Assembly (NCBI RefSeq): GCF_039541235.1
Contig: NZ_BAABFV010000002.1
Span: forward strand, 620,001-684,000
Direction: 5' to 3'
DNA length: 64,000 nt
From: Kangiella marina
GTDB taxonomy: Bacteria; Pseudomonadota; Gammaproteobacteria; Enterobacterales; Kangiellaceae
Shown here: piece after piece, positions 1 through 64,000 of the stretch
Position numbering within the stretch: position 1 is the stretch's first letter
How the letters are laid out: every line of letters begins with the position of its first letter
Program-made: the position numbers and the translations under genes
Notes under the pieces: generated by a model
What the model was told of the DNA's origin: nothing
Databases searched by the model: none
The model's input: only the letters and a program-made list of their open reading frames with translations

Positions 1-2216
1 GTTTGTGTGCCATTCTAAAGAAAGTCATTGAAGAAGTCTCAAGCCAAGGTACCAGTTTTGTTCAAGCGGGTGTGACTGTGAGTCAACAAAACCGTTTAAA
101 CCATGATAATCATTTATATTTTGCACAGTTTCAGGCTGATGATATTGCTCGCTGGCCTGGCAACTTGAAAAAATACAAAATTGATGGCGGTCAGTTAGTT
201 GATGTTAATCAAAAACCAGCTGTTGATACTGATACTGGTTTGTTTTTGGAAGAGCGAGATGCGAATGGTTTTATTACAAACTCGACTAGCTTCTGGGCTC
301 CTAAAGATGGGAATGGCAACTTAATTGCTGATGGCAACCAAGTAGAGCGCGGTGGGACACTGGAAGGTCTTGATGGATTTTTAAAGACAACGCCTCAGGA
401 AGTTGATGGAACCATCTATCAAACGTTTGCTTCATACAGCCGTAACTTATATTTTGATTCTAGTGATGTGTTATCGCCAATTGCGACGAAAGCAACTGCC
501 GCTGACTTTGATATGCCTGTGTCTACAGAAGAAGAGAAGCAAGCATTCGAGACCGTCTTTACTGAAACGTTAGGGTATAGCCTAAGAGATGTCACCGTAA
601 CCAGAGACGACGGCACCGAAGTTATTGTCGAGAATGTGGCAGAGCCAGCCCGTTTAATGGGCGATCCTTTGCATAGCGTACCTAAGGTTCTTCAATATAA
701 AGTTGGTGATAGCACTAAGTCAGTAGGCTTTATGGGCACCAACCTAGGTTATTTACATGCTGTCGATTTAGATACCGGTGTTGAAAACTGGGGTTATGTT
801 CCTAAAGAAATGTTGAAGAAAATGCAGGAGTTCTTGGATGACGTTAAAATTGGTGGTGATCCTACTCTTCATAACTATGGTTTGGATGGGGAAATCCACA
901 TCGCTCACGGAGATAGCAATGGCAATATATTAGTGGATGAAGGCGAGAAAGCCTTGCTTATTATCGGTATGCGCCGTGGTGGTAACCGTTACTATGTACT
1001 AGATATTAGTGATATTGGTAGTCCTAAATTCTTATTCAGAATACAGGGCGGAGGAATCGGAGACCTCAGTCAATTAGGCGATACCTGGTCACCTGTCACG
1101 GTAACAAACATCAACTTTGGTGAAGGTACCAAAACCGTTGCGATTTTTGGTGGCGGTTATGACAAAGATCAAGATGATGCAACGACATTTGTAAAAGATG
1201 ATATTGGTAATGATGTCTTTATTTACGATATCGCCAACCAAAAGGTCTTGTGGAATCTACAAGGCTCTGCATTACAAACTGTAAAAGGCCAAATCAATAG
1301 TGTGCCTGGAGCAATTAGAGCCTTGTCACTTAAAACAAACATCGCTATCGCAGAGCACTTGTATGTAGCTGATACGGGGGGACAGATCTTCCGTTTTGAT
1401 TTATATCCAACAGAGACTGGTATGGATGTTAAAGCTGGTCGAATTTTTAAAGCTCGTGGCAATAACTCGGAGTCTGAGAATCGCCGTTTCTTCTATGCAC
1501 CTTCTGTTGCATTTATACCACAGCCTCAAGGCAAGTCATTCGTCGCTGTTGCTGTTGGGTCGGGGTATAGAGCCCATCCGTTGAATGCCAAAATTGATGA
1601 TTACTTCTTTATGGTAAAAGACCAAGGGGTTCTTCAGTCTACGAAGACATTCAACGATGTAGCCTTTAACGGAACAAATCCAGATGCTGAGCAGCAACTA
1701 TTAAACGTAACAGATACGGTTTCAAGTAATACTACTACGAGGAATGCTATTGTATCAGGCGAGAAAAGCGGATGGTTTATTGAGCTAAATGGTGAAATCA
1801 ATACCACAGACGCAAATGGGAACACTGTCACAGATACTTACGCTGGTGAGAAAGTTATCTCAGAAGCCCGTATATTATTTGGTAAGGTAGTGTTTACAAG
1901 TTATGTTCCTACTGTTGATTTAACGAAACTGCAGTGTGCGCCAGTAATTGGTAGTGCGAAACTGTACGGTGTGGATGTGGTTGATGGTTCATCGTTCTTT
2001 GATGAAAATACCCGAGTGATCGATTTGATTAGTAGCGGTATACCTCCAGTCTTCCAGTTGCTTTACACAAGCGGCGGTAGTGCTGATACAACGACTGCTT
2101 CATTTATCGGTTTAGTAGGTAATGAGGTAATTCAGGATGACTTTACTAAAGCTTTGACCAAAGGATATGATGGTGTAATCAGGGTAAATTGGCGGAAAAA
2201 ACCAGATGATGAATAG
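1..2216 (+). CDS. pilY1: PilY1-like pilus tip/biogenesis protein, 5' end outside window
   Basis: This is the C-terminal part, about 737 residues, of a PilY1-family protein; the open frame enters from the left edge, so the N-terminal half is not visible. It carries the PilC/PilY1 beta-propeller region. The stretch from GDPLHSVPKV through the GYLHAVD blade to GMRRGGNRYYVLDIS closely matches the full-length PilY1 at 5214-8183. An EF-hand-like acidic loop (DSNGNILVDEGE, near base 910) sits where the paralogue has its own loop. PilY1 proteins act at the outer membrane or pilus tip in type IV pilus extension and adhesion, often calcium-dependently. The stop overlaps the start of the fimT-like gene, so the two are probably cotranscribed. 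The family assignment is firm; how it divides work with the second PilY1 is unknown. Confidence 0.9.
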   Translation, partial: LCAILKKVIEEVSSQGTSFVQAGVTVSQQNRLNHDNHLYFAQFQADDIARWPGNLKKYKIDGGQLVDVNQKPAVDTDTGLFLEERDANGFITNSTSFWAPKDGNGNLIADGNQVERGGTLEGLDGFLKTTPQEVDGTIYQTFASYSRNLYFDSSDVLSPIATKATAADFDMPVSTEEEKQAFETVFTETLGYSLRDVTVTRDDGTEVIVENVAEPARLMGDPLHSVPKVLQYKVGDSTKSVGFMGTNLGYLHAVDLDTGVENWGYVPKEMLKKMQEFLDDVKIGGDPTLHNYGLDGEIHIAHGDSNGNILVDEGEKALLIIGMRRGGNRYYVLDISDIGSPKFLFRIQGGGIGDLSQLGDTWSPVTVTNINFGEGTKTVAIFGGGYDKDQDDATTFVKDDIGNDVFIYDIANQKVLWNLQGSALQTVKGQINSVPGAIRALSLKTNIAIAEHLYVADTGGQIFRFDLYPTETGMDVKAGRIFKARGNNSESENRRFFYAPSVAFIPQPQGKSFVAVAVGSGYRAHPLNAKIDDYFFMVKDQGVLQSTKTFNDVAFNGTNPDAEQQLLNVTDTVSSNTTTRNAIVSGEKSGWFIELNGEINTTDANGNTVTDTYAGEKVISEARILFGKVVFTSYVPTVDLTKLQCAPVIGSAKLYGVDVVDGSSFFDENTRVIDLISSGIPPVFQLLYTSGGSADTTTASFIGLVGNEVIQDDFTKALTKGYDGVIRVNWRKKPDDE

Positions 2217-2703
2217 AAAAGTAAAAGCTTTTACTATAATCGAGCTGATGACAACGGTAGCAATTGTGGCTGTAATGGCTGCGATTGCTACTCCTTCGTT
2301 GAGGAACATGATCCTCAATAACCGTTTAGCGGCTTTCTCAAATGATATGATTAGCTCTGTATCAGCGGCGAGAAATGAAGCCATTTCGACAAGGCAGTCA
2401 GTGGCGGTTGAACCAAACGGCGGTGACTGGTCTGATGGTTGGTTGGTGTTTGTTGATAGCAATGCTAATGGTAGCTATGATAATGGTGAAGAAAAACTTA
2501 AGTCAGTAGACGCATATCCCGAGTCTTTATCAGTGAACTCTGCTCCTGGAAGTAACTTAACTTTCAACTCTAAAGGGACAATGGAGAACCTTGGAGGTTG
2601 GGGTACTTTGAAAATGTGTGACGATCGTGGTGCTGGACGCAGTATTAATGTAGCTGGTGCTGGAATAGTGTCTGTGACAAAAATCGATGTTGGCGGTTGT
2701 TAA
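2206..2703 (+). CDS. fimT: FimT/GspH-type minor pilin
   Basis: A 165-residue type IV pseudopilin of the GspH/FimT class. It has a short basic leader followed by KAFTIIELM and a hydrophobic N-terminal helix ending in IATPSLRNMI. Glu at mature position 5 is present. The residue before the cleavage site is Ala rather than the usual Gly. The soluble domain contains the SVSAARNEAISTRQ segment typical of FimT/GspH, and cysteines occur in KMCDDRG and near the C-terminus. Minor pilins are processed by PilD and help prime pilus assembly in the inner membrane; FimT members of some species also bind DNA during uptake. The start overlaps the end of the upstream pilY1, and ATG at 2209 is an equally possible start. 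The family is clear; the exact role is inferred. Confidence 0.85.
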   Translation: MMNRKVKAFTIIELMTTVAIVAVMAAIATPSLRNMILNNRLAAFSNDMISSVSAARNEAISTRQSVAVEPNGGDWSDGWLVFVDSNANGSYDNGEEKLKSVDAYPESLSVNSAPGSNLTFNSKGTMENLGGWGTLKMCDDRGAGRSINVAGAGIVSVTKIDVGGC

Positions 2704-2722
2704 ATAAGCGGAGTTTAACTAA

Positions 2723-3121
2723 ATGATGAAAAACAAAGCATTTACTCTAATGGAGTTGATGATTACGGTTGCAATAGTGGCGATCTTGGCAGCTATTGCA
2801 ATTCCTAGCTACAGCCATTTCGTTGAGAAAGCTAAACGTAATGATGCGAAGCAAGCCCTGTTAGCAGCATCAGAAGCTGCAGAGCGCTTTAAAGCAGCAA
2901 ACTTTTCTTATGCAGGCTTGGATGGAAACTTAGGTAGTGTCTTTAGTACTCAAGTACCTGTTGATGGCGGTGCAGCGTATTACAATTTGTCTATAGCTGC
3001 TGACGCAACAACTTACACGATTACTGCGACAGCAACCGGGAGTATGGCTGGTGACGGTAATTTGACGATTAATCAAGCGGGAGAAAAAACCTATAAGGGT
3101 GCCACTAAGTGGCCAGATTAA
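2723..3121 (+). CDS. pilE: PilE-type minor pilin
   Basis: A 132-residue type IV pilin-like protein. The leader is MMKNKA, followed by FTLMELMITVAIVAILAAIA and IPSYSHFVEKAKRNDAK, the usual N-terminal helix of PilE-class minor pilins. Glu5 is present, and again Ala rather than Gly precedes the cleavage site. The C-terminal domain has no cysteine, so it lacks the usual pilin disulfide loop. It follows the fimT-like gene by 19 bases, and a GGAG site stands 10 bases before the ATG. A strong terminator at 3145-3168 ends this transcript. It may instead be a small alternative pilin; the minor-pilin call rests mainly on context. Confidence 0.83.
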   Translation: MMKNKAFTLMELMITVAIVAILAAIAIPSYSHFVEKAKRNDAKQALLAASEAAERFKAANFSYAGLDGNLGSVFSTQVPVDGGAAYYNLSIAADATTYTITATATGSMAGDGNLTINQAGEKTYKGATKWPD

Positions 3122-3144
3122 CTCGCTGGATAACCAAAATTTTT

Positions 3145-3168
3145 AAAAGGGCTTAACGGCCCTTTTTT
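3145..3168 (+). terminator. Rho-independent terminator after pilE
   Basis: The sequence reads AAAAGGGC, a short loop, GCCC and a run of six T. It separates the pilY1-fimT-pilE transcript from the pilV-pilW-pilX-pilY1 genes downstream. Confidence 0.8.
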
Positions 3169-3174
3169 ATTGGG

Positions 3175-3203
3175 ATTGATACTTTGTATCAATCTGTATC
3201 AAA
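3175..3203. repeat. Operator-like inverted and direct repeat upstream of pilV
   Basis: ATTGATAC and GTATCAAT form a perfect 8-base inverted repeat with a 3-base centre (3175-3193). A third half-site, GTATCAAA, follows one helical turn after the second (3196-3203). The repeat lies in the pilV promoter region, about 60 bases upstream of a TAGAAT -10-like element at 3261-3266. It looks like a regulator binding site, but I do not recognise the regulator. Confidence 0.4.
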
Positions 3204-3298
3204 ATTGTAAAAATATCGTATTTATATCTAAAATATCACGTTTTTAATACGCGCTTTTGTTAGAATACGTCACCTTTTATTTAGGGATTGCGCTAGTT

Positions 3299-3898
3299 AT
3301 GAATAACGAATCAGGATTTTCACTGTTAGAAGCATTGATAACAGTGTTGGTCATTAGCATTGGCTTATTGGGGTATGCTGCATTACAAATGGGGGCTTTA
3401 AATAGCTCTGTAGACTCATTCTCACGTTCCCAGGCAACAACTCTCCTAGAAAATGCAGCTGCACGTATTGGTAATAATACCGAGTACTTACGCACAGATA
3501 GCCTTTCCTCTCCTAATCACTATGTTGGAAATCAAGCGTCAGGAACTCCTTACACCTGGTGTGATACGCAAAACAATAGTTTTCCTGAAGCCGAGTGCGG
3601 TGCGGGTGATGCCTGCTCGGGCGACAAGTTAGCAAAGCAAGATATCTATGAAGTCTGTCGCTCACTTGAAAATACCAAATTCCCTGCTGCTCGAATAGGC
3701 GCAACCTGCTTTGATCTCGATACCACGGATACTGATTCATGCAGTTATGGCTCAAGATTGTCCCTTTACATGTCTTGGCAAGGTGTTGAGCGAAAAGATG
3801 TCAGCGGTAAAGCCGCGTATGCGCAAAATACTCGTTGCCAACAGGAGCTGGGGCTTGGTTCCGACTATTCTTGTGTTCAACTGGAGCTTGTGCCATGA
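3299..3898 (+). CDS. pilV: PilV-type minor pilin
   Basis: A 199-residue minor pilin. The ATG at 3299 was chosen because the prepilin leader MNNESG followed by FSLLEALITVLVISIGLLGY starts there; the 14 in-frame residues upstream would spoil the leader. GFSLLEALIT, with Gly before the cleavage site and Glu5, is the classic PilV signature. Several cysteines in the C-terminal domain could form disulfides. The stop overlaps the start of pilW in an ATGA arrangement, implying translational coupling. PilV belongs to the initiation complex PilVWX-PilY1 at the pilus tip. Confidence 0.87.
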   Translation: MNNESGFSLLEALITVLVISIGLLGYAALQMGALNSSVDSFSRSQATTLLENAAARIGNNTEYLRTDSLSSPNHYVGNQASGTPYTWCDTQNNSFPEAECGAGDACSGDKLAKQDIYEVCRSLENTKFPAARIGATCFDLDTTDTDSCSYGSRLSLYMSWQGVERKDVSGKAAYAQNTRCQQELGLGSDYSCVQLELVP

Positions 3899-4635
3899 AA
3901 CTAAAGAAAACTGTGGCAAAGGGCTTCACTCTGATTGAAATGATGGTGGCAATGCTTATTGGATTAATCATCATCGCCGGTGTTTATGTTGTCTACTTAT
4001 CTAATAAGCAAACATTTAACCTTGGTTCAAACATGGTGAATGTTCATGATAACGGTCGATTTGCCATTAATTATTTGGTTAAAGATATCCAAAAAGCTGG
4101 TTGGGTAAATACCAATGTTGTACCTAGTGAAGGCTATGCTTTGAATGAGCCTTTGATTAACTTGCTCAACAACCAGTCTGTTTCTGGCGGTCTTAATTCC
4201 GATGCCATAACGGTAAGGTATTACGATGATACGGACTGTACTGGTGCAGCTGCACCTTCGAGTGGAATCATTGAAAACACTTATCGGTTAGTTCCTGGAG
4301 CTGAACTATCGGAGCTTCAGTGTAATGGAGTGACGCTTCTTAGCAATGTTGAAAGTTTTCAGATTAGATACGGTGTTTTAACTCAGCAGGGTCTTAGGTA
4401 TATCAATTCTGAGGCTTTGACTAATGAAAGTATTATCAAAACTGTTGAAGTAGGCTTTACCGTAGCTTCTAACCAAAAAAGCGTGACTTCAAACTCAACG
4501 GTTACTGTTGACGAGGTCTTGGATGAAGGGCCATATACCTTCACCGATGGTCGATATAGGCAGGTTTTTACCAACACCGTCGTCATCAATAACTCTGGCG
4601 GTCTGCCTCCAGCAGAACTGTTAGTGTCGGAGTAA
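3895..4635 (+). CDS. pilW: PilW-type minor pilin
   Basis: A 246-residue minor pilin starting at the ATG that overlaps the pilV stop. The leader MKLKKTVAKG is followed by FTLIEMMVAMLIGLIIIAGVY, a standard prepilin helix with Gly at -1 and Glu5. The conserved segment NMVNVHDNGRFAINYLVKDI is typical of PilW. The C-terminal half is a beta-rich domain ending in VFTNTVVINNSGG. The gene is followed by pilX after 4 bases. PilW is part of the PilVWX-PilY1 tip complex that primes pilus assembly. Confidence 0.87.
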   Translation: MKLKKTVAKGFTLIEMMVAMLIGLIIIAGVYVVYLSNKQTFNLGSNMVNVHDNGRFAINYLVKDIQKAGWVNTNVVPSEGYALNEPLINLLNNQSVSGGLNSDAITVRYYDDTDCTGAAAPSSGIIENTYRLVPGAELSELQCNGVTLLSNVESFQIRYGVLTQQGLRYINSEALTNESIIKTVEVGFTVASNQKSVTSNSTVTVDEVLDEGPYTFTDGRYRQVFTNTVVINNSGGLPPAELLVSE

Positions 4636-4639
4636 AAAT

Positions 4640-5197
4640 ATGAAGAATAATCAAGAAGGGTTTTCATTAATAGTTGCTCTAATTATATTGAGTATATTGG
4701 CAACGCTGGGTGTCACTATGATGTCGTCGGGTATTACATCTCAGAAAAACGCTTCAGCAAAAGAGCAAGACGCAGTGGTTTTTCACGCGGCTGAGTCCGC
4801 TAACGGCTCATATAAAAGTAGCTATCAATACGGGACAGAGCACCTTTTTAATACCGCCGAAGATGCTTATTGGGATGAGTTGACTGTACCTCGAACAGGT
4901 TACACGCGCTGTGTTGATGATAAAGGAGCACTAGTGCCATGCGCTCCTAACCCACGTATCGAGTCAGATGGGCTGGTAAAAGCAAAAGTTGAAGCTTTTT
5001 ATCATAGCTGCGAAACGTCAGCATTAAAGTGCTTAGGAAATTCTTGGGACAACAATGGTCTTGGATGTCATACATTCCAGTTAGTTGGAGAGGGACACCT
5101 TGATATTAGTCAGAATGATGTTGCAGATACTGGAGAAGCAAGAACCCACGTTGAAGAGTGGGTGAGTGTCGTCCGTAGTTGCAACAAGTCATTGTAG
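4640..5197 (+). CDS. pilX: PilX-type minor pilin
   Basis: A 185-residue minor pilin with leader MKNNQEG followed by FSLIVALIILSILATLGVTM. Mature position 5 is Val rather than Glu, as expected for PilX/GspK-class pseudopilins that cap the pilus. The segment KEQDAVVFHAAESANG is a familiar PilX feature. Several cysteines lie in the soluble domain. It is placed between pilW and pilY1 as in other gammaproteobacterial clusters. The function is inferred from family and position. Confidence 0.85.
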   Translation: MKNNQEGFSLIVALIILSILATLGVTMMSSGITSQKNASAKEQDAVVFHAAESANGSYKSSYQYGTEHLFNTAEDAYWDELTVPRTGYTRCVDDKGALVPCAPNPRIESDGLVKAKVEAFYHSCETSALKCLGNSWDNNGLGCHTFQLVGEGHLDISQNDVADTGEARTHVEEWVSVVRSCNKSL

Positions 5198-5213
5198 GGG
5201 AAGTGTGATTCTT

Positions 5214-8183
5214 ATGAACAAGAAATTTATAATATGGCTGCTGTCAGTCTTTATTTTCACTTTTTTATTTGGAAGTGTACAAGCAGATGACACAGAAATT
5301 TACTTCGGCAAGCCAAAACCAGTCAACGTTTTATTGGTTCTAGATGTCTCTGGCTCTATGGCTTTTAATATGGATGCTTGTGAGTACAATCGATGGGGGC
5401 GTCCCAAAAACAGCTGTTATCCTAGTGGCGGACAGCAGTCTCGATTAGAAGTAATGAAGGATGCTCTTAATGACTTTATTAATGATCTACCTTCAAATGC
5501 TAAAATTGGAATTTTAACTTACTCTTCGGCTAATAATATTAATCTGTTACATGAGGTTAGAGGGTTAGAGGAAGGCAGCCATAAAAATGATTTATTGACC
5601 AGTGTTGATGGCTTACAGGCTGATGGCGGGACGTTAGCAGCTGGGGCAATATATGATGCCGCATTGTACTTTAGAGGTGAGTATGGTGATTATCAGTCAC
5701 CTATAGAGAAGTACAGTAACTGCGGAAGTGCTAGCAACATCGTTTTCTTAACCGATGGAGAACCTAACAGTTTAAACTCAAATGGTTGGCAGTATTACAA
5801 CGACATCGAAGATTTGTTAGATGAGACTAATGCTAGTTGTGATAAAGAAACGGATGGCAAAGACTGTACCAAGAAATTAGCAAACTTCATGTCGAATAAC
5901 TTACAGATTTCAGGTGTTGCTGATTCAAGCGTAAAAACTCATACCATTGCCTTTGCGAGAGACTTAACCTCAAAAACGTTCTTAGAGGAAGTGGCTAGTG
6001 AGGGAAAGGGGACCTACAATGAAGCGGGCGATAGAGAGCAACTAGTTGACGCGTTCAAAACTTCTATTCAAGCCGATATTGAGCAAAGCATGCTGGTGGC
6101 GCCAAGCGTTCCTTTAAGTCAAAGCAACCGTTTAAGTACCAGCGATGAGCTGTTCTTGGCACTTTTTAAGCCAGTACAGACGCAGCTGTGGCCTGGGAAT
6201 CTAAAAAAATACTATTTAAAAAATGGTGTTATTGTCGATAAAAATGGTTCAGCGGCTACAACAACCAAAGGTGAGTTCGTGTCAACTGCTTCGAGTGCGT
6301 GGAGCTCGTCAGATGGTAATGATGTCACCCTAGGTGGTGTTGCTCAAAACATGGACTTACCAAGGAATGTTTACTCCAATATTTTAGAGAAAAACTTGTG
6401 GACTAATAAGAACAAGATTGAAGATACAAATAATAAAATAGAGAGCCAACATTTAGGGTTGTCATCTGGAGCTACTGATACTGAGGTGACGCAACATATT
6501 TCATGGCTAATCAATCATCAGTATGACTACAAACCCAATGCCGAAAACAATACAACAGTAACAGTCAACCGTTTTGGTGATCTTCTACATTCTCAACCCG
6601 TTACTGTTCAATATGAGGGGAAGAGTCTTCTTTATGTAGGCGATAATGAGGGTTATTTACATGCCATCAACACGTCAGATAATAGCGGTAAAGAAGAATG
6701 GGCGTTTATCCCTAGGCAGCTACTTAAAAATACTTCCCAGCTGTATAACAACAGTGGTTTAGCATTAGTCGAAGATCGTATCTATGGATTGGATGGTGAT
6801 ATTACGGTTTATCATGAGGATAAAAATAAAGACGGCATTGTTAATAACGGAGACAAAGCTTATCTTTATGTTGGAATGAGAAGAGGCGGACGTAATTATT
6901 ACGGACTAGACATCTCATTACCTAATAAACCTCAACTTATGTTTACTATCACCGGTGACGAGGACACTGCTAATGAAGTTACAGCTGGGCTAAGCTGGGA
7001 CTCAGTACATTATTATGAAGGCCTTGGCGAAACTTGGTCTAAGCCTTATATCGGACATATTAAATGGCGAGGCGGAAAAAAGCTGGTCATGATATTCGGT
7101 GGTGGCTATGACTCAGAGACCCAAGATAATGAAAACTTAGAGGCTGGCGAGGAAGATACTGTCGGTAATAATATTTTTATCGCAGATGCCGTTTCCGGAC
7201 AAATGCTTTGGAACGCTCAAGGTGATACAACTCACATGCGACCAGGTAACTTTGATGCATTGTTAACCAACAGCTTCCCGTCCGATATTGCTGCTGGTGA
7301 CTTAAGAGGTACTGGAACTATCGAGCATTTTTATGCATCTGATACCGGTGGCCAAGTCTTTCGTTTTGATGTCATTCAAGAAAAGACCTCGCAGCAGACA
7401 ACCATACAAGGTGCTAAGTTAGCAGACATACAAGGAACAGGCGTGGCTGGTAATCGGAGGTTCTTTACCAAGCCCGATATCTCTTTTGTCAAAATACAAA
7501 ACCGTACCATGGGAATGATTGCGCTGGGCTCCGGTTATCGCGCACATCCACTGAATGAGGATATTAACGACCGTTTTTACTTATTCTATGATAAGAAGGT
7601 CATGACTAGAGAGTTTGAAGACGACGTCATCACGGAAAATACCCTGTATGATGTGACTGAAAAAATTGATGACACAAATCCTAATACGGGCCAAACTAAG
7701 AAACGTTTTGTCAGCATTTTTGATATTTTATCCGACAAAACAAAAAATAATGGCTGGTATTTACGCCTAGCGAAAGGTGAAAAAGTTTTATCCGACTCCA
7801 GTACCATCAATTATAGGCTCTTTATAACGACCTACTCTCCTACTGGAAGCAATAATACTCCTGCAACCTGCGGTGCATCGACCGGGAGCAATAAACTGTA
7901 TGCTGTTAGCGTTCTCGATGGAAGAGCTGCATTTTTTAGAGAAACACAAGCTAACGGTACAATAGAGACTGTTAGGGCCATGACATTGAACACAGAAGGA
8001 ATTGCCCCAACTTTTTCAGTTTATTATCCAATTGACGGAAGTGGCAATTCAGGTGATCGAGCAGGCTTGGTTGCTTTAGAAACTATCTGTAGTGGGACCG
8101 ACTGTGACTTCCTTGATCAGCTGACGACGCTGAAGTGGCGAGAGCTGACGGGAGAAGAACTTAATAAGATCAAGAATAACTGA
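5214..8183 (+). CDS. pilY1: PilY1, pilus tip adhesin/assembly protein with vWA domain
   Basis: A 989-residue complete PilY1. The ATG at 5214 begins a signal peptide (MNKKFIIWLLSVF...SVQA, cleavage near residue 24). A von Willebrand A domain follows, with the metal-site motif D44-V-S46-G-S48. From about residue 450 comes the PilC/PilY1 beta-propeller, which includes an EF-hand-like calcium loop at about 536-547 (DKNKDGIVNNGD) and the GMRRGGRNYYGLDIS strand. The protein is expected on the cell surface or pilus tip with PilVWX. It ends 10 bases before a strong terminator. It is the second PilY1 in this locus; its propeller clearly resembles the one at the left edge. The in-frame GTG at 5166 would not give a signal peptide at the start. 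Confidence 0.92.
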   Translation: MNKKFIIWLLSVFIFTFLFGSVQADDTEIYFGKPKPVNVLLVLDVSGSMAFNMDACEYNRWGRPKNSCYPSGGQQSRLEVMKDALNDFINDLPSNAKIGILTYSSANNINLLHEVRGLEEGSHKNDLLTSVDGLQADGGTLAAGAIYDAALYFRGEYGDYQSPIEKYSNCGSASNIVFLTDGEPNSLNSNGWQYYNDIEDLLDETNASCDKETDGKDCTKKLANFMSNNLQISGVADSSVKTHTIAFARDLTSKTFLEEVASEGKGTYNEAGDREQLVDAFKTSIQADIEQSMLVAPSVPLSQSNRLSTSDELFLALFKPVQTQLWPGNLKKYYLKNGVIVDKNGSAATTTKGEFVSTASSAWSSSDGNDVTLGGVAQNMDLPRNVYSNILEKNLWTNKNKIEDTNNKIESQHLGLSSGATDTEVTQHISWLINHQYDYKPNAENNTTVTVNRFGDLLHSQPVTVQYEGKSLLYVGDNEGYLHAINTSDNSGKEEWAFIPRQLLKNTSQLYNNSGLALVEDRIYGLDGDITVYHEDKNKDGIVNNGDKAYLYVGMRRGGRNYYGLDISLPNKPQLMFTITGDEDTANEVTAGLSWDSVHYYEGLGETWSKPYIGHIKWRGGKKLVMIFGGGYDSETQDNENLEAGEEDTVGNNIFIADAVSGQMLWNAQGDTTHMRPGNFDALLTNSFPSDIAAGDLRGTGTIEHFYASDTGGQVFRFDVIQEKTSQQTTIQGAKLADIQGTGVAGNRRFFTKPDISFVKIQNRTMGMIALGSGYRAHPLNEDINDRFYLFYDKKVMTREFEDDVITENTLYDVTEKIDDTNPNTGQTKKRFVSIFDILSDKTKNNGWYLRLAKGEKVLSDSSTINYRLFITTYSPTGSNNTPATCGASTGSNKLYAVSVLDGRAAFFRETQANGTIETVRAMTLNTEGIAPTFSVYYPIDGSGNSGDRAGLVALETICSGTDCDFLDQLTTLKWRELTGEELNKIKNN

Positions 8184-8192
8184 TGATGCTAA

Positions 8193-8214
8193 AGCCCCTC
8201 AAATGAGGGGCTCT
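8193..8214 (+). terminator. Rho-independent terminator after pilY1
   Basis: AGCCCCTC and GAGGGGCT form an 8-bp stem with an AAAT loop, followed by a short T-rich tail. It ends the pilVWX-pilY1 transcript. Confidence 0.75.
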
Positions 8215-8241
8215 TGCGTAATGCCTTATGTCATGTAAAAT
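8214..8241 (+). promoter_or_regulatory. Probable sigma-70 promoter of the ParA-like gene
   Basis: TTGCGT at 8214-8219, a 16-base spacer and TAAAAT at 8236-8241 preceded by TG (extended -10). The gene starts about 30 bases downstream behind an AAGGAG site. Confidence 0.5.
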
Positions 8242-8271
8242 TATTCAAAACGAGATATAAGGAGCTATACT

Positions 8272-8982
8272 GTGCGCGCAAAGGTATTAAGTTTTGTTCA
8301 GATGAAGGGCGGGGCTGGTAAAACCACCTTATGTACCAATATCGCATCGACTTTGTCCGACTCCGGTAAAGTTCTGATGATTGATACGGATGTCCCTCAG
8401 TGCTCTTTGCAAACATGGTTTGATATTCGAAATGAAAACTATGTTATTGAAAATCTTAATGTTTTAGTTGCAAAAAACGTTGCCCACCTTCAAAAACTGG
8501 TCCGTGATAATGTCAATGATTACGACTATATCCTTATTGACGGTCACCCTAGAATTACTAACCTTACCCGTGCCGTTATCATGCTTTCCGATATGGTGTT
8601 AATTCCAATGGCACCGTCTAAAGTTGAGGTGTGGTCCACAAAGCACTTGGCTGACATCATTAATGAAGCGAAACAACAGCATAAGAACTTAGAAGCACGC
8701 ATTTGCTGGAACCGTTATCGAGTGAGGACTAATTCAGCTGAAGATGTCGTTGCTGTGGCTAAAAAAGAGCTTGGTTTGGATGACTTTCAGACGAAGTTAG
8801 GTAATCGTGTAGCCTACTTAGACTCTTTTGCAGATGGTTTGACGGTTGCCGAATGGCACGATCCTGCTGCAAAACTTGAAATCTGGGCGCTAACCTCAAG
8901 CATTGAACGCTTGTTGGCTTCGCAAAAATCGAACCGGATGAAGACAGAAGCCCAAGTTGATAAGTTTGTTAAATCAAAATAA
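8272..8982 (+). CDS. Orphan ParA/MinD-family ATPase
   Basis: A 236-residue P-loop ATPase of the ParA superfamily. The deviant Walker A motif KGGAGKTT (residues 12-19, signature Lys12) lies near the N-terminus, followed by MIDTDVPQCSLQTW and the Walker B-like YDYILIDGHPR. The GTG start is supported by AAGGAG 7 bases upstream. The protein lacks the N-terminal DNA-binding extension of large plasmid ParA proteins and no parB follows, so it is not a standard partition pair. Such orphan ATPases often position cellular machines. Being next to pilus genes, it might act on pili, but a separate promoter and a terminator between them argue against tight coupling. The substrate is unknown. Confidence 0.8.
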   Translation: MRAKVLSFVQMKGGAGKTTLCTNIASTLSDSGKVLMIDTDVPQCSLQTWFDIRNENYVIENLNVLVAKNVAHLQKLVRDNVNDYDYILIDGHPRITNLTRAVIMLSDMVLIPMAPSKVEVWSTKHLADIINEAKQQHKNLEARICWNRYRVRTNSAEDVVAVAKKELGLDDFQTKLGNRVAYLDSFADGLTVAEWHDPAAKLEIWALTSSIERLLASQKSNRMKTEAQVDKFVKSK

Positions 8983-8996
8983 GTATGGATTAATGC

Positions 8997-9025
8997 TTGA
9001 CCCAGCATAACAATTGAATTATGTT
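8997..9025 (+). promoter_or_regulatory. Probable promoter of the trpL-aroF-trp operon
   Basis: TTGACC (8997-9002), a 17-base spacer and TATGTT (9020-9025) make a good sigma-70 match. It would start transcription near 9032, almost at the first leader ATG, leaving hardly any 5' untranslated region. A weaker alternative is TTGATA at 8957-8962 with TAAGTA at 8980-8985. A GTTAAC core overlaps the -10 element, but the arms do not match the TrpR operator well. Confidence 0.5.
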
Positions 9026-9032
9026 AACACCC

Positions 9033-9080
9033 ATGAAAACTTTATATGTAAAAAACATTTGGTGGTGGCACGTTACTTAA
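9033..9080 (+). CDS. trpL: First Trp leader peptide (trpL1)
   Basis: A 15-codon reading frame encoding MKTLYVKNIWWWHVT. Three consecutive TGG codons (9060-9068) lie just before a hairpin and an attenuator, the defining arrangement of a ribosome-mediated trp leader. No Shine-Dalgarno sequence is visible, and an in-frame ATG at 9021 could add four residues. The stop codon sits in the loop of the 1:2 hairpin (core 9071-9086), so a ribosome finishing the peptide would cover segment 2 and allow termination, whereas stalling at the Trp codons would free it. Confidence 0.8.
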   Translation: MKTLYVKNIWWWHVT

Positions 9081-9153
9081 GTAGCGGGCTTCTTTGCGTT
9101 TTTTACAAAAGCAAAATAGAATTTCTAAAGCCCGCACTGTGCGGGCTTTTTTT
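9067..9153 (+). terminator. Transcription attenuator 1 of the trp operon
   Basis: Alternative structures are visible. The 1:2 hairpin is CGTTAC (9071-9076) with GTAGCG (9081-9086), extendable to 9067-9090. The 2:3 antiterminator is GCGGGCTT (9084-9091) with AAGCCCGC (9128-9135). The 3:4 terminator is AAAGCCCGCA (9127-9136) with TGCGGGCTTT (9140-9149), followed by T residues to 9153. Segments 2 and 4 share GCGGGCTT, so the structures are mutually exclusive. This is standard ribosome-mediated attenuation in response to charged tRNA-Trp. Confidence 0.8.
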
Positions 9154-9203
9154 ATGCCTAATTTTTTATAACTTTTTGATAGATAAAACCAAGGTAAACG
9201 AAC

Positions 9204-9263
9204 ATGACGATAATCAGCTTAGCTAAAACATCAAGTCAACATCAATGGTGGTGGATCTGCTAG
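9204..9263 (+). CDS. trpL: Second Trp leader peptide (trpL2)
   Basis: A 19-codon frame encoding MTIISLAKTSSQHQWWWIC. It has three consecutive TGG codons (9246-9254) two codons before the stop and a good Shine-Dalgarno element (AAGG at 9191-9194, 9 bases from the ATG). It lies between attenuator 1 and attenuator 2. Apart from the WWW block it shows no close similarity to the first leader, so it is either an old duplication or an independent gain. Confidence 0.87.
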   Translation: MTIISLAKTSSQHQWWWIC

Positions 9264-9317
9264 GGCGGGTTATTGTCTATGAAATATGACAAAACCCGCC
9301 TTCGTGCGGGTTTTTTT
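9264..9317 (+). terminator. Transcription attenuator 2 of the trp operon
   Basis: The antiterminator is GGCGGGTT (9264-9271) with AACCCGCC (9293-9300), extended by TTGTC (9273-9277) with GACAA (9288-9292), about 13 pairs with one bulge. The competing terminator is AAAACCCGC (9291-9299) with GCGGGTTTT (9306-9314), with T residues to 9317. A clear 1:2 hairpin was not found here; masking of segment 2 by the ribosome at the stop codon (9261) may suffice. aroF begins 50 bases further on. Confidence 0.82.
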
Positions 9318-9367
9318 GTGTCTATAAAATTTTGAATTTAAATATTGATATTAAAAGGAAATGAACC

Positions 9368-10402
9368 ATGATTATTATTTTGAAACCAACAGCTACTGAA
9401 GCAGACGCTCAAGAAATCTTAAATCAGATTGAAGAGGCTGGGCTTAAGCCGCTACATATGCCAGGTGTTGAACGGACGGTTATTGGCGCTCTGGGTGATG
9501 AACGTATTTTACAGTCGCTGCACTTCGATAACCATCCTCAGGTTGAGCATTTAAAGCCCGTACTGAGTAAATATAAGTTGGTGAGTCGTGAAATTTATCC
9601 TCATGACACAGTTGTAAATGTTGGTAATACTCCAGTGGGTGGTGATCAATTTACGATTATGGCCGGGCCATGTGCTATCGAGAGCTATGAACAACTACTT
9701 GAAACCGCCAAACAAGTTAAGTCTTCAGGAGCAACCGTTTTGCGTGGCGGAGCTTTTAAGCCACGCACCAGCCCATATTCGTTCCAAGGCTTAGGTGTTG
9801 AAGGACTTAAAATCATGGAGCAGGTCGGTAAAGAAGTTGGTATGGATACGATCACTGAAATCATGGATGTGAATGACTTGGATGATGTTGCTCGTTACAC
9901 CTCGGCTTTCCAAATTGGCGCTCGCAATATGCAGAACTACACTCTTCTTAAAGCTGTCGGTGAAACCAAACATCCGGTGCTGCTAAAAAGAGGTTTGTCA
10001 GCGACTATAGAAGAGTTACTTTTAGCGGCGGAGTATATTGTTGCTACGGGCAATCCTTATGTCATGATTTGCGAACGTGGAATTCGAACCTTTGAGACAG
10101 CCACACGCAATACCTTAGATTTGAATGCTGTTGCTTATATCAAAGAGAAAAGCCACTTGCCGGTTATCGTCGATCCTTCGCACGGTACAGGTGTTAGAAC
10201 TTTAGTCGGTCCTATGGCTAAAGCTGGTGTGGCCTGCGGGGCTGATGGTTTAATCATTGAGTCTCACCGCAATCCTCGCGAATCTGTATCAGACGCAGCA
10301 CAGGCTTTATCGCCAGATGATTTTGCTCAATTAATGCAGCAGCTGATTCCGTTTATCAAAGCGAGCGGTAGAACCTATCAGGAGGCCCTCAATGCAAGTT
10401 AA
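9368..10402 (+). CDS. aroF: 3-deoxy-7-phosphoheptulonate synthase (DAHP synthase, type I beta)
   Basis: A 344-residue enzyme condensing phosphoenolpyruvate and erythrose 4-phosphate, the first step of the shikimate pathway. Residues 1 to about 75 form a ferredoxin-like regulatory domain ([18 protein letters not shown]...). The barrel follows with [39 protein letters not shown] and [10 protein letters not shown], all typical of the AroG/AroF beta subfamily. AAGGAA precedes the start. It is the first structural gene behind both Trp attenuators and overlaps trpE by 11 bases, so expression should follow tryptophan supply. Whether it is also feedback-inhibited cannot be read from the sequence. Confidence 0.95.
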
Positions 10403-11960
10403 TACGTTAACTCGTAAGCTTCCGCTGAGTTTAAGCCCCTTTCAGGTTTACGGCGTCTTAGCCGATAAGGGGCAGATTAAGCATACTGCATTATTAGAAA
10501 CAGCCGAAGCGGGTACTCATCAACACCAAAAAAGCGTCATCATGGTGTCAGCGGCACTCCAAATCAAAGCGCTGGATAATAAGGTGACATTGACGGCTTT
10601 AAACCCAAATGGGCAGGAGCTACTTAAGACAATCAATGAGCTAGAGTCTCTTAACCATTCTTTTGAGGTCATTAAGGGTAGTCATGTAACAGAGTTAACT
10701 CTTACTAAAGCCCAATCCCTTAATGATGAAACTCTGAGACTTTCTCAAACCACGACGGTGTCGGTTCTACAGTACTTGCGGGATCTGCTCAAAAACGATA
10801 GCCATGCTGATAATGATAGCTCGATGCTCATCGGTGCTTTTAGCTATGAGCTGGTGGATCAGTATGAAGACTTGCCTGAGGTCAAGAAAGAGCAAGAAGA
10901 TTACTGCTTTTATGTGGCGGATCAGCTGGTAATACAGCAGCGTGATAGTCAGTCGGCAAAAATCGTGGTTAAAGGCTTTGGAACTAACGCTGATAACACG
11001 GTTCGTTTAGGCGTGGATCTAGAAAGTATTTATGATGTCTTAGTCACTCAGTCGTCTAGTGACCTTCTAAGCTTTAATGATAACCACGAAGCCGCCACTT
11101 TGGCGCTGAATATCTCTGATAATGATTATTATGAGTTTGTCGCATCTGCCAAAAAACGAATTATCAAAGGCGATATCTTTCAGGTGGTACTAGCTAGAAC
11201 ATTTAATGTTACCTGTTCAAATGCTTACAAAGCCTATGGAAAATTACGCTTAACCAATCCTTCACCTTACATGTATTTCATTAATTTTGGTGATAAAGAG
11301 CTTTTTGGCGCCAGTCCTGAGAGCGCCTTAAAAGTTAATCAGCAGCGTGATATCTACCTGTATCCTATAGCCGGTACTCGCAAGCGGGCGATTGATGGTT
11401 GTACAGGTGAGATTAATCATGACCAAGACTCGCGAATTGAGTTTGAACTGCTCGAAGACGAAAAAGAATCTGCAGAGCATATGATGCTGGTCGACTTGGC
11501 ACGGAATGATTTAGCCAAAGTGGTGGTCCCTGGAACGCGCCAAGTTACTCAGTTAAAACAAATCGTAAAGTACTCACACGTTCAACATATGGTTTCGGAA
11601 ATTAAAGGTGTGTTGCAGCCAGGTGTTGATTCCATCATTGCATACCGCGCCTGCGCCAACATGGGAACCTTAACCGGGGCACCAAAGATAAAAGCTATGG
11701 AGATCATTCGCCATCAAGAAGAAGTCGGGCGAGGGTATTATGGTGGAGCCGTTTGTGTTCTAAACGCCAATGATGAATTTGATAGCGCCATTATTATCCG
11801 CTCCGCTGTAGTCGCAGACGGAATGGCCAAAATAACCGCTGGTGCTGGTATTGTGCATGATTCTGAGCCACATTTAGAAGCTTTAGAAACGGTCAATAAA
11901 GCGAAAGCTGTGATTGATGCTTGCCGTTCTCAACCGCCTCAATCGGAGTTACTGTCATGA
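10392..11960 (+). CDS. trpE: Anthranilate synthase component I
   Basis: A 522-residue chorismate-utilising enzyme that makes anthranilate with ammonia delivered by TrpG. An AGGAGG site lies immediately before the ATG, which overlaps the end of aroF. The LLETAE segment near residue 35 corresponds to the tryptophan-binding LLES region of TrpE. The C-terminal catalytic domain contains IKGDIFQVVLAR, GASPESALKV, PIAGTRKRA, DLARNDLAKV and CANMGTLTGAPKIKAM, all expected. The stop overlaps the trpG start as ATGA, suggesting coupled translation of the two subunits. Confidence 0.96.
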   Translation: MQVNTLTRKLPLSLSPFQVYGVLADKGQIKHTALLETAEAGTHQHQKSVIMVSAALQIKALDNKVTLTALNPNGQELLKTINELESLNHSFEVIKGSHVTELTLTKAQSLNDETLRLSQTTTVSVLQYLRDLLKNDSHADNDSSMLIGAFSYELVDQYEDLPEVKKEQEDYCFYVADQLVIQQRDSQSAKIVVKGFGTNADNTVRLGVDLESIYDVLVTQSSSDLLSFNDNHEAATLALNISDNDYYEFVASAKKRIIKGDIFQVVLARTFNVTCSNAYKAYGKLRLTNPSPYMYFINFGDKELFGASPESALKVNQQRDIYLYPIAGTRKRAIDGCTGEINHDQDSRIEFELLEDEKESAEHMMLVDLARNDLAKVVVPGTRQVTQLKQIVKYSHVQHMVSEIKGVLQPGVDSIIAYRACANMGTLTGAPKIKAMEIIRHQEEVGRGYYGGAVCVLNANDEFDSAIIIRSAVVADGMAKITAGAGIVHDSEPHLEALETVNKAKAVIDACRSQPPQSELLS

Positions 11961-12571
11961 AAACATTGCTTATCGATAACTACGATTCGTTTATTTATAA
12001 CCTTAAATATGAACTAGAGCTTGCTGGAGGCGAAGTCATTGTCTGTCGTAATGATATACCTTACAGCGATCTGTTAAAGCTGACCAAGTCGGTCGATGCC
12101 GTGGTTATTTCTCCGGGGCCAGGAACGCCGCGTGAAGCAGGTCACTGCATCAAACTGGTTAAAGAAATTGCCAGTGAGAAGCCTATTTTAGGGGTCTGCC
12201 TTGGCCATCAGGTCATCATTGAAGCATTTGGCGGAAAGGTTGGCACAGCTAAAGAAATCGTTCACGGCAAAGCGGCGACTTTACAGTCTTTTCAGTCTGG
12301 TTTGCTGGATGTGTTGGGGGCAAAGATCACGGTGGCTCGCTACCACTCTCTTGCCGCAATAGAGCTGACCAATGATTTGCGAGTCGATGCTATTACTAGT
12401 GATGATGAAGTTATGGCGATATCACACATTGAGCATCATGTTTTTGGTCTTCAGTTTCATCCAGAAAGTATTATGACTCGTGACGGGACTAAGATTCTGA
12501 ATAACTTTATTGATTTGGCATTAAACAAAAAAATCAAAAAGGAAGGAGTGTCGTATGCTGAATTTGCTTGA
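11957..12571 (+). CDS. trpG: Anthranilate synthase component II (glutamine amidotransferase)
   Basis: A 204-residue class I glutamine amidotransferase. The ATG at 11957 overlaps the trpE stop and begins MKTLLIDNYDSFIYNL, the family's usual N-terminus. The catalytic triad is visible: Cys81 in GVCLGHQ, and the His and Glu of QFHPES. The PGPGTP oxyanion segment is also present. It supplies ammonia to TrpE. It overlaps trpD by 17 bases. It is separate rather than fused to TrpD. The family can also serve PabB, but the position makes the Trp role dominant. Confidence 0.95.
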   Translation: MKTLLIDNYDSFIYNLKYELELAGGEVIVCRNDIPYSDLLKLTKSVDAVVISPGPGTPREAGHCIKLVKEIASEKPILGVCLGHQVIIEAFGGKVGTAKEIVHGKAATLQSFQSGLLDVLGAKITVARYHSLAAIELTNDLRVDAITSDDEVMAISHIEHHVFGLQFHPESIMTRDGTKILNNFIDLALNKKIKKEGVSYAEFA

Positions 12572-13562
12572 GAATGTGTATCAAGGTCAGCACCTGAACT
12601 TTGAGCAGGCTAGCATGTCTTTCCGACAAGTATTGCAGGGTGATATAGAACTACCTGTCGTTGCAGCAATGTTAGCGGCACTAAAAACGAAAGGGGAGAC
12701 TGTTGAAGAGATTGCTGGCGCTGCCGCAGCTTTGCGTCAGGAAGCTCAATACTTCCCTCCATGCGAATACTCAGTTAGCGATTGTTGTGGTACCGGCGGC
12801 GATGGGTTGAACACAATTAATGTATCTACCCTAGTAGCGATTGTAGCTGCGTGTGCAGGCGTTAAAATTGTCAAGCATGGTAATCGCTCTGTATCTTCAA
12901 AGTGTGGCTCTGCGGACCTGATGGAGCAGCTCGGTGTCAAAATTGATTTGGATGCTGCCACAAGTAAAGCGTTGCTTGATGATGCAAACTTTTGCTTTTT
13001 GTACGCGCCCGATTATCACCAAGGAGTAAGGCATGTGATGCCAGTTAGACGCTCACTGAAAACCCGTACTATTTTCAACTTGATTGGCCCTCTGGCAAAC
13101 CCCGCCTTACCTGATACCCAGTTGCTTGGCGTGTATGATGAGCAGTATTTGGAGCCGTTTGCAAAGATTCTAGATTTACTGGGTACTAAGAGAGCTTTGA
13201 TTGTTCATGGCTCGGGCTTGGATGAAATTGCAGTCCACGGTCCAACCAAAGCCGTATCATTGAATCATGGTGTGATAGAAAGCTTTGAGCTTACGCCAGA
13301 AGACTTTTCAGCTAAGCGCCATGATTTAGCGGCGATTCAAGTGTCTGAAGGCGTCGATAATGTTACGGCGGCTCTTCAGCTTTTGAGTGGTGACGCGCCA
13401 GAAGCCCATGTTGATATGGTTGCGGTTAATTGCTCCGCACTATTAGTGCTTAATGGTCTCGCGCAAGACTTTAAAGAAGGTTACACCAAGGCAAAACACA
13501 TTATTCAAAGTGGTCAAGGCTTGAGTCATCTGAATACAATTAAGGAGCTATCAAATGGTTAA
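12555..13562 (+). CDS. trpD: Anthranilate phosphoribosyltransferase
   Basis: A 335-residue enzyme that transfers phosphoribose from PRPP to anthranilate. The signature DCCGTGGDGLNTINVST and the KHGNRSVSSKCGSADLMEQLG segment form the PRPP and anthranilate sites; RRSLKTRTIFNLIGPLANP is also typical. The start lies inside the end of trpG, preceded by GGAAGGAGTG. It overlaps trpCF by 8 bases. Length is normal for the family. Confidence 0.96.
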   Translation: MLNLLENVYQGQHLNFEQASMSFRQVLQGDIELPVVAAMLAALKTKGETVEEIAGAAAALRQEAQYFPPCEYSVSDCCGTGGDGLNTINVSTLVAIVAACAGVKIVKHGNRSVSSKCGSADLMEQLGVKIDLDAATSKALLDDANFCFLYAPDYHQGVRHVMPVRRSLKTRTIFNLIGPLANPALPDTQLLGVYDEQYLEPFAKILDLLGTKRALIVHGSGLDEIAVHGPTKAVSLNHGVIESFELTPEDFSAKRHDLAAIQVSEGVDNVTAALQLLSGDAPEAHVDMVAVNCSALLVLNGLAQDFKEGYTKAKHIIQSGQGLSHLNTIKELSNG

Positions 13563-14946
13563 TGTGTTACAAGCCATTGTGGAGCATCGCCGTGAAACTC
13601 TAGCTAATAGCCCTGACGTGACTGGCTTAGTGCCTAGCGTCAAAAGTTTTTATGATGCGCTGAAGCAGCCTCACTTTGGTTTTATTATGGAATGCAAGAT
13701 GGCATCGCCCTCAAAAGGTTTGATTCGAGAGGATTTCAACCTTGAACAGATTGTGCCAATTTATAATCAGTATGCTGATGCCATTTCAGTCCTCACGGAA
13801 GACCGTTTTTTTCGCGGCAGTTACGCAAACCTAAAGTATGTCAGCGAGCATACGGATAAACCCGTTTTATGCAAAGACTTTATCTTAGAGCCTAAGCAGG
13901 TTCGACAGGCACGATTTTATGGCGCTGATGCGATTTTATTAATGCTTTCAGTACTTAATGACCATGAATATAAGGCTTGCCAAAAAGAAGCGGAAAAATA
14001 TGATCTCGATATTTTAACGGAAATCCATGACGAAAAAGAACTTGAGCGAGCCTTACAACTCGGTGCAAAAATCATTGGCGTTAATAACCGCAACCTTAAA
14101 GATTTAAGCATTGACCTGAGTCATACGGCGCGTTTAGTGGGGCGAATTCCTAGTGAAACAGTGGTAGTGACTGAGTCTGGTATTTCGACTCATGACGATG
14201 TGTTGACGCTTTCGCCGCTTGCTGACGCTTGTTTAGTTGGTAGTAGCTTAATGAGTCAGCGCGATTTAGATCGTGCGGCAAAACAGTTAGTGTATGGCGA
14301 TATTAAAATTTGCGGTGTTAAAGACCAGTCGGCTGCCAATATCGTTAAAGAAATGCCTGCGTCTACATTGGGTGTGATTTTTGCTGAGAAGTCTCCACGG
14401 AAAGTCAGTGAGAAAGTGGCTACAAAGCAGCCGCTAGTCGGTGTTTTTCAAAACCACTCAACCGAGCAAGTCAAAAGCTTTGTTGAGCAATATGATTTGT
14501 CAGGAGTTCAATTGCATGGTGATGAGTCTGTGGAGTATGTTGAGGAATTAAAGCCACTGTTACCAGAAAGCTGCTTTGTATCGAAAGTGGTTTCTGTTCA
14601 GGCCGGAGCTAGTCTTCCGGTTATACCTGAGTATGCCGTGGATGAAATTTTGCTGGATACTCAGGTGGGTAGCGTCAAGGGGGGAACCGGAGAAACCTTT
14701 GATTGGTCGATAATTTCGCAGTTAAAGGAACAGTACCCCCAGTTCAAGTTTCGTATCGCTGGTGGCGTTACACCTGATAATATTGGTGAGCTCAAGTCAC
14801 GCGGAGTAAGTGCTATTGATGTCTGTGGTGGCACTGAGGATTCTCCCGGCGTTAAGTCACCGCAAAAAATAAAGCAGCTCTTTGCGAATGCTAGAGCAAT
14901 ATCTGGACGAAGCCGTCATAACGGCAGTCAGCCAGAAACGGTATAG
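13555..14946 (+). CDS. trpCF: Bifunctional indole-3-glycerol phosphate synthase / phosphoribosylanthranilate isomerase
   Basis: A 463-residue fusion of two TIM barrels that catalyse consecutive steps from phosphoribosylanthranilate to indole-glycerol phosphate. Residues 1 to about 250 are TrpC (FIMECKMASPSKGLI, LCKDFILEPKQVRQAR, IIGVNNRNLKDLSIDL, VTESGISTHDDV). From about 253 TrpF follows (IKICGVKDQSAA, VGVFQNHS, GVQLHGDES, GGTGETFDW, RIAGGVTPDN). The fusion is the enterobacterial-type order. The gene overlaps trpD and is followed by trpB after 9 bases. Confidence 0.96.
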   Translation: MVNVLQAIVEHRRETLANSPDVTGLVPSVKSFYDALKQPHFGFIMECKMASPSKGLIREDFNLEQIVPIYNQYADAISVLTEDRFFRGSYANLKYVSEHTDKPVLCKDFILEPKQVRQARFYGADAILLMLSVLNDHEYKACQKEAEKYDLDILTEIHDEKELERALQLGAKIIGVNNRNLKDLSIDLSHTARLVGRIPSETVVVTESGISTHDDVLTLSPLADACLVGSSLMSQRDLDRAAKQLVYGDIKICGVKDQSAANIVKEMPASTLGVIFAEKSPRKVSEKVATKQPLVGVFQNHSTEQVKSFVEQYDLSGVQLHGDESVEYVEELKPLLPESCFVSKVVSVQAGASLPVIPEYAVDEILLDTQVGSVKGGTGETFDWSIISQLKEQYPQFKFRIAGGVTPDNIGELKSRGVSAIDVCGGTEDSPGVKSPQKIKQLFANARAISGRSRHNGSQPETV

Positions 14947-14955
14947 AGGTTTACG

Positions 14956-16173
14956 ATGTCATTAAAAGAGAATGAGTCAACACAGTTTGAATATAACGGT
15001 GCCTACATAGGGCAGTATGGGGGACAGTTTGTTCCACAGATTTTAGTTCCAGCGTTAGAGCAGTTAGAACAAGCTTTTGAAAGTGCGATTACTGATGAGG
15101 CGTTTTTAGATGAGCTGAATCAGCTTTTGAGTAACTATGCCGGAAGGCCGACACCGCTGACCGAATGTAAAACTTTTGGCCGAACTGAAAACTGCCGAGT
15201 TTTCCTAAAGCGCGAAGATTTATTGCATGGTGGTGCACACAAAACCAATCAAGTGTTAGCACAAGCTTTATTGGCAAAAAGGATGGGTAAGACACGAATC
15301 ATTGCTGAAACTGGAGCCGGTCAACATGGCGTAGCGACAGCGCTTGCCTGTGCGCTACTCGGTCTTAAAGTGACGGTTTACATGGGCAAGAAAGATTGTG
15401 ACCGCCAAGCCCCAAACGTTTTCAGAATGCGCTTGATGGGTGCCGAGGTGATTCCTGTGGATAACGGCAGCGCGAGTTTAAAAGATGCAATCAATGAAGC
15501 CTTGAGAGACTGGGCGGCGAGTTATGATGATACCCACTATTTGCTGGGGACAGCCGCGGGACCACACCCTTTTCCAAAAATGGTGAAGCGCTTTCAGCAA
15601 GTGATTGGCGAGGAAGCTAAAAAGCAAATGCTAGAGCAAACCGGGCAACTGCCGGATGCGGTTATTGCTTGTGTCGGTGGAGGCTCTAACGCGATTGGTA
15701 TTTTCGCTGACTTCATCAAAGATAAGCAGGTTAAGTTGATTGGTGTCGAGCCGGCAGGACATGGCTTGGATTCGGATGCCCATGGTGCAACCTTGTTAAG
15801 AGGTACCGAAGGTATTATTCATGGCTCCAGAACGCATATTCTGCAAACCGAGGAAGGGCAAATTCGTGAGTCTCACTCGGTGTCTGCTGGACTGGATTAC
15901 CCTGCAGTGGGTCCTGAGCATGTGCACCTTATGACTAGTGGGCGAGCGGAGTACGTTGGAATTACGGATGAGGAAGCGTTGCAGGCGTTTCAGGATTTAT
16001 CGCACGCAGAGGGAATTATCCCAGCACTGGAATCGTCGCATGCTTTGGCGTATGCGAAAAAATTAAGTGAGGAAATGACCAAGCCCACGGTGTTATTGGT
16101 AAACCTGTCGGGGCGTGGTGATAAAGATTTAAGTCACGTCATGAGTATTTTAGAGCAGGGTAAAGAGGCCTAG
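14956..16173 (+). CDS. trpB: Tryptophan synthase beta subunit
   Basis: A 405-residue PLP enzyme joining indole and serine. The PLP Schiff-base lysine is Lys96 in HGGAHKTNQ. The motifs [26 protein letters not shown] and LSGRGDKDL are all intact. The N-terminal [14 protein letters not shown] is typical of TrpB1. It works as an alpha2-beta2 complex with TrpA, whose gene starts within 15 bases of the stop. Confidence 0.97.
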
Positions 16174-16186
16174 CATGGGAGCGAAT

Positions 16187-17008
16187 ATGCGTTATCAAAA
16201 TATGTTCAATAAAGTGTCTTCCAGTAATCATCTGGCTTACATCCCGTTTGTTATTGTTGGTGATCCTAACGAAGAACTGTCGCTGCAAATTATTGATCAG
16301 CTGGTTGAAAATGGTGCTGATGGGTTAGAGCTAGGTTTGGCCTTTTCAGATCCTGTGGCTGATGGACCTGTCATCCAGCAGGCTGCTCTGAGGCCGTTGG
16401 CAAATCATTTTTCGATCAAATCAGGTTTAAGCCTAATCGGTAAAGTTCGAGCTAAATACCCAGAGTTACCCATTGGCTTGTTAACTTATGCCAATTTGGT
16501 CTTTGCACAAGGCATTGAAAGCTTCTTTAATCAATGCCATGAGGTCGGTATCGACTCAGTGCTAGTGGCAGACTGCCCGGTGAAAGAGTCGCAGTTATTC
16601 GCTGCTAAAGCTGATGCATGCGGTGTACAGCTGGTTTTTATTGCCCCGCCAGATGCGAGTGATGACACGTTACGCCAGATTGCTGAGCATAGTAAAGGCT
16701 ACACCTATGTACTCAGCCGAAAAGGCATTACCGGTACTGAAGTGGCGGCAACTCAAGCAAAAACCGACTTCTTAGGTAAGTTAAAAGCCTTTAATAGTCC
16801 GCCGTTGGTACAAGGTTTCGGTATTTCAGAGCCGAAACACGTATTTGATGCGGCGAATGCTGGCGTCGATGGAATTATTACCGGCTCAGCCATAGTTAAC
16901 TTGATCAATCAACATTATAATAGCCCTCAAATCATGCTAGAGCAGATTGGCGACTATGTACGATCAATTGCTCAAGCTGCACACACAGACCACGCCAACA
17001 CAGCTTAG
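16187..17008 (+). CDS. trpA: Tryptophan synthase alpha subunit
   Basis: A 273-residue TIM-barrel lyase that cleaves indole-glycerol phosphate and channels indole to TrpB. The catalytic Glu lies in GLELGLAFSDPVADGP and the second acid in VLVADCPVKES; the phosphate site is QGFGISEPKH plus ITGSAIV. I chose the ATG at 16187, giving MRYQNMF like other TrpA N-termini, with GGGAG 5 bases upstream; ATG at 16175 would add four residues and is possible. It is followed by the yfcL-like gene after 41 bases with no terminator. Confidence 0.94.
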   Translation: MRYQNMFNKVSSSNHLAYIPFVIVGDPNEELSLQIIDQLVENGADGLELGLAFSDPVADGPVIQQAALRPLANHFSIKSGLSLIGKVRAKYPELPIGLLTYANLVFAQGIESFFNQCHEVGIDSVLVADCPVKESQLFAAKADACGVQLVFIAPPDASDDTLRQIAEHSKGYTYVLSRKGITGTEVAATQAKTDFLGKLKAFNSPPLVQGFGISEPKHVFDAANAGVDGIITGSAIVNLINQHYNSPQIMLEQIGDYVRSIAQAAHTDHANTA

Positions 17009-17049
17009 TGCTGGTCTGGTCTTAATTATGTTGAAGAAGAGAGTGGGTT

Positions 17050-17292
17050 ATGCCGATTGCTGAGCAAATTAAGCAAAAGTTATTACATCTTGAGCAAACA
17101 GTTGAAGAAGAAAAGTTGTTTTTAGTGGGGTATCTCATCCCGATGGTGGATTTAATTCCGGTGGACGATTTAACAGACGAGCAATGGTTTGCTGAGTTTG
17201 CGTTATTCGTTGAGGACGCAGTAGAGTCAGATGGCTTGAGTGATCGTGATATTGAGCTGCTATCTGAATTAATTGAAGAGTTACAACCTTAA
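17050..17292 (+). CDS. yfcL: YfcL-family small acidic protein
   Basis: An 80-residue acidic, helical protein of unknown function. From memory of Escherichia coli YfcL, two stretches align: EEKLFLVGYLIPMVDLI with its ELFASGYLRGHLTL region, and VEDAVESDGLSDRDIELL with its C-terminal LEKAIGAGELSPRD region. Escherichia coli yfcL also lies near aroC, which supports the call. It has no signal peptide or membrane segment. It lies between trpA and aroA, codirectional and without a terminator, so it belongs to the same transcript. Its role in this pathway, if any, is unknown. Confidence 0.7.
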   Translation: MPIAEQIKQKLLHLEQTVEEEKLFLVGYLIPMVDLIPVDDLTDEQWFAEFALFVEDAVESDGLSDRDIELLSELIEELQP

Positions 17293-17340
17293 GAGAAATA
17301 AGGGCTTTTAGGCCTCAATGATCTAAAAGTAATAAAGACT

Positions 17341-18627
17341 ATGCCAAAGAGACAAGTTGTTTCCCATACCATCGATTCGCCGACGGTGACGGTTCCAGGG
17401 AGTAAGTATTTAGCCAATCGCTATATCGCATTGGCTGCGATAGCAACTGGAACGACTCGACTGAGTAACTTGCCGCAAAATGATGATATTGAAGCGGCGT
17501 TAGAGGCGATCAGCCAGCTTGGAGCTGTGGTGACTGATATCGAGCCTGGGGTTGTTGAGATTCAAGGTATCACGCATTACAGTTTAAGTGATACGGCTCA
17601 TATTAACTGTCGTGACAGTGGTACTTTGAGTCGTTTTATCACGGCCGTGGCGAGTAACTTGAGCTCTGAGGTGGTGGTTGACGCCAGCGAGCAGATGCGC
17701 CAAAGACCGATGCGAGAAGTCTCACAAAGCTTGCGTGACCTTGGTGTTTCCGTCGATAGCAATAGGCTACCCATCACGCTTAAAGGGCCGATTAAGGGTG
17801 GCGAGGTAGAGCTGGATACCAGCCGCAGCAGTCAATACTTGAGCGGCTTGTTGATCGCATGCTTAAAAGCCGAAACTGAGACGGTGCTGATGCTAAAAGG
17901 TAAGACCGTCTCATCGAGCTATATTCAGTTAACCAAAAATGCGATTGAGAAGTTTGGTGGTGTGGTCGAGGAAGTATCGAGTACTCAGCTGAAAGTTCCT
18001 GCGAATCAGCAACTGAAAGCGGCTGATATTAATATTGCCAGCGACGTGGTCAGCAGCAGTTATTTCATGGCAGCAGGGTTGCTTGCAGAAACCAGCGTAA
18101 CTTTAAACGCCTTTGACTTTGACTCACCACAGGGGGAGTCAAAGTTTTATCAAGTACTGGAAAAAATGGGCGCTGCAGTCGAGCGACATGACAGTCAGTT
18201 GTTCCTAAGCTATCAGCGGCCGCTAAGCGGCATTACCGTCGATATGGGTGATATGCCGGATGTGGTGCCGACTTTAGTGGTCTTGGCGATGTTTGCACAG
18301 GGTGAAACACATATCACCAATATCGCTCACCTCGCTTTTAAAGAGTCGAACCGTATTGTTGACCTTTGTGATGAGCTTAATAAACTTGGAGCAAACATTG
18401 ATTATGATGAGGACAGTATCCGTGTGAAGGGTGGTCAGACGCTTTCTTTAGCCGAGCTTTCCAGTTGTCATGATCATCGTTTGGCCATGAGTTTTGCGTT
18501 AATTGGAATCAAGTTACCGGGCATTACCATCACAGATGCTCAGGCAGTAGAGAAATCATTTCCACGGTACTGGGAGTTTTTGCAGCAAATTGGTGTAGAA
18601 ACACAAGTCGTGGCAACAGCTTCTTAG
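17341..18627 (+). CDS. aroA: 3-phosphoshikimate 1-carboxyvinyltransferase (EPSP synthase)
   Basis: A 428-residue enzyme transferring the enolpyruvyl group from PEP to shikimate 3-phosphate. Recognisable segments are [20 protein letters not shown], the [11 protein letters not shown] loop, [37 protein letters not shown] and [11 protein letters not shown]. The SGT loop reads CRDSGTL rather than the more common NAGTxxR. It sits 48 bases after the yfcL-like gene and 25 before aroC, so the sixth and seventh shikimate steps are joined to the trp operon. Confidence 0.93.
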
Positions 18628-18652
18628 CATAGAAAAATGTGGAGATAGAAAA

Positions 18653-19747
18653 ATGGCGGGCGATAGCTTCGGCAAATTATTTAAAATCAGTAACTGGGGC
18701 GAGTCTCACGGTAAAGGCATCGGTGTGGTCGTTGAAGGCTGCCCAGCTGGCCTAAAGCTCTCAGAAGAGGATATTCAGCCGTATTTAGACAAACGTCGTC
18801 CCGGTCAAAGTTCTATTACCACGCGACGTGATGAAGCGGATGCGGTGGAGATTTTGTCGGGTACTGTTGATGGAATGACGACTGGCACCCCGTTAACCTT
18901 ATTTATCCGCAATAACGATCAAAAAAGCAAAGACTACTCCGAAATGGCGAAGCTGTATCGCCCCAGCCATGCGGATTATACCTACCAACAAAAGTACGGT
19001 ATTCGCGATGTTGCAGGGGGCGGACGAAGCTCTGCTCGTGTGACGGCAGGACATGTTGCCGCGGGTGCTGTGGCACGAAAAGTACTCACGGAAGCGCTGG
19101 GTGTTGATATCATTGGTTACGTTAAAAGTGTGCAAGACTTAGAGCTGAAGGTTGAGCCGGAAGCCATTGATGCTGACTTAATTGAAGCCAATCTAGTTCG
19201 CTGTCCGGATACGGAGTTGGCTGAGCGTATGGTTAAAAAAATTGAAGCCGCGCGTAAAGCTGGAGACTCGCTCGGTGGGGTGGTGGAATGTCAATTGCGC
19301 AATGTTCCGGTCGGCTTGGGTGAGCCAGTGTTCGATAAGCTGGAAGCTGATTTAGCGAAAGCCATGCTGTCGATCAATGCGAGCAAAGGCTTTGAAATTG
19401 GTTCTGGCTTTGCTGGAACCATGATGCAAGGTTCGACACATAACGATGTTTTCTTTGACGATAATGGTTCAGTCAGTACTAAGACCAATTACTCAGGCGG
19501 AGTTCAGGGCGGTATATCAAACGGTATGCCTGTGATATTTAGGGTGGCTTTCAAGCCAACACCAACCATTATCCGTGAACAAGAAACCGTTAACCTTAAG
19601 GGCGAGGATGTGGTATTTCATGGTCGCGGACGTCACGATCCTTGTGTTCTGCCTCGAGCAGTACCCATTGTTGAGGCGATGGCGGCGTTAGTGCTTTGTG
19701 ATCACTTTCTACGCTTTCGGGCTTATAAAAACCTGTTTGATGTATAA
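18653..19747 (+). CDS. aroC: Chorismate synthase
   Basis: A 364-residue FMN-dependent lyase that makes chorismate from [37 protein letters not shown], with HG as a catalytic His segment, is the classic N-terminus (the first part of this is the conserved GESHG). Other signatures are [34 protein letters not shown] and [23 protein letters not shown] precedes the start. It is the last gene before a strong terminator and completes the aro-trp unit. Confidence 0.96.
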
Positions 19748-19760
19748 TTTAAAGCTGACA

Positions 19761-19789
19761 AAAAAGGCTGGTTTATACCAGCCTTTTTT
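19761..19789. terminator. Bidirectional terminator between aroC and the DUF2069 gene
   Basis: AAAAAGGCTGG and CCAGCCTTTTT form an 11-bp stem with a 6-base loop, with A residues on one side and T residues on the other. It can end both convergent transcripts. Confidence 0.88.
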
Positions 19790-19808
19790 ATGTTAAGTAT
19801 CCAGTTTT

Positions 19809-20210
19809 TTATTCTATACCCTTAGCTTTTTTTGCATCAGCATTAGTTTTTACGCCTTGGGATAGTGCGAATTGTTTAACGTAGCTGACAGACATCAGGA
19901 AGTAAATTACCGAGAGCACCACGATAACCGACGCCCAAACTACCTTTTGCGGCTCCATGATATAGAAGAATGCATAAAAGAAGGGCAGCAAAATGATAAA
20001 GCCCGTCCAGCCATAGGTATAGGTTTTGCCTCTAAACATGCCAGGCACTGCTAACAATAGTGGAAGCCACCAAATTGCAAGTGATACCCAGCGTAAAGCG
20101 GGCTTTTCATGGTTTAACCAAATAAAAACTGGCAAGATAATAACAATGGCCAAGAAACTGGCTACGGCAATGAGTCGGGCTCTTAGAGCTTTTTTTAAGT
20201 GAATATTCAT
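19809..20210 (-). CDS. DUF2069-family inner-membrane protein
   Basis: A 133-residue protein with about four hydrophobic segments (around residues 12-30, 40-56, 65-84 and 90-108) separated by short loops. It fits the DUF2069 family of small membrane proteins commonly found next to wrbA and an arsC-like gene. Function is unknown. It begins 7 bases after the wrbA stop and is the last gene of an arsC-wrbA-DUF2069 unit on the minus strand. The C-terminus is lysine-rich and probably cytoplasmic. Confidence 0.75.
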   Translation of the reverse strand: MNIHLKKALRARLIAVASFLAIVIILPVFIWLNHEKPALRWVSLAIWWLPLLLAVPGMFRGKTYTYGWTGFIILLPFFYAFFYIMEPQKVVWASVIVVLSVIYFLMSVSYVKQFALSQGVKTNADAKKAKGIE

Positions 20211-20217
20211 TGTTGTG

Positions 20218-21185
<968 letters not shown>

Positions 21186-21232
21186 AATAGTGTCAGATTT
21201 ATAAATTCATGCGACTATTCTAGGCATAATTG

Positions 21233-22441
21233 ATGTTAGAAAAAAGGATTAAATGGCTAAAAGCTTTCGCTAAGTTTGTCTTCAGCGAATTCGCCAAGAA
21301 AAATAGCAGCTCGATGGCGGCTGAGTTAACTTTAAATACCATGTTGGCTTTGGTGCCGCTGATGACGGTTGCTGTTAGCCTAATGGCAATCTTTCCAGCT
21401 TTTGAAAAATTAAATGTTGAAGTTCAGGAGCTGATCTTTAAAAACTTTTTGCCTGAGACAGGTTTGGCCGTTCAGGATCACTTGAACGAGTATGTAGCTA
21501 AGTCTAAAAACCTCTCAGCGGTTGGTTTTGCTTTTTTGTTTTTGACATCAATGATGTTGATGCGAGCGATAGATCGGGCGATTAACACGGTATGGGAAAC
21601 GAAGAATCGCAGACGGGGCATTCAGAAATGGATTTCTTATTGGGCAATGTTGACAATGGCGCCAATTTTAATTGCTGCCAGTTTAGCTGTTTCGTCCTAT
21701 TTTGCAGCATTACCGTTGGTCTCAAGCATTAGTGGTATTCTGACCTTCGGCTTGCCTTTCATTCTTATTGTTTTAGCTTTTACAGCGCTTTTCATGGTGG
21801 CGCCTTTTAGCCATGTTAAGTTTCGCAAAGCCGTTACTGCGGCAACCATCACGGCGTTATTGTTTGAACTTGCGAAGTATGGCTTTGCCTTATTCGTCGC
21901 TAAGTTTTCGACCTATGAAGTGATTTATGGCGCTATTACAGCTATTCCACTGTTCTTTTTATGGGTATTTCTGTCATGGATTATTTTGATACTTGGCGCT
22001 GTCATTTGTTTTGCCTTGCATCGATTTGAAATGAAACGGGAAAAAACGGAGCATGAATTTATTTCAATTTTGAAAATTCTACAGTTTTTCTCACACGCCC
22101 AGTCGAACGAAAGCTCGCTAACCATTGACCAGTTGAGAAGCAAGTTTTCTTATCTGCACGGACAAACATTACGTTACCTTGTCGAGCAGTTATTGAACTT
22201 GAGTTACTTGGCTAAACTTGAAAATGGTCAGTACTGCTTACAGTTGAATGCACAAGATTTGACAATTGGCAGAGTCTATAGAGAAGGCCCGTGGCGCTTA
22301 CCTAACAATAATCAAGCATTAGAAGTGGATAACAGTCATTTATATTCAAAGCATGTTGAAAAAGCGAACGAGGCTATCAACGAGATTCTTGATGTCTCAA
22401 TCATTCGAAGTGGTGGAGACCTCAAAGACGGCAATGAGTGA
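21233..22441 (+). CDS. yihY: YihY/BrkB-family membrane protein (UPF0761)
   Basis: A 402-residue inner-membrane protein. The first 280 residues have about six membrane segments with the family motifs SMAAELTLNTMLALVPLMTV, LFLTSMMLMRAIDRAINTVWE and AITAIPLFFLWVFLSWIILILGA. A cytoplasmic C-terminal extension of about 120 residues resembles a winged-helix fold (SILKILQFFSHAQ...YLVEQLLNLSYL), as in the longer gammaproteobacterial members. The old annotation as ribonuclease BN is wrong for this family; function is unsettled. I use the ATG at 21233; a TTG directly precedes it. The 3' end overlaps the convergent PilZ-like gene by 45 bases. Confidence 0.85.
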   Translation: MLEKRIKWLKAFAKFVFSEFAKKNSSSMAAELTLNTMLALVPLMTVAVSLMAIFPAFEKLNVEVQELIFKNFLPETGLAVQDHLNEYVAKSKNLSAVGFAFLFLTSMMLMRAIDRAINTVWETKNRRRGIQKWISYWAMLTMAPILIAASLAVSSYFAALPLVSSISGILTFGLPFILIVLAFTALFMVAPFSHVKFRKAVTAATITALLFELAKYGFALFVAKFSTYEVIYGAITAIPLFFLWVFLSWIILILGAVICFALHRFEMKREKTEHEFISILKILQFFSHAQSNESSLTIDQLRSKFSYLHGQTLRYLVEQLLNLSYLAKLENGQYCLQLNAQDLTIGRVYREGPWRLPNNNQALEVDNSHLYSKHVEKANEAINEILDVSIIRSGGDLKDGNE

Positions 22442-23986
22442 GTTTGATTCAACGGAAGCTGTTATATAGTGTTGAGTCGCTTTTCCATCTACTTCTAGTT
22501 TGATGGTTTTGCGCTCTCCTATAAGGTGCTTGGGTGTCACAAGAAGTGTTTCATGGCTGTCGAAAGGAGACACCATTAATACAGTATGTTTCACCGTTTC
22601 ATTGTAATGGTTTTTCGTTAGGTATAGCGCTAACTTTTTCTCGCCATGAAAGTATTCTATTCCCATAGCCGCGCCTGTGTTTTTATGGCCATTTAGCCAA
22701 CGGACAATGCCTAGTTGCCAAGCTCTTTGCGGTTGGTTATTAATATGACGTTTTAGTAGAACCAGGTTGCCTACGTTTAACTGAGTGACGTCTTCTTTGG
22801 GGTGTCGCACACACAGACCGCCGTTACTGTAGTTGACGGTTTGCCAGTGAAGTTGCTGAGCGTAATTGCTTTCAAGAATTGAGCCAAGCTCTTCATTAAG
22901 CGCTTCTCTCGTCTCTATAGAGTGAGTGTCTGCCCTTAAGACTTTTACAATACTTGAAAGCCCCCAAACCATACTAGCAGTTCCAACAACGGGATAACGT
23001 GCATCTTTACGTTTGATGTGGTGATCACAATAAGCATATATTTGTTGCAGTAATTTATAGCCAATACTGGGCTCTATAACGTCGTAGAAACCAGGGGTTG
23101 GTAACGTATTTTTGTCGTCAAACTGTTGCAGTTGTTGACTCAGCTTTTCTAACAGCGTAGAGGTAATAAGTAGACGGTAGAAAGGGTGTGTTTCATATTC
23201 GTTCTCCGAGGCGGCGTATTCAGGACGCTTGCCGCTGGTCAAGTCTATAACGAAACATTCACTATCCGAAAAGTTTTTTAAGTCACTAGAAAGTGACGTC
23301 AGGTGAGCCCAGTGACCAAAGTACTTAAATAGATGCCAATGTTGATTCCCTTCTACGTGATAGGGGTTAATAACTGCCATAAGGCAGTTTCTTTTATAGG
23401 TATTTTCAATAGTATCTAGGGCTAACAAACTATCTGTTTGTTTATTCAACTTGAGCTTTAGTAGCTGCTGTTGCTCGGCAAAATGGAAAAGCTTATGAAG
23501 CTCGTGCCAGATGTAGCTGGGGATTGGTGCGTACTGTTGATAATGTTCAATTAAGTGCAGTCCAAGATAATGTTGTGCTTGATTTACCGCATGTGCGAGA
23601 CGCTTTTGCTTATTGAGGGCAACTTTTTGTTCTGCTAACTCATGAACGACTCTTTTATAACCATAAGCCATTTCGGTTGTGAGGTTACTGAGCAGCTGGG
23701 CTTGATGTTCGGTTGGGACCACCAGCCGCTTGTCGTTATGCTGACGGAAGTGACGCTCCATTTGAAGGTAACCCTGTTCTAAGGTCTCTAGATTGTCTTC
23801 ACGCTGGCTAATTTTTTGCTCGGTGCGATTTAGGGTGCGAGCCGCCTGTAGTAATTGGTCGAGCGATTTATTGGTATCGGTAAAAGTCAGATCGGCTAAC
23901 CAGCTTTTTACGGCGCTTGGCTTATGATCCATCATAAACGTTTGGCCTTGCTGGGTTGAGGGGTATGTTAATTGTATTGAGTCCAT
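22397..23986 (-). CDS. Large protein with degenerate PilZ-like C-terminal region
   Basis: A 529-residue soluble protein that I do not recognise by name. The start is ATG at 23986 with AAGGA six bases upstream. The N-terminal 200 residues are Gln/Leu-rich and predicted helical with coiled-coil character. RKDAR at about 326-330 fits the RxxxR motif of PilZ domains, and NYSNGG at about 395-400 fits NxSxxG. These are the two parts of a cyclic-di-GMP site, but they are about 65 residues apart rather than the usual 20-30. The C-terminal strands around VGNLVLLKRH and GIVRWLNGHKNTGAAMGIEYF look PilZ-like. A cyclic-di-GMP effector is a plausible inference only. Confidence 0.6.
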   Translation of the reverse strand: MDSIQLTYPSTQQGQTFMMDHKPSAVKSWLADLTFTDTNKSLDQLLQAARTLNRTEQKISQREDNLETLEQGYLQMERHFRQHNDKRLVVPTEHQAQLLSNLTTEMAYGYKRVVHELAEQKVALNKQKRLAHAVNQAQHYLGLHLIEHYQQYAPIPSYIWHELHKLFHFAEQQQLLKLKLNKQTDSLLALDTIENTYKRNCLMAVINPYHVEGNQHWHLFKYFGHWAHLTSLSSDLKNFSDSECFVIDLTSGKRPEYAASENEYETHPFYRLLITSTLLEKLSQQLQQFDDKNTLPTPGFYDVIEPSIGYKLLQQIYAYCDHHIKRKDARYPVVGTASMVWGLSSIVKVLRADTHSIETREALNEELGSILESNYAQQLHWQTVNYSNGGLCVRHPKEDVTQLNVGNLVLLKRHINNQPQRAWQLGIVRWLNGHKNTGAAMGIEYFHGEKKLALYLTKNHYNETVKHTVLMVSPFDSHETLLVTPKHLIGERKTIKLEVDGKATQHYITASVESNSLIAVFEVSTTSND

Positions 23987-24129
23987 CAAACGTCCTTTAC
24001 CAATAAATCTTTTGAAAACTTTCTTTCAGCGGATAAAACTTTGTCTGTATAATATGCCTAAATTATGTGACATAGTCTACTTTTTTGTAGGCAATACTGA
24101 GTTTAAGTACTTGATTAAGTTGATATCTT

Positions 24130-24591
24130 ATGCGGAAACTTTATTTATCTCTTTTAGCGCTTGCTGCTATCTTTGCAGTGTCATGCTCTAACCAAAATAG
24201 CTTTTACTTACTTTCTGGTGAAAAGAAAACAATAGAAGATTATCGCGGTCAGTGGCTAGTGATTAACTTTTGGGCTGAATGGTGTCCTCCATGTCTTGAA
24301 GAAATCCCGGAGCTGGGCAGGCTTGTCGCTGAAAATCCTGAGATCAATGTTATTGGTGTGAGCTTTGATAAACTAAGCAATCAGGAACTGGAGGGCTTAG
24401 TTGATAAATTAGACATACAATATCCGATAGTAGCAACAGAGCCTATGCCTTATCTTCCAGTCGCTAAACCACAAAGTTTGCCAGGGACCTACTTGATCAG
24501 CCCAAGCGGTCAAACAATGGGGCCGATATTAGGAAAAATTGATCGCACCAAAATACTGCAAATAATAGCGAAAGTTGAGGGAAGCGACTAA
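24130..24591 (+). CDS. TlpA/ResA-like thioredoxin-fold lipoprotein
   Basis: A 153-residue exported thioredoxin-fold protein. The signal peptide ends in a lipobox (FAVSC, Cys19), so it should be anchored in a membrane facing the periplasm. The redox motif is WCPPC in VINFWAEWCPPCLEEIPEL, and the cis-Pro segment is QSLPGTYLI. Such proteins reduce disulfides of periplasmic partners, for example in cytochrome c maturation, but no partner gene is adjacent. It converges on bepA with a 2-base gap. A TG-extended TATAAT lies at 24048-24053 upstream. Confidence 0.85.
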   Translation: MRKLYLSLLALAAIFAVSCSNQNSFYLLSGEKKTIEDYRGQWLVINFWAEWCPPCLEEIPELGRLVAENPEINVIGVSFDKLSNQELEGLVDKLDIQYPIVATEPMPYLPVAKPQSLPGTYLISPSGQTMGPILGKIDRTKILQIIAKVEGSD

Positions 24592-24593
24592 GC

Positions 24594-26072
24594 CTACCGC
24601 TTAGACTGAGATTCAATGTCGGCTCTGATTTTTTGCTTAACGTCTTCCAAGCGAGCTTGAATTCTGGTTTGAGCATATGGGTCTTCGGACGTTGCGTGTA
24701 AGGCTAACTCAAAGTGCTTTTTTGCGGTTCTTAGGTCACCAAGTAAGAGTAAATATTGCCCAGTTGTCTCGTACATTTCTGGCGTGTGTCCTGACTCTGC
24801 TTGAGCTTTGGCCAATAATTTAAGGTAGTTAGGATTGTTTTGATTCACATCCACGTACCGCAATAACAAACTCTCAGCTTTTTCGGGCTGCTTAGCTTTT
24901 AAATAGATTTCTGAGGTGGCTAAAATCAACTTGGTTGAGTCGGGCGCTTTGCTGAGTTGGCTCTCCAGTAACGGTAACATTTTCTCACCCGAACCACGGC
25001 CTAGGTGTGCTTCTGATAAACTAAACAGTAATAGTTGGCTGTCGGGGTGTTCTTCATAAAGCTCTGTGGTTATCTCTATCGCTTGATTGTAGTGACCACG
25101 CTGCTTAAGGAGCTCCGCAAAAAGGTAGCGTTCGCCTGCCTTTTGAAGTTGTTTATTATTGTGCTTGGCCTCAAAAGATCGGTAGGCATCTCTGTCGTTA
25201 ATAAGACTTTTACTTCGAATGCGAGCTTTGACTAATTCGTAATCTAGCGAGTCTTGGTGTTCGACTGTAGGGTACAAATCAGCACGCTCTCTTGCCGCAG
25301 CGATACGGTTTCTTGACAGCGGGTGCGTCAATAATATTTCCGGTGGCTTAAAGGTATAACGACTTGCCTGCTGAAGTGTTTCAAAGAAATCCGCTGCAGC
25401 TCTAACGTCAAAGCCCGCCTCAGACAGCATCGTGATCCCAATCCTATCGGCTTCTTTTTCGTTTTCTCGAGTGTGGTTAATAATACTTTGCTGTCCAGCA
25501 GCTTGTGTCGCCGCGACACCGGCCATTCCGGCTTCAGGATTTTGGGTCGCTGCTAGCACTGACGCTACTATGCCTAATATGCTGGGTAAGGACAGTTCAT
25601 TTTGTTTTTCAAGTCGACGCGCAAGGTGGCGTTGAGTGACGTGCGCAACCTCGTGCCCTAATACCGAAGCAAGCTCGCTCTCACTTTGCGATGATTCAAT
25701 CAACCCTGAGTGAATGCCAATATATCCCCCAGGTAGTGCGAACGCATTAATCGAATTTTCTTGGATAATAAAAAAGTGAAATTGCCTACCTAGAGCGTCT
25801 GGATTTGCGGCAACGAGCTTATAGCCCAGATGTTGGATGTAATCTGTGACGATAGGATCTTTCATCAGAAACTCGCTGCGATGGATACGCCGCATAATGT
25901 CATCGCCGATCTGCTGCTCTTTAGCGATGGATAACGTCGAGCCGGCAGTTTCACCGATTTTGGGTAGATCGACACTTGCAGCAATACTTGTCTGCGCAGT
26001 CATAGCAATGCTTACAGCCGCCAAGCCACTGGCGATAAGCGTTACTATCGGTTTTATGATGCCTTTGCTCAT
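24594..26072 (-). CDS. bepA: BepA-like periplasmic M48 metalloprotease/chaperone with TPR
   Basis: A 492-residue M48-family protease with a signal peptide (residues 1 to about 32). The zinc site is H140-E-V-A-H144 in VLGHEVAHVTQRHLARR, with the third ligand in the NEKEADRIGITMLSEAGFD segment. The C-terminal half (from about 300) contains several TPR-like helices. BepA assists or degrades the LPS assembly protein LptD at the outer membrane. Placement opposite a perM-type gene matches the bepA-perM neighbourhood of enterobacteria, which supports the call over other M48 proteases. Confidence 0.88.
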   Translation of the reverse strand: MSKGIIKPIVTLIASGLAAVSIAMTAQTSIAASVDLPKIGETAGSTLSIAKEQQIGDDIMRRIHRSEFLMKDPIVTDYIQHLGYKLVAANPDALGRQFHFFIIQENSINAFALPGGYIGIHSGLIESSQSESELASVLGHEVAHVTQRHLARRLEKQNELSLPSILGIVASVLAATQNPEAGMAGVAATQAAGQQSIINHTRENEKEADRIGITMLSEAGFDVRAAADFFETLQQASRYTFKPPEILLTHPLSRNRIAAARERADLYPTVEHQDSLDYELVKARIRSKSLINDRDAYRSFEAKHNNKQLQKAGERYLFAELLKQRGHYNQAIEITTELYEEHPDSQLLLFSLSEAHLGRGSGEKMLPLLESQLSKAPDSTKLILATSEIYLKAKQPEKAESLLLRYVDVNQNNPNYLKLLAKAQAESGHTPEMYETTGQYLLLLGDLRTAKKHFELALHATSEDPYAQTRIQARLEDVKQKIRADIESQSKR

Positions 26073-26222
26073 TCTGATAAAATAAATGTTAAGTTACTGT
26101 ATATGATGGGGCTTGTGTGGTAAAAGTTCAATCATTAGCAAGTATAACTCAGACAAGCTCTGAGGTAGTATAAAAATTAACCTGCTCGGCTTGTCTATCA
26201 TTAAATATTTCGTGAGTGGCTC

Positions 26223-27332
26223 ATGACGTCAATTTTTACTCGATGGTTTCAAAGAAACTTCTCTAGCCCTGCAACTATTGTGCTAACCATGCTGATTATC
26301 GTCGGATTTGTCATTATTCTGACGGTTGGGGATATCTTAGCACCAATCCTGTGGGCTTTGGTGATTGCCTATTTGTTAGAGTGGGCTGTTACCGCGTTAC
26401 AAAAGAAAGGCGTGGGGAGGTTAACTTCAGTTCTTATAGTCTTTGCGGGTTTTATTGGTCTTTCAATCGTGATTTTTCTAGGCTTAGTGCCGCTTATTTG
26501 GAAGCAGGGTTCGCGACTAGTGGGTGAGTTACCGAACATTATGCTTAAGTTGAAAGAGCAAGTTCTTGAGCTTCCAAGCAAATATCCAAATTTTGTCTCA
26601 ACAGAGCAGGTGGATGGGTTTATTAATAGTCTTAACTCCGAACTTGGAAGTTTAGGTGAGGCTTTACTCAGTGCATCATTTAGCTCTTTAGTCAGTATCG
26701 CGAGCTTATTGGTTTATATCATTCTGGTGCCGCTTTTAGTCTTTTTCTTCCTTAAAGACCGCCACAAGATTTTCGGCTGGTGCAGCCAGTGGCTACCGCA
26801 AGAAAGGCATTTGGCTGAAAGAGTGTGGGTTGAGGTTAATCGACAAATCGGTAACTATATCCGCGGTAAAGTGGTCGAAATTATTATCGTGGGTGTTGTG
26901 TCGTATGTTACCTTCGCCATTATGGGCCTCAACTATGCACTACTTTTAGGTGTGTGTGTTGGTTTGTCCGTCTTGATTCCTTACGTTGGGGCGGCCTTGG
27001 TCACGATCCCCGTGGCGCTTATCGCTTTTTTCCAGTGGGGTCTAGCACAAGATTTTTATATTTTGATGGTCGCTTATTTCATTATCCAAGTTTTAGACGG
27101 TAATGTTTTAGTGCCTCTTATTTTCTCTGAGGCTGTGAATTTGCATCCAGTGGCCATCATTGGCGCGATATTACTGTTTGGAGGCCTCTGGGGCTTCTGG
27201 GGCGTATTCTTCGCAATTCCTCTAGCAGTGTTGGTCAATGCAACGTTAGATGCGGTAAAAGAGCACAAAAAGCAAACCAGCTCTGAGGACGAGCAACTTG
27301 AAATAGAGCACCAGCCAGTAGACGCTGAGTAA
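26223..27332 (+). CDS. perM: AI-2E family transporter / PerM-like permease
   Basis: A 369-residue membrane protein of the AI-2E transporter (UPF0118) family, with about eight hydrophobic segments. Family marks include IVYILVPLLVFFFLKDR-type residues around 165-180, VNRQIGNYIRGKVVEIIIVG and the C-terminal GILLFGGLWGFWGVFFAIPLAVLV-type segment. Substrates vary in this family; PerM of Escherichia coli has no proven one. It is divergent from bepA. The C-terminal tail is acidic and cytoplasmic. A strong terminator follows. Confidence 0.85.
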   Translation: MTSIFTRWFQRNFSSPATIVLTMLIIVGFVIILTVGDILAPILWALVIAYLLEWAVTALQKKGVGRLTSVLIVFAGFIGLSIVIFLGLVPLIWKQGSRLVGELPNIMLKLKEQVLELPSKYPNFVSTEQVDGFINSLNSELGSLGEALLSASFSSLVSIASLLVYIILVPLLVFFFLKDRHKIFGWCSQWLPQERHLAERVWVEVNRQIGNYIRGKVVEIIIVGVVSYVTFAIMGLNYALLLGVCVGLSVLIPYVGAALVTIPVALIAFFQWGLAQDFYILMVAYFIIQVLDGNVLVPLIFSEAVNLHPVAIIGAILLFGGLWGFWGVFFAIPLAVLVNATLDAVKEHKKQTSSEDEQLEIEHQPVDAE

Positions 27333-27347
27333 GTTTTCTCTCTCATG

Positions 27348-27374
27348 AAAAAGGCTCCTTGAGGAGCCTTTTTT
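27348..27374. terminator. Bidirectional terminator between perM and the phoH-like gene
   Basis: AAAAAGGCTCC and GGAGCCTTTTT form an 11-bp stem with a TTGA loop. A residues flank one side and T residues the other, so it can serve both convergent genes. Confidence 0.88.
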
Positions 27375-27405
27375 ACATTCTAATGTTTTGTAAGGTAAGT
27401 GTTTA

Positions 27406-28830
27406 TTAGAGTAACTCGGAAGCATAGTCCGCTAAGCGTGAGCGCTCACCGCGTTTAAGCGTAATATGACCTGAGTGTCTCCAGTTTTTAAACCTATCCA
27501 CCACAAAGGTGATACCTGAAGTCGTTTCGGTAAGATAGGGCGTATCAATTTGAGCAACATTCCCCATGCACACAACTTTAGTGCCAGGTCCTGCACGTGT
27601 TATCAAAGTTTTCATTTGCTTCGAGGTTAAGTTTTGCGCTTCGTCAATAATGATAAATTTATTGAGGAAGGTTCGGCCACGCATGAAGTTTAAGGAGCGC
27701 ACTTTGATCCACTTTCTCAGTAGGTCGTGAGTTGCGGCAACGCCCCACTCATCATTATCGGTGGGTGATAACACCTCCAGATTGTCCATCAAGGCGCCCA
27801 TCCAAGGCGTCATTTTCTCCTCTTCAGTTCCCGGCAGGAAGCCGATATCTTCACCCACGGACACCGTGACACGAGTGACAATAATTTCCTTATAGCGCTT
27901 CATTTCAATCGCTTGCTCCAAAGCAGCAGCAAGGGCTAATAAGGTTTTACCGGTACCGGCAGGACCTTGTAAAGTGACGAAATCAATCTCTGGATCCATC
28001 AGTTGATTCAACGCAAAACTTTGTTCACGGTTTCTCGCGGTGATGCCCCAGATATTATGACTATCGTTGCGGTAATCGACCAGCAGCTCAATTAAAGCGG
28101 TAGGGTGGTCGCCTTCAGCATCTTCGAGCTCTCTGACAATGGCTTCAAAGTTATCGCTGGGTTGATAAAGGCACTGATTGATGAACCATTCACTAACCAA
28201 TGGGCCTTTAATTTTGTAGAAGGTGTGGCCTTCTTCTTGCCATGAGTCGATATCGCGGCTGTGGGTATCCCAGAAGTCTTCAGGCAGTTCGTAGTAGCCG
28301 GTATGTAGCTGCTCTACATCATCGAGTACTTTATCGTTGTAGTAGTCTTCGGAGTGTACGCCAACGATATTGGCCTTGATACGAAGGTTTATGTCCTTCG
28401 AAACAAGGGTGACGGTTTTATCATCATTTTTGGCTTGAAGTGCTAAAGCAACATTAAGGATGGTGTTGTCTGCTTTGCTGCTGGGAAGTGAATCTGGCAG
28501 ACGATCGATATGATCTTTGGTTTGAAAGTAAATTTTGCCATGTTTTGAGGCGTCTTGTATTTGTGGGAGCATCCCGATTGGAATGCCTTCTTTCATCGGA
28601 TCTTTGTCATCCTCGGCGATTGAGAGAAGGTCATCGAGATATCTGCTGACTTGCCTAACATTTCGGGCCACCTCCGAGAGGCCCTTCTTACCGGCATCTA
28701 ACTCCTCAAGGACTACCATGGGAATAAGTATGTCATGTTCCTCGAAACGAAAGAGGGCGGTAGGATCGTGCATTAGCACATTGGTATCTAAAACAAAAAG
28801 ACGTTTACCATCAATTTTTGGTTTTACCAT
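27406..28830 (-). CDS. PIN-PhoH fusion ATPase/nuclease (PhoH2-type)
   Basis: A 474-residue protein with an N-terminal PIN ribonuclease domain (LFVLDTNVLMHDPTALFRF, ARNVRQVSRYLDDL, and later acids including VTLVSKDINLR). The C-terminal PhoH ATPase domain starts near 250, with Walker A LQGPAGTGKTLLALA and Walker B FIIIDEAQNLTSKQMKTLITR. PhoH2 proteins are RNA helicase-ribonucleases that unwind and cleave RNA. The start follows AAGGAGC. It lies 38 bases downstream of bcp, likely cotranscribed. Confidence 0.9.
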   Translation of the reverse strand: MVKPKIDGKRLFVLDTNVLMHDPTALFRFEEHDILIPMVVLEELDAGKKGLSEVARNVRQVSRYLDDLLSIAEDDKDPMKEGIPIGMLPQIQDASKHGKIYFQTKDHIDRLPDSLPSSKADNTILNVALALQAKNDDKTVTLVSKDINLRIKANIVGVHSEDYYNDKVLDDVEQLHTGYYELPEDFWDTHSRDIDSWQEEGHTFYKIKGPLVSEWFINQCLYQPSDNFEAIVRELEDAEGDHPTALIELLVDYRNDSHNIWGITARNREQSFALNQLMDPEIDFVTLQGPAGTGKTLLALAAALEQAIEMKRYKEIIVTRVTVSVGEDIGFLPGTEEEKMTPWMGALMDNLEVLSPTDNDEWGVAATHDLLRKWIKVRSLNFMRGRTFLNKFIIIDEAQNLTSKQMKTLITRAGPGTKVVCMGNVAQIDTPYLTETTSGITFVVDRFKNWRHSGHITLKRGERSRLADYASELL

Positions 28831-28868
28831 TTGGGCTCCTTCTTTAGGCTCCTTAAAATAAAGCTATA

Positions 28869-29336
28869 TTAGAGTGACTTTACAGCTTCTAGAACTTCAT
28901 CGACGTGACCTTTAACTTTTACTTTGCGCCACTCTTGTCGCAACTTACCGCTTTTGTCGATCAAGAAAGTACTTCGCTCGATACCCATGTATTCTTTGCC
29001 ATACAGCTTCTTAAGTTTTATGACATCATAGGCATGGCACATGTCCTCTTCTTTATCGCTCAATAGGTCGAAAGGAAACTCATGTTTTTTCTTAAAGTTT
29101 TCATGAACTCGAACACTATCACGAGAAACTCCAAGGATTTCTGTGTCGTTGCTTTGGAACTCTTTATATAAATCACGGAAATTTTGGCCTTCGGTGGTGC
29201 AGCCTGGAGTGTTATCTTTCGGATAAAAATAAATGACGAGGTTTTTGTTTTTAAAATCTTTTAAGGAGAGGTTTTGATCTCCTGTAGCGGGTAAATCAAA
29301 ATTCGGAGCTTTTTTATTCAGCTGCGGTTGGCTCAA
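28869..29336 (-). CDS. bcp: Thioredoxin-dependent thiol peroxidase (Bcp/PrxQ)
   Basis: A 155-residue peroxiredoxin that reduces peroxides in the cytoplasm. The peroxidatic cysteine is Cys46 in FYPKDNTPGCTTEGQNFRD. The usual resolving cysteine five residues later is Gln, so this is the form without the nearby resolving Cys. The start is a TTG codon, decided by a perfect AGGAGG six bases upstream and by the expected N-terminus. It is the first gene of a bcp-phoH-like unit. Bcp and dapA are neighbours in many gammaproteobacteria, here in divergent orientation. Confidence 0.93.
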   Translation of the reverse strand: MSQPQLNKKAPNFDLPATGDQNLSLKDFKNKNLVIYFYPKDNTPGCTTEGQNFRDLYKEFQSNDTEILGVSRDSVRVHENFKKKHEFPFDLLSDKEEDMCHAYDVIKLKKLYGKEYMGIERSTFLIDKSGKLRQEWRKVKVKGHVDEVLEAVKSL

Positions 29337-29590
29337 GTTCAGCCTCCTGTATGCTTTTTATACTATTTGTTTGTTTATTGAGCAACTTGTTGAGATAGCA
29401 GCCCAATCTAATGATATTTAACAACAATAACGTTCTTTTATTGAAGTCAGATGAACGTTATCATCACCTTTGATATCACTTTACGTTAGAATTTTTATTG
29501 TCGCAAGTTATCCCACTGATTTTTCGTTTTTAGGTTGTGTTTACCGCTATTGCTGGCTAACATAGCGACGCGTAATTAGAGGATTTAAAG

Positions 29591-30472
29591 ATGTTTTCAG
29601 GCAGTATTGTAGCAATCGTGACGCCCATGACTGACGCTGGTCAGCTTGATTTAGAGGCTTTACGCAAGCTGGTCGACTGGCATATAGAACAGGGCACCTC
29701 AGGCATCGTTGTCATGGGGACCACGGGTGAGTCAGGCACGGTAACGGAAGAAGAGTATTTTCTTTCGATAAAAGCCGTTGTCGAACAAGCTGCTGGCAAA
29801 ATCCAAGTAATTGCTGGCAGCGGTGCGATGAGCACTGACAAAACCATAAAACTGACCCAAGAAGTCGCGAAACTGGGTGTTGATGGTGCCTTAGTGGTGA
29901 CGCCATATTACTGTAAACCTTCTCAGAAAGGACTTTACGAACATTTCAAAGCCGTAGCTACAGCTTGCGATCTACCTATCATACTTTACAACGTACCAGG
30001 TAGAACGGCGGTAGATTTAGAGCCTCAAACGGTTGCTCAGTTGGCGAAGCTGGATAATATTGTGGCTATCAAAGAGGCAACAGGTGATGTCACTAGAGTT
30101 ACGGAACTAAATCGACTGTTTGAAGCTCCAATCAGCATATTAAGTGGCGATGACGCAACGGCTTACGACTTTATGAAGCTTGGTGGTCACGGTGTGATTT
30201 CGGTAACAGCGAATGTTGCGCCAGGCTTGATGAGTAAGATGTGCGAACTCGCTGCTGCAGAAAACTGGAAGCAAGCAGCTCTTATAAACGATAAGTTGAT
30301 GGGGTTAAATGAAAAACTCTTTTTAGAGGCAAATCCTATCCCAGTAAAATGGGCGCTTTATCGAATGAATAAAATGGGTCGCGGTATTCGGTTACCGCTG
30401 ACAGAGTTGGATCAAAGTTTCCACTCACAAGTTATCGAAGCATTGGAACAGGCGAATGTTGAATTATCTTAG
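29591..30472 (+). CDS. dapA: 4-hydroxy-tetrahydrodipicolinate synthase
   Basis: A 293-residue aldolase that condenses pyruvate with aspartate semialdehyde, the first committed step to lysine and diaminopimelate. FSGSIVAIVTPMTDAGQLD is the typical N-terminus. GTTGESGT, the catalytic Tyr in PIILYNVPGRTAVD and the Schiff-base Lys in VAIKEATGDVTRV are present. AGAGGA precedes the ATG. It overlaps bamC by 17 bases, the same dapA-bamC pair as in enterobacteria. Confidence 0.95.
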   Translation: MFSGSIVAIVTPMTDAGQLDLEALRKLVDWHIEQGTSGIVVMGTTGESGTVTEEEYFLSIKAVVEQAAGKIQVIAGSGAMSTDKTIKLTQEVAKLGVDGALVVTPYYCKPSQKGLYEHFKAVATACDLPIILYNVPGRTAVDLEPQTVAQLAKLDNIVAIKEATGDVTRVTELNRLFEAPISILSGDDATAYDFMKLGGHGVISVTANVAPGLMSKMCELAAAENWKQAALINDKLMGLNEKLFLEANPIPVKWALYRMNKMGRGIRLPLTELDQSFHSQVIEALEQANVELS

Positions 30473-31547
30473 AACAATTAAAATTATTTCTTTATCAGTT
30501 AGCTCGGCCTTATTGCTAGCAGCGTGCGCAACTACGGACGGTACGGAAGATATTGATGACCGCTATATGCGCAGTCAGCACGGCCCAGACTTACAGCTTC
30601 CTCCTGAAACTTCAGAAGTTAAGGTCAATGATGGCTATCGTGTTCCTGAAGGTTTAGTCATTACCCAACGCGAGCCTAAGGGCAAGAAGTTAAGCCTTGA
30701 TCCACCTCAATTGCTGTTAGTGGCAGGTGATGGTGTTTGGGAAGATAAAGAAAGGGCCGAGCCAACTGTTTGGGTACGCTCTAGTAGCGAAGAACTAATA
30801 AGCTATGTTGTCCGCTTTATGGATTCGCAACAAATGAGTCATCAAGAGCCAACCTCTAGTTCCGTTAAGACAAACTGGATTAGTGATGACGATGACAATA
30901 AAGTAGCGGAGCATCTAGGGACCTATTCGCTCGAAGGGGAGCGTCATAAGTTTGCTTTAACTATTGTCGAAACCAAGCCGAACGAAGTTGCTCTTCAAGC
31001 ACAGCATGAAGCATATCAACAATTAATTAATGATAAATGGGTTAATGTTGACACCTCCAGCCGAGTCGCAAAACAGTTTTTGAACTACTTTATTGGATAT
31101 TATGACTCGGAGCGTACGCGTGAAGCGAGAGCTCGAATTTTGCAAGAAGCCAAAATCGAGGTCGAATTAGGTTATAACGATCAAGGCGCCTTGGCGCTAG
31201 TTAGCCAGCGTGAATTCTTGGCGGTTTGGGATCAAATGCCTCGCGTGCTTGAAGCATTGAATCTAGAAGTGACGGATAGAGATCGTTCGGAACAGACTTA
31301 CTACTTCAAAGTGAATGAGCCTGAGACTGGCTTCTGGTCTTGGTTTGGCGATGATGAGGTCACTGCAAAAGTTGATCTTGAACCCGGCAATTATCAAATA
31401 AAACTATCCGAGTTGAATGCGGGTGGTGTTAGTTTAAGTTTTTATGGTGCAGAAGGCGAGTTGTTAGATTCTAGTACTGTCACCAAAATCTATCCTGAGT
31501 TTTCTGCCGAGTTTAAGCGTGGCAAGGCTAAGCGAGGCAAGAAGTAA
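30456..31547 (+). CDS. bamC: Outer-membrane assembly lipoprotein BamC
   Basis: A 363-residue lipoprotein of the beta-barrel assembly (BAM) complex. The signal peptide ends in the lipobox LLAACATT (Cys near 24). The region after it (DLQLPPETSEVKVNDGYRVPEGL) matches the conserved unstructured segment that binds BamD. Two helix-grip domains follow, the second around EFLAVWDQMPRVLEALN. A basic tail ends the protein. Its start lies inside dapA, so translation is probably coupled. Confidence 0.88.
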   Translation: MLNYLRTIKIISLSVSSALLLAACATTDGTEDIDDRYMRSQHGPDLQLPPETSEVKVNDGYRVPEGLVITQREPKGKKLSLDPPQLLLVAGDGVWEDKERAEPTVWVRSSSEELISYVVRFMDSQQMSHQEPTSSSVKTNWISDDDDNKVAEHLGTYSLEGERHKFALTIVETKPNEVALQAQHEAYQQLINDKWVNVDTSSRVAKQFLNYFIGYYDSERTREARARILQEAKIEVELGYNDQGALALVSQREFLAVWDQMPRVLEALNLEVTDRDRSEQTYYFKVNEPETGFWSWFGDDEVTAKVDLEPGNYQIKLSELNAGGVSLSFYGAEGELLDSSTVTKIYPEFSAEFKRGKAKRGKK

Positions 31548-31548
31548 G

Positions 31549-32313
31549 GTGTTAAAAGTCGCTTCGCTGGGTTCTGGAAGCAAAGGCAACTCAACACTCA
31601 TCGCTACAGAGGAAGCCACGATCATGGTTGATTGTGGCTTTACTTTAAAAGAAACGCTTAAACGGCTAGAGCGTCTCAATGTGGTGCCTAGCGCCTTAGA
31701 TGCTATTCTCATTACGCACGAGCACCAAGATCACATCAGTGGTGTAGGGCCGCTTAGTCGTAAGTTTGATATTCCTGTCTGGTCAACCCGTGGTTCTCTG
31801 CTTTCTGGTAAATGTGGAAAGTTATCCAATTACTCGGTGATAGAAGGGTTTAACCGTTTTATCATTGGCGACATTGATGTGTTGCCCATCTCGGTACCCC
31901 ATGATGCCCGCGAGCCCTGCCAGTACCTGTTCAACGCTGACGATAAAAAGTTGGCTGTACTCACTGACCTGGGTTCCTATACGCCTGAAATTATTGAGCT
32001 TTTAAAGTCTTGCGATGGTCTTTTACTCGAGTGTAACCATGACGAAGACATGTTGTGGAATGGGCCATACCCTTACTCACTAAAGCAACGAGTAGGCGGG
32101 CCTTTGGGGCATATGAGTAATAGCCAAGCAATTAAGCTTTTACAGAGTATTATTGATGATAATTTGAAACTGCTGATTGCGAGCCATATTAGTGAGCAAA
32201 ATAACTGCCCTGACTTAGTTCAAAGGTCAGTAGCGACTGCTATCGATTGGCCGTTAGGTGACGTAATTATTGCCGAACAAGATAAAGGATTTGATTGGTT
32301 AGCGGTTAGTTAA
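31549..32313 (+). CDS. MBL-fold metallo-hydrolase (YycJ/VicX-like)
   Basis: A 254-residue metallo-beta-lactamase-fold hydrolase. The GTG at 31549 was chosen because MLKVASLGSGSKGNSTLI is the usual N-terminus of this family; upstream in-frame codons run inside bamC. The metal motif is THEHQDHISG (HxHxDH), with DLG and SHIS later. Family members include YycJ/VicX, a 5'-3' exonuclease active on DNA mismatches in Gram-positive bacteria; here only the fold is certain. It follows bamC after one base and converges on the kinase gene with a 4-base overlap. Confidence 0.85.
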   Translation: MLKVASLGSGSKGNSTLIATEEATIMVDCGFTLKETLKRLERLNVVPSALDAILITHEHQDHISGVGPLSRKFDIPVWSTRGSLLSGKCGKLSNYSVIEGFNRFIIGDIDVLPISVPHDAREPCQYLFNADDKKLAVLTDLGSYTPEIIELLKSCDGLLLECNHDEDMLWNGPYPYSLKQRVGGPLGHMSNSQAIKLLQSIIDDNLKLLIASHISEQNNCPDLVQRSVATAIDWPLGDVIIAEQDKGFDWLAVS

Positions 32314-33740
32314 CGCTTGTCAATTTTTCGTCTTTTCTTTCTAAACTTATCAAAGGCTGAACTTTTTTTAGCGGCTTCACCGCTATCATCCTGCTCAAGC
32401 GCATCTTCAGCTTCGATGACCGGCGATTTTTGTTTGAGAGGCATATGAATGGTTAACATGGCGCCACCAAGTTCTCGGCTGTCTTCTGCCCAGATTGTGC
32501 CTTGGTGACGATTAATGATCCCTTTTGCAATTGCCAAACCAAGCCCAGCGCCTCCGGAGTCTCGATTTCGACTAAAATCTAGTCGTGTAAAAGGTTCGAA
32601 AACACGGGTACGTTTACCAGGAGGTATCCCTGGGCCATCATCTTCTACTCGAATTTCAATGCTATTTTTAAAACGTATTAAGGCCACTTTAACTCGCTTG
32701 TTAGAAAAGCGAGCTGCATTTCGTATCAGGTTTATCATGACCCGTTCAATCAAGTTGCAGTCTGCATAGAGCGGAATAGATTTTGATGGCTCAGAGTAGA
32801 GTATAAACTGCTTATCTGAGTAAATGGTTTTCACTTTTTCTATGGTTTCTGCGGTGATTTCTTTCAGATCAAAGTGCTCTAATTTTAGCGGGAAGCGACC
32901 ATCTTTGAGTCGAGAGTAGCCTAACACCTCTTTAACCAAATCATCGAGCTCATTTAATGCTTCATCCATGTCGCTGCTAAGTTCTTGCTGCCGGTCTTTT
33001 GATTCTGTTTGCGCGAATAAATCCAATGCAAAGCTCAGTCTTGCCATGGGGCCTCGAAATTCATGTGCAACGGCGTGCATAAGGTCTCGCTGGTTGTATA
33101 GGCTCTGCTGATGCTGTTTGCTCAAGCCATTGATATGGTTGACAATTCTTGGCGTGTTCACGGCAATATTTGTGAGCGGTGATTTAATCGGTTTTAAGCG
33201 CAGCCCAGACAGATCGATCTCTCGGATTGCTCGGATCGCCACATTGAGGTACTCGTTGACATGACGATAGACAATGAGCACAGCTATTGCGTTAAACACC
33301 ATGAGAACAATCAAGTAAAACAGCCAATCTCTTAGCCGAATTGAGTTATCAATTTTAGGGTAAGGCCCAGCCGTCAGAATGGTTTTGTTATCATTGAGTA
33401 GAAGATAGGCTAGGGGACCTTCGGGTCTATCCATGTTGATGCCATAACGATTTTGCGTTAGTGCTTCAAAGTTACTTGGCTCCATACCAAGTTGTTCACG
33501 AGTTTTTGCGACGATTTTAACGTTTAGCTCGTGCTCGGCTTTGGCGATCGTTTGTGGCGAGTAGCTGTAATCTAGCAAGGACAGTCTAAAGTTTAAAAAA
33601 CGGATATCCGAGAGTATTGATTCTTGCTGCTCAGTGGTATCAAGCTTTTCCATCCAAGGAAAATAAACGTAATACATGGCTATAAAGCCGCAAAGGTTAA
33701 CGGCCACCAGTATAGCTAGGAGAGCAAAGCTGCGTTTCAT
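32310..33740 (-). CDS. rstB: RstB-like sensor histidine kinase
   Basis: A 476-residue membrane histidine kinase. Membrane segments lie at about 6-27 and 139-158, enclosing a periplasmic domain of about 110 residues. A HAMP-like linker follows. The H-box is HAVAHEFRGPMARLSF with His226, the N-box NLIRNAARFS, and G-boxes DDGPGIPPGK and GGAGLGLAIAKGI. The basic C-terminal tail beyond the ATPase domain is unusual in composition. Its start overlaps the stop of the response regulator by one base. The resemblance of the partner regulator to RstA makes RstB the best name; the signal is unknown. Confidence 0.8.
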   Translation of the reverse strand: MKRSFALLAILVAVNLCGFIAMYYVYFPWMEKLDTTEQQESILSDIRFLNFRLSLLDYSYSPQTIAKAEHELNVKIVAKTREQLGMEPSNFEALTQNRYGINMDRPEGPLAYLLLNDNKTILTAGPYPKIDNSIRLRDWLFYLIVLMVFNAIAVLIVYRHVNEYLNVAIRAIREIDLSGLRLKPIKSPLTNIAVNTPRIVNHINGLSKQHQQSLYNQRDLMHAVAHEFRGPMARLSFALDLFAQTESKDRQQELSSDMDEALNELDDLVKEVLGYSRLKDGRFPLKLEHFDLKEITAETIEKVKTIYSDKQFILYSEPSKSIPLYADCNLIERVMINLIRNAARFSNKRVKVALIRFKNSIEIRVEDDGPGIPPGKRTRVFEPFTRLDFSRNRDSGGAGLGLAIAKGIINRHQGTIWAEDSRELGGAMLTIHMPLKQKSPVIEAEDALEQDDSGEAAKKSSAFDKFRKKRRKIDKR

Positions 33741-34429
33741 TATATTGCTAAGAGATAACCTTCACCCCTGATCGTCTTAATAATATAAGGCAATTTAGGG
33801 TCATCTCCAAGCTTACGGCGAAGCCTTGAGATTCTTAAGTCGATACTTCTGTCAGTACCGTCATACTCAAGTTTAAAGGTTTTCCGGTGTAATTCTTCGC
33901 GACTAACAACTTCTCCTGAGCGTTCGGCCAATAGCCAAAGGAGGTTGTATTCTGCGGTTGTGAGGTGAACTTCTTGACCGCCACAGACAACACTGCGATT
34001 TTGCGCATTGATGGCGATATTACCAGCATTGATAATTTTATCTTGATTTTGCAGAGGCTCATCGGACTCAATCCGACGCAATAGTGCACGAAGATGAGCG
34101 AGCAAGACATGCGACTTTACAGGCTTACTTAAGTAATCATCAGCGCCATTCTCTAACCCAGCAATTTCATCGATCTCGTCGCTTAATGAGGTCAGCATGA
34201 GAATAGGGCCGTGATATTTTGGGCGAACGGTACGACATATGGTAAAGCCATCAGCACCAGGTAGCATAACATCCAGAATCACCGCACGAGGCTGGTTTTG
34301 CTCGATGAACTCAATGGCACGGTTGCCATGGCTTTCTACTTTCACATTAAAATTATGTGAGCGAAGGAAGTCCGCAATCAAACTCGAGAGTTTTTCATCA
34401 TCTTCAACGAGAAGAATAGTATCGTTCAT
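33740..34429 (-). CDS. rstA: RstA-like OmpR-family response regulator
   Basis: A 229-residue regulator with receiver domain (1 to about 120) and winged-helix DNA-binding domain (about 135-229). The phosphoacceptor is Asp53 in VILDVMLPGADGFTICR, the acidic pocket is EDD at 9-11, and the Lys is in YLSKPVKSH. The segment MLPGADGFTICRTVRPKYHGPILMLTSL is strikingly like Escherichia coli RstA. The DNA-binding part has LTTAEYNLLWLLAERSGEVVSRE. ATG at 34429 is preferred over an upstream TTG. It is cotranscribed with the kinase. Confidence 0.85.
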   Translation of the reverse strand: MNDTILLVEDDEKLSSLIADFLRSHNFNVKVESHGNRAIEFIEQNQPRAVILDVMLPGADGFTICRTVRPKYHGPILMLTSLSDEIDEIAGLENGADDYLSKPVKSHVLLAHLRALLRRIESDEPLQNQDKIINAGNIAINAQNRSVVCGGQEVHLTTAEYNLLWLLAERSGEVVSREELHRKTFKLEYDGTDRSIDLRISRLRRKLGDDPKLPYIIKTIRGEGYLLAI

Positions 34430-34703
34430 AAACAAAACTTATCTGGAAATACCTAGGAGGTCAGATAAATTGCCTTATTTCTTTGTCAAGGTCAATGGTT
34501 AAGGGGTATTATAGTTATGGAATTGGTTAATATTTTAACAGTAAGTGTTTTTGTAAGTTTCTAACAGTATAATAAAAACCCTAAAAAATCAGTACTTTAT
34601 GGCCGTAATTCAAACTTGCAATTAACTGTTAAACTCTTACAATATGAACTGTGTCATAATTTTTGACAATTATAACTGGTTCGACAACGATGGCTGCACT
34701 CTA

Positions 34704-35957
34704 ATGAAAAAACTTTTTCAAATGATATCTTACATCTCAGCTGCTCTTGTGCTTTTGGGTTTGACCGGAATGAGCAAAGCTGCTGAGCAAACGACAGTTG
34801 CAGGCTCTACACTGCAGTTGAATGGGCTTGGTGTTCATAGTGAGCTTAGGAATGAATGGTTCTTAAATGGTTTGTACCTAACCAACAAAACTGATGATGC
34901 TGATGAAGCGGTCACTGCCCCAGGCGCAAAGCGCATGGAAATCAGGGTTTTGGCTGATAACTTATCAGGACGTCGACTGAAGCGATTCTGGATTGAGCGC
35001 ATCAAAAATAACAATGAAGCAAGTAATGTTCTTGCTAATGCTAAGTCCGTTCGAGACTTTGCTACTTTGATGGATCAAGATTTAGTCACTGGTGACTCGA
35101 TAACTATCGATTTAATTCCTTCAGATGCTACCGTGATTAGCATCAATGGCTTTGAAGTGGGGCGCACTGCGCCAGAGGCTTTCGCTTTGATCTTGCGGAC
35201 TTGGGTCGGGGAAAGACCACCCAGTTCGGAGTTTAAAGATGCGATTCTGGGCGATATTTCAGGTGCGCAACGTTCAGACTTAGTCGCTCGTTTCCAAGCA
35301 ACTCAGCCTACTCAAGCGCGTATTGCTAAATTCGACCAAGCAGCAATCGCAGCGCGCGAGGCGGAAGAGCGCCAACAGCGCGAAGAAGAAGCGCGTAAAC
35401 AGCGTGAAGCTGAAGCGCAGAAGCTTTTGGAAGAGCAGAAGAAACTTGAAGAACAACAGAAGCAACTGGAAGAGCAAAAAAAGCAAGCAGAGGCAAATCA
35501 AAAAGCTGAAGAAGAGGCAGAGGCTGAGCGGTTAAGACGTGAGCTAGAGGAAGCTAAGCAGCAATTGGCTGAGCAGCAAAAAGAAGCAGAGGCTCAAGGG
35601 CCGACTGAAGCAGAAATTGAGCAAATGAGGAATCAATATTCAAGTGCTTTGGGCGCTCACTATGTGCCTTACTTTGAATACCCACTGCAAGATATTTTAC
35701 GCCGCCATGGCAAGTCGTCTTTAATGAGACCGAGAAAGGGGCAAACTCATGGTGATGTTTCAATCAGTATTGAAGTTGACAGAGAAGGCCAATTAGTCGG
35801 AGGTAGCTTAGTTAGCAGTTCAGGAGAGAAAATTCTTGATGATGCTGTTATGAATGCACTATTCGATTCAGTACCTTTCCCTGCAATGCCAGAGAACTTA
35901 CCTGGTGAAACATTTAAAACAACAGTAAGTATTTCAATTCCGGCACCACAAATGTAG
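34704..35957 (+). CDS. Chalcone-isomerase-like domain fused to TonB C-terminal domain
   Basis: A 417-residue exported protein. The ATG at 34704 starts a signal peptide (MKKLFQMISYISAALVLLG..., cleavage near residue 27). Residues about 30-185 match the bacterial chalcone isomerase-like fold (LQLNGLGVHSELRNEWFLNGLYL, RFWIERIKNN, IDLIPSDATVISINGFEVG). A long Glu/Gln/Lys/Ala coiled coil follows (about 205-310). The last 90 residues form a TonB C-terminal domain (YPLQDILRRHGKSSLMRP, DVSISIEVDREGQLVGGSLVSSSG). It lacks the N-terminal membrane anchor of ordinary TonB and no exbB or exbD is adjacent. It may span the periplasm, but the function is unknown. Confidence 0.8.
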   Translation: MKKLFQMISYISAALVLLGLTGMSKAAEQTTVAGSTLQLNGLGVHSELRNEWFLNGLYLTNKTDDADEAVTAPGAKRMEIRVLADNLSGRRLKRFWIERIKNNNEASNVLANAKSVRDFATLMDQDLVTGDSITIDLIPSDATVISINGFEVGRTAPEAFALILRTWVGERPPSSEFKDAILGDISGAQRSDLVARFQATQPTQARIAKFDQAAIAAREAEERQQREEEARKQREAEAQKLLEEQKKLEEQQKQLEEQKKQAEANQKAEEEAEAERLRRELEEAKQQLAEQQKEAEAQGPTEAEIEQMRNQYSSALGAHYVPYFEYPLQDILRRHGKSSLMRPRKGQTHGDVSISIEVDREGQLVGGSLVSSSGEKILDDAVMNALFDSVPFPAMPENLPGETFKTTVSISIPAPQM

Positions 35958-35975
35958 AATGCTTGATTGAGTCTC

Positions 35976-36001
35976 AAAGGGGCCTTATGGGCCCCTTTTT
36001 G
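35976..36001 (+). terminator. Rho-independent terminator after the TonB-C fusion gene
   Basis: AAAGGGGCC and GGCCCCTTT form a 9-bp stem with a 5-base loop, followed by more T residues. Confidence 0.85.
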
Positions 36002-36052
36002 TTATCATGTCTCAATCATTTTCAAAGTTTGCACAAGCATATTCGAGGGCTT

Positions 36053-37180
36053 ATGAGAATTAATAGTTCATTTGATAGTGGCAACATCGAAGTAGTATCA
36101 ACCGACAACCCTTCTAACATTACACTGAATGTGAGAACGGATTCTAACAGTGATTTTAAGCAGTGGTTTCATTTCAAAGCGCACGGTGAAGCTGGTAAGA
36201 CTTATGGTTATGAAATTCTTAATGCTAAAGATTGCTCGTATGTTGATGGCTGGGAAAACTATCAAGTTGTGGCATCTTATGATCGACAGTACTGGTTCAG
36301 AGTCGATACCGAGTTTACCGCAGATAAAACATTAAAGTTTAAGCATCAGTTTGAGCAGGCGACGATGTTTTTTGCTTATTTTGAGCCTTATTCTTACGAG
36401 CGTCATTTGAACCTGATTCAGGCAGCGCAATTGTCCGATATTGCTGAGCATAGAGTGATCGGGCAGACTGTTGATGGACGTGATATGGATTTGCTGGTTA
36501 TTGGCAATGAATCTAAAGAGCGTAAAATTTGGATTACGGCTCGCCAACATCCAGGTGAGACCATGGCTGAATGGTGCGCAGAAGGATTGGTTGAGCGTTT
36601 GCTTGATCCTAACGATGCATTGTCCCGAAGCTTGTTGGAAAAGGCAGTGCTTTACGTTGTTCCTAACATGAATGTTGACGGTAGTTACCGTGGCAACTTA
36701 CGTTCAAATGCTGCGGGTGCTAACTTGAACCGTGAGTGGCAGAACCCTTCTTTAGAGAAAAGCCCTGAAGTTTACCATGTTCGTGAAATGATGAAGTCTA
36801 CAGGTGTTGATGCCTATTTAGATATTCACGGTGATGAAGCCTTGCCTTATGTCTTCGTTGCGGGAACTGAGGGCGTGCCAAGCTATTCTGACGAAGTGAA
36901 GTCGCTGGAAGAAGAGTTTAAGTCAATTTTGATGGCAGTGAATCCTGACTTCCAAGATGAGTATGGTTACGATAAAGATGAGCCGGGTAAGGCAAACTTA
37001 ACCGTAGCTAATTCATGGGTAGGTGAAGAGTTTAAGTGCTTGTCCTACACGCTTGAAATGCCTTTCAAAGAAAACGCGAACCTACCTAACGCTGAAACAG
37101 GCTGGTCGGGTGAACGTAGTTATTTATTAGGACAAACTTTACTGAATCCACTTTACCAGTTGGTTGATAAGCTACGATAA
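36053..37180 (+). CDS. M14-family zinc carboxypeptidase (cytosolic carboxypeptidase-like)
   Basis: A 375-residue protein starting at ATG 36053 behind GAGG. The N-terminal 115 residues form the beta-sandwich domain that precedes the catalytic domain in cytosolic carboxypeptidase-like M14 proteins (FHFKAHGEAGKTYGYEI). The catalytic domain has the zinc ligands His166 and Glu169 in ARQHPGETMAEW and His259 in DIHGDEALP. NREWQNP is the substrate-carboxylate segment. No signal peptide is seen, so it is cytoplasmic. Eukaryotic relatives trim Glu from tubulin; the bacterial substrate is unknown. Bacterial polyglutamylated targets such as RimK products would be an interesting possibility, since rimK is in this window, but this is speculation. 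Confidence 0.85.
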   Translation: MRINSSFDSGNIEVVSTDNPSNITLNVRTDSNSDFKQWFHFKAHGEAGKTYGYEILNAKDCSYVDGWENYQVVASYDRQYWFRVDTEFTADKTLKFKHQFEQATMFFAYFEPYSYERHLNLIQAAQLSDIAEHRVIGQTVDGRDMDLLVIGNESKERKIWITARQHPGETMAEWCAEGLVERLLDPNDALSRSLLEKAVLYVVPNMNVDGSYRGNLRSNAAGANLNREWQNPSLEKSPEVYHVREMMKSTGVDAYLDIHGDEALPYVFVAGTEGVPSYSDEVKSLEEEFKSILMAVNPDFQDEYGYDKDEPGKANLTVANSWVGEEFKCLSYTLEMPFKENANLPNAETGWSGERSYLLGQTLLNPLYQLVDKLR

Positions 37181-37199
37181 GTGAATGATATTCCAATGA

Positions 37200-37223
37200 A
37201 AAGCGTCTCCGGACGCTTTTTTT
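37200..37223 (+). terminator. Rho-independent terminator after the M14 carboxypeptidase gene
   Basis: AAAGCGTC and GACGCTTT form an 8-bp stem with a 4-base loop, followed by four further T residues. Confidence 0.85.
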
Positions 37224-37338
37224 CAGATGTGCAAAACGATAAGTGTTAGTGTTAGTAAGTCAGTAGACTAAGAATTCCTTATCAGTTGGGTGTTAAGTGT
37301 TATATAATACTCTAACGATCTAATACTTATTGGCAGCA

Positions 37339-38394
37339 ATGACCGACGTAATTACCTCTGTGGACATTGACGTTCCATTTCCAAAACCTCCGCTTGAATT
37401 AAGCCCTGAACAAAAAGACAGTCACAAAGCAAAGATTAAAGATTTGCTAGTGCAGCATAATGCGGTATTGATTGCGCATTATTATACTGATCCTGAGATT
37501 CAGGCTTTAGCTGAAGAAACGGGTGGCTTCGTGGGGGACTCGCTTGAAATGGCTAAGTTTGGTGCGCGTCATGCGGCCGATACCTTGATCATTGCAGGTG
37601 TTAAGTTCATGGGCGAGACAGCCAAAATATTGAGCCCAGAGAAGCGAATTTTAATGCCAACGTTAGAGGCTACTTGTTCACTTGATCTGGGCTGTCCGAT
37701 CGAAGAGTTCAGTCGTTTTTGCGATCAGTACCCTGACCGTGAAGTAGTGGTCTATGCCAACACCTCGGCCGCGGTCAAGGCGCGTGCTGACTGGGTCGTT
37801 ACCTCAAGTATTGCGGTGGATGTTTTAGATCATTTAGCGGGCGAAGGCAAAAAAATTATATGGGGCCCAGACAAGCACTTGGGACGTTATATTCAGCAGC
37901 AAACTGGGGCTGACATGCTATTGTGGCAAGGCGCTTGTATTGTCCACGATGAATTTAAAACCACGGCATTGAAGCAGACCATGGCATTGCATCCAGATGC
38001 AGCTGTACTGGTTCATCCTGAGTCTCCGCAGAGTGTGGTTGATTTAGCAGACTTTGTTGGTTCGACGTCACAAATTATTAAGGCCGCTAATGAACTGCCT
38101 CATAAGAAAATGATTGTTGCCACTGACAAAGGGATTTTCTACAAGATGCAACAGAAGGCACCTGATAAAGAGCTGATCATTGCTCCTACCGCCGGTGAAG
38201 GTGCAACTTGCCGCAGCTGTGCGCACTGCCCTTGGATGAAGATGAATGCTCTGCACGTACTCTCAGAGGTGTTTGAAGGAACAGATAAGGAAATCTTTGT
38301 AGATCAAGCTTTAGCCGAAAAAGCACTGATTCCCCTTGAAAAGATGGTTAACTTCGCTAAGACTATACAGTCGGACGTAAAGAGCAACATCTAG
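37339..38394 (+). CDS. nadA: Quinolinate synthase
   Basis: A 351-residue [4Fe-4S] enzyme making quinolinate from iminoaspartate and dihydroxyacetone phosphate for NAD synthesis. [23 protein letters not shown] and [10 protein letters not shown] are the substrate segments. The cluster cysteines lie in [19 protein letters not shown] and [17 protein letters not shown] use the ATG at 37339; a TTG three codons upstream is possible. It stands as a single gene after a terminator; nadB and nadC are not in the window. Confidence 0.95.
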
Positions 38395-38431
38395 TCAATA
38401 CATCTTTTAAGAAGTCACTAGGAGTCAAATC

Positions 38432-39340
38432 ATGCAAAAACTGACATTCAGCACTTTAGCTTTACTATTGGTCGCTGGCTGCACTGACGCAGCAGAGAAG
38501 AAGAGCAAGGCTGAGGCAGAAGCTAAAACGGAAGTGAAACAGGAAATAAAAGCTTCTGTTGATGCCGTAGTCGATCAGTCAGATGGGATTAGTCTGTGGG
38601 AAGAAATACTTACCTCGGGGCATCGCTCTGATAAAAATAAACAAAGAGATCAATACCGTAACCCTAAGGAAACATTAGAGTTTTTTGGAATTAAGCCAGG
38701 TATGACTGTGGTCGAAATAGCACCAGGCGGTGGTTGGTATACAGAAATCCTAGCTCCTTACATTGGGCCTGAAGGTAAACTTTATGCTGCTCACTTTGAT
38801 CCAAACAGTGACGTTGAATATTACCGTAATGGTCGCGCTAAATTTGAACGTAAAATGGACGTTGAGTCTGAAATTTACGGTAATGTTGAAATAACAACTT
38901 TCCAGCCGCCTAAATTTTATGATATAGCTCCAGCAGGCTCTGCTGATGCTGTCGTGACCTTTAGGAACGTCCACAACTGGTTGCGTAATGGCCGTGAAGC
39001 AACGGTAGATAGTTTTAAAGCAATGTATAAAGCATTGAAGCCTAACGGTGTATTAGGTGTTGTTGAGCACCGCTTGCCTAAATCTCAGGAGCAAGATGAG
39101 AAAGCCTCAAGTGGTTATATGCATCAGCAGTTTGTGATTGATGTTGCACAGGAAGCAGGTTTTAAATTGGTTGCAACTTCCGAAATCAATGCAAATCCTA
39201 AAGATACAGCTGATCACCCAAAGGGTGTCTGGACGTTACCACCAAGCTTGCGTTTGGGAAAAGAGGGTAGTGCAAAATATCTTGAGGTTGGCGAAAGTGA
39301 CCGGATGACACTAAAGTTTGTTAAACCAGCAACCAAGTAA
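38432..39340 (+). CDS. Methyltransferase-fold lipoprotein
   Basis: A 302-residue exported protein. The signal peptide ends in the lipobox LLVAGCTDA (Cys17), followed by a Lys/Glu/Ala-rich linker. From about 65 it has a class I SAM-methyltransferase fold: VVEIAPGGGWYTEILAPYIGPEGKLYA is motif I and its surroundings, AVVTFRNVHNWL is motif IV-like, and LKPNGVLGVVEHRLPK is motif V/VI. SAM is not known in the periplasm, so an exported methyltransferase fold is puzzling and may have another activity. Such proteins recur in marine gammaproteobacteria. It is followed by a terminator. Confidence 0.8.
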   Translation: MQKLTFSTLALLLVAGCTDAAEKKSKAEAEAKTEVKQEIKASVDAVVDQSDGISLWEEILTSGHRSDKNKQRDQYRNPKETLEFFGIKPGMTVVEIAPGGGWYTEILAPYIGPEGKLYAAHFDPNSDVEYYRNGRAKFERKMDVESEIYGNVEITTFQPPKFYDIAPAGSADAVVTFRNVHNWLRNGREATVDSFKAMYKALKPNGVLGVVEHRLPKSQEQDEKASSGYMHQQFVIDVAQEAGFKLVATSEINANPKDTADHPKGVWTLPPSLRLGKEGSAKYLEVGESDRMTLKFVKPATK

Positions 39341-39366
39341 ATAGGTTAATCTCAACACACTGCAAT

Positions 39367-39393
39367 AAAAAGGCTCCTGATGGAGCCTTTTTT
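39367..39393. terminator. Bidirectional terminator between the lipoprotein gene and metJ
   Basis: AAAAAGGCTCC and GGAGCCTTTTT form an 11-bp stem with a TGAT loop and flanking A and T runs. The stem is nearly identical to the one at 27348-27374. Confidence 0.85.
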
Positions 39394-39485
39394 GTAGAAG
39401 CGCTTTGAAGCAAAGACACACATGGAAGAAGTCTTTTACTTTATCGTCGACTCAGCTTAATCACCATCACCGATTGTAAAAAGAT

Positions 39486-39788
39486 TTACTCGGATGCAGA
39501 GACTTTTTTGCTGAGCTCGATCATCTCATTTACATAATCATCTTTGTCTTTTTGCAGATCTTCGTCAGTTGGCAAAGGTTGCCCCGTATAAGCATGCAAG
39601 AAAGCCTCACATAATAACTCGCTATTGGTCGCATGCCTCAAATTGTTGACTTGACGGCGAGTGCGTTCGTCGGTCAGCACTTTCAGTACTGAAAAGGGGA
39701 TGGAGACAGTTATTTTTTTAACTTTATCTTTTTTCTCACCATGCTCCACATAGGGGTTAATAAATTCCCCATTCCACTTTTTACTCAT
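39486..39788 (-). CDS. metJ: Methionine repressor MetJ
   Basis: A 100-residue ribbon-helix-helix repressor that binds met boxes with SAM as corepressor. [27 protein letters not shown] and [36 protein letters not shown] are nearly those of Escherichia coli MetJ, including the KKITVSI beta strand that contacts DNA. ATG at 39788 is chosen because GAGG lies five bases upstream; a GTG at 39794 is possible. It is divergent from metX, and met boxes overlap its promoter, so it is probably autoregulated. Confidence 0.96.
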
Positions 39789-39818
39789 GTTCACCTCGAA
39801 GTTAATTAGTCAGCAAAA

Positions 39819-39824
39819 ATTATA
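39819..39824 (-). promoter_or_regulatory. Probable -10 element of metJ
   Basis: TATAAT on the minus strand preceded by TGTG (extended -10). The upstream -35 region overlaps the met boxes at 39834-39849. Confidence 0.5.
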
Positions 39825-39833
39825 CACATATTC

Positions 39834-39849
39834 AGACGCCTAAACATCT
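39834..39849. promoter_or_regulatory. Met boxes on the metJ side
   Basis: Two adjoining 8-mers, AGACGCCT and AAACATCT, match the MetJ consensus AGACGTCT at 7 and 6 of 8 positions. They lie just upstream of the metJ -10 element. Confidence 0.7.
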
Positions 39850-39880
39850 TGACTTTTATCGTCATGGCGTTATTATGCAT

Positions 39881-39920
39881 ATACGTTTAGACGTCTAAAC
39901 GTATAAATATTTAGATGCTC
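39881..39920. promoter_or_regulatory. Met box array on the metX side
   Basis: Consecutive 8-mers read ATACGTTT, AGACGTCT, AAACGTAT, AAATATTT and AGATGCTC. The second is a perfect MetJ consensus, and the first three together form a perfect 24-base palindrome (39881-39904). MetJ binds such tandem boxes cooperatively, so the metX-metB-metL-metF operon should be repressed when SAM is plentiful. Confidence 0.9.
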
Positions 39921-40018
39921 TGTGTTTTTGCAAAGTTCATTGCACACAATGAGTGCATATCATAAGCGAAAAAACACTTATATTCCATAAGGTTATATAT
40001 TAATACTGAGTGATACTG

Positions 40019-41110
40019 ATGACGACGTTAAGCCACACTACAACTAAAGATAGTCCCCAGCCTGTGACAGCTGTGCTGGATCGTATTGCTGTCACGGAAT
40101 CAGTACGTCTAGCTACAGGGAATGTGATTGAGCCCTTTGGGATTGAATATTCTGTGTATGGAAGCTTGGACAAGCCAGTGATTGTCGTTCTGGGAGGAAT
40201 CAGCGCCAGCAGGAACCTGATTGATGGGGACAAGATTGAAACTGAAGATGCGGCACACGATGCTAGAGCTAAAGGTTGGTGGGACGAACTCGTTGGAAAC
40301 GAGAAAGCAATTGATACCAATGAATTCTGTGTCATTTCGTTAAATTATTTGGGCGCACTAAAGTTAGAAACAATTGACGGTCATAGCTCAGTATTTAATC
40401 TCACGCCTGCTGATCAATCATGCATTCTTAACCTTCTGTTGGTCTCTTTAGGAATCGATAAAGCAATTACTATTGTTGGCAGCTCCTATGGCGGCATGGT
40501 GGGGCTGAGCTATGCAGAACAATACCCTGAAGCATTGAAAAAGCTTATTTGTATTTCTGCGAGCGATAAAAGTACCCATACTGCTCGTGCGATTCGGTCG
40601 ATTCAACGAGGCATTTTTGAGCTAGCGAGTAACGCACAAGAAAAGCATCAAGCGTTATCGTTAGCTCGACAACTATCTATTCTGTTCTATCGAACCGATG
40701 AAATCTTTGATACGCAATTTACGGATCCTGTGTTTTTGCAACCCAGTAAATCCGTGGTCGGTTACGAAAAAACTATTTATAGCTACTTGAGTCATCAAGG
40801 GGAAAAGTTCGCCAATAGAAATACCATTCCTCGGTACGAATCCCTGCTAGATTCGATAGATTCACACCGGGTAGATGCGTGCAAAATCATTAGTGAGTGT
40901 CACTTTATTGCAGTTCCTACAGATCGTCTTGTTAGTTATGAGTCGATGCGCAAGCTTGCGCATAAGGTCAAAGGAACATCCCACTTTTATCGTCTTGAGT
41001 CTATTTATGGCCATGACGCATTTTTAAAAGAATGTCAGCAATTAACAAGTTTATTGAAAAAGATTTTAGGAGAAAATGATGAGCCATCAACAAGCTACGC
41101 AAGCTGTTAG
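40019..41110 (+). CDS. metX: Homoserine O-acyltransferase (MetX family)
   Basis: A 363-residue alpha/beta-hydrolase-fold acyltransferase that activates homoserine, the first methionine-specific step. The nucleophile is Ser156 in TIVGSSYGGMVGLSYAE; the other triad members are Asp in AVPTDRLVSYE and His in IYGHDAFLKE. ATG at 40019 is used; a GTG at 40010 is possible. It is of the MetX fold rather than the enterobacterial MetA fold, and whether the acyl donor is acetyl- or succinyl-CoA cannot be told from the fold. It opens the metX-metB-metL-metF operon and overlaps metB by 32 bases. Confidence 0.88.
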   Translation: MTTLSHTTTKDSPQPVTAVLDRIAVTESVRLATGNVIEPFGIEYSVYGSLDKPVIVVLGGISASRNLIDGDKIETEDAAHDARAKGWWDELVGNEKAIDTNEFCVISLNYLGALKLETIDGHSSVFNLTPADQSCILNLLLVSLGIDKAITIVGSSYGGMVGLSYAEQYPEALKKLICISASDKSTHTARAIRSIQRGIFELASNAQEKHQALSLARQLSILFYRTDEIFDTQFTDPVFLQPSKSVVGYEKTIYSYLSHQGEKFANRNTIPRYESLLDSIDSHRVDACKIISECHFIAVPTDRLVSYESMRKLAHKVKGTSHFYRLESIYGHDAFLKECQQLTSLLKKILGENDEPSTSYASC

Positions 41111-42266
41111 AGCCGGCATCGAAACGGATGAGCAATATGGTGCGGTGACTCCTGCACTTTACTTATCGAGTAATTACACTTTTGAAGGGCTGGGGAGTCC
41201 TAGAAAGTACGACTACAGTCGCTCAGGGAATCCGACACGTGATGTTTTAGCCGATTGTTTGACAGAGCTAGAAGGGGGTGCAGGAGCAGTTATTACCTCT
41301 AGCGGAATGTCTGCTGTTCACCTAGTAACACAGTTACTGGAGCCTGGTGATTTGGTCGTTGTGCCGCATGATTGTTATGGCGGAACTTACCGCTTATTCA
41401 CATCGTTAGCTCAGAAAGGTGGTTGCCGTGTGCAGTTTGTCGATCAAGGTAACTATGACGCCTACGTGGAGGTGCTCAAAGAAAAGCCACGAATGGTTTG
41501 GATTGAAACACCGAGCAATCCTCTGTTGCGAATTGTCGATATTGAAAAATTATGTGTGCAAGCCGGAGATGACGTTATCAAGGTTGTCGACAATACTTTT
41601 TTATCGCCTATTCAGCAACAGCCACTAAGCCTTGGCGCAGACTTAGTGATTCATTCAACCACCAAGTACATTAATGGTCACAGCGATGTTGTGGGTGGTG
41701 CTGTGATCGCTAAAAGTGAAACACTCTATGAGCAAGTTGCTTGGTGGGCGAATTGTATCGGGATTACAGCGTCGCCGTTTGATAGTTTCATTACGACACG
41801 TGGTGTGCGAACACTAGGCATCCGTATAAAAAAACACGAAGAAAATGCGCAGGCTGTAGCCGAGTTTTTAGACAACAATCCTTTGGTTGAAACGGTTTAC
41901 TACCCGGGGCTTGAGCACCATCCGAGGCATTTAGTTGCGCGTAAGCAACAAAAAGGCTTTGGTGCGATGCTGTCCTTTACCACTCAGTTTGATCAACAAA
42001 CCTTAGGCCGCTTTATTAAAGAGCTAAAACTCTTTTCTTTGGCAGAATCTCTGGGTGGTGTTGAAAGCTTAATTTGTCACCCCGCAACCATGACTCATGC
42101 GGCGATGGACGAGGCGGCGCAGTTAGAGGCGGGTATTACGCCTCGGCTATTACGAGTATCAGTGGGTATTGAAGAGGTCGAAGATCTGCTGGGCGACTTA
42201 AGCAATGCTTTTGCCAAAGTTTCGTCTGTTGACTCAAAGTTTGAAAAGGAGGTGAGTCATGGCTGA
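41079..42266 (+). CDS. metB: Cystathionine gamma-synthase (MetB-type PLP enzyme)
   Basis: A 395-residue Cys/Met-metabolism PLP enzyme. The PLP lysine is Lys196 in IHSTTKYINGHSDVVGG; YDYSRSGNPTRDVL, TSSGMSAVHLV, WIETPSNPLLRIVDI and SLGGVESLICHPATMTHA are family signatures. It joins acylhomoserine and cysteine to cystathionine; close relatives act as acylhomoserine sulfhydrylases or cystathionine beta-lyases, so the exact reaction is inferred from context. AGGAG lies six bases before the chosen ATG. It overlaps metL by 8 bases. Confidence 0.87.
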   Translation: MSHQQATQAVRAGIETDEQYGAVTPALYLSSNYTFEGLGSPRKYDYSRSGNPTRDVLADCLTELEGGAGAVITSSGMSAVHLVTQLLEPGDLVVVPHDCYGGTYRLFTSLAQKGGCRVQFVDQGNYDAYVEVLKEKPRMVWIETPSNPLLRIVDIEKLCVQAGDDVIKVVDNTFLSPIQQQPLSLGADLVIHSTTKYINGHSDVVGGAVIAKSETLYEQVAWWANCIGITASPFDSFITTRGVRTLGIRIKKHEENAQAVAEFLDNNPLVETVYYPGLEHHPRHLVARKQQKGFGAMLSFTTQFDQQTLGRFIKELKLFSLAESLGGVESLICHPATMTHAAMDEAAQLEAGITPRLLRVSVGIEEVEDLLGDLSNAFAKVSSVDSKFEKEVSHG

Positions 42267-44673
42267 TGAGCATATAGCAGCTGAGACCGTGTGTGATGTT
42301 ACGGATAACACCGTAAGAAGCTACACAACGGGCGGGCATAAAGTCCACAAGTTTGGCGGCACCTGTCTTGCTACCTCTGAATCAATAAATGCCGTGTTAG
42401 AGATTTTAAAAACTCAAGCACAGCCAGGCGACATGGTTGTAGTGTCTGCCAATGGTAACGTCACCAATTGGTTGCTGGCGTTAATTGAGGGAGGAGTTCC
42501 TGATGGCAGTATCTTAGCTGAGTATTTTTCAGAGCTACAGCAAGAAGCACGTTTTTCTCAAACAATACTCCATCAAATTAAGTCTGATATCAAAACGATT
42601 GAAGAAGCAGCGCGTATCAATAAGCACTCATCAAGCGACATATTATCGTATGGTGAAATTTGGTCATCATTGATTTTGTCGGATCTATTAAATAACGAGG
42701 GATGCAAAGCGCAAGCGATTGACAGTTGTCGATGTTTAAAGTTAAACACCGATACTTATCAATACCCCTTTGATCAAGCTTTTGCTGACGCGGCACTAGA
42801 TCAACTGTACCATCTTCATGCTGATAGCATTTTCGTGGTTACAGGGTTTATTGCATTAGACGCACAAGCTCAAAAAACCACACTGGGTAGGAACGGAAGC
42901 GATTTCTCGGCGACAGCTTTAGGCTATTTAATTAATTCCCCCAGCATTACGATCTGGACTGACGTTAACGGTATCTACACCGCTGATCCAAAAGTTATTG
43001 CGACTCCTTTACTGGTGGAAAGCTTAACATTATGTGAAGCACAGGCATTGTCCGAGCTAGGAGCCAATGTACTGCATGAAAAAACCGTTCTTCCTTTACT
43101 GTCTTATAAAGGGAGTGTTCACATTAAAAGCTTTAATCATCCCGATAAAGCTGGAACCCTAGTGTCGCAAGACATTACACCGACTAATCGCGTCAAAACC
43201 ATTACTTTTAAACAGAAACTTCACAAAGTCTGTGTTCATTCAATTGATGAATTACAAGCCCGTCGAATTCAAAAGAAGTTAGCTGAAAAAAGTATTGCTA
43301 GTTATGTTAATGGTTACGATATTACACAGCATAAATTGACTTTTTATATCGAGAAAAGTGATGTTTTTGCCGTCACCTCGGCAATAAAAGCAATGCAGCA
43401 TTATCCGTCAGTGCTACTGTCTAATATGACATTGATCTCTCTAGTGGGTCAAAATATACGCCAAGATAAACGTATCATCGAGCGGTTTATTAGACGTCTC
43501 AGTGCATTTGATACTCAGGAAATCCATTATCCTAATAACAGTCATAGTTTATCTGTCATCATTGATGATGAACATGCAAAGTGTTTACTCAAAGATCTAC
43601 ACACTAGCTTCTTCCATCAAGAGCCAACCGTGCCGATTGTTGTCCTTGGCTTCGGTAATATTGGGAAAAAGTTTATTGAGCTTATTCATCATGGTCGAGA
43701 GCGATTAGGGAAAAGTTTAAACCGCACGTTGCAGGTACTTGCTGTTGCTAATAGCCAGCGATTTATCTTTGATACTAATGGTCTGGACTTGTCTGAAATC
43801 GATAAAAAGTTAACCATTGCAGAGACAAACTCTAATGACCAAATTTTTAACTGGCTTGAGCAATATGCTGGTCGTGAGCTGATTATCGTTGACGCTACCG
43901 CCAGTAAAGGAATATCAGAACGTTATAAAGAGTTTGCCAACAATAAGTGGCATATTATTTCTGCAAACAAAATCGCGGCATCGGACAAACAGTTTGCTCG
44001 AGAAGTGGACTCAGTTCTTACCAATAACCGGCGGATCTGGAAAAAGAATACGACGGCTGGTGCGGGATTACCGATTCAAGCATGCATAAAAAACTTGTAT
44101 GAGTCGGGCGATCAGATTGAAGAGCTTAGTGGTATATTTTCGGGATCGCTGTCTTGGTTGTTTAGTCAGTTTGATGGTTCTAAACCATTCACTGAATTAT
44201 TAAAAGTCGCTCAAGACAATGCTTACACCGAGCCAGACCCGCGTGAGGATCTATCGGGTAATGATGTCATCCGCAAAATCCGTATTTTAGCCCAGCAACT
44301 TGGCTTTGAGGATGCGCCTGAGGATTTTGAGCCGGCTATTTCTGATGACTTGTTAGAGGGGGAACTGAGTTCATTCTGGCAAAAGGAATCTGCCATCAAC
44401 GAGTATTATCAAGCGTTATTAGATCGAGCTAATGAGAGCGACGGTTTATTGCGTTATATCGCAACGCTGTCCCCTGAAAAGTTGTCGCTTAAACTTGAGG
44501 TTATCGACAGGTCACATCCTTTTGCGTCACTAAACCCCTGCGACAATGTGTTTCAGGTTGTTAGTGCATGGTACAAAGACAATCCATTAATTATTCAAGG
44601 CCCTGGAGCAGGGCGAGAAGTTACGGCGGGTGGCGTGCTAAATGATTTATGCGATTTGTTGAGGGGGCACTAA
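42259..44673 (+). CDS. metL: Bifunctional aspartate kinase / homoserine dehydrogenase (MetL-type)
   Basis: An 804-residue fusion making homoserine. The kinase domain (about 28-310) has VHKFGGTCLATSESI, GFIALDAQAQKTTLGRNGSDFSATALG-type and WTDVNGIYTADPKVI segments. An ACT-like region follows (about 325-445). The dehydrogenase domain begins near 465 with VVLGFGNIGKKFIELI (NADPH site) and contains NKIAASDKQFA and FSGSLSWLFSQFDGSKPF. The AK-HSD fusion within a met operon under MetJ fits MetL rather than ThrA. The kinase starts with FGGTC where most have FGGTS. Confidence 0.92.
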   Translation: MADEHIAAETVCDVTDNTVRSYTTGGHKVHKFGGTCLATSESINAVLEILKTQAQPGDMVVVSANGNVTNWLLALIEGGVPDGSILAEYFSELQQEARFSQTILHQIKSDIKTIEEAARINKHSSSDILSYGEIWSSLILSDLLNNEGCKAQAIDSCRCLKLNTDTYQYPFDQAFADAALDQLYHLHADSIFVVTGFIALDAQAQKTTLGRNGSDFSATALGYLINSPSITIWTDVNGIYTADPKVIATPLLVESLTLCEAQALSELGANVLHEKTVLPLLSYKGSVHIKSFNHPDKAGTLVSQDITPTNRVKTITFKQKLHKVCVHSIDELQARRIQKKLAEKSIASYVNGYDITQHKLTFYIEKSDVFAVTSAIKAMQHYPSVLLSNMTLISLVGQNIRQDKRIIERFIRRLSAFDTQEIHYPNNSHSLSVIIDDEHAKCLLKDLHTSFFHQEPTVPIVVLGFGNIGKKFIELIHHGRERLGKSLNRTLQVLAVANSQRFIFDTNGLDLSEIDKKLTIAETNSNDQIFNWLEQYAGRELIIVDATASKGISERYKEFANNKWHIISANKIAASDKQFAREVDSVLTNNRRIWKKNTTAGAGLPIQACIKNLYESGDQIEELSGIFSGSLSWLFSQFDGSKPFTELLKVAQDNAYTEPDPREDLSGNDVIRKIRILAQQLGFEDAPEDFEPAISDDLLEGELSSFWQKESAINEYYQALLDRANESDGLLRYIATLSPEKLSLKLEVIDRSHPFASLNPCDNVFQVVSAWYKDNPLIIQGPGAGREVTAGGVLNDLCDLLRGH

Positions 44674-45611
44674 TGTCATCACCGGTTATTCGTTCTGCTA
44701 AAGAAAGACCTTCTTACGAGGAGGCCCGAATTGCTGAGTTTTTGAATCAGCAGATCGCGGATCTCAACGGTAAGGTTAATGTCTCCTTTGAGTTTTTCCC
44801 ACCGAATACTCCAGACATGCAGCAGACACTATGGTCAAGTATTAAAAAACTTGAGCCTTTGAGCCCCGAGTTTGTGTCAGTGACGTACGGTGCTGCTGCA
44901 AGCACCCGCTCGAGAACGCATGACGTGATCACTAAAATCATTCGTGAAACAGAGCTGACTGCAGTCCCTCACTTAACCTGTATAGGTTCGTCAGAAGCTG
45001 AAATAGAGCATATAGCTGAAGACTACTGGTCAAAAGGGGTACGTCACATCGTCGCCCTAAGAGGCGACTTAGGTGATGATGCGAACCCTGGCGACTTTGA
45101 GTATGCAACAGATTTAATTGCTAAATTAAAACAACTGCATGACTTTGAAATCAGCGTTGCTGCTTATCCAGAGGTTCATCCTGAAGCAGAAAGTGCAACG
45201 GCAGACTTACAGAATCTTAAACGTAAAATTGACGCAGGTGCCAGTCGTGCCATTAGCCAGTTTTTTTTCAGTGCCGAAAAATTTCTACGTTTTCGTGACG
45301 ACTGTACTACGGAGGGGCTTGCGATTGACTTAACGCCTGGCATTCTGCCGGTGACTAACTTTCCACAGTTACAAAAGTTCGCCAAGTTTACTCAGGTTGA
45401 TATTCCTTCTTGGATGTATAAGGTCTACGAAGGGTTGCAGGATGACCCTGATACTAGCCGGTTGATTGCATCACATATTGCGATTGAACAGGTAAAATTG
45501 TTGGTCAAAGAAGGGGTTAGTGATTTCCACTTTTATACGCTTAATCGTGCTGATCTCACTTATGCCATCTGCCACAGTCTGGGGAAACGAGCACTGCCAT
45601 CTGTTGCATAA
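44673..45611 (+). CDS. metF: 5,10-methylenetetrahydrofolate reductase
   Basis: A 312-residue FAD-dependent TIM-barrel enzyme that makes 5-methyltetrahydrofolate for homocysteine methylation. NVSFEFFPPNTPDMQQTLW carries the catalytic Glu; EFVSVTYGAAASTRSRT, HLTCIGSS, IVALRGDLGDD and RAISQFFFSAEKFLRF are conserved. ATG at 44673 overlaps the metL stop by one base and is preceded by GAGGGGG. It is the last gene of the operon; only a weak hairpin (45615-45632) follows. Confidence 0.95.
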   Translation: MSSPVIRSAKERPSYEEARIAEFLNQQIADLNGKVNVSFEFFPPNTPDMQQTLWSSIKKLEPLSPEFVSVTYGAAASTRSRTHDVITKIIRETELTAVPHLTCIGSSEAEIEHIAEDYWSKGVRHIVALRGDLGDDANPGDFEYATDLIAKLKQLHDFEISVAAYPEVHPEAESATADLQNLKRKIDAGASRAISQFFFSAEKFLRFRDDCTTEGLAIDLTPGILPVTNFPQLQKFAKFTQVDIPSWMYKVYEGLQDDPDTSRLIASHIAIEQVKLLVKEGVSDFHFYTLNRADLTYAICHSLGKRALPSVA

Positions 45612-45733
45612 ATAATATTGCAAAGGCAATATAAATATCGTAAAGTCGCCCAACGGTTATACTTAAAGGAGGCGCTACAGGCTCGGATAACTCTGGCTTA
45701 TGACAAAAGTATGCTCACCTTATTGAGAACCGT

Positions 45734-45761
45734 TTGCAAATAATATTTATTCTTATATAAT
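45734..45761 (+). promoter_or_regulatory. Probable sigma-70 promoter of fpr
   Basis: TTGCAA at 45734-45739, a 16-base spacer and a perfect TATAAT at 45756-45761, about 30 bases before the fpr start. Confidence 0.65.
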
Positions 45762-45790
45762 TCGGGCAAATCCTCCGAATGGTGGAACTC

Positions 45791-46567
45791 ATGAGTAATT
45801 TGAATATTGAAAAAGTACTATCAGTAAAACACTGGAATGACACCCTATTTACTTTCGAAACCACGCGCGATCAAAGCTTACGTTTTAGAAATGGTGAGTT
45901 TATTATGATCGGTCTACCCCTTGAGGGTGGGAAGAAGGTGATGCGGGCATACAGCATTGCGAGTCCAAACTACGAAGAAAAGTTAGAGTTTTTTAGCATC
46001 AAAGTGCCTGATGGTGCTCTAACGTCTCGTTTGCAACACCTCAAGCCTGGCGATGAAGTTATGGTCAGTAAAAAGCCTACGGGTACTTTAGTTGTTGATG
46101 ATTTGAAGAATGGTCGTAATTTATATTTACTCGCTACGGGTACAGGCTTAGCACCATTTTTGAGCATTATCCAGTGTCCTGAAACGTATGAGAAATTCGA
46201 TAAAGTGATACTGTGTCATGGTGTACGCTATGTCAGCGAACTGTGTTACCAGCAAATGATCATGCAGGATCTGCCAAACCATGAATACCTTGGTGACATG
46301 ATTGCAGAAAAGCTATTTTATTACCCCACGGTGACTCGTGAGCCTTATCAAAACCAGGGGCGTTTAACCCATGCCTTAGAGGAAGGGCAGGTTGAGCAGA
46401 CACTAGGCCTAGATAAACTTGATCCTGCACACGATCGTGCCATGATTTGTGGCAGTCCAGCGATGCTTGATGACTTATCGAGGTTACTGAATGACAAAGG
46501 CTTTGAGATCAGTCCCAAGATGGGGATTCAAGGTGATTATGTTATTGAACGAGCTTTCGTCGAGTAG
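45791..46567 (+). CDS. fpr: Ferredoxin/flavodoxin-NADP+ reductase
   Basis: A 258-residue FAD enzyme passing electrons between NADPH and ferredoxin or flavodoxin. The FAD motif is RAYSIASPNYEEKLEFFSIKV, the NADP-binding region LLATGTGLAPFLSII, and the C-terminus MICGSPAMLDDL...GDYVIERAFVE is typical of bacterial Fpr. The ATG at 45791 follows GGTGGA; an ATG at 45779 is an alternative. It has its own promoter and terminator. Placed between met and cys genes, it may support redox needs of sulfur assimilation. Confidence 0.92.
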   Translation: MSNLNIEKVLSVKHWNDTLFTFETTRDQSLRFRNGEFIMIGLPLEGGKKVMRAYSIASPNYEEKLEFFSIKVPDGALTSRLQHLKPGDEVMVSKKPTGTLVVDDLKNGRNLYLLATGTGLAPFLSIIQCPETYEKFDKVILCHGVRYVSELCYQQMIMQDLPNHEYLGDMIAEKLFYYPTVTREPYQNQGRLTHALEEGQVEQTLGLDKLDPAHDRAMICGSPAMLDDLSRLLNDKGFEISPKMGIQGDYVIERAFVE

Positions 46568-46664
46568 CTGAGGAATTATCTCGATTAGAAATAAGTAGAA
46601 AATAGCAACGAGAATAATAAAGTGACTAGAGAATAGCGCTGCATCATAAATACTTCATTCCATT

Positions 46665-46690
46665 AAAAGCCCCTTTGCGGGGCTTTTTTT
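46665..46690 (+). terminator. Rho-independent terminator after fpr
   Basis: AAAAGCCCC and GGGGCTTTT form a 9-bp stem with a 5-base loop and a run of T residues. Confidence 0.88.
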
Positions 46691-46762
46691 GTCCATATAA
46701 CTTTCCGTGCTTTCTCAAGAGTCCTTATAACCATATCGCATACTTTTATAGTGGTTAATTTG

Positions 46763-46786
46763 TAGAGAATAGACGTCTATACGCCA
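46763..46786. promoter_or_regulatory. Met-box-like operator upstream of cysJ
   Basis: A perfect MetJ consensus AGACGTCT lies at 46771-46778 inside a 12-base palindrome (46769-46780). The neighbouring 8-mers are TAGAGAAT and ATACGCCA; the latter matches the consensus at about half its positions. It is 16-40 bases before the cysJ start, a position suited to repression. Only one box is perfect, so this is weaker than the metX array. Confidence 0.55.
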
Positions 46787-46801
46787 ATAATAGCGGTCAT
46801 A

Positions 46802-48676
46802 GTGATTAAAAGACCTAGTGATGTGACTGCGAAAGAACAACAACCTATTGGCTTAGCCAGTAAAGTTATTGGTGAAGAGCTGATAAGCAAGATACAAAAC
46901 CTAAATACTCAAGAACTGAGTTGGCTCAGTGGCTATTGTATGGGGCTGCTAGACCATAGAAAGGGGACAGGTGTCGATGTCTCGTCGAGTTCCGTCGCAA
47001 CATCAGCTGTTACGGCAACAGATGAGGCGACGCAAACAAAACCCGTATTGGTACTTTACGCCTCACAAACAGGAAATGCGCAAAATATCGCTGAGAAGCT
47101 TGAACAAAGTTTATCAGCCAATGGTATCGAAACAATCTTGAAATCCTCTCTGGATATCAAGGTTAAAGAACTTACTCATTATTCTGCGGTGTTGGTGGCA
47201 GCTTCGACACATGGTGAGGGCGAGCCTCCGGATGATGCTATCGAATTCCATGAAGCCTTAACCAGCAAGAAAGGTGCTAAGAAGCGACCCAAACTGGATG
47301 ATGTTAAGCATGCCGTGTTGGGGCTGGGCGACTCCAGTTACGAGTTTTTCTGCCAAACGGCCAAAGATTTTGAGCAAGCTTTAGCTGATAGTGGTTCAGT
47401 GGCTTTGCTGGAGCCGGTGCTGTGTGACGTTGATTATGACGAAGCGGCCGATGCTTGGGTGACTCAGGTAACAGCCTCTTTAAAAGATTACCTAAGCTCG
47501 ATGAGCGGCAGCGTAGTTGATGGCGCGGTAAATACCCTGGCGGTTCAAAGCGAATCTTCTGAGCAAGTTTACGATAAAAATAATCCGTTCACCGCGACAG
47601 TGGAAACGATTCAACGTATTACCGGACAAGGGTCACCGAAAGAAACCTATCATGTGGAAATTGATATTTCGGACTCAGGTATTATTTATGAACCGGGTGA
47701 TTCACTAGGGATTATTGCACACAATAAGCCTGAGCTAGTTGCGGAGGTGTTAAGCTTACTGAGTTTGGAGGCTTCTGAAAGTGTCACTTACAAAGGCCAG
47801 CCAACCACGTTACAGAGTTTTTTAACTGAAAAAGCTGAACTGACTTTAGTCAATAAGCAGTCAGTCAAATCTTTATTAGAAATATCAGCCAATGACGAGT
47901 TGCAGAAAATTCATGACGAAGATTTTGGCGGTTTTATAGAAAACCACCAGTTTGTGGACTTGCTTCATCTTGCTAAACCTACTATCACGGCGCAACAGTT
48001 GGTCGATCTTCTAAAGCCAATTAACCCCAGGCTTTACTCGATTTCATCAAGCTTAGAAGAAACGCCTGATGACGTTCATCTGACCTTAAATCATGTTGTC
48101 ACAAGCAATCGGTTGGGGCAGCGCTATGGGTTAGCCAGTCACTTTCTAACGCAAAGTTTAGAGGAAGGTGATGGCGTTGGTATCTTTATCGAGAAAAATC
48201 CAAAGTTTAAGCTACCGCTTGGCGAAAAACCGATCATTATGGTGGGGCCAGGTGCAGGGGTTGCTCCGTTTAGAGCCTTTTTACAGCATCGTGATGCCAC
48301 CGATAATGCGGGAAAGAATTGGTTGTTCTTTGGTAACCCTTATTTTAATACAGATTTTCTTTATCAGGTTGAAATCCAGAGTTACTTAAAATCAGGAACA
48401 CTTTCTAAGCTTGACTTGGCCTTTTCAAGAGACGCTGAAAATGGCGATAAAGTTTATGTGCAACAAAAGCTATTGGAGAAGTCGGCAGAAGTCTGGCAGT
48501 GGTTAGAGCAAGGTGCATACTTTTATGTTTGTGGGGATATGCACCGTATGGCAAAAGATGTCGAAACAGCCTTGTTAAGCATTATTCAAACCCAAGGTGG
48601 TAAAAGCGAAGCGCAAGCGAAGCAGTATTTAAAGCAATTGAAGTTAGATAATCGTTACCAGAGGGATATTTACTAA
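46802..48676 (+). CDS. cysJ: Sulfite reductase flavoprotein alpha component
   Basis: A 624-residue diflavin reductase that carries electrons from NADPH to CysI. An N-terminal FMN flavodoxin domain (VLVLYASQTGNAQNIAEKLE, VAASTHGEGEPPDDAIEF, GLGDSSYEFFCQTAKDFE) is followed by an FAD/NADPH domain (NPRLYSISSS, MVGPGAGVAPFRAFLQHR, YVCGDMHRMAKDVE) and the usual RYQRDIY C-terminus. The GTG start has no clear Shine-Dalgarno sequence. Its stop overlaps the cysI start by one base. A met-box-like site precedes it. Confidence 0.94.
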   Translation: MIKRPSDVTAKEQQPIGLASKVIGEELISKIQNLNTQELSWLSGYCMGLLDHRKGTGVDVSSSSVATSAVTATDEATQTKPVLVLYASQTGNAQNIAEKLEQSLSANGIETILKSSLDIKVKELTHYSAVLVAASTHGEGEPPDDAIEFHEALTSKKGAKKRPKLDDVKHAVLGLGDSSYEFFCQTAKDFEQALADSGSVALLEPVLCDVDYDEAADAWVTQVTASLKDYLSSMSGSVVDGAVNTLAVQSESSEQVYDKNNPFTATVETIQRITGQGSPKETYHVEIDISDSGIIYEPGDSLGIIAHNKPELVAEVLSLLSLEASESVTYKGQPTTLQSFLTEKAELTLVNKQSVKSLLEISANDELQKIHDEDFGGFIENHQFVDLLHLAKPTITAQQLVDLLKPINPRLYSISSSLEETPDDVHLTLNHVVTSNRLGQRYGLASHFLTQSLEEGDGVGIFIEKNPKFKLPLGEKPIIMVGPGAGVAPFRAFLQHRDATDNAGKNWLFFGNPYFNTDFLYQVEIQSYLKSGTLSKLDLAFSRDAENGDKVYVQQKLLEKSAEVWQWLEQGAYFYVCGDMHRMAKDVETALLSIIQTQGGKSEAQAKQYLKQLKLDNRYQRDIY

Positions 48677-50385
48677 TGAGCAAAGTAAAACCAACGCAAT
48701 ACGATGCAGAGCGTCACTCTGAAGTAGAAACGATAAAAGTTAACAGTAATTACTTACGCGGAACGTTAGAGGACAGCCTACAGGCTGAAGTCACTGGTGC
48801 GATTGCTGATGACGATCAAATGATCATTAAATTCCATGGCTCTTACATGCAGGACGACCGTGATTTGCGCGCTGAGCGGCGTAAACAAAAGCTTGAGCCT
48901 TTGTATTCATTTATGATCCGTGCACGTTTACCGGGGGGGATTGCGACCTCAGAGCAGTATAAGGTTTTGTCTGATATCGCTCAGCAGTATGGACACAGCA
49001 GTTTGCGTTTAACCACACGACAAACGTTTCAATGGCATGGCATTTTTAAGCGTGATCTAAAAAATACCATTGCTGGTATCAATAAGACTTTGGTCGACTC
49101 AATTGCTGCTTGTGGTGATGTAAACCGCAATGTCATGGCTAACCCGTTGTATGAAACCTCAAAGCTTCAAACAGAGGTTTATGAATGGTCAAAGAAGATC
49201 AGTGAACACCTATTGCCCAGCACTAATGCTTATCATGAAATTTGGTTAGATGGAGAAAAGGTCGAAACTTCTGAAGAGCCCATCTACGGAAAAACCTATT
49301 TGCCTCGTAAGTTTAAAATTGCCATCGCGGTTCCACCCTATAATGATGTCGATATTTATGCGAACGATATCGGTCTGGTAGCAATAGCTGATGGAGATAA
49401 ATTATTAGGGTTTAATATCCTTGTCGGCGGTGGTATGGGAAGTTCTCACAATGACCCAGACACTTACCCAAGAGCTGCGACAGTTATTGGGTTTAGTCAG
49501 CCCGAAAACACCATCGCTGTGGTTGAAAATATTTTAAAAGTTCAGCGTGATTATGGTAATCGTGAAGTGCGTAAGTTAGCGCGCTTGAAGTATACGGTCG
49601 ACCGCTTGACTGTCGATGGCTTCAAGGACATCTTGGCCGAATACTTGGGGTATAGTTTACAACCAGAACAACCATTTGAGTTTGAGCATAATGGTGATCG
49701 CTACGGCTGGACACAAACCGATGATGGCAATTGGCATCTGACCCTGTACATTCACAGTGGGCGAATTAAAGATACCGAAGAGTCTCAGACTTTTAGTGGA
49801 CTTAGGGCTATTGCCGATATCCATGATGGTGAGTTTCGCTGCTCACCAAACCAAAACATTATCATCAGCAATGTTTCTGACGATAATAAAGACACCATAC
49901 AAAAAATTATCGAGCAGCACGGCATCAGTATTGGTCAAACTGAAACGCCAACACGCTTAAATTCGCTGGCTTGTGTTGCATTCCCGACCTGTGCTTTAGC
50001 GATGGCCGAAGCGGAGCGTTACTTGCCAACCTTGATGGATTTGATTGAAGAAAAACTTCAAAAGTACAGTATTGCGGACACGCCGATTAATATTCGAATG
50101 ACGGGTTGTCCAAATGGTTGCGCACGTCCTTATTTAGGTGAGATTGGTTTCGTCGGTAAAGCGCCTGGAAAATATAACCTTTACCTAGGCGCGAGCCACC
50201 AAGGCGATCGTGTTAACAAGCTGTATCGTGAAAATATTAACGAGGCGCAAATCCTTGAAGCACTGGACCCATTATTTAAGGCTTATGCTGCTGAGCGTGA
50301 CTCTGGCGAACACTTCGGCGACTTTGTGATTCGACAAGGCTTTGTCAATGCGGTTCATAATGGCGCAGACTTTCACAGCTTCTAG
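48676..50385 (+). CDS. cysI: Sulfite reductase hemoprotein beta component
   Basis: A 569-residue siroheme and [4Fe-4S] enzyme that reduces sulfite to sulfide by six electrons. The cluster and siroheme ligands are the cysteines in NSLACVAFPTCALAMAEAE and RMTGCPNGCARPY. LRLTTRQTFQWHGIFK binds siroheme and substrate, and GDVNRNVMANPL is conserved. It acts with CysJ in the cytoplasm; siroheme comes from CysG, encoded nearby. It is followed by cysH after 18 bases. Confidence 0.96.
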   Translation: MSKVKPTQYDAERHSEVETIKVNSNYLRGTLEDSLQAEVTGAIADDDQMIIKFHGSYMQDDRDLRAERRKQKLEPLYSFMIRARLPGGIATSEQYKVLSDIAQQYGHSSLRLTTRQTFQWHGIFKRDLKNTIAGINKTLVDSIAACGDVNRNVMANPLYETSKLQTEVYEWSKKISEHLLPSTNAYHEIWLDGEKVETSEEPIYGKTYLPRKFKIAIAVPPYNDVDIYANDIGLVAIADGDKLLGFNILVGGGMGSSHNDPDTYPRAATVIGFSQPENTIAVVENILKVQRDYGNREVRKLARLKYTVDRLTVDGFKDILAEYLGYSLQPEQPFEFEHNGDRYGWTQTDDGNWHLTLYIHSGRIKDTEESQTFSGLRAIADIHDGEFRCSPNQNIIISNVSDDNKDTIQKIIEQHGISIGQTETPTRLNSLACVAFPTCALAMAEAERYLPTLMDLIEEKLQKYSIADTPINIRMTGCPNGCARPYLGEIGFVGKAPGKYNLYLGASHQGDRVNKLYRENINEAQILEALDPLFKAYAAERDSGEHFGDFVIRQGFVNAVHNGADFHSF

Positions 50386-50403
50386 CAAGGTAATGGAGTA
50401 TTG

Positions 50404-51117
50404 ATGTCTTTGCTAAATGAATCTTGGGTTGAGCAGGTCAACCAAAAGTTAGGGCACTCTAGTGCGCAGGAGCGAATTGAGTATGCTCTGCAACACTTGC
50501 CCGATAACTTTGCCCTAGCATCAAGTTTTGGTGCCCAGTCTGCAGTCAGTTTACATCTACTGACGCAGGCTAAACCTGACATTTCTGTGATTTTGGTCGA
50601 TACCGGCTATCTGTTTGCAGAAACTTATCAGTTTGTTGATGAGCTAGTCGAACGGTTGGACTTAAACTTGAAGGTCTATAGAAGTCAGCTAAGTCCAGCT
50701 TGGCAAGAGGCTCGTTATGGTAAGGAGTGGGAAAAGGGTAAGCAGGGAATTGTAGCTTACAATCAGCGCAATAAAGTTGAGCCTATGGAGCGAGCTCTTG
50801 ATGAGTTGGGCGTTAGCACTTGGTTTTCTGGGCTGCGCCGCCAGCAATCTCAGTCCAGAAATCAGCTACCAGTAGTACAGGCGTTTAAAGGGCGTATCAA
50901 GGTCCACCCGATTATCGACTGGAGCAATAAAGACATTCACCAGTACCTAAAAAAACACCGACTCCCGTATCATCCTCTATGGGACAGAGGCTATGTCTCG
51001 ATTGGTGATACACACAGCACAACGCCCATCACCGAGGACATGTCAGAAGAGGATACTCGTTTTGGTGGCCTAGTTCGTGAGTGTGGGTTACATGTCGATA
51101 CGCTGTCAGGTCTTTAA
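50404..51117 (+). CDS. cysH: Phosphoadenosine phosphosulfate reductase
   Basis: A 237-residue enzyme reducing PAPS to sulfite with thioredoxin. [15 protein letters not shown] is the PP-motif of the PAPS fold, [17 protein letters not shown] and [13 protein letters not shown] are conserved, and the active cysteine is in VRECGLHVD. It lacks the extra cysteine pairs of plant-type APS reductases with an iron-sulfur cluster, so PAPS is the likely substrate. TGGAG lies five bases before the ATG. It completes the cysJIH operon; cysDNC are not in the window. Confidence 0.94.
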
Positions 51118-51151
51118 CAGACGAGTACAGTATTTGTGGATAGTGATATAA

Positions 51152-51175
51152 AAAGGCAGCTCTAGGGCTGCCTTT
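51152..51175. terminator. Terminator between cysH and cysB
   Basis: AAAGGCAGC and GCTGCCTTT form a 9-bp stem with a 6-base loop. A and T runs on either side are short, so it may work for both convergent genes but is weaker than others here. Confidence 0.65.
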
Positions 51176-51207
51176 GTTGGTCTTTATATTGATTGGTTAT
51201 ATGTCGG

Positions 51208-52218
51208 CTAGATGTGCCACATCTGATGCATCGGGAGTGGTTTTTCTCTTTCACGCTCCTCAATACTATTCGCCAGCTGTAGTGAAGAGGTATAGTCTTG
51301 ATGGATATATTGACTTAACTGCTCACTCGTTATGTGCGGCGCGAAATAATTGATAAAGTCTTTCATGTATTTTTTGAGAAAAATATTCTTATTGAAAGCT
51401 AACCAAGTTGTGCATCGAGGTAATATATCTTTGGTCGAGTAACCCAGTAAGTCCCTATCTTGCTGTGGTGAAAAAGCCATGCTTGCGATAATGCCGATAC
51501 CAAACCCATTTCGGACGTAGGTTTTGATAACGTCAGCATCGCGCGCTGTAAATACAATATTGGGCTCCAGCTTTTCTTTCCTGAAAGCGCTGGTAAGGCT
51601 TGAGTTCTTGGCGCTACCAATAAAGGGGTAGGTGACGATAGGGTACTTCGCAAGATCTTCTAGCTCGATTTTTCTCAGGTCGCCTAGTGGGTGCTCATGA
51701 GGGAACAGAATGGTCCGATCCCACTGAAAGCAAGGGATTTTAACGATATTAGCGCCTAGATCGATATTGCCAGAGGCGATGGCAAAATCCACTTCTTGTT
51801 TTTGTAGCTGAGTTAAAATTTGATCAGAAGTCCCTTGCTGGAGATCAATGGTTAAATTGGGGTAACGCTTATGAAAGTTCGCAAAGACTTTAGGTAACAC
51901 ATATTGTGCTTGGGTCTGGGTCGTCGCAATAGAAAAGTTTCCTGAGTCGCTTTGGTTCGCAACACTGGTGATATTTTTAATGTGATTAATTTCGTGCACG
52001 ATCTTACGAGAACGATTCAGTATTTCATCACCCAGTTCAGTGATTCCTACCAGCTGTTTGCCGTTACGCTCGAAAATCTTGGTTTCTAACTCGCTTTCCA
52101 ATAAGCGCAATTGTTTACTGATACCTGGTTGAGAGGTATATAATTTCTCTGCTGCCTTAGTAATGCTTAGATTATTATCAGCAATGGCAATCAGGTAGTT
52201 AAGCTGCTGTAACTTCAT
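51208..52218 (-). CDS. cysB: CysB-type LysR regulator
   Basis: A 336-residue LysR-family regulator. The N-terminal winged helix-turn-helix (MKLQQLNYLIAIADNNLSITKAAEKLYTSQPGISKQLRLLE) and the effector domain (FSIATTQTQAQYVLPKVFANFHKRYPNLTIDLQQGTSDQI) are CysB-like; TTQTQARY-type residues bind sulfate or O-acetylserine in CysB. It should activate cys genes under sulfur limitation. It lies between its likely targets, convergent to cysJIH and divergent from cysG. Confidence 0.9.
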   Translation of the reverse strand: MKLQQLNYLIAIADNNLSITKAAEKLYTSQPGISKQLRLLESELETKIFERNGKQLVGITELGDEILNRSRKIVHEINHIKNITSVANQSDSGNFSIATTQTQAQYVLPKVFANFHKRYPNLTIDLQQGTSDQILTQLQKQEVDFAIASGNIDLGANIVKIPCFQWDRTILFPHEHPLGDLRKIELEDLAKYPIVTYPFIGSAKNSSLTSAFRKEKLEPNIVFTARDADVIKTYVRNGFGIGIIASMAFSPQQDRDLLGYSTKDILPRCTTWLAFNKNIFLKKYMKDFINYFAPHITSEQLSQYIHQDYTSSLQLANSIEEREREKPLPMHQMWHI

Positions 52219-52345
52219 AACGGTATTTTTCTGTAACCCCTTAAAGAGCCGATGTTATACGTATGGATGGCTAAAAGCAACCTTCTTATTCCATTGAGTT
52301 ATAAGGAAGCGACGAAAGATTATTTCTGGTTAAAGGGGGATAAAT

Positions 52346-52367
52346 GTTTAGATATAGCCATCTAAAC
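52346..52367. promoter_or_regulatory. Inverted repeat upstream of cysG
   Basis: GTTTAGAT and ATCTAAAC form a perfect 8-base inverted repeat with a 6-base spacer, 18 bases before the cysG start. The outer GTTTAGA/TCTAAAC halves are the same as those of the metX operator, but here the centre is extended by 6 bases. It may be a MetJ, CysB or other regulator site. Confidence 0.4.
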
Positions 52368-52384
52368 GGTCAGTGGTTAGCGTT

Positions 52385-53863
52385 ATGGAATATTTCCCAA
52401 TAACAGTTCGACTTCAAGAGCAGCAGTGCCTCATTGTGGGTGGTGGGGAGATCGCGTCACGTAAACTTAAAAGCTTACTCAAGGCGCATGCTAAAGTCAG
52501 CTTGGTGGCCACAGAGTTTAATGCGGAAGTTCGAGAGTTAGCAAAAGAGCATCAGCTCACTTTATATCAGCAGCCATTTGATGAATCGCTGGTGAAAGGG
52601 AATTACCTCATTGTCGCTGCGACTGACAATAACGCACTTAATCGTGAAGTCAGTGTTTTAGCTCGTCAGCACAATATATGGATTAATGTGGTGGATGATC
52701 TTGAGTTAAGCACTTTTATCATGCCAGCAATCGTTGATCGCTCTCCATTATTGGTGGCGGTATCGACGGGTGGCGTGTCGCCGGTATTGGCGCGTAAAAT
52801 TCGTGAAAAGCTTGAATGGATCTTGCCTAATAATTTAGGAGGTTTATTGCAACGGCTAAAAGATTTTAGGCCAAAAGTAAAAAAAAAATTTAGAGACTTA
52901 AAAGCTAAGCGAACGTTTTCAGAGTGGTACATTGAAAATGCTATCGAGAAGCCGGACACCCTAAGTCGTGACTTTGATGAAACAGTGGCGACTTATGAAG
53001 GTATTTCGGACGATAGAGGCAAAGTCTATCTTGTCGGTGCAGGTCCGGGCGATCCCGAGTTACTGACCTTAAAAGCGCTGAAAGTCTTACAAAAAGCGGA
53101 TATTGTGTTGCATGATGCGCTGGTGTCAGAGGCTATTTTAGAGTTAGTGCGTCGTGATGCGACTTTGGTTAACGTGGGCAAGAGAGCAAAAAAACATAGC
53201 GTAGTGCAAGAAGAGACAAACCAGCTATTGGTTAACTATGCGCAACAGGGATTATCGGTGGTGCGTCTAAAAGGTGGTGATCCTTTTATTTATGGCCGTG
53301 GCGGTGAGGAACTTGAACATCTAGTAGCTGCCTCAGTTAACTACGAAGTAATTCCCGGCATTACAGCAGCATCCGGCTGTTCGAGTTATGCGGGTATACC
53401 CTTGACGCACAGAGAGCATTCGCAAACAGTGATGTTCATTACCGCACACTGTAAGCAATCAGAAGATACGCTCAACTGGAAAAGTTTAGCGAGAGAGCAG
53501 CAAACCGTTGTCGTGTATATGGGGTTGTTGCGTAATGAGGTATTGGTCGAACAATTAATGAAGCATGGTCGCGCTGGCCATACGCCGATTGCAGTGATCG
53601 AAAATGGAACCTTGCCGTTGCAGCGGGTAGTGACAGGACGGTTGCAGGATTTACCATCACTGGTGAAACAACATCAGGTTGTTTCGCCATCAATCATCGT
53701 TATTGGTGAGGTAACAGCGCTGGCCAATAAACTCAGCTGGTTTGAGCACAGCAAATTGCTTCCGGCGGAACATTGTAATGATGCTTCTTCAGCGGTAAGG
53801 CACTTAACTGCAAAGACGAAGAAGCAATCGAATTTTGAAGAAAAAGTTAAAGAGGCAGTATAG
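52385..53863 (+). CDS. cysG: Siroheme synthase (trifunctional CysG)
   Basis: A 492-residue enzyme that turns uroporphyrinogen III into siroheme. Residues 1 to about 205 are the dehydrogenase/ferrochelatase part (MEYFPITVRLQEQQCLIVGGGEIASRKLKSLL; VVDDLELSTFIMPAIVDRSPLLVAVSTGGVSPVLAR). From about 215 the SAM uroporphyrinogen methyltransferase follows (VYLVGAGPGDPELLTLKAL, VRLKGGDPFIYGRGGEE, VIPGITAASGCSSYAGIPLTHR). Between them, codons 165-168 contain ten A in a row (52879-52888). A loss or gain of one A there creates a stop within a few codons. It is followed by cysK after 3 bases. Confidence 0.94.
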   Translation: MEYFPITVRLQEQQCLIVGGGEIASRKLKSLLKAHAKVSLVATEFNAEVRELAKEHQLTLYQQPFDESLVKGNYLIVAATDNNALNREVSVLARQHNIWINVVDDLELSTFIMPAIVDRSPLLVAVSTGGVSPVLARKIREKLEWILPNNLGGLLQRLKDFRPKVKKKFRDLKAKRTFSEWYIENAIEKPDTLSRDFDETVATYEGISDDRGKVYLVGAGPGDPELLTLKALKVLQKADIVLHDALVSEAILELVRRDATLVNVGKRAKKHSVVQEETNQLLVNYAQQGLSVVRLKGGDPFIYGRGGEELEHLVAASVNYEVIPGITAASGCSSYAGIPLTHREHSQTVMFITAHCKQSEDTLNWKSLAREQQTVVVYMGLLRNEVLVEQLMKHGRAGHTPIAVIENGTLPLQRVVTGRLQDLPSLVKQHQVVSPSIIVIGEVTALANKLSWFEHSKLLPAEHCNDASSAVRHLTAKTKKQSNFEEKVKEAV

Positions 53864-53866
53864 AGA

Positions 53867-54832
53867 ATGACTAGGATATATGATTCCATTTTAGATACGA
53901 TTGGCAACACCCCGATCGTCAAAATTAACCGCTTAGGCCCTAAGCACGTTAATTTGTTTGTCAAAGCGGAGTATTTTAATCCGCTAGCGTCGGTTAAAGA
54001 TCGTTTAGCGTTCGCAATCATCAATGATGCCGAGAAGCGTGGTTTGTTAAAACCGGGACAAACTGTGGTTGAAGCGACCTCTGGTAATACCGGCATTGCT
54101 CTGGCAATGGTTTGCGCTGCCAAAGGTTATCCTTTCGTCGCCGTCATGACGGAAACCTTTTCAGTTGAGCGACGTAAAATCATGCGTGCGCTGGGTGCAA
54201 AGGTTGTACTGACGCCTGCCGCTGAGCGTGGTACGGGAATGGTTAAAGTGGCTGAACAACTGGCTGACAAAAACGGTTGGTTCCTAGCGCGACAGTTTGA
54301 AAATCTGGCTAACCCTGAGTATCACCGCAATACTACCGCGCCAGAAATCCTACGAGCTTTTGCCAATCAAAAATTAGATTATTTTGTCAGTGGGTATGGC
54401 ACAGGAGGAACTATCACCGGTGTTGGTGAAGTGCTAAAAGTTGCACGTCCAGATATCAAAATTATTGCTACGGAGCCTGAAGTTGCTTCCTTATTACAAG
54501 GTAAGGAGTGGCAGCCCCACAAAATTCAAGGATGGACACCAGACTTTGTGGCCGATGTCATGAACCGCGATGTTTATGATCAAGTGATTCCAATTTCGGA
54601 TGAGGTCGCACGTGATACCTCATTGGCACTAGCACGTAGCGAAGGTATCTTTTGTGGTATTTCATCGGGTGCGACTTTCGCCGCTGCTCTTGAAGCCGCT
54701 AAAGATGCGCCAGAGGGGGCAAATATTTTAGCCATGCTTCCGGATACTGGTGAGCGTTACTTAAGTACTTTCCTGTTTGATGATATTGACGAAGGTTCTG
54801 ATGACGATATTTTAGCAACGTTAAACTCTTAA
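53867..54832 (+). CDS. cysK: Cysteine synthase A (O-acetylserine sulfhydrylase)
   Basis: A 321-residue PLP enzyme that forms cysteine from O-acetylserine and sulfide. The PLP lysine is Lys44 in PLASVKDRLAFA. EATSGNTGIALAMVCAAKGY, YGTGGTITGVGEVLK and GIFCGISSGATFAAALEAA are CysK signatures. Length fits CysK rather than CysM. It follows cysG with a 3-base gap, so siroheme supply and sulfide fixation are cotranscribed. A terminator follows. Confidence 0.93.
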   Translation: MTRIYDSILDTIGNTPIVKINRLGPKHVNLFVKAEYFNPLASVKDRLAFAIINDAEKRGLLKPGQTVVEATSGNTGIALAMVCAAKGYPFVAVMTETFSVERRKIMRALGAKVVLTPAAERGTGMVKVAEQLADKNGWFLARQFENLANPEYHRNTTAPEILRAFANQKLDYFVSGYGTGGTITGVGEVLKVARPDIKIIATEPEVASLLQGKEWQPHKIQGWTPDFVADVMNRDVYDQVIPISDEVARDTSLALARSEGIFCGISSGATFAAALEAAKDAPEGANILAMLPDTGERYLSTFLFDDIDEGSDDDILATLNS

Positions 54833-54872
54833 GAGCTTTGCCTATCATTGGGTCATACCAATGAGACTCTCC

Positions 54873-54907
54873 AGCCCGCTAAACTGTATAGTGCCGCGGG
54901 CTTTTTT
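54873..54907 (+). terminator. Rho-independent terminator after cysK
   Basis: AGCCCGC and GCGGGCT form a 7-bp stem with a 16-base loop, followed by six T residues. A second small hairpin (CATTGG with CCAATG, 54847-54862) lies just before it. Confidence 0.7.
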
Positions 54908-54976
54908 ATGGTCACCATTTGAACTTCGAGAACAATCTCAGCATAATGAATTCACACATGTATTAGCGGTGATTTT

Positions 54977-55771
54977 GTGCCTCCAATAAAGCCATTAACA
55001 AGACATCTGGTTCGAGTATTTGCAACTCCTGATCTCGAGGGTACAACAGCTGTCGTTTATAGGCTTGATGAAAGCCTATCCAGTTCTGACATGCAAGCTA
55101 TAGCAAGCAATGACAAAGCCCCAGCAACATGCTTTATTCATCAAGTTTCTGCTCAAGAATGTAACGTCCGCTTTTTCAACGCAACGCATGAGATACAGCT
55201 TTGCGGCCATGGCTTACTGGCTTGCGCTAAGGTTTTAGCTGAATACGATAATGCCTTAAGTTTTAGGTTAGATACTCCGCAAACCGTAGTTGAAGCGCAC
55301 GTCAGTCAAGAAGATACGCGTGTAGAAATACAACTCGATGCCTTGCCATCCTACGCCGTTGATATCCCGCTTTGGGCCAAGGATTGTTTTAATATACCGC
55401 CTGAAGCAGCTTCCCTTGCTGGCCCAGACAGCGGCTATTGGGTTATGCGCTGGCCGCAATCTACGGCCCTAGACCAATTAAACGTTAATTCCAGAGTATT
55501 GGTTGAAAATACTCAGCGCGCATTGATAGTTACTCAGAAAAGCCAGGTTGAAGGTTATGATTATGGTTTTCGCTACTTCGCACCGCAGCATGGTGTTATC
55601 GAAGATAAAGCGACAGGTTCGGCGCATCGAGTGTTGCTGAGTTATTGGCACCAGCAATTAAATCAATGTAACTTTAAAGCACGGCAATACTCTAAAGAAG
55701 GCGCTGAATTAGTTGGCCGTGTAGTTAATGGGGACGTCTGGATATCTGGTAATGTTGATATTCAGCGGTAA
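54977..55771 (+). CDS. PhzF-family protein with altered catalytic segment
   Basis: A 264-residue PhzF/diaminopimelate-epimerase-fold protein starting at GTG. RVFATPDLEGTTAVVYRL is a degenerate form of the N-terminal FxxxPxxGNPaaV segment; LCGHGLLACAKVL and GVIEDKATGSAHRVLLSYW match the second and C-terminal signatures. Where the family has SETxF with its catalytic Glu, this protein has PATCF, so the acid appears to be missing. It may be catalytically atypical. It lies 42 bases upstream of egtB in the same direction, but a link with ergothioneine is only inferred. Confidence 0.8.
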   Translation: MPPIKPLTRHLVRVFATPDLEGTTAVVYRLDESLSSSDMQAIASNDKAPATCFIHQVSAQECNVRFFNATHEIQLCGHGLLACAKVLAEYDNALSFRLDTPQTVVEAHVSQEDTRVEIQLDALPSYAVDIPLWAKDCFNIPPEAASLAGPDSGYWVMRWPQSTALDQLNVNSRVLVENTQRALIVTQKSQVEGYDYGFRYFAPQHGVIEDKATGSAHRVLLSYWHQQLNQCNFKARQYSKEGAELVGRVVNGDVWISGNVDIQR

Positions 55772-55813
55772 TATAGTATTAACAAATCATTTAAACAGAC
55801 ATAAGGTTGTTGA

Positions 55814-57127
55814 ATGTTGGACAAGGTTAGGCCAAATACTCAGCTAGGGGAAGTTGTAAAGCAATTCAACTCAACCCGAGAGTTAACCGAACGCTTATGC
55901 CAAAGTCTTGATGTTGAAGACTACAATCTACAGGCTATCGCAGAAACCAGCCCAGTGAAGTGGCACCTTGCCCATACCTCTTGGTTTTTCGAGACGTTCA
56001 TCTTGAAACACTATGCTAAAAGCTTTGAGCCATACCACCCACAGTTTGAGTACTTATTTAACTCCTACTACAACGCTGTGGGTAAACAGTTTCGGCGTCC
56101 TGAGCGTCACTTGCTATCTAGGCCAACTGTCGGGCAAATTTTTGATTATCGCCAAAAAGTCACTGAGGCAGTTAATCAACTGTTAGCTTTGTCGGGAGCT
56201 GAGTCTGATGCAGAGCCTAGTGCAGGGTATGATGTAGAATTGCTGTCGTTAATCGTGCTTGGTATTCATCATGAACAGCAGCATCAAGAACTACTCTTAA
56301 CCGACCTCAAGTATAATTTCTATCAAAATCCACTGTACCCAAGCTACTTGTCTCAAGCACCATCCAAAGCAAAGCAGAGCCAGCCAGAAAAGATGGCGTG
56401 GATTGAATTCGGCTCAGAGCTATGCTCTATTGGCGCCGACTTGAGTGACCAGTCTCGTTTTAAGTTCGATAATGAGACGCCACAACATCAGCACTTCATT
56501 AACGGCTTTAAAGTGGCTAACCGTTTAGTGACGAATGAAGAGTACATTGAATTTATTGAGCAGGGTGGTTATGAAGCTTCCGAACTCTGGCTTAGCGATG
56601 GTTGGGAGGCTAAGAAACACAAAGATTGGCAAGCTCCACTGTACTGGTTCAAAAAGAATGGTGAGTGGTATCACTTTACGTTCAATGGTATTGAGAGAGT
56701 CATTGGTGAGGAGCCTGTTGCTCATGTGAGTTTTTATGAAGCTCAGGCATTCGCTGAATGGCAAGGGGCGAGACTATTAACTGAGCAGGAGTGGGAAAGA
56801 ATTGCTAAGGAGCAGGAGGTCAGAGGTAGCTTCTTAGAGTCGGAAAACTATTCACCTTCCCAACCAGAAAAAACAGGGCATGCCGTTACGCAGATGTATG
56901 GAGAGTTATGGCAGTGGACATCAAGCAGTTACTCGCCGTATCCCGGTTATCAGCCTTTAGCTGGAGCTGTTGGTGAGTACAACGGTAAGTTTATGGCTAA
57001 CCAATTTGTGTTGCGTGGAGGCTCTTGCGTGAGCTCACAAAGTCACCTGCGCCATACCTACCGCAACTTTTTTTATCCTGACGCCCGTTGGCAGTTTTCA
57101 GGTATTCGCTTAGCGAAAGACCTTTAA
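55814..57127 (+). CDS. egtB: Ergothioneine biosynthesis protein EgtB
   Basis: A 437-residue non-heme iron sulfoxide synthase. The N-terminal DinB-like domain has VKWHLAHTSWFFETFIL and HHEQQHQELLLTDLKYN, which give the three iron-binding histidines. From about 195 a formylglycine-generating-enzyme-like domain follows (PVAHVSFYEAQAFAEWQGARLLTEQEWE, MYGELWQWTSSSYSPYPGY, FVLRGGSCVSSQSHLRHTYRNFF). It links trimethylhistidine (hercynine) to a thiol donor, cysteine or gamma-glutamylcysteine. It lies 9 bases before egtD. No egtC or egtA is next to it, which suggests the cysteine-using variant. Confidence 0.93.
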   Translation: MLDKVRPNTQLGEVVKQFNSTRELTERLCQSLDVEDYNLQAIAETSPVKWHLAHTSWFFETFILKHYAKSFEPYHPQFEYLFNSYYNAVGKQFRRPERHLLSRPTVGQIFDYRQKVTEAVNQLLALSGAESDAEPSAGYDVELLSLIVLGIHHEQQHQELLLTDLKYNFYQNPLYPSYLSQAPSKAKQSQPEKMAWIEFGSELCSIGADLSDQSRFKFDNETPQHQHFINGFKVANRLVTNEEYIEFIEQGGYEASELWLSDGWEAKKHKDWQAPLYWFKKNGEWYHFTFNGIERVIGEEPVAHVSFYEAQAFAEWQGARLLTEQEWERIAKEQEVRGSFLESENYSPSQPEKTGHAVTQMYGELWQWTSSSYSPYPGYQPLAGAVGEYNGKFMANQFVLRGGSCVSSQSHLRHTYRNFFYPDARWQFSGIRLAKDL

Positions 57128-57136
57128 GGAGTTTCT

Positions 57137-58072
57137 GTGACTAAGTCGCTAACTTTAAATGAAGAACAAGCTGCAATCATGGAAGGGTTGCAAGCTGAAC
57201 AAAAATACATCAACCCGAAGTACTTTTATAATCATCATGGCTCAAAGCTGTTTGAAAAAATTACCCAGCTTGATGAGTATTACCCGACACGAACAGAGCG
57301 TGGCATTTTACAATCCAGAGCGGAAGATATTGCTAACCTTATTGAAAGAGATGCTTTAATCGTAGAACCGGGCGCAGGGAGCTGCAAAAAGATCGAATAT
57401 CTATTACCAGCACTTCACCCCAAAGTTTATGTTCCACAGGATGTATCCGCAGAGTTTCTCAAACAGTCCGCACAAAGACTTTCTGAGATCTATTCATGGC
57501 TTGATGTAGTGCCGGTAGCTAGTGATTTTTCCGAACCGATTGTCATCCCTGAGAGACTGAGGAAGTACCGTAAATATGCTTTTTACCCAGGCTCCACCAT
57601 AGGCAACTTTGAACCCGAGGATGCGCTACAGTTTTTAAAGCAAATGAGAACGCTGGTTGGTGATAGTGGTGGAATGATTTTAGGGGTAGATTTGCATAAA
57701 GATAATGACATCCTCCATGCAGCTTACAATGATAAAGAAGGCGTAACCGCTGAGTTTAACCTTAATACGTTATCGCATATTAACGATATTTTATCGTCCG
57801 GCTTTGAGCTTCAAAAATTTGAACATATGGCTTTGTACAACTCACAAAAACAGCGGATTGAAATGTACTTAAAAAGCACTGAGCCACAAGAGTACCGAGT
57901 TTTAGGTGAGCTCATAACGTTTGAACAGGGAGAGCTCATTCATACTGAACACTCGTATAAGTATACTATTGACGGTATCCGGCAACTGGCAAACTCTTCG
58001 GGGTTTACCTTGGAACATAGCTGGCTTGATGAAAACGAATTGTTTAGCGTGAACTATCTACAATCGGTTTGA
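57137..58072 (+). CDS. egtD: L-histidine N-alpha-methyltransferase EgtD
   Basis: A 311-residue SAM-dependent enzyme that methylates histidine three times to hercynine. YFYNHHGSKLFEKITQLDEYYPTRTE is the family's substrate-region signature; VEPGAGSCKKIEYLL is the SAM-binding loop, VPQDVSAEFL binds the ribose, and YPGSTIGNFEPEDALQFL and LGVDLHKDNDILHAAYND follow. The pair egtB-egtD is a minimal ergothioneine module. A terminator follows at 58125. Confidence 0.94.
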   Translation: MTKSLTLNEEQAAIMEGLQAEQKYINPKYFYNHHGSKLFEKITQLDEYYPTRTERGILQSRAEDIANLIERDALIVEPGAGSCKKIEYLLPALHPKVYVPQDVSAEFLKQSAQRLSEIYSWLDVVPVASDFSEPIVIPERLRKYRKYAFYPGSTIGNFEPEDALQFLKQMRTLVGDSGGMILGVDLHKDNDILHAAYNDKEGVTAEFNLNTLSHINDILSSGFELQKFEHMALYNSQKQRIEMYLKSTEPQEYRVLGELITFEQGELIHTEHSYKYTIDGIRQLANSSGFTLEHSWLDENELFSVNYLQSV

Positions 58073-58124
58073 GTTGACGGTTTGTAAGAATAACCAAGTG
58101 TTACAAGAAAGAGGTCACTATAGT

Positions 58125-58148
58125 AATACCCGCAAAGGCGGGTATTTT
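58125..58148 (+). terminator. Rho-independent terminator after egtD
   Basis: AATACCCGC and GCGGGTATT form a 9-bp stem with a 4-base loop followed by T residues. Confidence 0.8.
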
Positions 58149-58250
58149 GTTTAGGGTATGTTCTAGTACCTATTTAAAAGGCTTTTGAGAAAGTCGGTGG
58201 ATACATAATATCTTCTGGTGTTACTTTCTCCACAAGACTTGTGCTATGAC

Positions 58251-59777
58251 TTATAGATACTTATCGATATTAATTTTTCGGCTTTTCTCATTCGCCTCTT
58301 TTATAGCGGCAAGCATTGCGTCTAGTTGATTGCGTTCAATGACGCGGCCAGCGAGTACCACTGTATCGATAGTACGAGTGTTACGAATATTAATGAGTGG
58401 GTTTTTATTTAATATTAGTAAGTCAGCGCGTCGGCCAGCTTCGATAATTCCAGCATTACTATTCATTAATTCTGCAGGTTTTATCGTCGCACTAGCAAGC
58501 GTTTGAGCTGGGGTCATGCCGGCGTTATTAAGAGATTCCAGTTCATCATGTAGGGAAAATCCCGGTACAACCAAATTGGCCCCAGAGTCAGTCCCAGCAA
58601 CAATATCAACGCTTCGTCGAATCATAGCTTTTAAAAGAATATGGTGTGCTTTTTCTCGAGCTGCCCAAAAAATATCGTTTTTACTATATATTTCTTCAGA
58701 AGGATTGCTGGTAGCCTCAAATTGATTATAGCTTGGGAGCCAGCCAACTTTGAATTCTTCAGAGTCTTTGGTTCCTTCGAGAATTCCGGGGTTAGCATAC
58801 TCAATAGGAACTTCCTTTAAAGCATTTTCAAGATCGCTGAACTGGTCATGAATACTTTCCATAAACCATAACACTGAGTTCACAGTAATTTCGTTAGCTA
58901 AAAGGTCATCTATTATTTCATCGCTACGGGCTTCTACATGAGCATAAAAAGCCGCAGTTCCTTTATTATTGATCGACCCAAACTCCCGAATGAGTACACG
59001 AACAATTTCCTCAAGGTGTGCCACCTCCTTTTGTTGTGTTGTTGCAAGTTCTGATAACTCCATGGATAAAGGGAAATGGCCGGTAGTGGTAATGTTTAGC
59101 TCAGTTGCTAACTGGTTTACAGCTCGGTAAGTGGGCATATCTAGATGGTAGATTTTAATGGCATCGTAACCCTGTTCGGCAAACTCTTTGACCATGGCTT
59201 TTGCGTGCTCAACGTCATGAGTATTCTTATGGAAGGTAATGAGCTCCCAAAAGGCACCTTGCAGAAAATCCATCGAGTCAATTGGTGGTGAGGCGACGAA
59301 CATTCTTGGTCCAACACGGCCTTGCTCGATCTCTTCGCGTATTTCAAGGCGGTTTGAGGGACCACCCAAGTCACGAATATGGGTGACACCATTGGCAACA
59401 TAAAGCAGCAGGTCGTTGGGACTCTTAAGAATATGAGTATGAGAATCAACTAACCCTGGAATCATGTACTTTCCTCGAGCATCAATTACTCTTGCGTTGG
59501 CAGGAACAGAACCTTCGGCAGTAACGGATATAATTTCCTTGCCATCAATAACTACGGTTCGGTTAGAGAGCATCGACTGACCATCTGGTGATAGCACATT
59601 CACGTTGGTAATGGCTGTAAGCTCAATAGGTGAGGCGAAAGCAGTGTGATCAACTAACTCAGTGTGTGCACCGTAAATAAAGTTGACGCCGTTTTTAAAC
59701 CACAGTAAATAGGCGGTCGCCAGTATCGCAATGCTTGAGATAAGGGCCAAAAGCCATTTAGAAATTGTTTTTAACAT
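58251..59777 (-). CDS. Membrane-anchored amidohydrolase-family protein
   Basis: A 508-residue amidohydrolase-superfamily protein. An N-terminal membrane segment (about 9-27) anchors it facing the periplasm. The metal motif is PGLVDSHTHIL; further ligands are likely in the TGHFPLS and EVAHLEEI segments, and the conserved Asp is in VAGTDSGANLV. The C-terminal GRRADLLILNKNPLINI closes the beta-sandwich. Relatives include imidazolonepropionase-like and Xaa-Pro dipeptidase-like enzymes, so the substrate remains open. An AraC-type regulator is encoded just upstream on the same strand. Confidence 0.82.
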   Translation of the reverse strand: MLKTISKWLLALISSIAILATAYLLWFKNGVNFIYGAHTELVDHTAFASPIELTAITNVNVLSPDGQSMLSNRTVVIDGKEIISVTAEGSVPANARVIDARGKYMIPGLVDSHTHILKSPNDLLLYVANGVTHIRDLGGPSNRLEIREEIEQGRVGPRMFVASPPIDSMDFLQGAFWELITFHKNTHDVEHAKAMVKEFAEQGYDAIKIYHLDMPTYRAVNQLATELNITTTGHFPLSMELSELATTQQKEVAHLEEIVRVLIREFGSINNKGTAAFYAHVEARSDEIIDDLLANEITVNSVLWFMESIHDQFSDLENALKEVPIEYANPGILEGTKDSEEFKVGWLPSYNQFEATSNPSEEIYSKNDIFWAAREKAHHILLKAMIRRSVDIVAGTDSGANLVVPGFSLHDELESLNNAGMTPAQTLASATIKPAELMNSNAGIIEAGRRADLLILNKNPLINIRNTRTIDTVVLAGRVIERNQLDAMLAAIKEANEKSRKINIDKYL

Positions 59778-59916
59778 ATTTAGATTCCATCAATTAATGA
59801 TGGCCTAATTTCAACACCTAAGGGGTGCTGACTCGTCCAGTTTTATAACATTAGACGTACAATATTGGTTTTACACCTGTTATAGATTAAAAAATGAACA
59901 AAACAGAAGCGTAAGA

Positions 59917-61020
59917 TCACTGGCAACGGTATTGGCTCGGTGTTCGTCCTGTGACTTTTTTAAATATTGCATTGAAACTACTTTTAGACGAAAACCCCGC
60001 ATCCATGGCTAAATCTATTAACTTTTGCTCACTCTTTTGGTCAAGACGCTGACAAACTTCGGCTACCCGGTACTCGTTGATAAATTGATTAAAATTTTTG
60101 CCACCGTATTGGTTTAGTGTCTCGGACAATTGATGCACACTAACGCCTACCTTCTCTGCTAGAGTTGATAATGTTAATTCACTATTTCTGTATAATGCTT
60201 CCTTTTTGACCTGTTCCTGTACCAATTGCAAAATATTCGAACGCATTTCAAGGTCTAATAAGCCACGAGATGGCTCTTGTGCTTGTGGCGGCTCTTGTTG
60301 TTCTAGTTGCTCCGTGAGTTGCTTAATGTGAAACAAACTCGGGTTACGCCATTGAATAATGGCGATAAAGTAAACCATTAATACCAGAAGCAAATCAGCA
60401 AGAGTATTTACAGCGGATGATAGGTTTAAAAAGTAGAAAGCGACTTTTAAAGTCCATATCGAAACCGTGAATGCGACGAGGCTCCAGAGCCATCGAAAGA
60501 TATCAGGATTATAGGAAGACAGTGTTTGTTTAGCTTGAGCTTGGTAACGACTGAGCATCCTCAGCAATAACACCGAGTAAAACAGAGCTTGACCGTAAAA
60601 AACGATCTTTGTGATGCTGTGTCTAATAAGTGTTGTTTCAGGCATTTGCACAAAACTTAGTGCTTTTTCAGGGGACAGTAGGATGTCGTAATTGAGTGAG
60701 TAGCAAATCAACAACGGCAGTGCGTGCAAGAAGTCGGTTGATTTAAGGGGCGAACCAGTTATCGCAGTTCGGCAGTATAAGTAAATTAGCGCACCATAAC
60801 TGGCGGGTAAAAAAACTAAAAAGCCTACCAGCCATGAAAAGTTACTAGGATCATCGGCTACTATCAGTGGTAAGACAAAAGTGGTGGCGATAAATAAACA
60901 TTGTAGCCCCAGTAGTTTACTGGCGTAATTGACTCGCTTGTCACTTATTAGAAGCATGAACAAGAGAAACCCTTGAAACGCGCCAATGGCCAGTACAAAA
61001 GTTTGAGTTTGTGAGAGCAT
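59917..61020 (-). CDS. Membrane-bound AraC-family regulator
   Basis: A 367-residue regulator with about seven membrane segments in the first 230 residues (for example FVLAIGAFQGFLLFMLLIS at the N-terminus) and a C-terminal AraC-type HTH domain. The latter begins near 265 and contains LSTLAEKVGVSVHQLSETLNQ and IDLAMDAGFSSKSSFNAIFKKVTGRTPSQYR. This design occurs in regulators that sense a signal at the membrane. It lies 139 bases upstream of the amidohydrolase on the same strand, so that gene is a plausible target. Confidence 0.85.
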   Translation of the reverse strand: MLSQTQTFVLAIGAFQGFLLFMLLISDKRVNYASKLLGLQCLFIATTFVLPLIVADDPSNFSWLVGFLVFLPASYGALIYLYCRTAITGSPLKSTDFLHALPLLICYSLNYDILLSPEKALSFVQMPETTLIRHSITKIVFYGQALFYSVLLLRMLSRYQAQAKQTLSSYNPDIFRWLWSLVAFTVSIWTLKVAFYFLNLSSAVNTLADLLLVLMVYFIAIIQWRNPSLFHIKQLTEQLEQQEPPQAQEPSRGLLDLEMRSNILQLVQEQVKKEALYRNSELTLSTLAEKVGVSVHQLSETLNQYGGKNFNQFINEYRVAEVCQRLDQKSEQKLIDLAMDAGFSSKSSFNAIFKKVTGRTPSQYRCQ

Positions 61021-61208
61021 TGTTTTTGTTTTAGTTCAAAGTACCTGGATAGATAAGTCTATCCACTGAGGGTTCTAATGTCGATTTGAATTGACTGAAA
61101 ACAGACATGTGTTTTACCTTTCACTGGCTTTGCTGCTCAAAATCGCTTCTGACGATTTTATCGAACCAAGCTTCGCAATTCATGACAGAATATCCTATGG
61201 TCACAGAT

Positions 61209-61236
61209 AAAAAAATACCCGCACAGGGCGGGTATT
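61209..61236 (-). terminator. Terminator downstream of tRNA-Ser
   Basis: On the minus strand AATACCCGC and GCGGGTATT form a 9-bp stem with a 5-base loop, followed by seven T residues. It lies 8 bases after the tRNA CCA end. Confidence 0.82.
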
Positions 61237-61243
61237 TATTGTT

Positions 61244-61334
61244 TGGCGGTGAAGGAGGGATTCGAACCCTCGATACGCTACTAACGTATACACACTTTCC
61301 AGGCGTGCGCCTTCAGCCACTCGGCCACTTCACC
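61244..61334 (-). tRNA. tRNA-Ser (GGA anticodon)
   Basis: On the minus strand the gene begins GGTGAAGTGGCCGAGTGG and ends with CTTCACC, discriminator G and an encoded CCA. The 7-bp acceptor stem pairs fully. The anticodon stem CACGC/GTGTG encloses loop CTGGAAA, so the anticodon is GGA, which reads UCC and UCU. The long variable arm (TATACG with CGTA-type pairing) is that of a class II tRNA, and GGTTCGAATCC is the T arm. The short open frames over this region are chance. Confidence 0.95.
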
Positions 61335-61380
61335 GTAAACTTTTTATTTTGAGATGTTTTATGACATCTACAACTTTATA

Positions 61381-61560
61381 TAATCGGCGCACTGTTGCTT
61401 GCGCGTTACTCGAAAGCTGACGCTTTCTCGCCCTCCGGGTTGCTGTCGCGAAGCTCCAGCACTCAAACCTGCGGTTTGTCAGCCACTCGGTAATTGCTCC
61501 TGAATTACTCTAACTCCTGCCTCCATGCAGTCGTCGGCCACGTCACCGTAAGTTTTTTAG
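61381..61560. repeat. Hairpin-rich stretch with a broken partial copy of tRNA-Ser
   Basis: TCAGCCACTCGG (61479-61490) repeats 61313-61324 of the tRNA gene, and CGGCCAC-G-TCACCGTAA (61535-61551) repeats the tRNA 5' end and its flank with one mismatch. Between them lie 44 unrelated bases. Several perfect hairpins are nearby: GAAAGC with GCTTTC (61412-61427) and CAAACC with GGTTTG (61464-61478). It looks like a duplicated tRNA 5' half interrupted in the D arm. No open frame of note is present. Confidence 0.55.
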
Positions 61561-61620
61561 CACAAGAGTGCTTTTAGGCCGCGTAAGATAGCGGAAAGTT
61601 ACAGCGTTGGCAAGTTTCTC

Positions 61621-62043
61621 TTAGTCGGACTGAAGGTAGGACTTATGAGGTGAGACCAAAAGGTTTTTCATGGCTTCTCGTCCAAGAAGCATCTTATAGC
61701 GCATTTTCTTACGGTCAGCTAATGTGATGTCGATGTCCCAGGTCTTATCACCAATAGTAATGGGAGTGCGAATGACATACCGTAGCTGCGTCTGCCCGTT
61801 GGAGCTGGTTATTTTGCGGTAGTCGATGACTTCACAGTGACACTCAATAACCTTTTTCGGGTGTCGTTTGTCCGGGCAAGTCTTGAATTCGACAAAGCTT
61901 ACGCCGTTTTTTTCGAAGGAGTGGATATCAAACGCATGCAAGCTTGAGGTCTTGGCCCCTGTATCCACTTTCACTTTAATTGGATCTATCTTTAGCTCAG
62001 AAAGTTTCGCTTCTTCTTTCCAGCCGACCGTCATTTTTGTCAC
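61621..62043 (-). CDS. rimB: RimB-like retropepsin-type protease (ATP-dependent zinc protease family)
   Basis: A 140-residue protein of the family formerly named putative ATP-dependent zinc protease. KVKVDTGAKTSSLHAFDI carries the aspartic-protease-like Asp27-Thr-Gly-Ala motif, and MLLGREAMKNLLVSPHKSYL the conserved C-terminus. In Pseudomonas, RimB works with RimK in glutamylation control of ribosomal protein S6. The GTG start at 62043 has GAGG at a suitable distance; an ATG at 62034 is possible. It lies 24 bases downstream of rimK. Confidence 0.83.
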   Translation of the reverse strand: MTKMTVGWKEEAKLSELKIDPIKVKVDTGAKTSSLHAFDIHSFEKNGVSFVEFKTCPDKRHPKKVIECHCEVIDYRKITSSNGQTQLRYVIRTPITIGDKTWDIDITLADRKKMRYKMLLGREAMKNLLVSPHKSYLQSD

Positions 62044-62067
62044 TCTGATTTACCTCGCGTGAGCCAA

Positions 62068-62982
62068 TTAACCTTTGCCTTTAGGCTTATTCGGGCCTTT
62101 TAGAGCATCTTTTTCAATGTGTCTGATGATGGCACCGGCAACATCTTTGCCCGTGGCTTTCTCAATACCTTCGAGTCCGGGTGACGAGTTAACCTCAATC
62201 ACGAGAGGGCCGTGAGCTGAGCGAAGTAGGTCGACGCCTGCCACGTCTAACCCCATGACTTTTGCAGCTCTTACTGCTAACGCTCTTTCTTCAGGCTTAA
62301 GCTTGGTCACATCAGCGCTACCGCCGCGGTGAAGGTTTGAGCGGAATTCTCCTTCTTTTGCGCTACGCTGCATGGCGGCAATAACTTTATCGCCAACAAC
62401 AAAGCAGCGAACGTCTGAGCCGCCCGACTCTTTAATAAATTCTTGTACTAAAAAGTCTGCATTGAGGCTTCTAAAAGCATTGATTAAGCTTTCCGCCGCT
62501 TTATTGGTTTCAGCCAACACAACGCCATTACCATGAGTACTTTCTATGATCTTCACGATCAGCGGAGCACCGCCAACCGACTGGATAATTTCATCGGTCG
62601 CATCAACGGAGTGAGCATAGCTGGTGATTGGCATGCCAACACCTTTACGCGCTAATAATTGGTGCGCGCGAAGCTTGTCTCGAGAGCGCGTGATGGCGAT
62701 GGATTCATTAACCGAGTAAACGCCACCAACCTCAAACTGACGCAATACCGCTGTGCCGTATGCGGTAATCGAAGCGCCAATTCTAGGGATCACGGCATCA
62801 AAACTGAGCTGGGTGACTTCGCCTTTAACTTTGCTGTGTACCGTGGGGCGGTTGGCTGTGATATTCATAAAGCATTTCAAGACATCGACCACTTGAGGTT
62901 CGTGACCGCGTTCTTTAGCTGCTTCTACTAACCTGCTGGTTGAGTAGAGTTTAGAGTTACGAGAGAGAATACCGATTTTCAT
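62068..62982 (-). CDS. rimK: Ribosomal protein S6 glutamate ligase
   Basis: A 304-residue ATP-grasp ligase that adds glutamate residues to the C-terminus of ribosomal protein S6. [22 protein letters not shown] is the usual N-terminus. The ATP-grasp core has [64 protein letters not shown], and the metal site [15 protein letters not shown]. Paired with the RimB-like gene, it forms a known S6-modification module; rimA is not visible. Confidence 0.93.
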
Positions 62983-63150
62983 GGGATACCTTGGTTTGCT
63001 TTATGAGGATTGTGTTTTTATGGCACTTAATATAACACAGGCTTATTAGAACCTTATAGCAAATAGTCTCCACTTTCAAAAGTGACATGCTTCACGGCCT
63101 GGCCTTGAGCAACCCGATTGTCATCAAGGTGCAATCTGAATGACTCTTGT

Positions 63151-63184
63151 TTGTCATCAGAGCGTCATTTTCCACAAATACTCT
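63151..63184 (+). promoter_or_regulatory. Pho box and -10 element upstream of the alkaline phosphatase gene
   Basis: TTGTCAT (63151-63157), a 4-base spacer and GCGTCAT (63162-63168) match the PhoB direct-repeat consensus CTGTCAT-N4-CTGTCAT at 6 and 5 of 7 positions. A TACTCT -10-like element begins 10 bases later (63179), the spacing expected when the Pho box replaces the -35. Phosphate-starvation control is therefore likely. Confidence 0.7.
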
Positions 63185-63224
63185 ATAGGCGTTTAATAAA
63201 CAAACTCCATTGAGGATAAATTTT

Positions 63225-64000
63225 ATGCAACGCCTAAGCAAAACTATAATAGCTGCGGCGGTATCATGCGGATTGGTTTCTGTCGCGCATTCTGCCGTTC
63301 TTCCAGAAGTTCAGTCGAACAGCCCTTGGTTCACCGATGGTCAGGCTGCGATTGAGAAGCAACTCAATCAAACTCCAAAGTCTAAAGCGAAAAATGTCAT
63401 CCTGTTCGTTGGTGATGGTATGGGGGTGTCGACGATCACCGCGGCACGTATCTTAGCCGGACAGCGTCTGGGTAATAGCGGTGAAGAGAACTTACTTTCC
63501 TTCGAAACCATGCCTTACAGTGCACAAGTAAAAACCTATAACACCAACCAGCAAACGCCTGACTCAGCGGGCACTATGACGGCGATGATGACTGGCGTTA
63601 AAACAAAGGCCGGTGTGATAAACATCGCTCCAGATACTGACCGTGCTAATTGTGATACAGCGAGCGGTTATGAGCTTAAAACAGCGCTGGAAATGGCGGA
63701 AGAAAAAGGGTTATCAACCGGCATTATTTCGACCGCTCGCGTGACTCATGCAACGCCAGCCGCGACGTATGCCAAAGTGCCTGAACGTAACTGGGAAAGT
63801 GACGATAAGTTAAGTGATGAGGCTAAAGCTACTGGCTGCAAAGACATTGCTGCCCAGTTGGTTGAATTGGACGCTGGCGATGGTATTGATGTGATTATGG
63901 GCGGTGGTCGTCGGCATTTTATTCCTGAGACAGTTACTGACTCGGAAGGAAAAACCGGAAAGCGCACGGATGGACGCGACTTAACCAATGAGTGGCTGGA
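63225..64000 (+). CDS. phoA: Alkaline phosphatase (PhoA family), 3' end outside window
   Basis: The first 258 codons of an exported alkaline phosphatase; the frame stays open to the right edge. GAGGA lies 8 bases before the ATG. The signal peptide is MQRLSKTIIAAAVSCGLVSV with cleavage after AHSA. Metal-site Asp64 lies in ILFVGDGMGVSTITAARIL, the nucleophile Ser114 in TPDSAGTMTAMMTGV, and VTHATPAATYAKV is conserved. It should hydrolyse phosphomonoesters in the periplasm under low phosphate. The Pho box upstream agrees. Confidence 0.93.
   Translation, partial: MQRLSKTIIAAAVSCGLVSVAHSAVLPEVQSNSPWFTDGQAAIEKQLNQTPKSKAKNVILFVGDGMGVSTITAARILAGQRLGNSGEENLLSFETMPYSAQVKTYNTNQQTPDSAGTMTAMMTGVKTKAGVINIAPDTDRANCDTASGYELKTALEMAEEKGLSTGIISTARVTHATPAATYAKVPERNWESDDKLSDEAKATGCKDIAAQLVELDAGDGIDVIMGGGRRHFIPETVTDSEGKTGKRTDGRDLTNEWL

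Follow-up and report, generated by a model that had tools for sequence, protein, structure and literature searches.

Two predicted tryptophan attenuators in series upstream of the aroF-trp operon of Kangiella marina

Does RNA polymerase have to pass two attenuators that read the same signal before it reaches the aroF-trp operon of Kangiella marina, and if so, what could the second one add? The question is raised by a stretch of 64,000 nucleotides (positions 620,001 to 684,000 of contig NZ_BAABFV010000002.1; the window in the following), in which the initial annotation had noted two short reading frames with Trp blocks, 9033-9080 and 9204-9263, each followed by its own antiterminator and terminator. 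Translation, predicted folds and conservation in relatives confirm both frames and their paired structures. Judged by sequence comparison, the doubled Trp leader and attenuator is real and conserved, and we consider it likely, with a probability of about 0.85, that the leader comprises two complete ribosome-mediated, Trp-sensing transcription attenuators in series. The serial arrangement that the annotation had claimed is thus supported, and the present analysis adds that leader 1 is probably leaderless, that no TrpR was detected and that the doubling extends to several families. Compared with classical trp attenuation, what sets this leader apart is the doubling, a first gate that is probably leaderless and the lack of a detected TrpR.

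Architecture of the aroF-trp leader

According to Pfam matches and open reading frames, the leader is followed by an operon of the order aroF-trpEGD(CF)BA, with fused trpC and trpF, in this Kangiella-type genome. Upstream, a gene for a ParA/MipZ-like ATPase (Pfam), on the same strand, ends at 8982. The features of the region are collected in Table 1. Both units contain a putative leader, that is a short reading frame with consecutive Trp codons upstream of the trp genes, and in both of them antiterminator and intrinsic terminator exclude each other, as seen in the predicted folds and in the pairing kept by relatives. On both strands of 8800-9500, five terminator-like sites were found, against 0.5 expected from shuffles; the three further ones are the minus-strand reading of terminator 2 and two small hairpins after the Trp blocks. 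TGGTGG occurs at 49 positions on both strands of the window, and a terminator lies 20-130 nt downstream in five cases, four of them within the two Trp blocks and the fifth a weak site at 51063.

Table 1. Features of the aroF-trp leader region (positions in the window)
Feature	Position	Strand	Details	Basis
Probable sigma-70 promoter	8997..9025	+	-35 TTGACC 8997-9002, 17-nt spacer, -10 TATGTT 9020-9025	9/12 matches
Leader peptide 1	9033..9080	+	MKTLYVKNIWWWHVT, then stop; Trp codons 9060-9068	Translation; WW/WWW in 20/20 genus genomes
Protector (1:2) hairpin, unit 1	9071..9086	+	CGTTAC-TTAA-GTAGCG; stop codon at loop; overlaps antiterminator arm	
Antiterminator 5' arm, unit 1	9084..9091	+	GCGGGCTT; partner AAGCCCGC 9128-9135	Fold; conservation
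Intrinsic terminator 1 with U tract	9127..9153	+	Stem 9127-9149	Fold z -4.3
Weak Shine-Dalgarno-like AAGG before leader 2	9191..9194	+		Anti-Shine-Dalgarno pairing: -3.9 kcal/mol (leader 1: +0.4)
Leader peptide 2	9204..9263	+	MTIISLAKTSSQHQWWWIC, then stop; Trp codons 9246-9254	Translation; WW/WWW in 20/20 genus genomes
Possible 1:2 hairpin, unit 2	9254..9271	+	GATCTGC-TAGG-GCGGGTT	Conservation in relatives unclear by eye (alignment)
Antiterminator 5' arm, unit 2	9264..9271	+	GGCGGGTT, immediately 3' of stop codon; partner AACCCGCC 9293-9300	
Intrinsic terminator 2 with U tract	9291..9317	+	Stem 9291-9314	Fold z -3.5
aroF, DAHP synthase, first operon gene	9368..10402	+		PF00793 E 3.6e-78, PF18152 E 2.6e-18
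trpE, trpG, trpD, trpCF fusion, trpB, trpA	10392..17008	+	Order as given	ORFs, Pfam

The unit 1 segment, folded alone, prefers the terminator, and the antiterminator is the alternative fold once the terminator 3' arm is omitted. Unit 2 folded alone has the antiterminator as its minimum-energy form, even when the terminator 3' arm is included. Across 20 genomes of the genus, the six pairs of the unit 1 protector hairpin are formed in 100% of 120 cells, with one pair changed on both sides in one genome; in L012 the hairpin is retained although the stop codon of leader 1 is lost. The six pairs of the unit 1 antiterminator core are likewise kept in 100% of 120 cells. No covariation was found in the unit 1 antiterminator arms of these 20 genomes; covariation is thin because the antiterminator arms are nearly invariant in the genus. 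For unit 2, 13 of the 20 genus genomes could be aligned. Its extended antiterminator stem is paired in 94.6% of 167 cells, with no two-sided change and with shuffles scoring equally, and one terminator 2 pair is changed from G-C to A-U on both sides in 5 of the 13 genomes, which exceeds all 500 shuffles. In family genomes outside the genus, the core has changed jointly on all three arms (e.g. GACGGG/CCCGTC/GACGGG in L023, AACGGG/CCCGTT/AACGGG in L029).

The distance from the first Trp codon to the antiterminator arm is 16-35 nt (median 21, SD 3.9) over 84 units, a set that includes a few poor arms (e.g. L111, L113, L120). Within the genus it is 20-24 nt in unit 1 and 16-19 nt in unit 2. In contrast, the distance from the first Trp codon to the stop varies from 12 to 60 nt (SD 12.6), and the arm begins upstream of the stop in 37 of the 84 units. 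It is therefore the position of a ribosome on the Trp codons, and not the stop, that appears to be held constant, which is what a stalled-ribosome switch requires.

The Rfam Trp_leader model (RF00513) matches the two units separately, unit 1 with 34.8 bits (E 1.7e-5) and unit 2 with 25.7 bits (E 0.0044), both below the gathering score of 41 bits, which is a criterion of model fit rather than of mechanism. Unit 2 matches Leu_leader nearly equally well (24.9 bits, E 0.0052), and the same search of the leader region listed 27 matches with E values of up to 1. When the K. marina genome was searched with RF00513, unit 2 was not among the matches listed, which include three other places in the genome. 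Over 274 genomes of the class, no RF00513 match was above the gathering threshold, and 212 genomes had matches at E up to 1. T-box matches were found neither in the window at gathering level nor in 8950-9400 at E up to 1.

The annotation had also noted that the GC-rich stem cores differ, GCCCGC against ACCCGC. Such a difference occurs in 5 of the 20 genus genomes, but in the other 15 both units carry GCCCGC (counting L010, where the unit 1 core is GCTCGC), and insulation of the gates by unlike cores was rejected as a general rule. The leader could be imagined as one folded device, in which the 5' arm of terminator 2 is captured by antiterminator arm 1 or by the 3' arm freed from terminator 1, so that passing gate 1 licenses gate 2. 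In 39 genomes the cores are largely interchangeable, and the mean duplex energies of these cross pairings are -13.4 kcal/mol for antiterminator arm 1 and -14.1 kcal/mol for the terminator 1 arm, compared to -14.7 kcal/mol for the antiterminator 2 arm with terminator 2, which makes such pairing energetically feasible in many relatives. In the window, however, the two cross pairings reach only -10.4 and -10.2 kcal/mol, in the same order, versus -17.1 kcal/mol, and the local partners would be expected to find each other first during transcription. A single folded device is thus unlikely, and we continue with two separate gates.

Transcription start and initiation at the two leaders

In the alignment of all 20 genus genomes, leader 1 is preceded by TTGAC(C/G), a 17-nt spacer and TAnnnT, which ends 6-7 nt before the ATG; the final base of the -35 box is G in L006 and C otherwise. 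From this short distance, a sigma-70 promoter would be predicted to initiate at the A of the ATG or some one base upstream of it, at about 9032-9033. With such a start, leader 1 would be translated from a 5'-terminal AUG, and we conclude that it is probably leaderless. A second in-frame ATG at 9021 falls within the probable -10 box.

Leader 1 has no clear Shine-Dalgarno sequence in the window (Table 1). The mean anti-Shine-Dalgarno pairing in the genus is -0.2 kcal/mol for leader 1, versus -1.9 kcal/mol for leader 2 and -3.8 to -6.3 kcal/mol for aroF. Pairing of -2.4 kcal/mol or lower is found for leader 2 in 14 of the 20 genus genomes, and for leader 1 in only three.

The score of the promoter in a single genome is unexceptional, as a median of 17% of shuffles reach it; what stands out is its conservation only. 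A strict test called for at least 5/6 matches in the -35 box, TAnnnT, at least 8/12 matches in total, a spacer of 16-18 nt and an end 5-9 nt before an in-frame ATG. Leader 1 passes in 20/20 genus genomes and 8/15 other family genomes, and in families of the same order in 3/3 genomes of f14, 1/1 of f4, 0/1 of f13 and 1/5 of f15, the last count being affected by L024, which was tested at the wrong frame. Among control ATGs in the same regions, 1/406 passes, and so do none of 100 first trp leaders of other lineages (out of 115 genomes; L224 was tested at the wrong ORF).

The predicted RNA 9033-9153, a leaderless mini-mRNA of about 120 nt, resembles rnTrpL of Sinorhizobium meliloti and could act in trans. 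It is conceivable that unit 1 mainly yields such an RNA, a peptide, or both, and that attenuation is left to unit 2. In S. meliloti, the RNA produced by trp attenuation has its 5' end at the trpL ATG and is active in trans, according to the portion of the source considered here (PMC7298713), and the Trp-His-Val-Thr end of leader 1 is well conserved in the genus. However, the 1:2 hairpin and the stop fall on this same stretch, so that its conservation is accounted for at the RNA level, and unit 1 holds the parts of a cis switch. We consider it quite unlikely that a trans-acting product is the main output of unit 1, and retain the reading of unit 1 as the first of two serial attenuators.

Distribution among relatives and relation to TrpR

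The sequence upstream of aroF was examined in 36 genomes of the family, 20 from the genus and 16 others. All 20 genus genomes have both units, with WW or WWW blocks, in keeping with the annotation, for which the case depended on conservation of both frames and stems in close relatives. Outside the genus, both units are present in 11 of the 16 family genomes. Among the exceptions, L021 and L115 have kept terminator 2 with leader 2 reduced to a single Trp, and in L111 and L116 one unit was found. In L117 (genome G029), 237 nt upstream of aroF, a stop precedes the two Trp codons and the terminator remains; its leader frame may be a decaying unit.

The five exceptions, with a unit missing, reduced to a single Trp or stopped before its Trp codons, would fit the idea that only one switch is live and that the other unit is the remnant of a tandem duplication. 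Pairwise comparison of leader 2 among L001-L008 (8 of the 20 genus genomes) gives 266 nonsynonymous and 37 synonymous codon differences, and the frame drifts outside the Trp run. The Trp runs persist, and despite this change each unit retains its Trp block and its terminator in 20/20 genus genomes, which makes a remnant very unlikely.

Most improbable is an internal promoter between the units, whose unit-2-only transcript would make the gates alternative rather than serial: in 19 of the 20 genus genomes, loose scans of the single genome turn up weak promoter matches ahead of leader 2, but the spacer between the units is poorly conserved in the genus alignment, the best score in these 20 genomes is at shuffle level (a median of 81% of shuffles reach it) and the strict test, though covering only 5-9 nt before the ATG, gives 0/40 for leader 2. 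The candidate was rejected on these three grounds, and no conserved promoter that bypasses leader 1 was found between the units. Two attenuators in series thus remain the preferred reading.

Other families of the same order share the arrangement. Both units are present in 9/9 aroF-led operons examined in f4, f14 and f15, and at the f13 locus (L134) two WWW leaders are accompanied by two terminators, the second leader being longer than the limit set for leader frames. Photobacterium, Enterovibrio, Veronia and Salinivibrio have one Trp leader each (10 loci, L033-L041 and L043). In 115 genomes of other families, examined at trpE or aroF, two full units were not found, with L224 (f20) set aside; it was scored as double because of the tail of an upstream gene and was discounted by eye. 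The counts leave out L203 (149 bases), L154 and L163 (aroF precedes trpE), L255 (same genome as L206) and G031 and G048 (aroF at a contig edge).

In a class-wide search for aroF, matches at E <= 1e-95 came from 20 of the 274 genomes, among them that of K. marina. Of the 19 others, 18 were examined (19 loci; the partial match L269 was left out). Apart from L266, none of 17 class genomes has two Trp units within 650 nt upstream of aroF, and two have one, L267 and, with WYW, L268. L266, from outside the order, has a Trp-Arg-Trp leader and a terminator about 75-145 nt upstream of aroF (about 226 nt examined), and a WWW leader with a terminator between aroF and the next ORF. One apparent operon thus carries a pair of Trp units with a gene between them.

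Other kinds of leader frame were seen in the order. Seven f7 loci (L121, L122, L125, L128, L181, L187 and L189) have a second Trp-rich ORF of the type MLTTKVKSWFIWWLQPIYAG shortly before aroF or trpE, and no terminator was found downstream of this ORF. Pairwise comparison of the seven genomes gives 117 synonymous and 67 nonsynonymous codon differences, and the ORF looks conserved as a peptide, unlike leader 2 of Kangiella, and may perhaps be an arrest peptide that controls aroF or trpE. In f11, f12 and f25 (e.g. L204, L209, L234), a normal first attenuator is followed by a Trp-Arg-Trp ORF near trpE, with no terminator detected, and translational control is a possible role for it; in genome G070 of f11 this ORF seems, by eye, to have decayed. 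In L119 (f23), a Phe/Tyr-rich leader frame (MNLSHQYFYFFGWFCSHSG...) begins 150 nt before aroF and is followed by a single terminator, a possible attenuator of the Phe/Tyr type.

TrpR (Pfam PF01371) is above the cut-off in none of 40 family genomes, five of which have weak matches below it, and has a match in 125 of 295 genomes of the order. A search by name in 80 genomes (that of f13, the nine from f4, f14 and f15 with two units, and the 70 TrpR-less genomes considered below) found none. As a result, TrpR is found in 0/40 genomes with two full units, and two full units are found in 0/45 TrpR-bearing genomes with a trp leader examined; since the genomes are related, these counts do not represent independent events. 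A second Trp ORF without a terminator occurs in 31 of the 70 TrpR-less genomes and in 3 of the 45 TrpR-bearing ones, all of them from f11, where three of four TrpR-bearing genomes (G220, G238, G290) have it. The rule that two Trp leaders occur only where TrpR is absent is thereby weakened: it holds for full units and fails for the second-ORF type in f11. In f3, f9, f16, f20 and part of f7, the TrpR-less genomes examined have a single leader. The absence of TrpR is thus common to all full doubles examined, yet it is insufficient for doubling. Its presence need not imply control of trp either, since the trp operon of Shewanella is not controlled by TrpR, as stated in the part of the source considered (PMC5343134).

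Serial gating and related systems

The two units suggest the following sequence of events. RNA polymerase would start at about 9032-9033. When charged tRNA-Trp runs short, a ribosome translating leader 1 would stall on the Trp codons of this leader, the arm at 9084 would be free to pair with the 5' arm of terminator 1, and polymerase would pass gate 1. Without a stall, terminator 1 would form and transcription would be expected to end. The choice would then be repeated at gate 2, where another ribosome would initiate at an internal AUG with a weak Shine-Dalgarno sequence, and aroF would be reached only by transcripts that have passed both gates. As the gates are serial, repression should be multiplied and the response should be steeper, provided that they are independent; the sensitivity on a logarithmic scale would then be doubled. 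In a toy model with parameters of our own choice, in the style of the model in PMC1183508, as far as the accessible part describes it, read-through at the same codon rate was 0.14 for one gate and 0.019 for two.

Escherichia coli trpL (RF00513) likewise has consecutive Trp codons and an antiterminator that excludes an intrinsic terminator before the trp genes, but it is one unit. Its leader is Shine-Dalgarno-led, whereas the first of the two leaders is probably leaderless here, and no TrpR was detected. The E. coli trp operon is additionally repressed by TrpR, as stated in the part of the source considered (PMC5343134). TrpR would give E. coli the range and steepness that we ascribe to the second gate, and in view of the lack of a detectable TrpR, the second gate probably supplies added dynamic range and steepness.

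Leaderless Trp leaders and doubled leader frames have each been described, and the following comparisons draw on parts of the respective sources. The 5' end of S. meliloti trpLE(G) lies at the trpL ATG, so that the leader is leaderless, as is probable for leader 1, and there is no repression of the operon at the level of transcription; the system is described as one attenuator, unlike the Kangiella pair (PMC7298713). Its rnTrpL RNA and peTrpL peptide are trans-acting. In Streptomyces lividans, trpL1 precedes trpE and is likewise a leaderless frame for a Trp leader peptide that contains WWW, but it is single, and trpL2 lies elsewhere, before trpS (PMC8079986). In the Salmonella mgtCBR leader mRNA, as in that of Kangiella, each of two leader ORFs (mgtM and mgtP) governs downstream transcription. 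However, mgtCBR senses two signals, ATP and proline, and its stem-loops are unlike intrinsic terminators, whereas the Kangiella units share the same codon block and have two intrinsic terminators (PMC3641672). The Kangiella units thus do not belong to the mgtCBR class, which is marked by different signals and by the lack of intrinsic terminators. In the part considered of a survey of Shewanella cis-acting RNAs, Trp_leader is placed before trpE and the word "tandem" does not occur (PMC2659441).

Searches of open-access literature listed no doubled trp attenuator with the same signal; beyond the papers covered, a prior description would most likely be found in Panina et al. 2001 or in Vitreschak et al. 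2004.

We tentatively propose, as a possibility that goes well beyond the serial arrangement itself, that the leader is a two-stage cascade for one signal, read by ribosomes that initiate differently, on a leaderless 5' AUG and at an internal site. Such a cascade might integrate the supply of charged tRNA-Trp, sensed at both gates, with the status of the initiation machinery (IF2/IF3, 70S loading); it might also replace TrpR in several families of the order. Among the genomes examined, the full doubles are confined to those without detectable TrpR, which suggests that a second RNA gate can replace a repressor. The doubled serial brake may make the Trp switch much sharper. The conserved doubling of a textbook RNA switch would offer a natural test of the benefit of a second stage, and a probably leaderless gate beside an internally initiated one would provide a built-in comparison of the two modes of initiation under the same signal.
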